In this document: positions 1-41,657 of the stretch, one piece after another
How the letters are laid out: the number at the start of each line of letters is the position of its first letter
How positions within the stretch are numbered: position 1 is the stretch's first letter
From: an uncultured Bacteroidota bacterium
GTDB lineage: Bacteria > Bacteroidota > Bacteroidia > AKYH767-A > 2013-40CM-41-45
Length of the DNA: 41,657 bases
Reading direction: 5' to 3'
Assembly: GCA_937871435.1 (NCBI GenBank)
Contig: CALMQM010000031.1
Coordinates: 1-41,657 of the forward strand
Notes under the pieces: model-generated
Seen by the model: only the letters and a program-made list of their open reading frames with translations
Databases searched by the model: none
What the model was told of the DNA's origin: nothing
Position numbers and translations under genes: made by a program

Positions 1-189
1 GGAAATGCCGGTTAATCTGGAAATAAAAGGAGGGATGGAACATTCAGGATTAATCAGAGTCGTAAATTGATCAATCACATTGTTCCCATCGTGAAGATAA
101 ATTGCGATCTCTGTAATTTTATCCTGAATAGAATTTCCTCCGGTAGTCTCGACGTCTACAATCGCGAAGAGCCCTGATTCGGTAATCAT
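1..189 (-). CDS. DEDDh exonuclease (DnaQ/Pol III epsilon-like), N-terminal part only
   Basis: The minus strand is open from an ATG at 187-189 to the left edge and gives 63 codons. The translation begins MITESGLFAIVDVETTGGNS; the FAIVDVETTGG segment is the Exo I motif of DnaQ-type 3'-5' exonucleases, in which the Asp and Glu bind the catalytic metal ions. The following stretch (DKITEIAIYLHDG, then TLINPECSIPP and RLTGIS) also follows the DnaQ family pattern. In Bacteroidota such a domain is often fused to a GIY-YIG nuclease domain, but the rest of the gene lies outside the window, so full function (replication proofreading versus repair nuclease) cannot be decided. No clear Shine-Dalgarno is present, which is normal for this phylum. 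Confidence 0.85.
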   Translation of the reverse strand, partial: MITESGLFAIVDVETTGGNSIQDKITEIAIYLHDGNNVIDQFTTLINPECSIPPFISRLTGIS

Positions 190-250
190 GATTACGAAGA
201 TACAAATCCGAAAGAACTATGTAAAGGGTAGCTGTAAATAGTATTTGAAC

Positions 251-283
251 AAAAAAAAAGCGCAACTTTTAAGGTTGCGCTTT
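251..283 (-). terminator. Rho-independent terminator of the T9SS repeat protein gene
   Basis: A seven-base-pair GC-rich stem (GCGCAAC at 260-266 with GTTGCGC at 274-280) is flanked on the plus strand by nine A residues (251-259), which become the U tract when read on the minus strand. It lies just past the stop codon of the gene ending at 302. Confidence 0.85.
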
Positions 284-301
284 AAAGGATTTAAGATATG
301 T

Positions 302-1654
302 TTATTGGATAATGAATTTATCAGAAAGTATTCCATTTCCATTTTCATCAGTTACAACGTAGTAGTACAATCCGGCAGACAGATCATTTCTACGAATGCT
401 GAATTCTGTTTCGTTATTAGATTGAGTGTAATCACTTTGAAGGGAAGAGATCAGACGACTCTGGTTATCAAAAATTGACAGACCCGGTTTGATCAGAGGA
501 GTTTTGGTGGTGATTCTAAGTGTAGCCATATCTGTCATAGGGCTTGGGAAGAATGTATAATCAGTAACATTGTCTGAAATTTCATCAATACCAACAGTGG
601 TGGAACGAATCGCGATATTTGTACATGTCACACCATTGATGGTTGTGAAAGTACCTCCGGCTACAAGTCGATTACCGTATGTTCCCAGAGCAAAAACTGT
701 TGCACCGGCTGAGAATGTCGCAGACATAGTATCCCAGGGAGTAGTATATGCTTTTTGAGAGATGTTATTGGAAACCCTTGTTTGACCGGCGCCCCAGGTT
801 GCACTTACTGAAAACTGACCTCCTGTAAAAAGCTTGGTCGCTGTTGGCAGGATAGCATAAACTTTTGATGGTTGAAGGTATTGATTAAACGGAGTAGCGT
901 AGGAGGAGCCATTGTACACACACAATCCGAAAGATGGGGCTACAGTAAAATCGCCACCGATATAAAGGTATTTTGTCGTTGAACTTTGGTACTGAAAAGA
1001 ACCCATTGCGTACACTTGACCGCTCAGTGCACCTATAGAAGTCCAAGTAGCTGCATCCATCCGCAATACTCCGAATGGGAAACCACCGATGTAAAGATTG
1101 CCCAAATGTTGTGCAATTGCTTTTACTTCTCCTGTCACAATTGTATTATTTGGATTAGTCCAGCTATTGGAAACGAGCTTTGCTATTTTATTGACAGCGG
1201 TTGCTCCTGATTGAGAAAAAGCTCCACCGGCATACAACGCATCCTGAAACACGTAAAGAGCATTCACATTGGAGTTGAATCCTTGGGCAACATCAACCCA
1301 GGTTCCACCTGATAATTTTGCCACATGGTTCAGAGCTGTAGCTCCGGAGTGAGTAAAAGTACCACCGGCATAGAGCTGATTATTGAAAACAACGAGAGTC
1401 TTAACTTCTTCATCAAAACCAGAACCCACCGCTGACCATGAGGTACCATTCCACTTTGCAATGTGATTTAGAGTGGTTGCATTTGTACCATTCGCGGTGA
1501 ATTTTCCGCCGACGTATAACTCATTCTGAAATTCAACAATTGCACTCACCTGACCGTTAAGTCCATTGCCGAGACCAGACCATTGTGCCACAGCAAAATC
1601 AGTTTGTGAAATGATAAAAATTAGAATCAGACTTAGTAAATGTATTTTTTTCAT
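302..1654 (-). CDS. Exported LYxGGxFT-repeat protein with T9SS type-A sorting domain
   Basis: The 450-residue product starts with a signal peptide (residues 1 to about 23, ending ...FAVAQ). Residues about 25-350 hold repeats of roughly 50 residues with the recurring core LYxGGxFT followed by an AKWNG/AKLSGG-type strand, as in beta-propeller-like secreted repeat proteins of Bacteroidota. The last ~85 residues (FFPSPMTDMATLRI ... LSAGLYYYVVTDENGNG ... DKFIIQ) form a type-A C-terminal sorting domain, so export through the Sec system and then the T9SS to the cell surface or medium is predicted. The ligand or biological role is unknown. It is monocistronic: a terminator follows, and the WD40 gene upstream is 77 bases away on the same strand. 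Confidence 0.85.
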   Translation of the reverse strand: MKKIHLLSLILIFIISQTDFAVAQWSGLGNGLNGQVSAIVEFQNELYVGGKFTANGTNATTLNHIAKWNGTSWSAVGSGFDEEVKTLVVFNNQLYAGGTFTHSGATALNHVAKLSGGTWVDVAQGFNSNVNALYVFQDALYAGGAFSQSGATAVNKIAKLVSNSWTNPNNTIVTGEVKAIAQHLGNLYIGGFPFGVLRMDAATWTSIGALSGQVYAMGSFQYQSSTTKYLYIGGDFTVAPSFGLCVYNGSSYATPFNQYLQPSKVYAILPTATKLFTGGQFSVSATWGAGQTRVSNNISQKAYTTPWDTMSATFSAGATVFALGTYGNRLVAGGTFTTINGVTCTNIAIRSTTVGIDEISDNVTDYTFFPSPMTDMATLRITTKTPLIKPGLSIFDNQSRLISSLQSDYTQSNNETEFSIRRNDLSAGLYYYVVTDENGNGILSDKFIIQ

Positions 1655-1731
1655 AGATCGATAGTTGAGATTTTCCGGTCGAAAATAGGAATTAATTCTG
1701 ATTGGTGTAGCTCCGAAACAGGCTTATTTTC

Positions 1732-3183
1732 TCACTTTTTGTACACAAAATTGAGAGCACTGCATGTTTTTAAGTCAGAAGATAATTTAACATATCTTTC
1801 CTTGTTTCCATCTGAAAAAACTATAGCAGCAGTATTCGGCGGACTTTTCCCCATATTATTTGCAAAAAGTACAAGGAAGTTATTCGTATTTGCCTTAAAA
1901 TTCAATGTGATAGGCTTTTTGAATTTGGTTACTCCATAATGATCCAATAGCCATTCGCCGTTGAAAAAGAGTGACATCGTATCCCCATCAATAAATGAGT
2001 TATCAAACACGTATATCGTTAGAGTGGATTGTTGAATTTCGATTGTTTCAGATTGTATGACCTTTCGGCCATTGATAATTTTAGGAATATTGGTTTCTGT
2101 CATTTCAACTTCGGGTACCTGAACCGGTGTTGTGAGGATAGTGGATTTTTCTTCTGGTATGGAAACCGGTACCGGAGTAGGGACAACTTTTTTAACCGTG
2201 TCCAATGGTTGAGGTTGCTCAGTCTTTTTCCACACGAAGATATTTCCGTCAGTACTACCTGTGAACAAAGTATTTTCATCTGTCCCGAATTCAGAGCATT
2301 TTACCGGAGCCTGATGGCCGAAAAGTTCCTGTTCGATTTTTCTTTCAAAAGGATTCCAGAGTCTGGCCCAGTTTCCGATGTTGCCACTGACCATGAACGA
2401 TCCATCCTGCGTAAAATTCATTGTAGATGGAAATCCTGCTTTGAACCAAAAAGAAGGAGGAGATAATAATTGTCCATACTTATAAGTCCAGAAGGATATA
2501 GTGCCATCCTTACTCCAACTCACAAGCAATGAATCTCTGAGTAAACACAGCCTTTCGACAGGAGATGAGCCTGAATTTATTTCTTGTCGGATCATGTCCG
2601 ATCGTGTACTCATTACTTTCAGTTTTGTTCCTGAAGCATAAATGAGTGAACTTCTGTCTTTAGTAATTACAGCATCAAAAATAGTATCTGTTTCCTCAAG
2701 GATTTTATCTACTTTTTGTGTCAGATCAGATCTGGTCTTGTATAGACGGTTATTGCCATTGAAGTATATAAAGCCATCAGCAATGGAAAATAAGACGAAG
2801 CGCATTCCTGAATAGTCAGGTGAGTAAATACTCTGAATGATTTGATCTTTTGCAAAATCAAATATTTTAATTTCGCCATCGGTTGTCGATGAAATCAACA
2901 GCTTTCCGGTTGAATTAAATGCCAGTGTGTTTACCTGTGCATTATGAGCTTTAATTTTTTTTTGCAAAGTCCCTGTAGCCAGATCTCTGAAGTAAAGATT
3001 GCCTTTCTCGTCTCCAATTATGAGTTGCCGACGGTCGTCATCCACTGTCATACTCGAGACACCTGCCTCCAAATCGTTGAATCTGGCTACTTGTCTGAAT
3101 TGCTGAGCCTCCAGGTTTTGAAATGTAAAAAGAAGCACAAATAAGAATCCCTGAAAAAAATAATGAAGCTTGGCTGAATTCAT
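1732..3183 (-). CDS. Exported WD40-repeat protein with unrecognised C-terminal domain
   Basis: I start the gene at the ATG at 3183 (MNSAKLHYFFQG...), because the three codons upstream would require a TTG start. A signal peptide covers residues 1 to about 26. Residues ~30-300 carry WD40-type beta-propeller repeats (for example HNAQVNTLAFNSTGKLL followed by TTDGEIKIFD, and GHQAPVKCSEFGTDENTL followed by STDGNIFVWK). A Pro/Val/Glu-rich linker (~310-355) leads to a ~100-residue C-terminal beta domain (TLTIYVFDNSFIDGDTMSLF ... NFLVLFANNMG) that resembles tails found on other exported Bacteroidota proteins. No T9SS sorting domain is visible, so a periplasmic location is likeliest. Function unknown; the propeller suggests a protein-interaction scaffold. 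Confidence 0.8.
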   Translation of the reverse strand: MNSAKLHYFFQGFLFVLLFTFQNLEAQQFRQVARFNDLEAGVSSMTVDDDRRQLIIGDEKGNLYFRDLATGTLQKKIKAHNAQVNTLAFNSTGKLLISSTTDGEIKIFDFAKDQIIQSIYSPDYSGMRFVLFSIADGFIYFNGNNRLYKTRSDLTQKVDKILEETDTIFDAVITKDRSSLIYASGTKLKVMSTRSDMIRQEINSGSSPVERLCLLRDSLLVSWSKDGTISFWTYKYGQLLSPPSFWFKAGFPSTMNFTQDGSFMVSGNIGNWARLWNPFERKIEQELFGHQAPVKCSEFGTDENTLFTGSTDGNIFVWKKTEQPQPLDTVKKVVPTPVPVSIPEEKSTILTTPVQVPEVEMTETNIPKIINGRKVIQSETIEIQQSTLTIYVFDNSFIDGDTMSLFFNGEWLLDHYGVTKFKKPITLNFKANTNNFLVLFANNMGKSPPNTAAIVFSDGNKERYVKLSSDLKTCSALNFVYKK

Positions 3184-3203
3184 TTTCGACAATGAGGCTG
3201 CTT

Positions 3204-3211
3204 CAAAGGTA
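3204..3211 (-). promoter_or_regulatory. Bacteroidota -7 element before the WD40 gene
   Basis: On the minus strand this reads TACCTTTG, a full match to TAnnTTTG, and lies 20 bases upstream of the chosen ATG at 3183. I found no TTG -33 element at the expected spacing, so this is only half of the consensus. Confidence 0.4.
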
Positions 3212-3276
3212 TCAATTCATCATCGCTGAATACTATGAGAAAACGGATTTTATTCAGTAAGAATGTTAATATGAAA

Positions 3277-3308
3277 AAAAAAGGTCATTCGGGAGAATGA
3301 CCTTTTGA
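3277..3308 (-). terminator. Rho-independent terminator of the Lys/Ala repeat protein gene
   Basis: A 12-bp stem (3279-3290 with 3295-3306; core GGTCATTC/GAATGACC) has a four-base loop and an A run on the plus strand that gives a U tract for minus-strand transcripts. It begins three bases after the stop codon of the gene ending at 3311. Confidence 0.85.
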
Positions 3309-3310
3309 GA

Positions 3311-3580
3311 TTACTTTTTTGCGCCGTCTGTGGCAGCTTTTGCATCCTTGTGCATTTCTTTTGCGTCCTTCTGCGTTTCTTTGGCAGTTGACTTCATCGC
3401 TGCTTTATCATGCGTTTTTGCATCGTGTTTCATTTCTTTTGCATCAGCTTTCACAGCTTTTGCATCTTTTTTTACTTCAGTTTTCGCATCAGCCTTAGGA
3501 GCAGTTGCGGGAGCAGGAGTTTGTGCTGAGAGCACGAAACAATAACACACTGCACATGCAGCAAGCATTACTTTTTTCAT
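3311..3580 (-). CDS. Small exported Lys/Ala-rich heptad-repeat protein
   Basis: An 89-residue product with a signal peptide (residues 1 to about 19, ending ...VLSAQ), then a Pro/Ala-rich spacer and about 60 residues of near-heptad repeats with the core KxDAK (KKDAKAV, KADAKEM, KHDAKTH, KDAKEMH, KDAKAAT). The composition is almost only Lys, Ala, Asp, Glu, Met, His and Thr, predicting a highly charged amphipathic helix or a disordered, LEA-like chain. No cysteine or lipobox remains in the mature part. It is followed by a strong terminator, which supports it as a real transcribed gene. I do not recognise a characterised family; similar low-complexity exported proteins are common in Bacteroidota. 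Confidence 0.75.
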   Translation of the reverse strand: MKKVMLAACAVCYCFVLSAQTPAPATAPKADAKTEVKKDAKAVKADAKEMKHDAKTHDKAAMKSTAKETQKDAKEMHKDAKAATDGAKK

Positions 3581-3772
3581 GGGATGAATTTTTAAATTAT
3601 AATTTATGCTGCAATGATAGTTTGTCTCAAATGACGATAAGATGAATGGTTGCTCTCGAATGATGAAGGATTTATTAAGAAATCAAACAACTCAAAATCG
3701 TTTTGCAAAATCCATGTCGACTTTAGAGTTTGTCCGTTCTTAGTATTAATTTCGGAATCATCCGATTTTAAA

Positions 3773-4315
3773 TCAATCTTCCCTGACCTGATAGAGGAGG
3801 TTGTCGTTTACGTTGTACAACATCGGTGCGACCATAATCTTTGGATAACGCAAACGCATCCGTTTTGCCTCGCTGGCTACGAAATCTACTTCGTTCCCGA
3901 TTTCATGCATAGGTTCGAAATGATAAAAATGATCTTCTGCTTCCTCCTTTGGCCAGCCTGCATTTTCTACCAGACCATCAATGAATAATTTTCGACGAGC
4001 CATTAGATTTACCATACCACAATTGTTGTGACCAATCAAAGCAATAGCTTTGACTCCACCTACAGCAATAGCATAAGATACTCGAAATTCACTATATCTC
4101 AGATTTGCGCCACCCGAACGGATGATGTAAGCAAAATTCTCCGGGATGTGTAAATGTTTTCTATTGTCCATACACATTCCTATCAACATCTGAGCAGAAG
4201 TGTATGTTTCGTAAGGTCTGTCAAGATTATGGTATTCTAATAACAAGCTGATTGGTGAATTCCTGAATTGAGGAAGTATATCATCCGTTGTTTGAACTTT
4301 AATTATTCTATCCAT
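3773..4315 (-). CDS. Beta-class carbonic anhydrase family protein
   Basis: The 180-residue product carries the beta-carbonic anhydrase zinc site: C48-M-D50-N-R52 (the CxDxR motif, with the Asp-Arg dyad) and H96-N-N-C99 (HxxC), separated by IRSGGANL as in the family. Known activity is reversible hydration of CO2 to bicarbonate in the cytoplasm; no signal peptide is present. The protein is a little shorter than classical ~200-220-residue enzymes, so the subtype is uncertain. The gene lies 39 bases downstream of crcB on the same strand and is probably cotranscribed with it. No obvious terminator follows; a weak TCGGA/TCCGA hairpin lies about 20 bases downstream. Confidence 0.85.
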   Translation of the reverse strand: MDRIIKVQTTDDILPQFRNSPISLLLEYHNLDRPYETYTSAQMLIGMCMDNRKHLHIPENFAYIIRSGGANLRYSEFRVSYAIAVGGVKAIALIGHNNCGMVNLMARRKLFIDGLVENAGWPKEEAEDHFYHFEPMHEIGNEVDFVASEAKRMRLRYPKIMVAPMLYNVNDNLLYQVRED

Positions 4316-4354
4316 TTGTTGAGGGGTTAATGGTTGATTTAAATAACAATGTGT

Positions 4355-4738
4355 TCAGGAAATTGTGTGTATTGATTTTATAATAACATAACCAATATAA
4401 GCGAAGAATATTCCTCCAATATTACTAATAAGTATATTCAGAATAGCATAACCGGGCATTGAACTTCTAAACAAATTAATGGTCTCCAATGAATATGCAG
4501 AAAAAGTGGTAAAGCCTCCAAGCAGACCTACGAATAAAAATAAACGTGTACTCGTAGAAAATGGAGTAGTATCATTCCATCCGGCCAACATACCGATTAC
4601 AAGTGATCCGATGAGGTTAATGGTCACAGTTCCCCATGGGAATGGCGGAGTTTTCAAATATGAAATCACATTGGAGCTAAGATAAAACCGGATTAATGTT
4701 CCGATCGCGCCTCCAAGCGCCAGTAATGCATAATTCAT
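4355..4738 (-). CDS. crcB: Fluoride-specific ion channel CrcB/Fluc
   Basis: A 127-residue protein with four hydrophobic segments and the family landmarks: GGAIGTLIRFYL near the N terminus, the pore Asn41 in TVTINLIGS, and the GLLGGFTTFSAYSLE segment holding the Phe-box residues F76 and F79 next to the T77-T78 pair. Fluc channels assemble as antiparallel dimers in the inner membrane and let toxic fluoride leak out. The carbonic anhydrase gene follows after 39 bases. The 82 bases upstream are mostly occupied by the terminator of the preceding gene, leaving no room for a fluoride riboswitch. Length and motifs are complete. Confidence 0.95.
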   Translation of the reverse strand: MNYALLALGGAIGTLIRFYLSSNVISYLKTPPFPWGTVTINLIGSLVIGMLAGWNDTTPFSTSTRLFLFVGLLGGFTTFSAYSLETINLFRSSMPGYAILNILISNIGGIFFAYIGYVIIKSIHTIS

Positions 4739-4771
4739 TGGTTAAGTACATTAAATTGAAGTGTAAAAATA

Positions 4772-4802
4772 GAAAAACCCGTGTTCATCGCACGGGTTTT
4801 TC
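4772..4802 (-). terminator. Rho-independent terminator after the DUF3078 gene
   Basis: A perfect 12-bp stem (4772-4783 with 4791-4802; core ACCCGTG/CACGGGT) encloses a seven-base loop, with A/T runs inside both arms. It sits between the stop of the DUF3078 gene (4821) and the crcB start (4738), so it separates two minus-strand units. Confidence 0.85.
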
Positions 4803-4820
4803 TTCTTTGAATCTTAACGA

Positions 4821-5762
4821 TTAAAATTTATATCCGACACCAACACCTATCACTTCTTTGAATTGAGTTCTCTCAATGGTGTTTGCATCATATATCAACT
4901 GAGTAAGAATGGAAGCTGTCATAAATTTATTGACTTTCATCAACAATCCGGTTTCCCAGTTGACATCTATTTTCTTTGCATTGTCTTTATCTTTATCAGT
5001 GTAGTTGTTAAATAATTCGAGTTTGGATGCTAAGGTCACATTAGTAAAAATGTCCTTTTTAAATTTAAAGTTCATATAAGCCCCAAACTCAGTTCTGCTG
5101 GTTTTGCCATTGGATGTCACATTTCCATTTAAATCATAAACTGCAGGATCCACACCATACGCGCCAAGATCAGCCAGATCCTGATCATTCACCAGCGTTA
5201 CTTTTCCTGTAGCCGGAGAAAAGAACATTTCAAAATATTCTACAGGTTTATAGTTCACCCCTAATGCGATAATTACATAGCCCGGCGCCAGGAAATGTGA
5301 GATCACGACAGAGTCATTCGGATAAGCATAACCATCTGCAAATTGACTTTTAAAATTTAAAAGCGCACTGTAAAACCATTTGCTGTCACCGATACGATAT
5401 CCGAATTTGGATGTGAGATCGATCTGGTCATCACTTTTACGCACCGGTGTTTTACCGGTTTTAAGGAGAGCATAAGCGAGTGTGAGACTATTGTCCCATT
5501 GTGTTTTGCCTTTTGCATAATTTGCAAAGACATTGGCATTGGAACCGATAGCTATCGAATTCTCACCGCCCTGAGCCCAATTGTTCAGACTTACCTGACT
5601 AAAATTTATTCCGATGAATCCTCCTGTTTTCCAGGAAGTATCTGCTTTCGCGCCGGTAAGAGTGTCGCCACTGATACCTGCTATTTTGTCAACATTCGCA
5701 GCTTGTCCAAAAGTGAAAATAGAAATTAAGAGGGGGAGGATGGTGGTAATTGTTTTTTTCAT
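4821..5762 (-). CDS. DUF3078 outer-membrane beta protein
   Basis: The product of about 313 residues starts with a signal peptide (MKKTITTILPLLISIFTFGQ). It has the DUF3078 hallmark GGFIGINFSQVSLNNWAQGG near residue 45, followed by alternating beta strands typical of an outer-membrane barrel and ending in an aromatic residue (...GVGYKF), the usual barrel-assembly signal. The family is restricted largely to Bacteroidota and its function is unknown. Two in-frame ATGs exist, at 5768 and 5762; I prefer the second because the signal peptide then begins MKK, but the difference is only two residues. The gene lies about 50 bases downstream of mscL on the same strand and ends at a strong terminator. 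Confidence 0.85.
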   Translation of the reverse strand: MKKTITTILPLLISIFTFGQAANVDKIAGISGDTLTGAKADTSWKTGGFIGINFSQVSLNNWAQGGENSIAIGSNANVFANYAKGKTQWDNSLTLAYALLKTGKTPVRKSDDQIDLTSKFGYRIGDSKWFYSALLNFKSQFADGYAYPNDSVVISHFLAPGYVIIALGVNYKPVEYFEMFFSPATGKVTLVNDQDLADLGAYGVDPAVYDLNGNVTSNGKTSRTEFGAYMNFKFKKDIFTNVTLASKLELFNNYTDKDKDNAKKIDVNWETGLLMKVNKFMTASILTQLIYDANTIERTQFKEVIGVGVGYKF

Positions 5763-5815
5763 GTACATTTTTTTTGTTAGACAGTTGGTATTTTTAACTT
5801 AATAAAGATTGCTTT

Positions 5816-6235
5816 TTATGATTTTGATTTCAACAAATCGCGGATTTCTGTAAGCAGGAGTTCCTCTTTACCCGGAGCAGCCGGAACTGCCGGTGCTGCG
5901 GCTTCCTTAGCACGCATTCTATTCACAGCTTTCACAACCATAAAAATGGCAAAAGCCACGATCATGAATTCCAAAAAAATCTGAAGGAAACTCCCGATAT
6001 TTATAGTTACTGCAGGTATTGCTTTACCGGCAGCATCAACTGCCGCTTCTTTAATTTTTATTTTGATGTCTGTGAAATTTACACCGCTGATTAATAGTCC
6101 GATCGGTGGCATGATGATGTCATTGACAACTGAATTGACAATCTTTCCAAATGCTCCACCAATCACAACACCCACAGCCAAATCGACTACATTTCCTTTG
6201 TTAATGAAGTCTTTAAATTCTGATACAAGTCCCAT
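5816..6235 (-). CDS. mscL: Large-conductance mechanosensitive channel MscL
   Basis: The 139-residue product shows the N-terminal amphipathic helix ([20 protein letters not shown]), the glycine-rich pore-lining TM1 ([20 protein letters not shown], with the PPIGLL turn), a short periplasmic loop, TM2 ([25 protein letters not shown]) and a cytoplasmic C-terminal helix rich in Ala/Pro, Glu and Leu. MscL is a homopentameric inner-membrane valve that opens under high membrane tension and protects against hypo-osmotic shock. The length is normal. It is upstream of, and may be cotranscribed with, the DUF3078 gene. The start ATG at 6235 is well placed; the divergent ABC-F gene begins 338 bases away. 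Confidence 0.96.
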
Positions 6236-6573
6236 GTGAAATAGTTTATTTTTTCGCTAAGTTCGCTAAAAATCTCTGAATTTTGTCAAATTTCGCTGCT
6301 TTTTTACGCCTATTTAAGATGCATATATTCGGTTGTATTCCAGTTGAATGTACGAAGTAGACAACATTGATTCATGTTTTATTACCAAAACAAGTTCTGA
6401 TTCTTCTGAGAGTGGATACCGGAAATAAAATTCCGGAAACACAGACCATGACTTAGAATTTCTTTCTTGATTGAAAGCATGGATATCAAGACTCTGTTTT
6501 TTAGAAGCTTTAATTTTTTAAACCGGTTGAGAGGAACCGAGGCAAAACGATAAAAAATTCCGACTTTCGCGCC
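6236..6573. other. Divergent intergenic region mscL / ABC-F gene
   Basis: These 338 bases separate two genes read in opposite directions and should hold both promoters, but I could not find a convincing TAnnTTTG element for either. One perfect small inverted repeat, CCGGAA-ATAAAA-TTCCGG, lies at 6419-6436. No ORF with protein-like character was seen. Confidence 0.5.
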
Positions 6574-8499
6574 GTGCTATCATTAAACAATATCAGTTTC
6601 GAATTTGGAGGAAGGTACCTGTATAGGGATACTACCTGGCAAATTAATCCCGGGGAAAAAATCGGTCTCGTTGGACTCAATGGAACGGGAAAATCAACTT
6701 TACTTCGAATCATCAATAGTGAATACCAACTGGAAAAAGGTGAAGTTTCCAAGTTGCGGAACATGACTATTGGTTTTCTCAATCAGGATTTGTTGAGTTA
6801 TTCTTCTTCCGATACTATCCTTGAAGTAGCTATGCAAGCTTTCGCGGAGCCACTCAGACTTGAAAAGGAGATTCATGCACTGTTGGAAAAAATGGAACAT
6901 GATCATTCTGAAGAAATACTTCATGAGTTGCATGACAAGCAAGTTGCTTACGAAGCCGCAGATGGTTACAATATTCAACACAAAGCTGAGGCATTGCTGG
7001 AAGGACTTGGATTTTCAACACCTGATCTGAGCCGACCATTGGATCAGTTTTCCGGAGGATGGAGAATGAGAGTAATGTTGGCGAAAATGATGCTGCAACA
7101 GCCGGACCTTTTGTTGCTTGATGAGCCAACAAACCACCTTGACCTTCCTTCCATACAATGGGTTGAAAAATATTTACAGGATTACAAAGGTGCTGTAGTG
7201 ATTGTTTCTCACGACAGGTATTTTCTGGATAAAGTAGTTTCAAAGACCGCGGAGATTGCAAATCAGAAAATAACTCTTTACAATGGAAATTATTCCTTCT
7301 ACCTGGAAGAAAAGATTGAAAGAGAAGAGTTGCAAAGGTCTCAGTTCAAGAATCAGGAAAAGTACATTAAGGAGCAAGAGAAATTAATTGATCGTTTTCG
7401 TGCAAAAGCATCCAAAGCAAAAATGGCTCAGTCAAGAATGAAAATGCTTGACAGGATGGATAAAGTAGAAGATGTAGAGAGCGGAACACCAGATATCAAT
7501 ATCCGATTTGTGATTGATAAACAACCCGGAAAAGTAATCTCTCATTTGCAAATCAAAAAGAAAGCCTATGGCGATCTGAAAATTCTTGAGAATACAGAAA
7601 TTAAAATAAACAGAGGAGATAAGATTGCGTTGATTGGCGCGAATGGCAGAGGAAAATCGACTTTACTTCGAATGATTAATGGGAGTGAGCCGTATGAGGG
7701 AAAATCTGAGAATGTTCACCAGGTGATTACGGCATTTTACGCGCAGCATCAATTGGAAGCGTTAAACCTGAATAATGATCTTATTACAGAACTCGCCGAA
7801 TTCGCACCGGATAAAAAGGATGTAGAACTTCGTACAGTACTCGGGGCTTTTCTATTCACCGGTGATGATGTATTTAAAAAGATAAAAGTTTTGTCCGGTG
7901 GAGAAAAATCAAGAGTAGCTCTTGCAAAGACAATGTTGAGTAAAGCAAACTTTTTAATTCTGGACGAACCTACCAACCACCTGGACATGCAATCGGTAGG
8001 TATACTTATCAATGTACTTCAGGAATATGAAGGAAGTTTTGTGATTGTATCACACGACAGATATTTTCTTTCTCAGGTAGCTAACAAAATCTGGTGGATT
8101 GAAAATGCAGAAGTGAAAGAGTATCCCGGTGATTACGAGGAATACGAATATTCAAGAAGTCAGCAAAAAGCCGCGAACCAGGCAATTCAAAAAGCTGCAG
8201 CAGCGCAAGCGAAGGCTAAAAAGCAGGAAATCGCTGAAAAGAAAAAGAATGATCCTTCAGAAGAAGAAAAGAAAAGAAAAAAGAAGTTAAGCTCCAGAGT
8301 TCAGCAACTTGAAACCGAGTTGGTCAAACTCAGGGAGGAAAGAGAGGCGATGGAGAAACATTTATCAAAACCGGAAGTATACGGTGATCCAAAGTCATTT
8401 CAGGAACAGCTTCAAAAGTTTAATGCCCTTGAAGAGAAATTGAAAGGGGTAAATTCCGAGTGGGAAAAGACATTTGAAGAATTGTCGGAAATGGAATAA
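6574..8499 (+). CDS. ABC-F family ATPase (Uup/EttA-like, two ATPase domains)
   Basis: A 641-residue soluble protein with two ABC ATPase domains and no membrane segments. Domain 1: Walker A GLNGTGKST (34-42), signature FSGGW (159-163), Walker B LLLLDEPTNHLD (179-190). The charged inter-domain linker spans about 235-310. Domain 2: Walker A GANGRGKST (355-363), signature LSGGE (440-444), Walker B FLILDEPTNHLD (460-471). A C-terminal Lys/Glu coiled coil (about 550-640) matches the Uup-type C-terminal domain. ABC-F proteins act at the ribosomal E site, in translation control or ribosome rescue, and some confer antibiotic resistance; this one looks like the housekeeping type. The start is a GTG at 6574: the translation MLSLNNISFEFGGRYL begins exactly where family members do and no ATG is near. 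A 48-codon ORF follows after 21 bases. Confidence 0.93.
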   Translation: MLSLNNISFEFGGRYLYRDTTWQINPGEKIGLVGLNGTGKSTLLRIINSEYQLEKGEVSKLRNMTIGFLNQDLLSYSSSDTILEVAMQAFAEPLRLEKEIHALLEKMEHDHSEEILHELHDKQVAYEAADGYNIQHKAEALLEGLGFSTPDLSRPLDQFSGGWRMRVMLAKMMLQQPDLLLLDEPTNHLDLPSIQWVEKYLQDYKGAVVIVSHDRYFLDKVVSKTAEIANQKITLYNGNYSFYLEEKIEREELQRSQFKNQEKYIKEQEKLIDRFRAKASKAKMAQSRMKMLDRMDKVEDVESGTPDINIRFVIDKQPGKVISHLQIKKKAYGDLKILENTEIKINRGDKIALIGANGRGKSTLLRMINGSEPYEGKSENVHQVITAFYAQHQLEALNLNNDLITELAEFAPDKKDVELRTVLGAFLFTGDDVFKKIKVLSGGEKSRVALAKTMLSKANFLILDEPTNHLDMQSVGILINVLQEYEGSFVIVSHDRYFLSQVANKIWWIENAEVKEYPGDYEEYEYSRSQQKAANQAIQKAAAAQAKAKKQEIAEKKKNDPSEEEKKRKKKLSSRVQQLETELVKLREEREAMEKHLSKPEVYGDPKSFQEQLQKFNALEEKLKGVNSEWEKTFEELSEME

Positions 8500-8520
8500 A
8501 ATCGTAAATTGCTAATTCTT

Positions 8521-8667
8521 ATGGTTCTCGCCAATCGCCCGATGAATAGCTATTTGTCCGGAAAACCGGCAAATCGACGTATTTTAAGGAATACCCGATG
8601 GGCTGCATTTTTCGAACTCATCATCTTTTTTTGCCTGATCCTGTTTATCCTCGTGAGATTTATCTAA
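8521..8667 (+). CDS. Candidate 48-residue single-pass membrane mini-protein
   Basis: An ATG at 8521, only 21 bases after the ABC-F stop codon, opens a 48-codon frame ending at TAA 8665-8667. The product has a polar, Arg-rich N-terminal half (around SGKPANRRILRNTRWAAFFE) and a C-terminal hydrophobic helix (LIIFFCLILFILV, ending RFI). This is the layout expected of a small inner-membrane protein with the basic half facing the cytoplasm. Its position suggests cotranscription with the ABC-F gene. I recognise no family, and a frame this short can occur by chance, so the case rests on the coherent topology and spacing. Confidence 0.45.
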   Translation: MVLANRPMNSYLSGKPANRRILRNTRWAAFFELIIFFCLILFILVRFI

Positions 8668-8802
8668 GGCCTTTTTTCTGCATTTTCAGGTCATTTTTTC
8701 AAAATCAGGTGCTTTTTTCGGCTTTAAAATAGGATCTCTTCAGCGCTTAACCATATAAAACTGCCATTCACGGCAAGCTGGATTTCTTTCATCAAATTAT
8801 TT

Positions 8803-8832
8803 TTTGATTTACTGACTGCTTTAATACATTTG
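8803..8832 (+). promoter_or_regulatory. Bacteroidota housekeeping promoter of apaG
   Basis: The -33 element TTTG at 8803-8806 is separated by 18 bases from the -7 element TACATTTG at 8825-8832, a full match to TAnnTTTG. The apaG ATG follows at 8856, giving a short leader of roughly 18 bases. This is one of three complete promoter matches in the window. Confidence 0.75.
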
Positions 8833-8855
8833 GTATATCAATTCAACAATTTGAC

Positions 8856-9242
8856 ATGATCACCCAAGTAACCTCCGGAGTCAAAGTAAGTGTGGAAACT
8901 TTCTACCGCCCTGATCAGAGCAATCCAGTAATGGGCCAGCATGTTTTTGCATACAGAATTACAATCACCAATAACAGTGATTATTCTGTGCAGTTGAAAA
9001 GACGACATTGGTTTATCATTGACTCATCCGCCACCAACCGTGAAGTGGAAGGAGAAGGAGTGATCGGAGAATCCCCGATTATTGGAACCGGTGAAACATA
9101 TCAATATGTCTCCGGTTGTAACCTGGATTCCGAAGTAGGTAAGATGTACGGAACTTACCTCATGGAACGACTAATTGACAAGAAGCAATTCTATGTTCGC
9201 ATTCCCGAATTTCAATTAGTCGTTCCATACAAGCTCAACTAA
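8856..9242 (+). CDS. apaG: ApaG family protein
   Basis: The 128-residue product matches the ApaG (DUF525) fold, a small fibronectin-III-like beta sandwich: VETFYRPDQS at the N terminus, FAYRITITNNS, the LKRRHWFIIDS strand, and the family glycine motif GEGVIGESPIIGTGE followed by YVSG. Residue positions and length (about 125) are typical. ApaG was named from the E. coli apaGH locus and its genetic link to Co/Mg efflux; the biochemical function is not settled. Here it stands alone with its own promoter and terminator rather than beside ksgA or apaH. It is cytoplasmic, with no signal peptide. Confidence 0.93.
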   Translation: MITQVTSGVKVSVETFYRPDQSNPVMGQHVFAYRITITNNSDYSVQLKRRHWFIIDSSATNREVEGEGVIGESPIIGTGETYQYVSGCNLDSEVGKMYGTYLMERLIDKKQFYVRIPEFQLVVPYKLN

Positions 9243-9260
9243 CATCAACAATTTATACCG

Positions 9261-9300
9261 GAAAGCCCCTGTCTGCCATAGTTCAGGGGCTTTCACTTTT
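9261..9300 (+). terminator. Rho-independent terminator of apaG
   Basis: An 11-bp stem (9261-9271 with 9284-9294; core AGCCCCTG/CAGGGGCT) is followed by a T-rich stretch. It starts 19 bases after the apaG stop codon. Confidence 0.85.
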
Positions 9301-9364
9301 ATGTATACTCTGACTTAATTTTCAATGCAAAGACTATTCGAAAAATTTGAACAGAAATTTTCAA

Positions 9365-9970
9365 TTAATTTAAAATGAATTTTCCTTTGCTTCTTTCACC
9401 TTCGGAATTTGTGATCTGATAAAAGTATATTCCCTTTTCTAAATCGTTCAGATGGATTGTGGTAATGCCTGGAGTTAATCTATTGTGATAACACAAACTA
9501 CCGGTAGCATTGTAAATTTCCAGCCATGACTCCTTTTCAACACCCGAGAAATTGAAATCGCCATACCCTGGATTAGGGTAGATTTCAATAGCTGTTGAAT
9601 TGTTTATGTTTTCAATACCAGTAAGAGTAGATTGGCAATTGCCGAAAAGTCCTGTTACATCCCCACAACCAGGAGTAACTACATTCCAGGATCCTGTTCC
9701 ATAACATGGAGGGTCAGGAAGAGAATTAAATGTGTTGCTGTAACCGATTGAATAACCCGGAAGATATACGATCACCCATTCGTTCATTGGAGAATAATAC
9801 TCAATTGAATAAGTACCACTTCCGTCATGGTAGAAATTTCTGCCGGTAGAATCAACTCCTGCGAAGAAAAAGGTGTTTGCTCCGCATCCGCTTAAAGTAG
9901 CCGTGATTTGGGATGAAGCGATTGTGGTCAATATTAAAACCAGTAGTGATGTCAAGTAGATTTTTTTCAT
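9365..9970 (-). CDS. Small exported protein with T9SS type-A sorting domain
   Basis: A 201-residue product with a signal peptide (residues 1 to about 20, ending ...TIASSQ), a compact ~95-residue mature domain rich in Gly, Tyr and aromatic residues with five or six cysteines (for example SGCGANTFFFAG, PPCYGTG, TPGCGDVTG, GNCQ), then the sorting domain IEIYPNPGYGDFNF ... LEKGIYFYQITNSEGERSKGKFILN. The pair of strands and the closing FILN are typical of type-A T9SS signals, so surface attachment or release is predicted. I do not recognise the mature domain. The cysteines probably form disulfides outside the cell. It lies downstream of the response regulator on the same strand but 333 bases away, so a separate unit is likelier. 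Confidence 0.8.
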   Translation of the reverse strand: MKKIYLTSLLVLILTTIASSQITATLSGCGANTFFFAGVDSTGRNFYHDGSGTYSIEYYSPMNEWVIVYLPGYSIGYSNTFNSLPDPPCYGTGSWNVVTPGCGDVTGLFGNCQSTLTGIENINNSTAIEIYPNPGYGDFNFSGVEKESWLEIYNATGSLCYHNRLTPGITTIHLNDLEKGIYFYQITNSEGERSKGKFILN

Positions 9971-10303
9971 GATAAATAAGGTTAATTGAGTTTAAATATT
10001 TGGTAATTACTGTAAATAGTTTCGACCAAAGGCCGGAATGAAAATGCTTTTTTCATGTGTCACAATTTTGGTTCAGATCATAAGTTTTGTTTTTAGAATT
10101 ATTAAGAATGAGTGTTAAAAAATAATCAATGATGGTAAAATGCAATGCGTAAACTTATTGGATTCAAAATCCAAAGAGTATTTGTTATTCAACCTGAATG
10201 AAGACCCGAAAATAGAGTTGAAATGCCAACTGTCTACTGCATATAGATGCAGGGAATGAAAAGGATAAAAATGGTGTATTAAAAAATGAACTTACTTTCC
10301 ACT
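9971..10303. other. Intergenic region with two small palindromes
   Basis: No gene is visible in these 333 bases. Two perfect short inverted repeats are present: TTGGATT-CAA-AATCCAA at 10158-10174 and CTGCAT-ATAG-ATGCAG at 10237-10252. Neither has a T tract on the minus strand that would make it a convincing terminator of the response-regulator gene, so they could instead be protein-binding sites. This is speculative. Confidence 0.35.
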
Positions 10304-10939
10304 CTAAACTATTTTATGCTTTAGTGCTTTAATAATTGCCTCAGATTTGGAATGAACGTGCAGCTTTTCATAAATATTCCTCGCGTGAAACCGGACGCCA
10401 TCAAGAGTAATCGAACAGGCATCTGCGATCATTTTATAACTCATCCCCTGGACCATGAATTCCAAAACCTGGATTTCCCGATCAGTGAGGTTAAAATCAG
10501 TGAGTATATTTTTACTTTTCTCTTTTTGGAAAGCTGATAATACTTTGCGGGCAATAGAAGCACTCATTGGAGATCCTCCGTCGTGAACTTCCTGCAGAGC
10601 TTCAAGGAGTTTGATAGGAGCCGTGTTTTTTAATAAATATCCTGATGCACCGGCGCAAATAGCTTCAAATACTTTTTCATCTTCAGCAAAAACGGACTGA
10701 ATGAGTACCTGTACTGCCGGGAAATTATTTTTAATCTTACGTGTTGCTTCAATACCATTGATTCCGGGAAGGTCAATATCCATCAACACTACATCAGGTT
10801 CGCCTTTTTCAATTTTGAAATCGAGATTGCTTGCGTCAGGATATGCACCTACACACATAAAGCCCTCTGTACCATTCAATAAATGAAAAATCATTTCTCT
10901 CAATGATTTGTTGTCTTCAAAAAGTATGATCTTGAGCAT
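10304..10939 (-). CDS. Response regulator, NarL/FixJ type (REC-LuxR HTH)
   Basis: The 211-residue product has an N-terminal receiver domain with acidic pocket E8-D9, phospho-acceptor D54 (VLMDIDLPG), S82 and K104 at the expected places, followed by a LuxR-type helix-turn-helix at about 145-211 (LTDREIQVLEFMVQGMSYKM ... GVRFHARNIYEKLHV). It is a cytoplasmic transcription factor activated by phosphorylation. The gene is 85 bases downstream of the propeller histidine kinase on the same strand, so the two form a cognate pair. The targets are not shown by the sequence; neighbouring exported-protein genes are candidates only by position. Confidence 0.95.
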   Translation of the reverse strand: MLKIILFEDNKSLREMIFHLLNGTEGFMCVGAYPDASNLDFKIEKGEPDVVLMDIDLPGINGIEATRKIKNNFPAVQVLIQSVFAEDEKVFEAICAGASGYLLKNTAPIKLLEALQEVHDGGSPMSASIARKVLSAFQKEKSKNILTDFNLTDREIQVLEFMVQGMSYKMIADACSITLDGVRFHARNIYEKLHVHSKSEAIIKALKHKIV

Positions 10940-11024
10940 GGGTGTAGGAGCTTTGATTAAAAAAAAACGCAGATTTTAATTATGGATAAAAATACAATTC
11001 ATTTATATTATTCTGACTACATCT

Positions 11025-14000
11025 TTATGTTGCCTTATAAAAGGTCAGCATGAATCTGGTGCCTTTTCCTTTCACTGAATCGAAGGAGGCATGAGCACTT
11101 AAATATCCGGCTCTTTTGGTAATATTTTTTAAACCATTTCCATCATAAATTTTTTGAGTATCAAACCCTGATCCGTTGTCTTGAATTTCTAACTCTATTG
11201 TTTTTGTTTTCATCTGAAATGAAATACTTACCTGATTACACCCGGAGTGCTCCATGATATTATGCAAAACCTCCTTAAATATAAGGTAAAGGTTCCTTCT
11301 TTCTTCCAGGCTGAATTGTATATGTGTCACTGTTTCATCAGCATAAAAGGTATATTTTATTTCTTTTAGTTTCAGATATTCTTCAGCAAAACTCCGCATG
11401 CGAGTAACAAGAGTAGAGGAAATATCATTATCCGGGTTCACACTCCAGATAATATCGCTCATGTTGTCAATGAGATTTCTGGATGTTTCACCGATTTTGT
11501 TTAAATATTGAGTGTATTCAGTTTCTTTCTTATCAGAATACATCTTTGCGATTTCCGCCATGTAGGAAATGCTGCTTAAGGAAGAACCGATGTCATCATG
11601 CAGATCATTGGCTATTCTGTTTCTGATTTTTTGCGAAATCAGTATTCGGTTTAATTTCATTCTGTAATAAATGAAAATGGCTGCGACAATTATTCCGATC
11701 AGAAAAAACACAGCCATTATTTTGAACCATGTTTTTAAATAGAATGGTATGCTGATATTGAAATTCAATCCTGCTGCAGCTTCAGTCCATTGTTTAAAAT
11801 CACGTGTAGTTCTGACCCGAAATTTATAGGATCCTTCAGGTAAGTCTGTTAAACTTACCAATTGATTTGTTCCCACAAATACCCAATTGGTATCATAACC
11901 TTCCAGTTTGTAGGAATAATATTGATGACTTCCTCTGGCAAAACATGGCGCGGTGAATTCAATATTGATAAATTTATTTTCATAGCTGATTTCCAACGGA
12001 CTTGTACGATTGAATTGTACTTCTTTTCCCATCACTTTCATAGACAAAATCACGGGCGGAGCACAAGTGTTAACTGTGAGTAAATTTGCAGTGTTCAGTG
12101 TAAAAAAGTTATTAGCCGTTAGCCCCAGTAAATAGTCTGGTCGGGAATCAATTTCAATGGCTTCCAGGTAATCATCAGGAAGTCCATCATTCTTGTTGAA
12201 ATTTTGAAAACTGTTTTGAGCTTCATTAAAAACTGAAAGGCCATTGTACGTTGCTATCCATACATTTCCTGAACCATCTCGGGAAATCGAATTGATGTTA
12301 TTCCCGGGTAAACCTTCTATTCGTGTATAATGATTCAGTTCTTTCTTTGAAAAATTAATTTTATACACACCGCTATTAGATCCTATCCACAAATAGTCTC
12401 CTGATGTGAGTAAACAATTTACCTGATCATCAAATCCACAAGCGCTATTCCCTTTTCTGTATTCAAACGTGTTTTTTTCATAGTCAAAGATTGCCAGGCC
12501 ATTGCTTCTTGCATTGCCCATCACCAGAATATTTTTACCAATTTCTGCGACAGAAGTAAAGTTTCTAAACGGGAAGTAATCGGTATCAATCTTGTCTAAA
12601 TTGAATCTCCTGATAGTTTTCAAGGTAGTGTCGGTCTTTATAATTCCCCGGCCATTCCCGAGTGATATCCAGATGGATTGATGAGAATCTTTATAAAATC
12701 CGGTAACCGGGATTGAGTCATGTACCAGATTTTCTATCCAGGAAATTGACGGAACCTCCAGTTTACCCGTAGCGGGATGCAAGAGATGAATTCCATTGAA
12801 TGTTCCATACAACAAACTATTTCCAAAGGGAAGTATGTCAAAAACAAAATTAACGCCTGTTGGTTCCCCGATTGAGAACCATTTACATTTTCTGCTTTTA
12901 CGATCGAGATGGCATATTCCACTTGCCCATTGTGCCAGCCAGATACATGTATCACTTTTGTATAATGCATTGAAAGGCTTCAGTATTTTCATAGAGGAGC
13001 TGTCCTTAGGACTACAAAGCATGTCAACTTTGATTTTTGTATATGGCAACAAATCGAGACCGTCATCAGTACCAAACCAAATATTTCCAACAACATCCTC
13101 AACAATGTTTTTTACATCATTACAACACAATGATGATTCTATTTTGTCGTCATGATAATATGCGAGGAATGTACCGGTAGACAGATTAAATTTTAATGCC
13201 CCATGTCCACTTGTCAGTATCCAGATGTTTTTTTCGCGTGTAATATACAGTGATGTGAAATTATAGGATTGATCTGATGGAAGTGAACTGACATAATTTA
13301 TTTCAAAATGGGAATTGAAACTGACAAGTTGATTTGTGCCCACCTGAATACCCCAGAACAATCCTGTATGATCGGTTTGGTAATCTATCAATACTGTGGA
13401 ATAGATATCTGTACCGGGATTTGTCAGCTTGTTTTGGACAGTGAACATTCCATTTTGAAATGTTATTTTGTTCAAATATCCGGTTTTATTCAGCCAGACA
13501 GATCCGGATGTATCTTCAAGAAGCCTGAACATTTCAGAGCCTCCATATAATTTATTTTCCGGAAAATTTAAATTTCTATAGATGGAGTCCAAACAGTATA
13601 ATGAATGTCTGGTTGCAATCCATAATTCTCCTTTTTTAGTGTATAAAATCTGTGCGATTCCATTGCTGAATTCCTGATTTGGGTTGGAAGGAGGAATAAA
13701 AATGGTTTTAAAAGTATGTTGATCAATGTCAAATTCCGATATGCCTTTGGATGTTGCAATGAGTAAATTTCCATTTTTCTTCTCCTGAATGTTGGTGATA
13801 ATGTTACTGCATAGAGAATTGGAATCTGCTTCATTTGAATAATAATTTTTAAAACTTTTTCCATCATACATATTCAATCCATCCGTGGTACAAACCCAAA
13901 TGAATCCTCGTGTATCATTAAAGATTGTCCATGCACGGTTGCTTGAGAGTCCGTCATGTGTGGTGATATGAACTAATTTGTCAGGATGGTTTTCTGAAAC

Positions 14001-14078
14001 ACTTTTTGAGTATACATGATACACAACTGTGTTCAGGAGAATACAAAGCAATGACTGAAAGAAGTGAAAACGATGCAT
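11025..14078 (-). CDS. Sensor histidine kinase with two-component propeller, Y_Y_Y and HisKA_3 domains
   Basis: A 1017-residue membrane kinase. A signal peptide (1 to about 24) precedes a long periplasmic region of two-component propeller repeats (LSSNRAWTIFNDTRGFIWVCTTDGLNMYDG and many later copies of the GxIWxGTxDGL pattern), then a Y_Y_Y beta domain (about 675-765; YSYKLEGYDTNWV), one membrane helix (about 785-805), a HisKA_3 dimerisation domain with phospho-acceptor H827 in NDLHDDIGSSLS, and a HATPase domain (about 925-1015) with N box HNIMEHSG and G boxes DNGSGFD and GNGLKN. Such kinases resemble the hybrid polysaccharide sensors of Bacteroidota but lack a fused receiver and AraC domain; here the receiver is on the separate LuxR-type regulator downstream. 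The ligand is unknown. Phosphorylation of the neighbouring regulator is inferred. Confidence 0.93.
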   Translation of the reverse strand: MHRFHFFQSLLCILLNTVVYHVYSKSVSENHPDKLVHITTHDGLSSNRAWTIFNDTRGFIWVCTTDGLNMYDGKSFKNYYSNEADSNSLCSNIITNIQEKKNGNLLIATSKGISEFDIDQHTFKTIFIPPSNPNQEFSNGIAQILYTKKGELWIATRHSLYCLDSIYRNLNFPENKLYGGSEMFRLLEDTSGSVWLNKTGYLNKITFQNGMFTVQNKLTNPGTDIYSTVLIDYQTDHTGLFWGIQVGTNQLVSFNSHFEINYVSSLPSDQSYNFTSLYITREKNIWILTSGHGALKFNLSTGTFLAYYHDDKIESSLCCNDVKNIVEDVVGNIWFGTDDGLDLLPYTKIKVDMLCSPKDSSSMKILKPFNALYKSDTCIWLAQWASGICHLDRKSRKCKWFSIGEPTGVNFVFDILPFGNSLLYGTFNGIHLLHPATGKLEVPSISWIENLVHDSIPVTGFYKDSHQSIWISLGNGRGIIKTDTTLKTIRRFNLDKIDTDYFPFRNFTSVAEIGKNILVMGNARSNGLAIFDYEKNTFEYRKGNSACGFDDQVNCLLTSGDYLWIGSNSGVYKINFSKKELNHYTRIEGLPGNNINSISRDGSGNVWIATYNGLSVFNEAQNSFQNFNKNDGLPDDYLEAIEIDSRPDYLLGLTANNFFTLNTANLLTVNTCAPPVILSMKVMGKEVQFNRTSPLEISYENKFINIEFTAPCFARGSHQYYSYKLEGYDTNWVFVGTNQLVSLTDLPEGSYKFRVRTTRDFKQWTEAAAGLNFNISIPFYLKTWFKIMAVFFLIGIIVAAIFIYYRMKLNRILISQKIRNRIANDLHDDIGSSLSSISYMAEIAKMYSDKKETEYTQYLNKIGETSRNLIDNMSDIIWSVNPDNDISSTLVTRMRSFAEEYLKLKEIKYTFYADETVTHIQFSLEERRNLYLIFKEVLHNIMEHSGCNQVSISFQMKTKTIELEIQDNGSGFDTQKIYDGNGLKNITKRAGYLSAHASFDSVKGKGTRFMLTFYKAT

Positions 14079-14290
14079 ACAATAGCGAACAACAGAAACA
14101 TGAAAGTTAAATATAAATAAAAAAGTAACTTATCTCCAAATAAATTCAAATTCGGTTGGTGTTACGAATGTCAAGTTGAATAATAGACGAGTAGTCTTGA
14201 ATTGCATTTATTGATTTTTGCCGATAAGCAAGTTGTTTGACAAAGCAAATTGAAAATTTTTGCAATAGAATTTTTTGATACGTGTAATAA

Positions 14291-14327
14291 AAACGCCCCT
14301 TCATTGATTGTAAATGAAGGGGCGATT
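14291..14327 (-). terminator. Rho-independent terminator of the surface lipoprotein gene
   Basis: A perfect 12-bp stem (14294-14305 with 14313-14324; core GCCCCTTCATT/AATGAAGGGGC), a seven-base loop and an A tract on the plus strand giving U residues for minus-strand RNA. It lies about 25 bases after the stop codon at 14351. Confidence 0.88.
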
Positions 14328-14350
14328 AGAAAAGTAAAAGAGTTGGGAAA

Positions 14351-15118
14351 TTATCGTTGGGTAATGTGATAAGTTATGTCCATTACCAATCCTGGTCCAC
14401 TTATTCCTCCTGTAAAATGCAATGTGTGATTCCCTCTGCTGAGTGGTTTAAGCATAAACCAATAGCCATCTGTTACGCAAGGTTGCGGTTGACCTGTAAT
14501 TGCATTGTCAAAACAGGACGCTAAATCAATGTTGCCTCTGAAGTTAAACAAAGGTGAATGCGCGCGATAATCAAATGGATTACTGACAAGATCAACACCA
14601 TCAAGAGTACAGGTTGCAATGTCCACCCCATCAATTGGTCCATCAGCACCGGCTGTAAGATAATCACGCATTGACATGCCGGATGCTGCATAGCCTGCGG
14701 TATCATCGTTTTCATAACAAATCACAGGAAAGAAAATAGATTTTTCATGTGGAATGGTAACATTTCTAACTACAGGTTGATTAAAGTGACCACCGCTCAG
14801 GAAATAAACTGGACCATGTTGTCCCTGATTTTGTAATGAACCGTTAGCGTCATCCAGAGGGAAATGAGCGCAATCGAAGCGGAAGTTCCATTTCCACCAT
14901 TCCGCTCCCCATTCTCCATATGTTTTACCGAAAACTCTTCCGTTTACAGGGTAGACAGGGGAGTGGCCATGACGATCTGCACTACTCATATCGGTAGTAT
15001 TCATGTCATTTTCCGGATCCATTGGATTCTCGTCCTTCTGGCATCCGGTGAACAGAAGAGTAACAGAGAGTATAGAAACTCCAATTAATGATAATGTAAA
15101 TGCTCTAATTGTTTTCAT
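14351..15118 (-). CDS. Lipoprotein of a widespread family of unknown function
   Basis: The 255-residue product has a lipoprotein signal ending in the lipobox FTG-C26. The residues after the cysteine are QKDE, matching the lipoprotein export signal described in Capnocytophaga (K followed by acidic residues), so surface exposure is likely. The mature part contains GKTYGEWGAEWWKWNF, then GQHGPVYFLSGGHF, VTIPHEKSIFFPVICYEND and a C-terminal beta domain ending GLVMDITYHITQR. This pattern (YGEW..WWxW, GPVxFL.G, IP.xK.xFFPV) recurs in many bacterial hypothetical proteins; I know no function for it. It stands upstream of, and divergent from, the DUF1800 gene and ends with a strong terminator, so it is its own unit. 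Confidence 0.8.
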   Translation of the reverse strand: MKTIRAFTLSLIGVSILSVTLLFTGCQKDENPMDPENDMNTTDMSSADRHGHSPVYPVNGRVFGKTYGEWGAEWWKWNFRFDCAHFPLDDANGSLQNQGQHGPVYFLSGGHFNQPVVRNVTIPHEKSIFFPVICYENDDTAGYAASGMSMRDYLTAGADGPIDGVDIATCTLDGVDLVSNPFDYRAHSPLFNFRGNIDLASCFDNAITGQPQPCVTDGYWFMLKPLSRGNHTLHFTGGISGPGLVMDITYHITQR

Positions 15119-15475
15119 GATTTTTTGTTTTAGGAATGATAAAGTGTAAATAAATTGTAGTGTAAAAGTAGACGGACCATCATAACCGACTACTGCATGA
15201 AAGGGTAGGAAATTATTGTCAGATCTAACTCATGAATCTACTTGTTGATACTTAAATAGAAAAATCCAATATTTACACTGATTGATTCTGTACATTGTCA
15301 AATAAATAATGTTGCAACTTCTTATTTAATGAGTGCAGAGAACCTTGTTTTATAAATGATGGATAAGAATTTCACTGGCCAGATTTAACAGGCAGATTTG
15401 ATTCTGCTTTGATTCAGTAGATTCTTTAAACCTTTCATTGATCAAAAAGTCATAGTAAACATTAATTTAACGAAA
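15119..15475. other. Divergent intergenic region, lipoprotein / DUF1800 gene
   Basis: These 357 bases lie between two divergent genes and should contain promoters for both. I found no full TAnnTTTG match in either direction. Weak imperfect direct repeats of CAGATTTR occur at about 15380-15400. No protein-like ORF was seen. Confidence 0.45.
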
Positions 15476-17164
15476 ATGGATCGACGTCAATTTCTAACTC
15501 TTGAAACAAAACCCAAAACTCAAAAGAATGTGGTTGCCAGAACACAAAGTGGGCTCTCTCCCTACAGTGGTTCCTGGACAATTACTGAGGTCAGGCATCT
15601 GACTAAACGTTTGATGTTTGGATCGACCCGTAATGATGTGAACTATTTTCTATCACTGGGATTTCAGGATTCTGTTTCTGAGCTTCTTGAGATCATTAAT
15701 CATCCTGCTTATTCTGCTCCATCACCTCCGGTAAACAACTATAGCAACCTTCTTACTGATCCTACATGTTCAGCCGGACAACCATGGCCGGGTACAGAGG
15801 ATACAAACAATGGAGTTGTGTATACTTTTTCACAACGAAAAAAAAGTCTGAAGTCATGGTGGATTTCGCAAATGCTAAATCAGACAAGGAGCCTCCGTGA
15901 GAAAATGACTTTATTCTGGGCAAATCATTTCGTTGTAGAGTTTGATACGGTTCAGGTGTCAACTTATTTGTATAAATACAACGAATTGCTGCGAAGTTAT
16001 GCTTTTGGGAATTTCAAAGATTTTGTAAAAGAAATCACCCTTAATAGCGCGATGCTAAAATACCTGAACGGAGAAAAAAACAGGGCAGGGGCTCCAAACG
16101 AAAATTATGCAAGGGAACTTCAGGAATTATTTACTGTTGGGAAAGATGCCACTGGAAACCCTCCTTATACGGAAGATGACGTAAAAGCTGCTGCAAGAGT
16201 ATTGACCGGTTGGCGTAATGATCTTGTTGGTACTTCTTCAGCCAATGGATTCAACAGTTATTTTGACTCTACGCGTCATGATACAACTGACAAGCAATTC
16301 TCGGCTTTTTATAACAATACTTTGATAGCAGGACAAAGTGGAGCCGGTGCTATTTCCGAGTTGGATGATTTGTTGGACATGATATTCTCCAAAGATGAAA
16401 TATCTCTTTTCATTTGCAGGAAATTATACCGCTATTTTGTCTATTACGAAATTGATTCTGCAACCGAACAGAATGTTATTGTTCCGCTGGCTTCAATATT
16501 CAGAAACAACAATTATGAAATATTGCCTGTACTGGATACTTTATTCCGCAGCGAGCATTTTTTTGATGTATTGAATCAGGGATGTCTTATTAAAAATCCT
16601 TTGGATTTCTCAATCGGTTTATGTCGGGAATTTAATGTTCAGTTTCCGGACAGTTCCAATTTATCGGGTCAATATGGTTGTTGGGATAAGGTAAGAATTA
16701 TCGCATCCGGAATATTACTTGATGCAGGTGATCCTCCCAATGTAGCAGGATGGCCTGCATATTATCAGGAACCTGGATACCATGAAATATGGATCAATTC
16801 TGATACATTACCCAAACGAAATCAATTTTCTGATCGAATGATTTCTAATGGCTACACGGTATACGGAGGATCTATTCTGCTTGATGTGGTTGCCTACACA
16901 GAGTCTCTGACCAACGCTTCAGATCCTCTCACATTGATTGAAGAAGTTCTGGCGTTGAATTATTGTCTGGATGTTTCCCAAAATCTTCGGAACTACCTTT
17001 TGTCCATACTTCTTTCAGGACAATCTTCCAATTCATACTGGACAAATGCGTGGGATGATTATATAGGTGATCCAACTAACACTTCATATTACATGATTGT
17101 GAAAACGAGATTACAGCAGTTTTATACCTACATCATGGATCTTTCGGAGTACCAACTTTGTTAA
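15476..17164 (+). CDS. DUF1800 family protein
   Basis: A 562-residue protein beginning MDRRQFLTLE and then SGLSPYSGSWTITEVRHLTKRLMFG, the characteristic DUF1800 opening. Further family marks are WWISQMLNQTRSLREKMTLFWANHFV, the ENYARELQELFTVG segment with GYTxxDVxxAARxLTGW-like YTEDDVKAAARVLTGW, and PPNVAGWPAYYQ. DUF1800 proteins are usually encoded beside a DUF1501 protein, as here (4 bases apart), and both are exported in many phyla; the activity is unknown. The N terminus has RRQF but no following hydrophobic stretch, so it lacks an evident Sec or Tat signal; export may rely on the partner or not occur. No T9SS domain. The start ATG at 15476 gives the family N terminus. Confidence 0.9.
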   Translation: MDRRQFLTLETKPKTQKNVVARTQSGLSPYSGSWTITEVRHLTKRLMFGSTRNDVNYFLSLGFQDSVSELLEIINHPAYSAPSPPVNNYSNLLTDPTCSAGQPWPGTEDTNNGVVYTFSQRKKSLKSWWISQMLNQTRSLREKMTLFWANHFVVEFDTVQVSTYLYKYNELLRSYAFGNFKDFVKEITLNSAMLKYLNGEKNRAGAPNENYARELQELFTVGKDATGNPPYTEDDVKAAARVLTGWRNDLVGTSSANGFNSYFDSTRHDTTDKQFSAFYNNTLIAGQSGAGAISELDDLLDMIFSKDEISLFICRKLYRYFVYYEIDSATEQNVIVPLASIFRNNNYEILPVLDTLFRSEHFFDVLNQGCLIKNPLDFSIGLCREFNVQFPDSSNLSGQYGCWDKVRIIASGILLDAGDPPNVAGWPAYYQEPGYHEIWINSDTLPKRNQFSDRMISNGYTVYGGSILLDVVAYTESLTNASDPLTLIEEVLALNYCLDVSQNLRNYLLSILLSGQSSNSYWTNAWDDYIGDPTNTSYYMIVKTRLQQFYTYIMDLSEYQLC

Positions 17165-17174
17165 CCAAGTGAAA

Positions 17175-18764
17175 ATGAAAAGAAGAAAATTTATACGTAC
17201 TGCAGTACCTGCAACTTTATTGCCCGGATTGATCAATGGTTTTTCGTTTAAAGCATTCAGTGGATCTCCATTGATGCAGGCTTTGACTTCTTCAACGATC
17301 ACTGATCATGTGCTTGTATTGATTCAGCTGAACGGAGGGAATGATGGACTGAATACAGTCATACCCCTTGATCAATATTCCAACCTGTCTCTTGCACGTC
17401 CCAATATTCTTATTCCGGATACACAAGTACTGGCTCTGAATGGTGTGAATGGTACCGGATTACATCCCGCTATGAGTGGGATGAAGAATTTATTTGACGA
17501 TGGAAAAGTTTCCATCGTTCAGGCAGTAGGATATCCTTCTCCGAATTTTTCGCATTTCAGAGCAACAGATATATGGTTGACAGGGTCTGATGCGAATCAG
17601 GTTCTCTCTTCGGGATGGGCGGGAAGATACCTGAATTATGAATATCCTAATTTTCCTACCGGTTATCCTAATTCCACAATGCCTGATCCATTGGCTTTGC
17701 AAATTGGAAGTACTGTTTCTCTTGCCTTGCAAGGTCCCGCCGGAAATTTAGGTATGGCGATATCTGATCCAACATCGTTTTATAATCTCATTAATGGCAT
17801 TCAGGATCCTGCTCCGAATACACCCGCAGGCCATGAATTGACATACATCAGAAGTGTCTCTCAGCTAAGTCAGCAATATGCATCAGTGATCACTGCAGCA
17901 GCGAATGCTATCACACAGCAATCATCTTCTTATCCAACAGCCGGTACAAACAGTCTGGCCGATCAATTGAAAATTGTCGCACGTTTAATTGCCGGTGGAT
18001 TGAAAACAAAAATCTACATGGTTAATTTGACGGGCTTTGATACACATTCAAGCCAGGTTGATGCACTCAATACAAGCACAGGAACTCACGCGGATTTGCT
18101 GGATAAACTCTCTGTTGCGGTAAAAGCGTTTATGGATGATCTTGACTTTTTGAATGTAGATGACAGAGTTGTAGGTATGACATTTTCAGAATTTGGAAGA
18201 AGAATAAAATCCAATTCAAGTGATGGAACCGACCATGGAGCCGCAGCGCCCATGTTTATTTTCGGGAAACAGGTTCAGGGCGGTATTGTAGGAAATAATC
18301 CTTCTATCCCCTCAGCTATCACTGTGAATGACAATGTGCCGATGCAATATGATTTTAGATCAGTATATGCTTCCTTGTTGCAGGACTGGTTGTGTGTACC
18401 CTCCGCGGATTTAAATTCTATCTTGCTGAACAATTATCAAACACTTCCTATTGTCCAGCAGAATGCATGTTCCGGAATCGGAATTCATGAATTGAATCAA
18501 AGTGCAGGGGAGAATCTTATTTCGAACTATCCCAATCCGTTCACTTCTTCAACTTACATCACTTTTAAAACAAGTGGGGGATATACATTGATTCAGATTT
18601 TTGACGGTGAAGGTCATCTTGTCGGAACACCGGTAGATGGTGAATTTGTTTCCGGAGAACATAAAATCTGGTTTGAAAACCAAAATTTGTCTGCGGGTAT
18701 TTATTACGCCCGACTGCAAAATGGGCCATTGCAACAAGTACGGAATATGCTCGTTGTTCAGTAA
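17175..18764 (+). CDS. DUF1501 family protein with Tat-like signal and T9SS sorting domain
   Basis: I choose the ATG at 17175 over the in-frame GTG at 17169. The N terminus MKRRKFIRTAVPATLLPG is a twin-arginine-like signal. Residues about 45-430 are a DUF1501 domain, which has an alkaline-phosphatase/sulfatase-like fold: LIQLNGGNDGLNTVIPLD, NFSHFRATDIWLTG, GFDTHSSQ, and MTFSEFGRRI followed by TDHGAAAP. The last ~80 residues (NYPNPFTSSTYITF ... LSAGIYYARLQNG ... MLVVQ) are a T9SS type-A sorting domain. A Tat-exported protein with a T9SS signal would be folded before outer-membrane passage, which is unusual and worth checking; the twin-Arg could also work with Sec. It is translationally close to the DUF1800 gene (stop to ATG about 10 bases), so they form one operon. 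Substrate unknown. Confidence 0.9.
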   Translation: MKRRKFIRTAVPATLLPGLINGFSFKAFSGSPLMQALTSSTITDHVLVLIQLNGGNDGLNTVIPLDQYSNLSLARPNILIPDTQVLALNGVNGTGLHPAMSGMKNLFDDGKVSIVQAVGYPSPNFSHFRATDIWLTGSDANQVLSSGWAGRYLNYEYPNFPTGYPNSTMPDPLALQIGSTVSLALQGPAGNLGMAISDPTSFYNLINGIQDPAPNTPAGHELTYIRSVSQLSQQYASVITAAANAITQQSSSYPTAGTNSLADQLKIVARLIAGGLKTKIYMVNLTGFDTHSSQVDALNTSTGTHADLLDKLSVAVKAFMDDLDFLNVDDRVVGMTFSEFGRRIKSNSSDGTDHGAAAPMFIFGKQVQGGIVGNNPSIPSAITVNDNVPMQYDFRSVYASLLQDWLCVPSADLNSILLNNYQTLPIVQQNACSGIGIHELNQSAGENLISNYPNPFTSSTYITFKTSGGYTLIQIFDGEGHLVGTPVDGEFVSGEHKIWFENQNLSAGIYYARLQNGPLQQVRNMLVVQ

Positions 18765-18880
18765 AAGGGGCGATTCCATGAATTTTTTAATTTTTATTCC
18801 TTAAATTGTAAGGATTGATTTTTAATTGATCAAGTGTTGATCGAATTTGGAGTATTTTCAAAGTTCATTCAATTCGGATC

Positions 18881-21391
18881 ATGAAGCTTTCGGCATTGTT
18901 TCTTTTGAGCATCCTCCTGTCAGTTTTACTGAAGGCGCAACTACCATCTTCTTTTACCTCAAAAGGACCAGGAGGTGGTGGGGCTTTGTTTTCTCCATCT
19001 GTTGATCCGGCAAATAGTATTTCCTGTTATGTTGCCTGCGATATGGGGGAATTATTTCTTACTAATGATTTTGGTCAAACCTATGATCAGGTTGACTTCA
19101 GACAAGTTCAAGGAGGTAGAAATTCAAGAGTTGCATTCACTTCGAATACTCTGATCCGATATTCGGTATCTTATTCGAACAATTCAGTGGTTCCGGTAAA
19201 ATCAACAGACGGTGGATTGACATGGAATGTACTATCTGGAAATCCTGATCCTTCTGAAGAATGTTTTGGAATATGGGCCGATCCGTACGGAACCAATAAT
19301 TTACTCATCGCTTATTACGGCTCCTTGTGGTCTTCTCAGGATGGAGGCAATTCTTTTGTGAATGTATACACAACACAAAACTCTTCAAACGGGGTACTTG
19401 TTGCCGGTGTGTTTTTTGATGGCACAGATATTTTTATCGGCACAAATGAAGGGTTACTTGTTTCACATAATAACGGACAAACATTTGTCAGGGATACTTC
19501 ACCAGGATTTCCTTCCGGTCAGGCAATGTATTCATTTGCGGGAGCCAGACAAGGATCAATGATTCGTTTTTTCGCTCTGCTTGGTGATTCAGCAAGTATT
19601 TATGTCGGATTGGGGGGAAGTGACTATTGGAATTTTATGAGAAGTGTATACAGAATGGATTATCAATCCGGTGGATCAGTTTGGGTGAGTAGTATGTCAG
19701 GAATTGTACCCTCACAGGATTGGCTCATGTTTGCAGCCATGTCATTGAATTCTGTTGATACAGCATATTTGGCAGGTAGTTCCAGTACTTCAGAACCGAA
19801 TGTGATGCGAACTGTAAATGGGGGGCAGTCATGGCAGCATGTATTTATTACAACAGGAAATCAAAATATTTCTACCGGCTGGTGTGGATCAGGTGGTGAC
19901 AGAGGATGGGGTTATGCGGAATGTCCCTTCGGATTTGCTGTAGCTCCATTCAATGCACGCAATGTGGTGATGACAGATTATGGTTTTGTGCACAAAACCA
20001 CAGATGCCGGAGATTCCTGGAGTCAGGGATATGTATCAGTTTCGGATCAACATCCTGCAGGCACTTCAACTCCTCCCAATCAATCCTATCATAGTTGCGG
20101 ACTTGAAAATACTTCGAGTTGGGATATTCACTGGAGCTCAGCGTCAAAAATGTTTTCAGGATATTCTGATATACGTGGTGTTCGCAGTGTTGATGCCGGT
20201 GATTCCTGGTCTTTCAATTATACCGGACATACACAGAACTCCATGTACAAAATTGTGAAGAACATAGCCTCTTCCACATTGTATGCAGCTACTTCCAGTG
20301 TTCATGACATTTATCAAAGTACACATTTGCAGGATGCTACTTTGGATGCCGGAAGTGCGGCAGGTAAAGTTATTTATTCAACAGATGATGGAGCAAGCTG
20401 GCAAACACTGCATGATTTCGGACATCCCGTTTTTACCATTGCCCGTGACCCGAATAATGCAAACCGTTTGTATGCAGGTGTGGTTAATCACACTCAAAAT
20501 GCCGGCGGTTTATGGGTAAGTCAGAATATTCAACAAGGCAGCGGTTCAACCTGGACACAGTTAAGTGCGCCGGGACGGACAGAAGGACATCCACACAGCA
20601 TTGTAGTTTTGAATGATGGGACTGTATTGTGCACATATACCGGAAGAAGAAATTCATCCGGGGCATTCACACAAAGTTCCGGAGTTTTTATTTACAATCC
20701 CGGTTTACAAGTGTGGAGTGATAAATCGGATGCAGGGATGTTTTACTGGACACGAGACATTTGTATTGATCCTGCAGATGTAAATCAGAATACATGGTTT
20801 GTGAGTGTCTTCAGTGGCTGGGGAGGAGCTCCAAATGGGAAAGGTGGATTATACCGGACAACTGACAGAGGAACAACCTGGACTAAAATTTCTAACCTGG
20901 ATCGTGTTGCTTCTTGTACATTCAATCCGGCGAATCCCGATCAGGTTTTTATTTGCACAGAAGGGGATGGCTTGTGGACAAGTACAGATATTCACGCAGC
21001 TTCTCCGACTTTTCAGGCTGTTTCCAATTATCCATTTTATTACCCATGGAAAGTATTTTTTAACCCTTACAATTCTTCAGAGATGTGGGTGACAAGTTTT
21101 GGGAATGGAATGAAGGTAGCTTCACTGCTTCCGACCGGAATTGACTTTCACGCGGCATTGACAGATGAATTTTCTGTATCTCCAAATCCATCAATCGGGA
21201 AATTCAGGATAGTCGTTCCTAAAAATGAGTTCATTCAGGAAGTTGCAGTCTATGATTTGAACTCAAAATTGATTTACAGAAAGAGTGAAGTGCCTCCATC
21301 TGATTTAACTTCTTTGCCGGATGGAATTTATATTATCACAGTAAGGACAAATCAAAATCAATACAGACAAAAGCTTTCGATTTGCAGATAG
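18881..21391 (+). CDS. Exported Asp-box (BNR) beta-propeller protein with T9SS sorting domain
   Basis: An 836-residue product with a signal peptide (1 to about 20, ending ...LKAQ). The mature part is full of Asp-box motifs (SxDxGxxW type): STDGGLTW, SQDGGNSF, SHNNGQTF, TVNGGQSW, TTDAGDSW, SVDAGDSW, STDDGASW and TTDRGTTW, i.e. at least eight, as in sialidase, VPS10/sortilin or GH74-type propellers. The C-terminal ~85 residues (VSPNPSIGKFRIVV ... LPDGIYIITVRTNQNQYRQKLSICR) form a type-A sorting domain. Glycan binding or hydrolysis is possible, but I see no decisive catalytic pair, so no enzyme call is made. It lies 116 bases after the DUF1501 gene on the same strand and may belong to the same expression unit. 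Confidence 0.85.
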   Translation: MKLSALFLLSILLSVLLKAQLPSSFTSKGPGGGGALFSPSVDPANSISCYVACDMGELFLTNDFGQTYDQVDFRQVQGGRNSRVAFTSNTLIRYSVSYSNNSVVPVKSTDGGLTWNVLSGNPDPSEECFGIWADPYGTNNLLIAYYGSLWSSQDGGNSFVNVYTTQNSSNGVLVAGVFFDGTDIFIGTNEGLLVSHNNGQTFVRDTSPGFPSGQAMYSFAGARQGSMIRFFALLGDSASIYVGLGGSDYWNFMRSVYRMDYQSGGSVWVSSMSGIVPSQDWLMFAAMSLNSVDTAYLAGSSSTSEPNVMRTVNGGQSWQHVFITTGNQNISTGWCGSGGDRGWGYAECPFGFAVAPFNARNVVMTDYGFVHKTTDAGDSWSQGYVSVSDQHPAGTSTPPNQSYHSCGLENTSSWDIHWSSASKMFSGYSDIRGVRSVDAGDSWSFNYTGHTQNSMYKIVKNIASSTLYAATSSVHDIYQSTHLQDATLDAGSAAGKVIYSTDDGASWQTLHDFGHPVFTIARDPNNANRLYAGVVNHTQNAGGLWVSQNIQQGSGSTWTQLSAPGRTEGHPHSIVVLNDGTVLCTYTGRRNSSGAFTQSSGVFIYNPGLQVWSDKSDAGMFYWTRDICIDPADVNQNTWFVSVFSGWGGAPNGKGGLYRTTDRGTTWTKISNLDRVASCTFNPANPDQVFICTEGDGLWTSTDIHAASPTFQAVSNYPFYYPWKVFFNPYNSSEMWVTSFGNGMKVASLLPTGIDFHAALTDEFSVSPNPSIGKFRIVVPKNEFIQEVAVYDLNSKLIYRKSEVPPSDLTSLPDGIYIITVRTNQNQYRQKLSICR

Positions 21392-21406
21392 AACAATAAA
21401 GGTAAT

Positions 21407-21877
21407 TCAACTCTTTTTATCAGGAAATAATTTGATCAATTGTTCCCTGCGGTATTCGAAAATTGCATCCATTCTTTTTCTTACAAAAAGCCAGTTTGCT
21501 ATTTCACCTAAGAAGCCCAGTGGTAATTCATAGGTTAGTTTATCTATCATTATTATTCCTTGTTCTGAAGAGATGAATTCATGTTCGTGGTGCCAGATTT
21601 TGTATGGTCCTTTTCTTTGTTCGTCTACGAAATAATACGGAGAATTTACGTGTGTGATTTCAGTAAGCCAGGTCACCCGTATTCCGGTAATTGGCTGCAG
21701 ATTGTACTTGATCATTTGCCCTGCATAGGTATTTTCACTTAAATTATTTGAAACAATTTTAAATTTCATATCCGGCGGAGTGATCAATTCCAGGTTTTTC
21801 GGATGAGAAAAGAAATCCCATGCTTCCCGGATAGGAATTGGCAATTCCAATTTGAATTGAAGTTGGTGTACTCCCAT
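21407..21877 (-). CDS. SRPBCC family protein (START/polyketide-cyclase-like fold)
   Basis: A 156-residue cytoplasmic protein. The opening FKLELPIPIREAWDFFSHPKNLELITPPDMKFKI is characteristic of the SRPBCC superfamily ligand-binding fold (a helix-grip around a hydrophobic cavity), here of the COG4276-like group. The segment GQMIKYNLQPITGIRVTWLT ... FVDEQRKGPYKIWHHEHEF follows, and the long C-terminal helix carries IANWLFVRKRMDAIFEYRRE. The ligand is unknown. It is convergent with the Asp-box gene (15 bases between stops) and 124 bases downstream of the next minus-strand gene, so it may be read alone. Confidence 0.85.
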   Translation of the reverse strand: MGVHQLQFKLELPIPIREAWDFFSHPKNLELITPPDMKFKIVSNNLSENTYAGQMIKYNLQPITGIRVTWLTEITHVNSPYYFVDEQRKGPYKIWHHEHEFISSEQGIIMIDKLTYELPLGFLGEIANWLFVRKRMDAIFEYRREQLIKLFPDKKS

Positions 21878-21924
21878 ATTGCTCTTTTGACAAAGAACAA
21901 ATTACAACGGATTTTGTTAACGGA

Positions 21925-21952
21925 AGTCTATGAAATTAAATTCATTTAGACT
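21925..21952. repeat. Imperfect inverted repeat upstream of the SRPBCC gene
   Basis: AGTCTATGAA at 21925 onward pairs with TTCATTAGACT-like sequence around 21941-21952, with an ATTAAA loop and one bulged T. It lies between two minus-strand genes (stop at 22002, start at 21877). No strong T tract follows, so it may be a weak terminator or an operator. Confidence 0.35.
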
Positions 21953-22001
21953 GAATAGATTGAATTCTATCAATTCGTAGAATAGTAATACCCGAATAGG
22001 A

Positions 22002-23972
22002 TTAATTGGAAATTTTAAGAACAACGCTCTGATCGGCGTCATACACTTTCAGGAACAAAATACCTGAAGATTGATAAGTGTTAGAAATAGAAATCTGCTG
22101 TTTACCGGGAAGGATAGTCTGCATTTCCCGATTACAAATCTGCCCGATTGCATTGAAAAGAACAAAGTGGCAAACAGATTTTGTAGCTGAATTTACTATA
22201 ACTGAAATTGATTGATTGGAAACATTCAGCAGTTCACAATTCAAGTTATTTTGTTCATTCGATAAACGTACAGGTATTGGTTTTGTAACATAACGTGCTC
22301 CGTCAAAATCTGTTTGTGAAAGTCTGTAATAGAGAATGGATGATGATGCCTGTGGGAGATCGAGGATACGATAAAATTTCTTTTCAGATGAATTTCCGGC
22401 TGCATCTACTTTGCCAACCAAAGTGAAGAATTTAGCATCAGTACTTTTTTCAATTTCAAAGTAATCACTGTTTGATTCAGAAGATGTAATCCATTCAATC
22501 TCCACTTCCTTTTCTTTTGTCAGCGTTGCTGTAAAGGAAGAAAGGTTTACAGGCAGCAAAGCTGTAGTGAGAGGGCAGACCGTGCTTGTGTCAGCTAAAG
22601 CTGGCAATGAAAGAAATGTCGGTGATGAGGAAGCTATTCCAGAAGTTGTCGTAGGGAAATGAGCAACCCGGATAATGGATGGATTTAGTTCTACCAATGT
22701 TCCCGGATTTTTGCATGGAATCATACCAAACATATCCGATTTCCATACAATTGTTCCTGTATTCATTTTTTTTCCGGTGAAGATATAGCATCCATCAGCT
22801 GTTTGCCTGCCGCTTTTCGATCCTATAGTAGCATTGCCGTCATTGGAATAGGAGCGTGACCATTGCATATTTAAATTTGCATCTGTTTTCAGGAGTTGTG
22901 CCTGCATACCGAAACCGCCGTACCCTCCCATCCCTGTGAAAAAGAAGCCACCATCAACTGTTTGCTGAACAGAGGAGAAACCACTTTGAAAAACCTGAAC
23001 AGGAGCGGAATCGTAAAATCTCGCATCAAGGATTAATCCTGTATCACTTAATTTCAAGATGTATGGATAATTGTACTGATTTAATGTTTGATCTTTATCG
23101 AGTGACCCGGCAATGACAAATTCCCCTGACAATGTTTCAATAACATCCAGTCCCAGAGAAAACCGAAGAGCAGTATTATCATGGTCGTAGGAATTCGCCC
23201 AAAGTACATTTCCATTGCTGTCTGTACGAATGACATATACATCTGCAGCATGGTTACTGGCAGTAGTTCCTACCAGGATGTATCCGTCATCATTTGTCTG
23301 TTGCACTACCCAGGGTAAAGATTCACCTGTATCTAGATCACGGACAGCAAGACTGTATTTTTTCTCCCACATGATGTTTCCGTTCGCGTCTGTTTTAATC
23401 AACATAGCATAGGTAAATACTGTCAGACTCATAGGGGCAGCGTCATGAAATCCTGATACAATAAATCCACCATCGGAAGTTGGTCGTACGCAATATCCTA
23501 ATTCATCTTTTCCTGTATCAAATTGACGTGACCATTGAATTATTCCGGAGGAATCTGTTTTCACTAAAAAAATATCGTTGCTATCTGGTGGCCATTGAAT
23601 ATCCTTGTTCATATGTCCTGTTATAATAGTTCCCTCGTCGGCAGTTTTTTCCATCCATGTCGGAAAAGTTCTAAAACCCGGATTCGTGTAAATTTTTTCC
23701 CAAATGAGATTTCCATCCTGAGTTGTAGAAATGAGATGCAAATTCGTGTTGGGAATTGCAGACATCGACATAAAATGAAAACTATAATAGAAGTCGGTAC
23801 TTCCTGCTGCAACATACTTTCCCGCGTTTATTTCCCGAACGGAACTCCCGGTATTTCCGGAATTGTAAGATTTAATAAACGTATTGGGTTGACAAAAACC
23901 CTTGGTTGGACTTATGATGAAAGCGAAAAAAACAAAGTACCTCACGAGAGAAAAATGGAAGTTGGTTGACAT
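22002..23972 (-). CDS. Exported quantitation-repeat protein with C-terminal T9SS-type region
   Basis: A 656-residue product with a signal peptide (residues 1 to about 28, ending ...GFCQ). Residues ~30-440 are repeats of the type 'TxDGGFIVSG ... LIKTDANGNIMWEKKY' (eight or so copies of KTDxxGxxxWxxxY), forming a beta-propeller-like array widespread in exported Bacteroidota proteins. Next comes LPVNLSSFTATLTKEKEVEI ... YYRLSQTDFDGARYVT, an Ig-like domain that usually stands before T9SS signals. The last ~75 residues resemble a sorting domain but are divergent, with no PNP motif and a SSGILFLKVYDADQSVVLKIS end. Secretion is likely; role unknown. The start ATG is at 23972. Confidence 0.8.
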   Translation of the reverse strand: MSTNFHFSLVRYFVFFAFIISPTKGFCQPNTFIKSYNSGNTGSSVREINAGKYVAAGSTDFYYSFHFMSMSAIPNTNLHLISTTQDGNLIWEKIYTNPGFRTFPTWMEKTADEGTIITGHMNKDIQWPPDSNDIFLVKTDSSGIIQWSRQFDTGKDELGYCVRPTSDGGFIVSGFHDAAPMSLTVFTYAMLIKTDANGNIMWEKKYSLAVRDLDTGESLPWVVQQTNDDGYILVGTTASNHAADVYVIRTDSNGNVLWANSYDHDNTALRFSLGLDVIETLSGEFVIAGSLDKDQTLNQYNYPYILKLSDTGLILDARFYDSAPVQVFQSGFSSVQQTVDGGFFFTGMGGYGGFGMQAQLLKTDANLNMQWSRSYSNDGNATIGSKSGRQTADGCYIFTGKKMNTGTIVWKSDMFGMIPCKNPGTLVELNPSIIRVAHFPTTTSGIASSSPTFLSLPALADTSTVCPLTTALLPVNLSSFTATLTKEKEVEIEWITSSESNSDYFEIEKSTDAKFFTLVGKVDAAGNSSEKKFYRILDLPQASSSILYYRLSQTDFDGARYVTKPIPVRLSNEQNNLNCELLNVSNQSISVIVNSATKSVCHFVLFNAIGQICNREMQTILPGKQQISISNTYQSSGILFLKVYDADQSVVLKISN

Positions 23973-24186
23973 AACAGTTTAATTATCTTAAAGCTATACA
24001 AAAAGGAAATTGGTCAGGCGTTTTGATTCATCAATTTGCTAAGGATTTGGCGAGTGTATTGATTTCAGGGGTGAGAACTCCGCTTCGTTTATTATTTCAC
24101 CGGAGAATCGTGAGTTGAAAGAGACATCTCAACAATGTATCGTTGAAACTTGTTTATAATCCACAGGTAAAAGGATGTATTATTAG

Positions 24187-24194
24187 TAAATTTG
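24187..24194 (+). promoter_or_regulatory. -7 element before mazG
   Basis: TAAATTTG, a full match to the Bacteroidota TAnnTTTG element, 16 bases upstream of the mazG ATG at 24211. No TTG is found at the proper -33 distance, so this is half a promoter match. Confidence 0.45.
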
Positions 24195-24210
24195 TTTCAA
24201 GCTAAATTTT

Positions 24211-24984
24211 ATGACAAAGAGATCTGAAGCATTTGAACGCCTTGCAGTCATCATGGATGAGTTGAGAGAAAAATGTCCGTGGGACAAGAAGCAAACGATG
24301 GAAACTTTGAGACACCTGACCATTGAAGAAACCTATGAGTTGGCTGATTCAATTATAGATAACGATATCCAGTCGATCAAGAAGGAACTTGGTGATATTT
24401 TACTTCATATCGTTTTTTATGCGAAGATTGCTGAAGAACAGAATTTGTTTACTCTTGATGAACTCATACATGCTCAATGCGAGAAGCTTATTCATCGTCA
24501 TCCACACGTATATGGAGATGTTACTGTTCAAAATGAAGATGAGGTAAAACAAAACTGGGAAATGCTCAAGTTGAAGGAAGGTAATAAATCTGTGCTTGAA
24601 GGTGTACCCAAAGGATTGCCTGCGATGATAAAAGCGATTCGGATGCAGGAAAAGGCGAGGGGAGTCGGGTTTGATTGGGATAAACCTGAGCAGGTTTGGG
24701 AGAAGGTAGAAGAGGAAATGAAAGAGTTTGTTCACGAAGCTGAAAAGGGAGATAAGAAAAAAGCTGAAGCTGAATTCGGTGATTTACTTTTCGCTTTGGT
24801 TAACTATGCCCGATTCAAGGAAATAAATCCCGAAGAAGCACTCGAAAGAACCAATAAAAAATTTCTGCGTCGTTTTCAGTTCATTGAAGATTCAGCGAGA
24901 AAAAATGGACAGGTTCTCAACAAAATGAGTCTGGAAGAAATGGACGTATACTGGAATGAAGCGAAAAGAAATGAGAGGGAATGA
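24211..24984 (+). CDS. mazG: Nucleoside triphosphate pyrophosphohydrolase MazG
   Basis: A 257-residue cytoplasmic protein with two MazG domains. The N-terminal domain opens with LREKCPWDKKQTMETLRHLT and IEETYELADSI, then KKELGDILLHIVFYAKIAEE; the C-terminal domain repeats the metal-binding pattern as VEEEMKEFVHEAEKGDKKKAEAEFGDLLFALVNYAR. The acidic residues of the EExxE and ExxD helices bind Mg2+. Known activity is hydrolysis of NTPs and dNTPs to monophosphates and pyrophosphate, cleaning the nucleotide pool. Length and architecture are the same as E. coli MazG. It stands alone; a shared terminator separates it from the convergent peroxiredoxin gene. Confidence 0.95.
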   Translation: MTKRSEAFERLAVIMDELREKCPWDKKQTMETLRHLTIEETYELADSIIDNDIQSIKKELGDILLHIVFYAKIAEEQNLFTLDELIHAQCEKLIHRHPHVYGDVTVQNEDEVKQNWEMLKLKEGNKSVLEGVPKGLPAMIKAIRMQEKARGVGFDWDKPEQVWEKVEEEMKEFVHEAEKGDKKKAEAEFGDLLFALVNYARFKEINPEEALERTNKKFLRRFQFIEDSARKNGQVLNKMSLEEMDVYWNEAKRNERE

Positions 24985-25023
24985 GGAGGTTTAACAAAGT
25001 AGTACGATCACAATGTAACACAA

Positions 25024-25063
25024 ATAAAAAGGTGAATATGCAGATGCACATTCACCTTTTTCT
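25024..25063. terminator. Bidirectional terminator between mazG and the peroxiredoxin gene
   Basis: A 12-bp stem (25026-25037 with 25050-25061; core AAAAAGGTGAAT/ATTCACCTTTTT) has A and T runs on both sides, so it can stop transcripts from both convergent genes. It is 40 bases from the mazG stop and 17 from the peroxiredoxin stop. Confidence 0.8.
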
Positions 25064-25079
25064 TATTCCGGATGTTCAT

Positions 25080-25709
25080 TTATTTTTTTGACAAATAATC
25101 AGCAACTGCTTCGTGCGATTCTTTCATACCTTCAGTTCCTTTGGACCAGTTTGCAGGACAAACTTCTCCGTTCTGTTCATTAAATTGTAAAGCGTCAACC
25201 ATCCGAAGGGCTTCATCCACATTTCTTCCAAGTGGCAAGTCGTTGATTAATTCATGTCTTACTTTTCCTTTTTTATCGATCAAAAATAATCCGCGAAAAG
25301 CAATCATTGGTCCGGTAGCAATTACTTCACCTTGCTCATTTGTATCGTATTCTCCGGAGAGTACACCAAAGTTCATCGCAATTGTTTTGCTCGTATCGGC
25401 AACTATAGGGTACGTAATACCTTTTATGCCTCCAAATTTTTTATCCATTTGCAACCATCCCCAATGGGATTGTTCGGTATCTGTTGAACAGGCGACAACT
25501 GCAACGTTGCGTTTTTCAAATTCAGGTAATTTCTCCTGAAATGCATGCAATTCAGTCGGGCAAACGAATGTAAAATCTTTTGGATAGAAGAAGAATACAA
25601 CTTCTTTTTTTCCGATAAATTGATCCAGGCTGTAATTCTCGACAATTTGTTCTCCCATCACAACCGCGTGGGCTTTGAAAGATGGGGCCTTTTTTCCTAC
25701 TAATGACAT
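25080..25709 (-). CDS. Typical 2-Cys peroxiredoxin (AhpC/TSA family)
   Basis: The 209-residue product has the peroxidatic cysteine C50 in FYPKDFTFVCPTELHAF and the resolving cysteine C184 in GEVCPANW, with the conserved Thr/Glu after C50 and the R-containing IAFRGLFLID segment. It reduces hydrogen peroxide and organic peroxides in the cytoplasm using thioredoxin or AhpF-type partners; no partner gene is adjacent. The sequence between the sites carries a GGI segment but there is no C-terminal YF motif, so it may be the oxidation-resistant type (inference). A TAATTTTG -7 element is present 38 bases upstream of the ATG. Confidence 0.94.
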   Translation of the reverse strand: MSLVGKKAPSFKAHAVVMGEQIVENYSLDQFIGKKEVVFFFYPKDFTFVCPTELHAFQEKLPEFEKRNVAVVACSTDTEQSHWGWLQMDKKFGGIKGITYPIVADTSKTIAMNFGVLSGEYDTNEQGEVIATGPMIAFRGLFLIDKKGKVRHELINDLPLGRNVDEALRMVDALQFNEQNGEVCPANWSKGTEGMKESHEAVADYLSKK

Positions 25710-26052
25710 TGGTTTTTTATTAAAATATTAGACATCTGATTTCGCCGCAAAATTACAAAATCATCTTCTTTAAAATGAAATCGAATTATCGTCTTACCAA
25801 CAATTGTACTTTCCTGATTTTTACGAGAGGGATTGTACTTGCCGGAGTTATGTTCTTGTATCTCAAATAAATGAAATTTGATCTTGATTATTTATTAATA
25901 TTTTTTCTGAGCCGAAAAGAATAGCATGGAAAAGACTTTTGTCATTGACAATTCAATGAAAATTACAGTAACTCAAAACATTCCTACGTGCTGATTCAAA
26001 TGAAAAGGAATGTATTTGATTGCTCCTAAAATAGTTTCCTTTGTTTCGCCAA
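25710..26052. other. Intergenic region between peroxiredoxin and ZIP genes
   Basis: These 343 bases hold the -7 element of the peroxiredoxin gene (25748-25755) and a 31-codon plus-strand frame at 25775-25870 with a short hydrophobic tail (RGIVLAGVMFLYLK). That frame is too short and weak to call a gene. Nothing else is evident. Confidence 0.45.
25748..25755 (-). promoter_or_regulatory. -7 element before the peroxiredoxin gene
   Basis: On the minus strand this reads TAATTTTG, matching TAnnTTTG, 38 bases upstream of the ATG at 25709. No -33 TTG was found at the right distance. Confidence 0.4.
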
Positions 26053-26766
26053 TCAGGAAAGAAAAGCAAGACCTGCGCCAATGACAATGACAAAAAATTT
26101 CAAATAATTAAACCGATGTTGTTCGGAAGATTCAAAAAGTATCGTTGTGGAAATATGAAGAAAGATACCAATCACTATCGCCATGATAGAATTGAAGTAA
26201 ACAGACAAATCACTTCCGGATTGTCCAAGAGCATTGCTGCTAAGTGCGCCCAACGGAGCCATGGATGCAAACAATACCAGGTATATAATTGCTGATGATT
26301 TTTTTATTCCTGAATCGAGCAGCATACTCATCAATGCAATGGCTACAGGAATGTGATGCAGGATAATTCCCATAAGCAAAGAATTCTGTGTTCCGGATTC
26401 GGAGAACCTCTGAACAAGAGGCATACCTTCTAAAAAACTATGTAAGCACAAACCAATCATCATTCCATAGGGAAAAGCTGCATTTTGTTTTTTGTGAATA
26501 TGAATATGCCCGTGTTCGATTCCTTCGGAAAATATTTCCAGTAATATTTGAATGAAAAATCCGAGCAAAATAAATCCACCCGCACTTCCTTTTCCCGCGG
26601 TATATACTTCGGGAATTAAATGGAGAACTGTTAGTGCGAACAGGTAAGCGCCACTAAAAGACAACATTAGTTTTAATGTCCTTGTTTCTATTCGTTTGAA
26701 AACAAACAGGGATGAGCCACTAAGTAAAATGGTTATAAAAAGTAGTAAATAGGAAAGTAGCGGCAT
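26053..26766 (-). CDS. ZIP family divalent metal transporter
   Basis: The 237-residue product has about eight hydrophobic segments. The ZIP metal-binding helices are visible: HLIPEVYTAG in TM2, the His-rich loop IEHGHIHIHKKQ, TM4 GLCLHSFLEGMP (the HSxxEG motif) and TM5 ILHHIPVAIALMSML (the HHxP motif). ZIP proteins carry Zn2+, Fe2+ or Mn2+ into the cytoplasm across the inner membrane; the preferred metal cannot be read from the sequence. The family pattern is complete with ending FFVIVIGAGLAFLS. The gene lies 57 bases downstream of the methyltransferase on the same strand. Confidence 0.92.
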   Translation of the reverse strand: MPLLSYLLLFITILLSGSSLFVFKRIETRTLKLMLSFSGAYLFALTVLHLIPEVYTAGKGSAGGFILLGFFIQILLEIFSEGIEHGHIHIHKKQNAAFPYGMMIGLCLHSFLEGMPLVQRFSESGTQNSLLMGIILHHIPVAIALMSMLLDSGIKKSSAIIYLVLFASMAPLGALSSNALGQSGSDLSVYFNSIMAIVIGIFLHISTTILFESSEQHRFNYLKFFVIVIGAGLAFLS

Positions 26767-26823
26767 TCTGAAGAATTAAGATAACAGTTGTTGTTTAAAT
26801 AAACCAGTTGCTAAAGGTATGGA

Positions 26824-27600
26824 TTAAGTTCCTCTTTTTTTTGCAACCAAAATCAAGCGATCAGAATCTTTGATGTTGAAATTATCCAGATTATAGTTTC
26901 CGTATTGGGCTGTAATCTCCAGACCAGATTTATGAAAAATCTCTTCAAACATTCTTTCAGAAAACAGCCAAACCTGTTCTTCAAAATGAAATGATTTGCC
27001 TTTGTCGTTAAAATTTATTTCTTTTTTAATCTTATTGCCTTCTATTATTTTCCTGATTTGAAAGTTTATCCCGCCGAGTTTGATTTCGTGTTCCTGTTTT
27101 CCCTGACTCCGGACTTTTTCAGCATTGAAATAATCCAGTACAATGATGCCGTTCTTTTTCAGTGCTGTTGAATTTGCCTGCATGCATCTGATGCTATCGT
27201 GAATGGTATCGAAATAACCAAAGCTGCTGAACAAGTTAAGAACCAGATCAAAATAATTTACTCTGAATACCTGTCGCATATCATGACGATAGAATTCAAG
27301 AGAATCATTTTCGAATTGCTTGTCATACGCGATACTTTCGGCGGAAAGATCAAAACCTGTAACATCCAGGCCACGTTTGTTCAGAAAAATACTATGCCGG
27401 CCTTTCCCACAACCTACATCCAGAACACGGGAATGTAGAGGCACCTGTAATTTGGAGATCAGGTTATCAAGAAAAAACTCCGCTTCTTTTTCATCCCTGT
27501 GTTGATACAGAATGTGATAGTAAGGTGAATCAAACCACGTTTCAAACCACTCTTTAGAGCCGGTGCTAAGATGATTGCAATTTTCTTCCTGAGGATTCAT
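26824..27600 (-). CDS. Class I SAM-dependent methyltransferase
   Basis: I start at the ATG at 27600 (MNPQEENCNHLSTG) because the four extra upstream codons need a TTG. The ~258-residue protein has SAM motif I VLDVGCGKGRHSIFLNKRG, motif II VTGFDLS and motif IV FDLVLNLFSSFGYF, followed by a beta subdomain (NFQIRKIIEGNKIKKEINF and FHFEEQVWLFSE). The N-terminal KEWFETWFDSPYYHILYQHRDEKEAEFF is typical of a group of Bacteroidota methyltransferases acting on small molecules, but the substrate is unknown. Cytoplasmic. It is divergent from corA. A CAAATCTA (TAGATTTG on the minus strand) lies at 27610-27617, ten bases upstream of the ATG. Confidence 0.88.
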   Translation of the reverse strand: MNPQEENCNHLSTGSKEWFETWFDSPYYHILYQHRDEKEAEFFLDNLISKLQVPLHSRVLDVGCGKGRHSIFLNKRGLDVTGFDLSAESIAYDKQFENDSLEFYRHDMRQVFRVNYFDLVLNLFSSFGYFDTIHDSIRCMQANSTALKKNGIIVLDYFNAEKVRSQGKQEHEIKLGGINFQIRKIIEGNKIKKEINFNDKGKSFHFEEQVWLFSERMFEEIFHKSGLEITAQYGNYNLDNFNIKDSDRLILVAKKRGT

Positions 27601-27776
27601 TTTACGTGGCAAATCTAATACCTTTTCTGTTCAAAAGCCGATTGTATGCTTCCTGTTCCGGCACAGGAAAAGTCAATACAAACTATTTTTTTGAAGCTGT
27701 AAATATCCGGAAAATGTAGCTATTTTTAACGCACAATATCGGATTTGCCATTCGTATTGTGTTCGGACTATTTAAC

Positions 27777-28904
27777 ATGTCTAAATCACTCTTCAAGAAC
27801 CCACAAAGAGCCAGAAGGTATAAACATTCTCCTCCGGGCACTGCACCCGGAGCTATCAATGTTCCGGATGACGCGTTAAAACCAAACATCAGATCTTTTA
27901 TCTATGATCTGGATGATTATACGGAGACGGAATTAAAGTCAATTTCAGAAATTAAAGATCAGATAGCATCCAAAACGGATAAGATTCACTGGATTGACAT
28001 CAAGGGTTTTGGTGATAAATATTTCCTCGAGCAACTTGCGGATTGTTTTGGTATCCACCGCCTTCAGATGGAGGATGTGGTAAATGTCTATCAACGGCCC
28101 AAAGTAGAAGATTACAAAGACCATCTTTTTCTGATTTCAAGGGTTATGCGGGAGAAGGACATGCAATTGATCAACGATCAGCTGAGTTTGTTTGTCGGAA
28201 GGAATTTTGTGATCACCTTACAGGATAAATACGAGGATATCCTTGATCCTGTAAGAGACAGAATTCGCCATGGAAAAGGATTCGTGAGGAGATATGGGGC
28301 GGATTATCTTGGCTATGCTCTGATGGATGTAGTTTTGGATAATTACTATCCGATTTTAGAGCAGTTGGGGGAGCGTCTTGATGAATTGCAGGATCTGTTG
28401 ATCATGAATCCTACACGAGATGCGTTAAACAAAGTGCTGCAGATAAAGCGGGAACTCATCGTTTTACGCCGTTCAATCTGGAGCGAGCGTGATAAAATCA
28501 ATGATATCCTTCGCAGCGCTTTTCCGAATGTGACTGACACGACAAAAGTGTTCTTCCGTGATTCATATGATCATTGCATTCAGATTCTGGATCTGGTAGA
28601 AAGCTATAAAGAGGTTACAGCATCTTTGATGGATGTATACCATTCTTCTGTCAGCAATCGCCTGAATCAGGTGATGAAAGTATTGACAATAATTTCCACC
28701 ATATTCATTCCTCTCACTTTTATTGTGGGATTGTACGGGATGAATTTCGCGCATTTGAATCCGAAAACCGGAGAACCATTGCCCTTGAATATGCCGGAGT
28801 TGTATTCTCCATATGGTTATTTGAGTGTATGTATTGCGATGGTGCTTATCGTCATCGGACAAATTTATTTCTTTTATAAAAAAGGCTGGTTGACAAAAGG
28901 TTGA
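27777..28904 (+). CDS. corA: Magnesium/cobalt transporter CorA
   Basis: I choose the ATG at 27777 (MSKSLFKNPQRARRYKHSPP); a GTG at 27759 would add six residues. The ~375-residue protein has a large cytoplasmic N-terminal domain (alpha/beta funnel, about 1-300), and two C-terminal membrane helices (TIISTIFIPLTFIVGLYGMNF and YLSVCIAMVLIVIGQIYFFY), with the CorA signature GMN in LYGMNFAH. CorA forms pentamers in the inner membrane and imports Mg2+, also Co2+ and Ni2+. The C-terminal tail ends KKGWLTKG, as is normal. It is the first gene of a plus-strand run with the methyltransferase (26 bases on) and pfkA. Confidence 0.94.
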   Translation: MSKSLFKNPQRARRYKHSPPGTAPGAINVPDDALKPNIRSFIYDLDDYTETELKSISEIKDQIASKTDKIHWIDIKGFGDKYFLEQLADCFGIHRLQMEDVVNVYQRPKVEDYKDHLFLISRVMREKDMQLINDQLSLFVGRNFVITLQDKYEDILDPVRDRIRHGKGFVRRYGADYLGYALMDVVLDNYYPILEQLGERLDELQDLLIMNPTRDALNKVLQIKRELIVLRRSIWSERDKINDILRSAFPNVTDTTKVFFRDSYDHCIQILDLVESYKEVTASLMDVYHSSVSNRLNQVMKVLTIISTIFIPLTFIVGLYGMNFAHLNPKTGEPLPLNMPELYSPYGYLSVCIAMVLIVIGQIYFFYKKGWLTKG

Positions 28905-28930
28905 ACCGGACAGAATAAAAATCATTATCC

Positions 28931-30121
28931 GTGTATAAAAATTCGAGCGAATTTGCTGAACTGATTGCAAAAACATCCTTTGGTTTTGAAGATATCCTTG
29001 CGGAAGAATTGCAAAAATTGGGTGCGAAAAATATTCGTAAATCTATCCGCGCCGTACTATTCGAAGGAAACCAAAAAATCATGTACGAAGCAAATCTCTG
29101 GTGTCGCACCGCGCTCAGAATATTAAAACCCATTGCTTCTTTTCCATGTGCAAGTGAACAGGAATTGTATGATGGTATCAGGACAATTGATTGGAGTCAT
29201 TATTTGTCAGCGGATGAAACGCTGGCAGTGGATTCTGTCGTGACACGTTCCAGGCTTAGTCATTCCCTGTATATTTCACAGAAAGCGAAAGATGGAATTG
29301 TTGATCAGTTTAGAAATCGTGCAGGGCAAAGACCCGATGTGGAATTGGTAAGACCCAAGCTCCGTATTCATATTCATCTTAACCAGGATATCGCGAGTGT
29401 TTCTCTCGATAGTTCCGGTGAATCGTTGCATAAGCGAGGCTATCGTCAGCAAACAGGTGATGCCCCACTGAATGAAACTCTTGCTGCAGGAATGATTCTG
29501 CTGAGTGGATGGGATATGCATTCTCCACTAATGGATTTAATGTGTGGAAGTGCTACCATTCTTATTGAAGCTGCCATGATGGCCAGAAATATTGCTCCGG
29601 GACTGTTCAGGACTGAATTTGGTTTCGAGCGCTGGAACGATTTTGATCAGGATGTGTGGGATGAAATATTGTCTGATGCCCGTCAAAAACAATTGGCGTC
29701 ACTTGACTTTCGAATTTCAGGAATAGAAAGATCTTTCCAGGTTCTGGCTTATGCAAAAGAAAATATTCGTTTCGCCGGACTGGATAAGGACATTGATTTG
29801 TATGCCATGTCGTTCGAAGATTATACTCCTGATATTGTTCCTTCGATGATTATCACGAATCCGCCATATGGAGGAAGGATCACAGATGAAGATTTGTTTT
29901 CACTGTACAAAAATCTCGGTGACACTTTCAAGAAAAAATATCCCGGATGCACAGCCTGGGTATTGACTGCAAACAAAGAAGCATCTCACAAGATCGGATT
30001 GCATCCGACAAGAAAAATACCTTTGTTCAATGGAGCTATGGAATGCAGGTTTTTGCGTTATGTACTTTATTCCGGCACCAGGAAAACCGGTGTTCCGGTT
30101 GAACAGCAGGACAAAACCTAA
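28931..30121 (+). CDS. THUMP-domain class I rRNA methyltransferase (RlmL/YpsC-like)
   Basis: The 396-residue product begins at a GTG (28931): the reading IAKTSFGFEDILAEELQKLGAKNI is the usual family opening and no ATG is nearby. Residues ~1-160 are a ferredoxin-like/THUMP RNA-binding region with HIHLNQDIASVSLDSSGESL and the family marker HKRGYRQQTGDAPLNETLAA; residues ~190-380 are the methyltransferase domain with MDLMCGSATILIEAAMMARN and the catalytic NPPYGGRI. Homologues methylate N2 of a guanine in 23S rRNA (RlmL in E. coli); the exact base here is inferred. It lies between corA and pfkA, five bases before the pfkA ATG, so it is probably translated from the same transcript. Confidence 0.92.
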   Translation: MYKNSSEFAELIAKTSFGFEDILAEELQKLGAKNIRKSIRAVLFEGNQKIMYEANLWCRTALRILKPIASFPCASEQELYDGIRTIDWSHYLSADETLAVDSVVTRSRLSHSLYISQKAKDGIVDQFRNRAGQRPDVELVRPKLRIHIHLNQDIASVSLDSSGESLHKRGYRQQTGDAPLNETLAAGMILLSGWDMHSPLMDLMCGSATILIEAAMMARNIAPGLFRTEFGFERWNDFDQDVWDEILSDARQKQLASLDFRISGIERSFQVLAYAKENIRFAGLDKDIDLYAMSFEDYTPDIVPSMIITNPPYGGRITDEDLFSLYKNLGDTFKKKYPGCTAWVLTANKEASHKIGLHPTRKIPLFNGAMECRFLRYVLYSGTRKTGVPVEQQDKT

Positions 30122-30126
30122 TTGTG

Positions 30127-31116
30127 ATGAGCAAGACTAAGAAAAAACTCCGCATTGGTGTTCTTACAACCGGAGGTGATTGTCCCGGACTAAATGCAGC
30201 TATCCGTGCAGTTACACGAACAAGTATTTACTATGGACATGAAGTCATCGGTTTTCTGCGTGGTTATGAAGGCTTAATAGAGAACCAATATCTCCTGATG
30301 AATTCACACTCTGTGAGTAACATTTTACAGCGGGGTGGGACCATTTTAAAAACTGCACGCAGCGAACGATTCAAAACTGTTGAAGGGAGAGCTATTGCCG
30401 CGGAAAATCTGAAAGGCCATAATTTAGATGCTCTTGTTGTCATTGGTGGCGATGGTTCTTTCAAAGGCATAGAGACATTTACACGTGAACATCCTATGCG
30501 TGTGGTTGGGATTCCGAAAACCATTGACAATGATATTTACGGAACTGATTACGCGATCGGATATGACACTGCACTCAATACAGTTGTTCAGGCAGTCGAT
30601 AAAATCCGCGACACAGCTGATTCTCATGACAGATTGTTTTTTGTTGAAGTCATGGGAAGGGACGCAGGGATGATCGCACTACTTTCCGGAATTGGTTCCG
30701 GAGCAGAAGCAATATTAATCCCGGAATCAAAAACCAGGGTTGAACAGATCATTCATATTCTTAAGCGAGGCTGGAACAGAAAAAAAACTTCCATGATTGT
30801 ATTGGTTGCAGAAGGTGATGATGCAGGAGGCGCCTACAAGATCGCACAGGAAGTGAAATCAAGATTTTCGCATTTTGACACCCGGGTGAGTGTACTCGGC
30901 CACATGCAACGCGGCGGAAGTCCAAGTTGTTCGGATCGTGTTCTTGCAAGCAGACTTGGTGTAGCGGCAGTTGAAGCTTTGCTTGAAGGAAGGAGCAATG
31001 AAATGGTCGGAGTAGTGAATAATCAGATTGTACATACTCCGTTTCCAGTAGTTGTGAATTCGAAAAAAGAATTTCCTATGGAATTGATGAGGATTGCCGA
31101 GATACTTTCTTTGTAG
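30127..31116 (+). CDS. pfkA: 6-phosphofructokinase (ATP type)
   Basis: I choose the ATG at 30127 over a GTG three bases earlier. The 329-residue product has the PfkA landmarks: GVLTTGGDCPGLNAAIRAV for the ATP site, the GGDGS motif that favours ATP over pyrophosphate, PKTIDNDIYGTDYAIGYDTA (substrate and Mg2+ binding with catalytic Asp), the FVEVMGRDAG segment and GHMQRGGSPSCSDRVLA. It phosphorylates fructose 6-phosphate to fructose 1,6-bisphosphate in glycolysis. The size is standard. It is five bases after the stop of the rRNA methyltransferase, and is convergent with the WbqC-like gene (13 bases). No terminator is visible between them. Confidence 0.95.
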   Translation: MSKTKKKLRIGVLTTGGDCPGLNAAIRAVTRTSIYYGHEVIGFLRGYEGLIENQYLLMNSHSVSNILQRGGTILKTARSERFKTVEGRAIAAENLKGHNLDALVVIGGDGSFKGIETFTREHPMRVVGIPKTIDNDIYGTDYAIGYDTALNTVVQAVDKIRDTADSHDRLFFVEVMGRDAGMIALLSGIGSGAEAILIPESKTRVEQIIHILKRGWNRKKTSMIVLVAEGDDAGGAYKIAQEVKSRFSHFDTRVSVLGHMQRGGSPSCSDRVLASRLGVAAVEALLEGRSNEMVGVVNNQIVHTPFPVVVNSKKEFPMELMRIAEILSL

Positions 31117-31129
31117 GAGTAGAATTCCA

Positions 31130-31720
31130 TCAGGTTTGAGGATTCACAGTTCCTTCGTTTGCCAGAGCATCCAGACAACTCAAATCAGAAATAAATCCGT
31201 GTTTGTCGGCAAATACCTGATGATATACCGGTAAAGAATATGGATGCTTTTTTTTAGGATGAAAAACATTTCTGAGATCCGGAAGATTATCCGGTTGTGA
31301 TTCATATTCTGTAGAAAATCCGATTGCCAATTCAATGCGGGAAAGTTTCAAAACTGTTTGTAGGAGGATGGTATTGAACTCAAGCAAGAATTTTGTGTTT
31401 TGAAAAAAGGCCTTGTGCAAATCATCTTCCAGAAAATCAAAGAAAGCCGCATTTTTATAGGAAGAGTAAATTGATTTCCAGTGATTTTTTTTCCATTGTT
31501 CACCAAACGAAATTTGAATATCACGGATTGGAGCAGTGGCGATGTTTGTGTGTTCAACCGGAATTATCAGTGGTAACAGCCCATTGGAATTATAGATGTG
31601 ACAACGATTCCTGTACGTTTGTTTGATGAAATGTTCGTAGGATTCAATCACAATTCTGCCGGACTGTATGCATTGTTGCATGTAACTGACAGGTGGAAAA
31701 TACGCCGTGGAGAGAATCAA
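31130..31720 (-). CDS. WbqC family protein, TTG start
   Basis: The 196-residue product matches the WbqC family: ILSTAYFPPVSYMQQCIQSG, then YEHFIKQTYRNRCHIYNSNG, LLPLIIPVEHTN, FGEQWKKNHWKSIYSSYKNAAFF and a C-terminal PVYHQVF segment. The predicted start is a TTG at 31718-31720, since the family N terminus begins exactly there and the only ATGs are inside the conserved region (next Met at residue 14). WbqC proteins are linked to polysaccharide (O-antigen type) gene clusters elsewhere; the reaction is unknown. It follows the beta-helix lipoprotein gene after 21 bases and is probably cotranscribed with it. Cytoplasmic. Confidence 0.85.
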   Translation of the reverse strand: MILSTAYFPPVSYMQQCIQSGRIVIESYEHFIKQTYRNRCHIYNSNGLLPLIIPVEHTNIATAPIRDIQISFGEQWKKNHWKSIYSSYKNAAFFDFLEDDLHKAFFQNTKFLLEFNTILLQTVLKLSRIELAIGFSTEYESQPDNLPDLRNVFHPKKKHPYSLPVYHQVFADKHGFISDLSCLDALANEGTVNPQT

Positions 31721-31741
31721 AATTTGAAAATTGAAAAAGAT

Positions 31742-33256
31742 TTATCTTCTTTCGTACGCACCTAAATCCGGACGGGGAGGAGGGAGAACACTTACCGGTC
31801 TTGGATTGCCATTCAGATCAAAGTTCAAGATGGGATCAACAGTCAGAATACCTGCATCACCTGCGTCTACCGCTACAGAAGTGGAGTCAATTTCATAAAT
31901 GTTGTTTTCAATATCCTTAAACTTAGGATCAGAATTGCCGGCAAGTATTGCACTGAAATGTGCCGGATTGTTGAGTGGAAAACCGTTTTCAACTTTTAAT
32001 AATGCGTGATCAAATTTGAAATTAAATCTACCCGGAGCCGCATTCGGGAAGGAATCAAGGCCGATTTCTGTATCCAGATTCCCATAGATGATTGAATTGT
32101 AAAAGAAGGCATTTAGCTGTCTGACATCAATACCATAGTAATTATTCAGTAACAAAGCCGGATCTTGTCTGTTTCCCTCTACCCAAAAATTCGCAAAAGT
32201 ACATTGATAGAAATTGTAGTTTCCACCATAGAGCAAAGCTGCAGTCTGATACCCGCAATTTGCAAACACACAGTTGAATGCTTTGACCACAGCACCCTGA
32301 AACAACACTCCGTTTCCGGCCATGTTTTTCACGATGCAATTTTCCATGCGCAATGTGGTTTCGTTGACTTGAGAAAAGACGGTATCAACATGCAGTCCAA
32401 TGTTCCCATTTTTAATGATTGCATATTTAATTTCTGAATTCCTGCTTCCGGGTCCAATCTCATTTGTTCCATTAATCAGATTGGAGCGAGTAATATTGGA
32501 AAGCCAAATTCTGTCCCATTGACCTGCGACATCTTTGTAGTCTTCTCCGAGGCGATCTCCCTGCACTATTACAGGTTCAGAGAGCGTTCCGTTTATTTTT
32601 AATGTTCCTGAAGATAATACGATGATGCCCGATCCGGGATGACAATGTACTTTGGTTCCCGCATTGATAGTGAGCGTACATCCTGAGTCGACCAAAGCGT
32701 AACCATAAATCACATGCGGTTTGTCGTTATTCCAAACATCATTGCAGTTCAAAAAATACAGAGGTGAACTTCCGGGAGGTTCCGGATAGTAATAGGCATC
32801 CTGGCCCCAGGCTACCAGATCAATATCCTGTAAATTACCGTTGGTCTCAAATAAGATGGAGTCAGTTACAATCAAAGGTGTGTTCTGATTGTTTGGATCA
32901 ATTGTCACTTCAACAAAAATGAACAGACTGTCTTCAGCGCCTATTTCTACATCTGTAAATGATTTTCCTGGCATTCCGTCAACGTTCAGACGATAGGGAG
33001 AATCAGGACCTGTTGCAAGCCGGATAGAAGAAATTTTCAGAGGTTGGTTTTTTCTGTTATACACAGTGAACACTTCAGTTGAGCTGCCAACCCTTGTAAA
33101 AACTGTATCGAACAGGATGGTGTCTTGTGAAAACTCAAGCCTGGCACTTGAATCATCACTAAAATCATCTTTTTTACAAGAAGTCGAACTGAAAAGCGCC
33201 ACTGTAGCTACAACCCAAAGCGCAATCCGAAGCCATGAACCGAAACTTGATTTCAT
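31742..33256 (-). CDS. Beta-helix surface lipoprotein
   Basis: The ATG at 33256 (MKSSFGSWLRIALWVVATVA) is preferred to a TTG three codons upstream. The ~504-residue product has a lipoprotein signal ending STSC27; the following KKDDF matches the Capnocytophaga-type lipoprotein export signal (K then acidic residues), predicting surface exposure. Residues ~35-150 form an Ig-like domain with VFTVYNRKNQPLKISSIRLA and FETNGN; residues ~170-480 are a right-handed parallel beta-helix with repeated strands (YGYALVDSGCTLTINAGTKV, then HCHPGSGIIVLSSGTLKING, and later ALLYGGNYNFYQCTFANFWV), ending ...PDLGAYERR. Beta-helix folds often bind or cleave polysaccharides, but no catalytic residues are assigned. 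It precedes the WbqC gene by 21 bases in one unit. Confidence 0.85.
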   Translation of the reverse strand: MKSSFGSWLRIALWVVATVALFSSTSCKKDDFSDDSSARLEFSQDTILFDTVFTRVGSSTEVFTVYNRKNQPLKISSIRLATGPDSPYRLNVDGMPGKSFTDVEIGAEDSLFIFVEVTIDPNNQNTPLIVTDSILFETNGNLQDIDLVAWGQDAYYYPEPPGSSPLYFLNCNDVWNNDKPHVIYGYALVDSGCTLTINAGTKVHCHPGSGIIVLSSGTLKINGTLSEPVIVQGDRLGEDYKDVAGQWDRIWLSNITRSNLINGTNEIGPGSRNSEIKYAIIKNGNIGLHVDTVFSQVNETTLRMENCIVKNMAGNGVLFQGAVVKAFNCVFANCGYQTAALLYGGNYNFYQCTFANFWVEGNRQDPALLLNNYYGIDVRQLNAFFYNSIIYGNLDTEIGLDSFPNAAPGRFNFKFDHALLKVENGFPLNNPAHFSAILAGNSDPKFKDIENNIYEIDSTSVAVDAGDAGILTVDPILNFDLNGNPRPVSVLPPPRPDLGAYERR

Positions 33257-33423
33257 ATCGGGCAAAGATAGATTTTCGTTTGAAACGTGGGATTTTCAAA
33301 CTTATTTAATTACAGGTAATTTAGGTAAGAATCATTTTTTCATTTATTGCATAAAATTGCAAAAAAGTCGATAAATGCGATCAATTATTGTATTCAGACG
33401 AGTAAGAAAAACGAGAATTAGAC

Positions 33424-33454
33424 TTTGTCAGAAAAGGTGATGAAGATACTTTTG
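33424..33454 (+). promoter_or_regulatory. Bacteroidota promoter of the PKD protein gene
   Basis: TTTG at 33424-33427, 19 spacer bases, then TACTTTTG at 33447-33454: a complete match to TTTG-N19-TAnnTTTG. The ATG is at 33484, giving a leader of roughly 24 bases. Confidence 0.72.
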
Positions 33455-33483
33455 GTTTCAAATAATTATTTAATCGCAATCCT

Positions 33484-35613
33484 ATGAAAAAATTTCTAAC
33501 CCAGTTAAAGGACAATCCCCTCAAAAGGAAATTGTTCTCCTTCTTAGTCCTCCTGATTGCTATCTCAGGATTGAGTAATTCAGCATCTGCGCAATGCAGA
33601 ACTTTTATCTATGCATTTCCGGATAGCTCCGGATACACAGTGCAATTTTTTGATTCCAGCAGTGGTGGAACTCCGGTATCCTGGGCATGGGATTTTGGTG
33701 ATGGTGCAACCTCTGTGCAACAGGCACCTAATCACTCCTACACTACATCGGGTTGGTATCAGGTATGTCTGACAGTTACATTTAATCCGGCCTGTACAGC
33801 TACAGCTTGCGATTCAGTTTACATTGGAACCCCGGTGTATCCATGTATAGCAGATTTTTACCAGCAGGTAACAGGAGCAACTTCAGTTTCATTCAATGAT
33901 CTGAGTACCGGTGGATCTCAATCCATTATTTCATGGGACTGGGATTTTGGTGACGGTTCCGTATCTACTCAGCAATCACCTTCACATACATATGCGAGTC
34001 CTGGAAGTTATGTAGCATGTCTGACGATTACTACAACAGGTGGACAGTGTACAAATAGCACTTGTCAGAATGTTGTTATTCAATCCAGCCAAACATGTTC
34101 TGCATATTTTGGATACAATGTTCAATCCGGAAGCTACACAGCTGATTTCATTGATACATCGTGGACATCCAGTGGAAGCATTACCAGTTGGGCCTGGGAT
34201 TTCGGAGATGGCAGCACATCCAATTTGCAAAATCCTTCTCATACTTATGCTACAACAGGTAATTATCAGGTTTGTCTGACGATTACAGGAATCAATGGAT
34301 GCACTGACACATATTGTTCTCGTGTAGATATCCTGGGACCTTATTGTACTTCGAACTTCTTCAGTTACGGATCGAATCCGTTGCAAGCTTCATTTGTTGA
34401 CAATTCATCATCTTCATCAACAATTACAGGATGGGCATGGGATTTTGGCGATGGAAATACATCGAATCTTCAAAACCCGGTTCATACTTATGCCGCAGGC
34501 GGGTATTTCTATGTTTGTCTGACGATTAGTACAAACAGCGGTTGTAATGATACTTATTGCGATTCCGTTTATATTGGAACAAGCAGTTCCTGCCAATCTA
34601 TTTTCAGCGCGCAGGTGAATGGAGGAGTAGTCACTTTTACAGATAACAGCATACCATCCAATCACTCCGGTTTATGGGATTTTGGTGATGGAAATACACT
34701 CTGGACATGGAATTCCTTGCCTGTTAATCACCAGTATTTTAGTGTGGGAACATTTGTTGTGTGTCTTACCATTACAGATTCACTTTGTTACTCGACAACG
34801 TGTGATACAGTTGTCATAACACAAGCCGGTTGTTCTGCACTGTTTACCAGCATGCAGGATTCCATGAATTTCCTTACTACATACTTTAACGATTTATCAT
34901 CCGGAACTATCAATGACTGGTCGTGGGACTTTGGTGATGGAAGTACAGGCAACGGACAATATCCGGTGCATACATATGCTTCAATTGGAACATACCGTGT
35001 GTGCCTTACTGTAACTGACACACTAAATTCCTGTACCAATACATATTGCACTAATGTTGTCGCGAATTCACCTTGTGCTCCTGTCTTTGGAGCTTTCCCT
35101 GATTCATTGATGCAGACAACTGTGGATATGAATTTCTGGCTGCAGTCTAATTGTGGCAGTCCGACAGCAGTGTTCTGGGATTTCGGAGACGGAACAGTTG
35201 ATTCATCCGGAACTCTGGCACCGATTCATAGTTATGCAGATACAGGAACATATACGGTTTGTGCCTGCGTAGTGATTGGAATTGACACCTTCTGTGATTG
35301 CGAACCAGTATATGCATACCGTATGAGTAGTGGTATCGCTGATGTAGTAAGTCCTGTACAACATTTCACCGCTGCACCGAATCCATTCCATGAAGGAACC
35401 ACTGTGAGCTTTGACATTAATCAGCAGGCTGATGTGGAACTGAAACTGGTTGATTTGCTTGGTAATGAAGTGGAAACTGTTTATTCAGGCCACACCGACA
35501 AAGGGGCTCATCAGGTTTCGTTGTTTGGGAAAAACATGTCGCCCGGTATTTATTTCATTCATCTTAAAGTGAATGGTTATTCCACTACACAAAAGATATT
35601 TTTCCTTCCATAG
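33484..35613 (+). CDS. Exported seven-PKD-domain protein with T9SS sorting domain
   Basis: A 709-residue product with a long signal peptide (1 to about 37, ending ...SASAQ). Seven PKD domains follow, each with WDFGDG: beginning at residues 67, 151, 236, 317, 398, 479 and 565, about 81-86 residues apart. Each repeat also has a four-cysteine pattern, with a Cys near the start and VCLTI...C..(T)YC at the end. The last ~80 residues (AAPNPFHEGTTVSF ... GIYFIHLKVNGYSTTQKIFFLP) are a type-A T9SS sorting domain. PKD domains are beta sandwiches found in surface adhesins and extracellular enzymes; no enzyme domain is present here, so an adhesin or spacer role is inferred. Its own promoter and terminator flank it. 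Confidence 0.9.
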   Translation: MKKFLTQLKDNPLKRKLFSFLVLLIAISGLSNSASAQCRTFIYAFPDSSGYTVQFFDSSSGGTPVSWAWDFGDGATSVQQAPNHSYTTSGWYQVCLTVTFNPACTATACDSVYIGTPVYPCIADFYQQVTGATSVSFNDLSTGGSQSIISWDWDFGDGSVSTQQSPSHTYASPGSYVACLTITTTGGQCTNSTCQNVVIQSSQTCSAYFGYNVQSGSYTADFIDTSWTSSGSITSWAWDFGDGSTSNLQNPSHTYATTGNYQVCLTITGINGCTDTYCSRVDILGPYCTSNFFSYGSNPLQASFVDNSSSSSTITGWAWDFGDGNTSNLQNPVHTYAAGGYFYVCLTISTNSGCNDTYCDSVYIGTSSSCQSIFSAQVNGGVVTFTDNSIPSNHSGLWDFGDGNTLWTWNSLPVNHQYFSVGTFVVCLTITDSLCYSTTCDTVVITQAGCSALFTSMQDSMNFLTTYFNDLSSGTINDWSWDFGDGSTGNGQYPVHTYASIGTYRVCLTVTDTLNSCTNTYCTNVVANSPCAPVFGAFPDSLMQTTVDMNFWLQSNCGSPTAVFWDFGDGTVDSSGTLAPIHSYADTGTYTVCACVVIGIDTFCDCEPVYAYRMSSGIADVVSPVQHFTAAPNPFHEGTTVSFDINQQADVELKLVDLLGNEVETVYSGHTDKGAHQVSLFGKNMSPGIYFIHLKVNGYSTTQKIFFLP

Positions 35614-35630
35614 TTTGTGTTTGTTTCCAA

Positions 35631-35668
35631 AAGAAAATCCCCGGGAGATTACCTCCGGGGATTTTTTC
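35631..35668. terminator. Terminator after the PKD gene, possibly shared with the DUF349 gene
   Basis: A GC-rich hairpin (AATCCCC-GGGAG on the left, CTCC-GGGGATT on the right, with one bulged base) has A residues before it and a TTTTTT run after it. It lies 18 bases after the PKD stop codon and 38 before the stop of the convergent DUF349 gene. Confidence 0.8.
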
Positions 35669-35705
35669 TACCCGTAAGATTTCCGTAAACGAAGAAGTTA
35701 GTATC

Positions 35706-37430
35706 TCACTTCGCGTCGGAAAATAATTTTAATTTCTTCTTGAGCATTTCTATTTCTTCCTTGGCACGGGAAAGGTTTTGTTCTACTTCCTGTAAAAGAG
35801 ATCCCATGTTCTTGGAATTTCTGAAGAAGCCAAGATTGTTTTCATATTGGCTGATGGTTGCCTGAAGCTTATTGATTTTTTCTTTGATACTGTTCTTTTC
35901 TTTTCTCAATAAATTGCCGGCTTCATCAGATTGTGAAAGCAATTCAACATTGCTTCTGAATTTCTCCAAATGTAAATTTGAAGATTCCAGTTTCATTGCA
36001 TCGTATTTTGAATCCAGCGCTTTTTTATAACGTTCCCAGATTCGTTGTTTATCACGAATCGGGACATGTTCGATGCTTTTCCATTCGGATGAAAAATCAC
36101 GTAATTGTTTGAGATCTTCATCCGATTTACCACTGGGAGAGAAGTCTTCAATACGTTTAATAAGCTCTTCCTTTTTTGCAAGGTTGACAGATTGTTCAGC
36201 ATCTCTTGAGCTAAAATGTTCTCGTTTTCCTGTGAAAAATTTATCACAGGCTTCGCGGAATTTTTTCCAGAGTTTATTTTCTTCCCACTGTTCAATATGC
36301 CCGGCTTCTTTCCAGTCTTTCTGAAGTTGTAACACTTCTTTCGTCACATCATCCCATGAATCATGAACGGCAGCCGCGATGCTTTCCGCCTTTTCAATGA
36401 TAGCGAGCTTCTTGTCTTTGTTTGTTTTGTGAGTTTTCTTCAGGTCACCGAAAAACTCCCGCTTTTTACCATAAAATTTATTGAGCGCAGCACGGAATTC
36501 ATTCCATACCTGTTCATTTTCCTTCTTCGGACCATATCCGAGTTTTTTCCATTCATCAAAAATACCATTGAAGGTATCCGTCATGGTTTGCCATTGCTTT
36601 GGCGTATCAAAATTTTCCTCGGCAATTCCCTGTGCACGTGTAAGCAAAATTTTCTTCGCTTCGATGTTGCTGTGTTCTTCCTTCTGACGTTCCTGATAGA
36701 AATCCCGGATTTTCTGATACACTTGTCCGATCAGTTCCCGGTATCTGTTTCTGAGTGGTTCAACAGTTTCAGGGGCGGTGGGACCAAGTTCCGACCATTC
36801 CATCCGGTAGAGATTGATCATTCGCTCAATTCCTTTGATGGAATCCATAGGAAGCAAAGATTCAATTTTGGAAAGCAGTTGAACTCTGTGTTCATGGTTT
36901 CTTTTAAAATCGAGTTCACGCAAATCCTTACTCAACTTCATATTGTAATAGAAGTTGTGTACATGACGATGATAGACACTTTGCAGGTTTTTATATTCCC
37001 TGGTTGGTACGTTACCTATTTCGTTCCAACGATTTTGCAGCTCTTTGAATGATTGAAAGGCTTTTCCGATATTGGTTTCTTCAGCAATCAGTTTTTCTAA
37101 CTCTGCAATAACCGCTTCCTTTTCCTTGTATTTTGAGTCTACTTCATCAGCCTTCATTTTTCTGAATTTAGACTGACGATCACTCAGTATGTGCATCAAT
37201 TCACTGAAGCGATGATCAAGAGGATCCTTCGGTGGTTCGAAGGCATCCGGTTCGCCGCCGTCAGCGATGAAACCTTGTTGTTGTTCCTGGTGCAGGCGAT
37301 CACACTCGCGTAAGTAGTCGTTTTTGATTTCATCCGCCCTGGAAAAAGTTTCTTCTGAAACATTTTCTTTGGTGAGATCTTCCAGTTTGGCAATTAATTC
37401 TTCCTTCATGGACACAGTGAGCATAGACAT
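35706..37430 (-). CDS. DUF349 domain-containing protein
   Basis: The 574-residue product is a string of DUF349 repeats: helical units with the core W(x)EIGxVP..EYKNLxxxY / W.ELGPTAPETVEPL / W.KLGYGPKKENEQVWNEF / W.EAGHIEQWEENKLWKKF / W.SIEHVPIRDKQRIWERY. The C-terminal end (about 510-574) is a coiled coil rich in Glu/Lys. DUF349 proteins are usually single in Bacteroidota genomes and their function is unknown; they are predicted cytoplasmic, with no signal peptide. Three ATGs (37430, 37424, 37409) precede the first repeat, so the exact start is uncertain. A TAAATTTG -7 element is present at 37453-37460 (minus strand). Confidence 0.85.
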   Translation of the reverse strand: MSMLTVSMKEELIAKLEDLTKENVSEETFSRADEIKNDYLRECDRLHQEQQQGFIADGGEPDAFEPPKDPLDHRFSELMHILSDRQSKFRKMKADEVDSKYKEKEAVIAELEKLIAEETNIGKAFQSFKELQNRWNEIGNVPTREYKNLQSVYHRHVHNFYYNMKLSKDLRELDFKRNHEHRVQLLSKIESLLPMDSIKGIERMINLYRMEWSELGPTAPETVEPLRNRYRELIGQVYQKIRDFYQERQKEEHSNIEAKKILLTRAQGIAEENFDTPKQWQTMTDTFNGIFDEWKKLGYGPKKENEQVWNEFRAALNKFYGKKREFFGDLKKTHKTNKDKKLAIIEKAESIAAAVHDSWDDVTKEVLQLQKDWKEAGHIEQWEENKLWKKFREACDKFFTGKREHFSSRDAEQSVNLAKKEELIKRIEDFSPSGKSDEDLKQLRDFSSEWKSIEHVPIRDKQRIWERYKKALDSKYDAMKLESSNLHLEKFRSNVELLSQSDEAGNLLRKEKNSIKEKINKLQATISQYENNLGFFRNSKNMGSLLQEVEQNLSRAKEEIEMLKKKLKLFSDAK

Positions 37431-37717
37431 AGTAGAATTCTAAAGAGAATCCCAAATTTAGGAATTGTTTTTATGGGAAAGCGCAGGCGACCCGGAATGA
37501 CACATTTGTCGAGGCGACAAGATAGTTCCTGAATCGGAGGATGTCAAGCATGAAAGGTGAGAGAAAGCAGTAAGAAAGTGAATAATGGTTTTTGCACGGT
37601 TTTCTTCGATTGTCCAAATGCAGGGGTAATGAGGACCGTACCCAATGATTTGAAGAAGCCTCAAAATTGATATTTTTTCGATTTTTAGGCATTGAAAGCC
37701 ATTTTTTCATAAGATAC
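37431..37717. other. Intergenic region DUF349 / rpmE2 with an odd GC-rich segment
   Basis: The gap between the DUF349 gene and rpmE2 has a -7 element for the DUF349 gene near its left end and the rpmE2 promoter at its right end. A GC-richer stretch from about 37478 to 37560 stands out against AT-rich flanks and contains the perfect palindrome TTGTCG-AGG-CGACAA at 37506-37520. It is not coding in any convincing way. It may be a dispersed repeat element. Confidence 0.45.
37453..37460 (-). promoter_or_regulatory. -7 element before the DUF349 gene
   Basis: On the minus strand the sequence reads TAAATTTG, an exact TAnnTTTG match, 22 bases upstream of the first ATG at 37430. No TTG is visible at the expected -33 spacing. 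Confidence 0.45.
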
Positions 37718-37747
37718 TTGTTTATTGAGTGAAAAATCTTAAATTTG
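37718..37747 (+). promoter_or_regulatory. Bacteroidota promoter of rpmE2
   Basis: TTG at 37718-37720, 19 spacer bases, then TAAATTTG at 37740-37747: a full consensus match. The ATG of rpmE2 follows at 37768, giving a leader of roughly 15 bases and showing that the upstream in-frame ATG at 37729, which lies inside the promoter, is not used. Confidence 0.78.
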
Positions 37748-37767
37748 CAGCCTCAATTTTGAAGATA

Positions 37768-38031
37768 ATGAAGAAAGACATTCATCCCCAGAACTATAGA
37801 ATGGTCGTTTTCAAGGATATTTCCTGCGATTATTCATTCATGACTCGTTCTACGATCGAAACAAAAGATACCATTAAATGGACTGATGGCAAGGAATATC
37901 CACTTGTGAAGCTTGAAATCAGCCACATGTCTCATCCTTTCTATACAGGTAAGATGAAGTTGATCGATACAGCAGGTCGTGTCGACAAATTCCGTAACAG
38001 ATACGCAAAGAAAAAAGAAGCGTCCAAATAA
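37768..38031 (+). CDS. rpmE2: Type B 50S ribosomal protein L31
   Basis: The 87-residue product begins [20 protein letters not shown], the normal L31 N terminus; a longer frame from 37729 is rejected because the promoter overlaps it. It contains [37 protein letters not shown], the conserved L31 core. Only one Cys is present, so it lacks the CxxC zinc site: this is the type B (zinc-free) form common in Bacteroidota. L31 sits in the large ribosomal subunit at the bridge to the small subunit. It has its own consensus promoter and a terminator right behind it, so it is a single-gene unit. Confidence 0.96.
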
Positions 38032-38049
38032 GGAATCAAAAGAAAGATT

Positions 38050-38088
38050 GAAAAGTCCTCCAAAACCCGGAGGACTTTTTCTTTTTTA
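38050..38088 (+). terminator. Rho-independent terminator of rpmE2
   Basis: Stem AGTCCTCC (38054-38061) with GGAGGACT (38069-38076) and a seven-base loop, followed by a T-rich tract to 38087. It begins about 20 bases after the rpmE2 stop codon. Confidence 0.88.
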
Positions 38089-38103
38089 AGCCTGCTTAAT
38101 TTT

Positions 38104-38111
38104 TATTTTTG
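38104..38111 (+). promoter_or_regulatory. -7 element before the GlmU-like gene
   Basis: TATTTTTG matches TAnnTTTG and lies 24 bases upstream of the ATG at 38136, just after the rpmE2 terminator. No TTG was found at the -33 distance. Confidence 0.4.
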
Positions 38112-38135
38112 ATCGCTCAAACCAGCGCATCCAGC

Positions 38136-39326
38136 ATGAACATTATTTTTTTCGACGACGAGAACAGAGAAAATTTATTGCCATTGACTTTTACCCGGCC
38201 GGCCTGCGAATTGAGGGTGGGCATATTAACAATACGTGAAAAATGGGAGAAGCATTTCCGGGAAAAAGCTTCATTTATTACTGTTGATTACCTGCAAGAA
38301 AAATATCCACTGGAATCAGGCAAGAACAATCTCCTGATTAATGGCTGTATCCTGCCGGATGCCGGATTACTCAAGAGTATTCAGGCATTAAAGCCCGGAA
38401 CCAAATTAGTACAGGAAGATTTTGTAATCGCAGTCCGAACAGATGAACAGGTGAACAATGATTTGAATTTCCTTGCCGGGATTGCCGTTGACAAAGTTGA
38501 AATATATTCAGCGAAATTGAATCGGGTAAAGTTTTGCTGGGATTTATTTGCATTTAACGATCTTGCTATCAGGGACGATTTTGCCATGCTGACAAAGGGC
38601 AGGGTATCACAACCAATTCCTTCTTCCAACAAGTGTATTCAACCGGAAAATATTTTTCTTGAAGAAGGCGTTAAGGTAGAGTGTTCCATTCTAAATGCGC
38701 AAACAGGTCCGATTTACCTTGCGAAAGATTCTGAGATTATGGAAGGAGCTATGATCCGGGGGCCATTTAGTTTAGGTGAACACGCTCAGGTGAAGATGGG
38801 TGCCAAGATTTATGGTGCTACCACCATTGGTCCTGAATGTCGGGTAGGTGGTGAAGTCAGCAATTCCGTGATGATGGGTTATTCAAACAAAGGACATGAC
38901 GGATTTCTCGGTAATTCAGTATTAGGTGAATGGTGTAATCTCGGCGCTGACAGTAACAATTCCAACCTGAAGAATAACTATTCCAAGATCAAAGTCTGGA
39001 ATTACAAGGAGGAACAATACATCAATACCGGTTTGCAGTTTTGTGGATTGATCATGGGCGATCATTCCAAGTGTAGCATCAATACTATGTTCAATACCGG
39101 AACTGTAGTAGGAGTGAGTGCAAACATTTATGGAAATGGTTTTCCGCCAAAATTTATTCCTTCTTATTCATGGGGTGGCTCAGAAGGGTTTAAAACGTAC
39201 AGACTTGAAGAAGCTCTTGAAGTTGGTCAAAGAGTGTATGAAAGAAGACATATAGAATTTAATTTGAGCGATCAGAAAATACTCAAACATTTATTTGAGA
39301 TTACAACAAAATACCGATCCTGGTAA
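38136..39326 (+). CDS. GlmU-like protein (nucleotidyltransferase-like plus left-handed beta-helix)
   Basis: I start at the ATG at 38136 (MNIIFFDDENRENLLPLTFT); the nine codons upstream would need a TTG and overlap the promoter. The ~396-residue product has an N-terminal domain of the kind seen in Bacteroidota GlmU-family proteins (TRPACELRVGILTIREKW, then LLINGCILPD) and a C-terminal hexapeptide left-handed beta-helix (about 180-350; IYLAKDSEIMEGAMIRGPFS, EHAQVKMGAKIYGATTIGPE, VGGEVSNSVMMGYSNKGHDG). It lacks the canonical Rossmann signature GxGxRM of active uridylyltransferases, so the N-terminal activity is doubtful. Sugar nucleotide metabolism is inferred. It is first in an operon with the next two genes. 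Confidence 0.85.
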   Translation: MNIIFFDDENRENLLPLTFTRPACELRVGILTIREKWEKHFREKASFITVDYLQEKYPLESGKNNLLINGCILPDAGLLKSIQALKPGTKLVQEDFVIAVRTDEQVNNDLNFLAGIAVDKVEIYSAKLNRVKFCWDLFAFNDLAIRDDFAMLTKGRVSQPIPSSNKCIQPENIFLEEGVKVECSILNAQTGPIYLAKDSEIMEGAMIRGPFSLGEHAQVKMGAKIYGATTIGPECRVGGEVSNSVMMGYSNKGHDGFLGNSVLGEWCNLGADSNNSNLKNNYSKIKVWNYKEEQYINTGLQFCGLIMGDHSKCSINTMFNTGTVVGVSANIYGNGFPPKFIPSYSWGGSEGFKTYRLEEALEVGQRVYERRHIEFNLSDQKILKHLFEITTKYRSW

Positions 39327-39337
39327 AATCATAAGAC

Positions 39338-39907
39338 ATGAATCAAACTAAAGATTACACTGATATTCTGCTTTATTTCGTTCCGGCATTCCTTGTTTTG
39401 ATGGCGATGTTTATGGTCATCAAACGTTCACTGGACAGCATGTTGGTTACTGTCAGGAAATTTCTTGACCGTGATGTTCAATTGAAATCCATGGAAGATA
39501 AGGCAGCAAGGCAAAAGGAAGGCACTCCTTTAAAACTTCAGGCATATGAAAGACTGGTGCTATTCCTGGAAAGAATAAATCCGAATAGTATTTTGGTCAG
39601 AGTCCATCGAGGAGGTATGACAGCCGGTCAGCTTCAATCTGATCTTGTAGCGACAATACGCGCAGAATTTGAACATAATTTATCGCAACAGATTTATGTT
39701 TCTGAACAATCCTGGGATGAAGTGAAAAATGCCAAGGAAGATATGATTCGTATTGTGAACAATGCATTCAATCAGGTTGGCATGAATGGCACAGGGATAC
39801 AAATGAGTACACAGATTTTTGAACAGGTATTGAAAACAGAAATGTTACCCACACAGCGTGCGATTGATTTTTTAAAAGCAGAAGCCAGGAAATTATTGGG
39901 CAATTAA
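39338..39907 (+). CDS. Conserved membrane-anchored protein of unknown function
   Basis: A 189-residue product with one N-terminal membrane helix (about 10-28; ILLYFVPAFLVLMAMFMVIK) preceded by a short acidic/polar start, then a cytoplasmic or periplasmic soluble part: QLKSMEDKAARQKEGTPLKL, then AYERLVLFLERINPNSILVRV, FEHNLSQQIYVSEQSWDEV, and a final helix TQRAIDFLKAEARKLLGN. I do not recognise a characterised domain. It sits 11 bases after the GlmU-like gene and 36 bases before the mutase gene, so it belongs to one transcription unit with them. The topology suggests a small bitopic inner-membrane protein, with the soluble side likely cytoplasmic because of the basic residues after the helix (inference). 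Confidence 0.75.
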   Translation: MNQTKDYTDILLYFVPAFLVLMAMFMVIKRSLDSMLVTVRKFLDRDVQLKSMEDKAARQKEGTPLKLQAYERLVLFLERINPNSILVRVHRGGMTAGQLQSDLVATIRAEFEHNLSQQIYVSEQSWDEVKNAKEDMIRIVNNAFNQVGMNGTGIQMSTQIFEQVLKTEMLPTQRAIDFLKAEARKLLGN

Positions 39908-39943
39908 TGCCGGGCATTATACGAACAATTCAATACAACAATC

Positions 39944-41509
39944 ATGATAACAGAAGAGGCTGCCGGAAAAAAGTTTGTGACAGAAAGTGGTATTGAAATC
40001 AAGCAAGTGTATTCAGGTCACAATACGCATCCTGAAAAGCCGGGAGAATTTCCGTTTACAAGAGGAGTTCAACCTGACATGTACAGAAGCAAGTTGTGGA
40101 CGATGCGTCAATATGCCGGTTTTTCTACAGCGGAAGAAAGCAACAAACGTTATCATTACTTGTTGGGACAGGGAACTACAGGCTTGTCTGTAGCCTTTGA
40201 TCTGCCGACTCAAATAGGGTATGATTCAGATCACGATTTATCTGACGGTGAAGTTGGCAAAGCCGGAGTAGCGATAGATTCCATACGGGATATGGAAATT
40301 CTGTTTGACAAAATTAAACTGGAGGGTATTACTACCTCTATGACGATTAATTCGACCGCTTCTGTATTGCTTGCATTTTATATTGCACTGGCAAAGAAGC
40401 AGGGAGCAGATCTGAAAAAAATTTCCGGAACGATACAGAATGATATTCTGAAGGAATATGCGGCGAGAGGTACGTACATCTATCCGCCTAAACCCTCGAT
40501 GCGGATCATCACCGACATCTTTGAATATTGCAGTAAAGAGGTTCCGAAATGGAATACAATTTCGATTTCAGGATATCATATCCGGGAGGCCGGAGCTACA
40601 GCAGTGCAGGAACTGGCATTCACTTTATCGAATGGAAAAGCTTATGTAAAAGCTGCCTTGGAAAAAGGTCTGGACATTGATGTTTTCGGAAAAAGACTGT
40701 CGTTCTTTTTTAACGCTCACAACAATGTATTTCAGGAGGTAGCCAAATTTCGTGCTGCCCGGAGAATGTGGGCTGCAATGATGAAAGAGATGGGAGCGAA
40801 AGACCCACGAGCCATGATGTTGAGATTTCATACGCAAACAGGAGGTTCAACGCTTACTGCTCAGCAACCGATGAATAATATTATCCGTGTGACATTGCAG
40901 GCATTATCTGCGGTTCTTGGTGGAACACAATCTCTACATACTAATGGCTATGATGAAGCATTGAGTTTGCCTACAGAAGAAGCGGCACGTATTGCACTCA
41001 GAACGCAGCAAATCATTGCTCATGAAAGCGGGTCAGTTGAAACAGTAGATCCGCTCGCCGGATCATTTTATGTTGAAACTTTGACCGATGAAGTGGAAAA
41101 ACTGGCATGGGAATATATCCGGAAAATAGACGCGATGGGAGGTTCTGTTAATGCGATTGAAGCTGGATATATCCAGAACGAAATCGCTAATGCATCCTAT
41201 GAATACCAGCAATCTGTTGAAAGGAAAGAGAGAATTATTGTTGGTGTAAATCAATTCACTTTGGAAGAACCACCATTTGACAAGCATTTTTCTATTGATG
41301 ACTCCATTCGTGAAGTGCAAATTCAAAAAATACGTACACTGAAAGCATCAAGGAATAATGAGAAGGTAAAAGAGTGTATTCAGTCGATTGAAAGCGCAGC
41401 TAAAGATGGAAGAAACCTCATGCCTCTGATTATCGATGCCGCTGAAAATCTGACTACACTGGGTGAGATTGCAGACGCCATGCGGAGGGTTTTTGGAGAG
41501 TACGAGTGA
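39944..41509 (+). CDS. Acyl-CoA mutase large subunit (methylmalonyl-CoA mutase family)
   Basis: A 521-residue cytoplasmic protein covering the TIM-barrel part of the B12-dependent acyl-CoA mutases: [108 protein letters not shown] and [17 protein letters not shown]. It lacks the cobalamin-binding domain, as separate-subunit enzymes do; no small subunit or B12-binding gene is in the window. The aromatic Y57 that lines the acyl pocket is Tyr as in methylmalonyl-CoA mutases, but K236 stands where the propionibacterial enzyme has Arg. The substrate (methylmalonyl-CoA or a branched acyl-CoA) is therefore not certain. It is the last gene before the terminal repeats. Confidence 0.88.
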
Positions 41510-41526
41510 TTCGCGGTTTTCTATGG

Positions 41527-41547
41527 GGTTCCGAGTTCCTGGTTTCG
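41527..41547. repeat. Degenerate heptamers GGTTCCG / AGTTCCT / GGTTTCG
   Basis: Three consecutive seven-base units following the pattern RGTTYCK lie 18 bases after the mutase stop codon. They are the first part of a heptamer mosaic; each unit differs from the others by one to three bases. Confidence 0.5.
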
Positions 41548-41580
41548 TGTGAATTGTAGAGGTTAGGTAAAAGTCCAATT

Positions 41581-41601
41581 GTCCCTCGTCCCACGTCCTT
41601 A
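41581..41601. repeat. Heptamer units GTCCCTC / GTCCCAC / GTCCTTA
   Basis: Three consecutive seven-base units sharing GTCC at their starts, directly before the CCTAATA array. The period of seven bases is the same as in the neighbouring repeats although the sequence differs. Confidence 0.55.
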
Positions 41602-41603
41602 AA

Positions 41604-41657
41604 CCTAATACCTAATACCTAATACCTAATACCTAATACCTAATACCTAATACCTAA
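41604..41657. repeat. Tandem heptanucleotide array (CCTAATA)n
   Basis: Seven complete identical CCTAATA units plus five bases of an eighth run to the right edge of the window, so the true copy number is larger. No mismatches are seen. The array is outside any gene, downstream of the acyl-CoA mutase gene. Confidence 0.97.

Follow-up and report, generated by a model that had tools for sequence, protein, structure and literature searches.

The heptamer repeats of bacteria, known for decades, still lack an agreed explanation. The cyanobacterial STRR heptanucleotide repeats comprise several heptamer families in one genome, as does the genome described here. The GGGAATC repeats of Xanthomonas and the GGGGAYT repeats of Nostoc/Anabaena are heptameric, intergenic, distributed genome-wide and variable in length (Rehm 2015, PMC4692102). 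According to the parts of that paper covered here, close GGGAATC repeat sites are convergent, always with one per strand (70 cases in Xcc and 75 in Xac), and in three genomes the G-rich arrays lie nearer to the 5' neighbouring ORF regardless of its orientation; the cause of the polarity is not given in these parts. The same parts mention Calothrix heptanucleotides and cite a 2007 survey in which heptanucleotide SSRs were over-represented in bacterial genomes (see also the rows for pattern 7n3 in the portion of PMC4060949 covered). The TAACTGA direct repeats are patchily distributed in Beggiatoaceae, Cyanobacteria, and Bacteroidetes, where other heptamers occur alongside and indels are found in seven-base steps (MacGregor 2015, PMC4679880, in the parts covered).

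The window analysed here is a whole contig (C31; 41657 bases) from a 4.36 Mb draft genome in 128 contigs. The first-pass annotation had reported three seven-base repeat families in a row behind a mutase gene, and this layout was confirmed by direct reading and by genome-wide recurrence. The features are as follows:

39944..41509, + strand: methylmalonyl-CoA mutase catalytic (N-terminal) domain, 521 aa, left-hand and last gene (TIGR00641, 770 bits)
41527..41547, + strand: G/T-rich arm made up of three degenerate RGTTYCK units (F family; GTTYCNNx3 recurs genome-wide)
41548..41580, no strand: 33-base linker between the arms, locus-specific (by sequence reading and masked-cluster comparison)
41581..41601, + strand: inner section of the C-rich arm, with three GTCCNNM units (V family; GTCCNNNx3 recurs genome-wide)
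41604..41657, + strand: outer section of the C-rich arm, formed by a perfect CCTAATA array (A family; CCTAATAx3 recurs genome-wide)

The mutase stop codon is at 41507-41509, and 17 bases separate it from the first GTTYC-type unit. The G/T-rich arm reads GGTTCCG AGTTCCT GGTTTCG, the inner C-rich part reads GTCCCTC GTCCCAC GTCCTTA, and the outer part consists of seven perfect CCTAATA units plus CCTAA, so that the contig end falls inside the array. The GTTYC-type units can be placed at 41528-41546 and the GTCC-type units at 41581-41598. The sole report of Tandem Repeats Finder on the window was the last array (41603-41657, period 7, 7.9 copies, 100% matches). Over 41527-41603, period 7 gave 34 matches of 70 and every other period from 4 to 12 gave at most 23; the two degenerate stretches are weak alone, yet they are not chance, because both families recur across the genome. 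An Rfam search of the window at the gathering score gave no RNA family match. The right-hand neighbour was sought via the DivIC-like convergent gene of relatives, and neither the search of this genome with the 109-residue query nor the local search of the fetched stretches gave a match.

As for the abundance of the three families, the own genome has 94 overlapping CCTAATAx3 places, 60 on the forward and 34 on the reverse strand, as well as 79 places with GTCCNNNx3 and 29 with GTTYCNNx3. The reversed patterns, searched as controls, gave 0, 0, and 1 places, respectively. The possibility raised earlier, that no similar arrays exist elsewhere in the genome, is thereby dismissed. A fourth family, GGTTGNT, is likewise common together with its complement. 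In the own-genome stretches read, which came from array neighbourhoods and from one stretch picked regardless of arrays, 54 heptamer clusters were counted, nearly all of them intergenic and only four inside an ORF of at least 100 aa (gene calls here are ORFs of at least 100 aa, made without a gene finder). The window element is one of dozens of intergenic heptamer clusters and no local curiosity. It had been considered that assembly or library preparation could have produced the array artefactually at the contig end. Arrays do break short-read assemblies, and the assembler does break there, since 13 of the 54 clusters touch a contig end; against this, the other 41 are contig-internal, many with a gene on either side, and such arrays also occur in isolates that have long contigs, which makes the artefact extremely improbable.

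A full cluster consists of a left G/T-rich array, a short locus-specific linker, and a right C/A-rich array, and looks alike on the opposite strand. The typical order of families in the own genome is GGTTGNT, GTTYCNN, linker, GTCCNNN, and CCTAATA; in a hand count, GGTTGNT stood before GTTYC in 8 cases to 1, and GTCC before CCTAATA in 15 to 3. The outer families are purer (identity, 0.93-0.94) than the inner ones (0.80-0.82), as if younger, where the identities refer to patterns of unequal degeneracy. The typical order is what would be expected if a mobile composite element (MITE- or REP-like) had spread the whole unit of G-arm, linker, and C-arm. When the arrays were masked and 58 clusters were compared, merely 14 similar pairs were found, all of them short; thus there is no shared element backbone, linkers and flanks not being common to the copies. 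Nor would such an element account for other phyla showing this polarity with heptamers of unrelated sequence (see below), and we consider it very improbable.

The own-genome clusters resemble those of Xanthomonas and Nostoc, as covered above, in that close pairs are convergent, with the G-rich array on the left and the C-rich array on the right. They differ in that those genomes have one family each with identical arms (an inverted repeat), whereas here at least four families occur per genome and the arms are usually unrelated; the typical family order and the occurrence of the rule across phyla are further differences. The unit is neither GGGAATC nor GGGGAYT: the G strand of CCTAATA/TATTAGG has only GG, so that no quadruplex is needed, and the GTCCC units carry GGG on the other strand, but differ from the Xanthomonas/Nostoc unit. 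The TAACTGA repeats and our arrays are both heptamer direct repeats with different units, the unit here being neither TAACTGA nor its complement. The 2007 survey shares a general excess of period 7 with the present case and comes with the idea of polymerase-footprint slippage; it is statistical only, and the two-arm layout is absent from the parts covered.

To examine the polarity, the difference G minus C on the strand as given served as the label of each array. In the own genome, the clusters with both kinds of array between two genes had the G-rich array first and the C-rich array last in 15 of 15 cases, a count that leaves out clusters at contig ends, without a flanking gene, or inside ORFs. 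Among the left-out clusters, L168 (153-565; labelled KMKM), L172, L187, L190, L194, and L197 fit the polarity, L171 (KMK) and L180 (MKM) run into contig ends, and L183 misfits as labelled (MKM). Under a stricter definition of label and gap, all 14 mixed gaps of the own genome started G-rich and ended C-rich. In stretches not chosen for arrays, the same was found in 9/9 mixed gaps of the cyanobacterium Moorena, 2/2 of the class-level genome G042, and 1/1 of other genomes, which brings the total to 26 of 26. Note that single-kind gaps obey the left-right rule weakly (own genome, 15/20; Moorena, 13/23; G042, 4/9). Beside the CCTAATA arrays, among the at least 109 named loci listed, G-rich heptamer arrays, which have many different sequences in the other organisms, lay to the left in 25 cases and to the right in one, and C-rich arrays to the left in 10 and to the right in three, with one array neutral. 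Background base skew was considered as the cause and rejected: array-free gaps lean the same way slightly (own genome, 59 vs 42; relatives, 109 vs 81), and the convergent array-free gaps of relatives lean the opposite way (5 vs 19). The own-genome count could reflect common descent of the clusters, and this is hard to argue across phyla and units. Thus, the clusters are two-armed and polar with arms that are usually unrelated heptamers, under a rule seen also in distant bacteria, which is new as far as our searches go; no general statement of the rule was found in the literature, as judged by titles and abstract openings, with subscription papers mostly outside the coverage.

The position of the arrays between genes bears on a possible function in untranslated regions, by which a C/A-rich, G-poor leader before starts and a G/U-rich trailer after stops would affect translation or mRNA life and thereby select the polarity; the proposal of MacGregor for TAACTGA (PMC4679880, in the parts covered) serves as the comparison. 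The polarity does give C/A-rich RNA ahead of starts and G/U-rich RNA past stops, whatever the gene orientation. In addition, among the named loci listed, 52 of 74 gaps across phyla have the CCTAATA array closer to the gene on the right (p 6e-4; by gap type, ++ 17/30, -- 19/21, +- 14/21, and -+ 2/2), once 28 of 109 loci had been dropped for want of two flanking ORFs and 7 of the remaining 81 for a gap of at least 600 bases. Against this, convergent gaps, which hold no start codon, obey the rule too (L167, L168, L173, and L236), and the flanking genes show no common theme on an unsystematic look. The Maribeggiatoa TAACTGA repeats lie mostly just upstream of start codons in the parts of MacGregor (2015) covered, which is not so for our arrays. 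The mutase was matched in 11 of 11 family genomes, including all 10 family relatives, and no array lay downstream of it in the six of these 10 whose downstream DNA was readable. Selection through the untranslated regions is decidedly unlikely in our judgement.

RNA folding was evaluated against shuffled sequences. The window element folded worse than the shuffles (z +2.42 on the + strand; of 200 shuffles, 199 did equally well or better), and many arm pairs, the window included, are without excess structure. The top-strand z was below -2 in 8 of 32 own-genome pairs, the other 24 being above it, and in 7 of 22 pairs from other organisms, with some below -8; values below -4 were obtained for L167, L168, L172, L174, and L194 and for L031, L052, L057, L064, L080, L098, and L133. 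Own-genome arm pairs were less complementary than pairs swapped between loci; this null mixes element orientations and thus mainly shows that the arms are of different families. The strongly folding pairs are what would be expected of bidirectional transcription terminators or 3'-end hairpins, whose arms fold in RNA and end the transcripts of the flanking genes. Consistent with these, CCTAATA arrays elsewhere sit in convergent gaps in 24 of the 81 classified named loci listed and in divergent gaps in only four, and some arrays lie directly behind terminator-like hairpins (e.g., in Photobacterium and at L034). The poor folding of the window element, the absence from the window of any terminator-like site (stable hairpin plus T run), the 24 own-genome pairs mentioned above, and the lack of a convergent preference in the own-genome clusters (-+, 9; ++, 9; --, 8; +-, 7) speak against it, and a role in termination appears quite improbable.

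As for relatives, 60 were searched, 10 of them from the same family, and all lack CCTAATAx3; other heptamer arrays occur in stretches of relatives that were picked irrespective of arrays. In these stretches, period 7 accounted for 5 of 11 arrays at the family level, 2 of 20 at the order level, and 11 of 23 at the class level; in array-unbiased samples, it accounted for 17 of 26 arrays in G042 and for 64 of 98 in 160 kb of Moorena. Several array-unbiased samples have seven as their most frequent array period; this dominance is not universal, because the order-level relatives show only 2 of 20. No heptamer arrays were found in the 50 kb of E. coli K-12 examined. Among named genomes, at least 109 stretches, from Bacteroidota, Ignavibacteria, Cyanobacteria, Chloroflexota, Proteobacteria, and others, carry the 28-base CCTAATA pattern. 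Heptamer arrays are lineage-specific in sequence, not in kind. The density is extreme in Moorena (L334-L341; the 64 arrays mentioned above), with AGGGAGT, TTCCCGA, AGCTATC, and GCGGTCA among many families. In Kordia (L048 and L073), CCTAATA units are embedded in longer tandem repeats with a period well over 100 bases.

The turnover of arrays could be followed at one orthologous Photobacterium locus with the same two flanking genes (5 of 14 loci, L301, L304, L305, L306, and L110, had no anchor and were left out). CCTAATA units number 10 in P. phosphoreum, 12 both in P. piscicola and in L298, and 8 in P. kishitanii; L299 has a CTTAATA array, L300 mixes CTTAATA- and CTTAATG-like units in a mosaic, and L303, L307, and L308 lack the array. 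Position and seven-base period are constant there, and unit count and unit sequence vary. The CCTAATA cores decay evenly at their two edges (11.34 vs 11.66 matches of 21; chance, 5.64; 96 cores; p 0.51), and no directional growth at one edge was seen in these cores. The Photobacterium changes and the symmetric fading are what slippage or unequal exchange leaves; thus, heptamer arrays are probably turned over by slippage at a constant period, the direct evidence being the one Photobacterium locus. The first-pass annotation had suggested slippage-driven turnover of one ancestral array: the turnover holds, and the single ancestor of the three families is unsupported, because the families recur together, mostly in the same order (GTTYC, GTCC, and CCTAATA), in two arms, of which the first family forms the G/T-rich one and the others the C-rich one. 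None of the results hints at the other suggestion of that annotation, a protein or RNA that would bind in a seven-base register.

The same data bear on a telomerase-like reverse transcriptase (DRT10 type) that would add repeats to DNA ends before end joining. DRT10 enzymes produce tandem-repeat DNA (PMC12632851, in the parts covered), and their action would yield G-rich strands pointing inwards from both flanks, as observed, a polarity that is that of head-to-head telomere fusion. The genome encodes one RVT_1 protein, a Drt3a (NF041747; 227.8 bits vs the cut-off of 200). Nevertheless, a search of 32 array-bearing genomes (31 of them hand-picked from those behind the listed named-genome loci), some of which are drafts in which a reverse transcriptase could be missed, gave RVT_1 in only 16, and none was found in the array-rich G068 (108 places), G083 (88), G065 (45), G082 (31), and G085 (20). 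The array edges fade symmetrically, the Photobacterium arrays change in place, and the units are far too diverse in sequence to come from one template, which leaves a telomerase-like origin highly improbable. The Drt3a-type antiviral reverse transcriptase, the sole RVT_1 protein, is located at L295:2-715 (matched part, G000:C54:32-526) and is truncated by the contig start; the adjoining ORF has a dCTP-deaminase-like domain, and the contig is rich in heptamer arrays.

Our preferred reading, which we consider likely as a whole, is that the cluster consists of heptameric simple sequence repeats with slippage turnover in a two-armed layout, G/T-rich on the left and C/A-rich on the right. Slippage or unequal exchange would add or remove units in seven-base steps, and new unit variants would sweep through the array while the period stays seven. 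We infer that the arrays have no positive function for the cell and are tolerated where the harm is small. Slippage alone accounts for neither the polarity nor the recurrence of the same families in the same order. As for the origin of the polarity, we can offer a guess: a G/T-rich nascent 3' end might fold back and copy itself, which would leave an inverted C/A-rich arm lying 3' of the G/T-rich end, on either strand, and the two arms would then drift apart through independent slippage, so that strong hairpins would be young inverted pairs and heterotypic pairs old ones. Against such fold-back of the G-rich nascent strand, complementary arms are predicted, yet most pairs, the window included, are not complementary. 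A more general proposal, which we put forward only tentatively and regard as unlikely, is that heptamer arrays across phyla are the footprint of one directional DNA-synthesis process, in which G/T-rich 3' ends flanking an intergenic site would approach each other as they grow by seven bases at a time (through fold-back or break extension), so that G-left/C-right would be a near-law with the unit free to change. If a strict rule for unrelated units in unrelated phyla is true, the cause should be directional and unit-independent, and the rule would make a long-standing curiosity testable.

Higher-order tandem duplications, with units of about 36 to 150 bases that comprise a G-arm/C-arm composite in full or in part, were also observed at L168:2528-3013, L191:2524-2977, L177:1304-1477, and L189:2590-2715.
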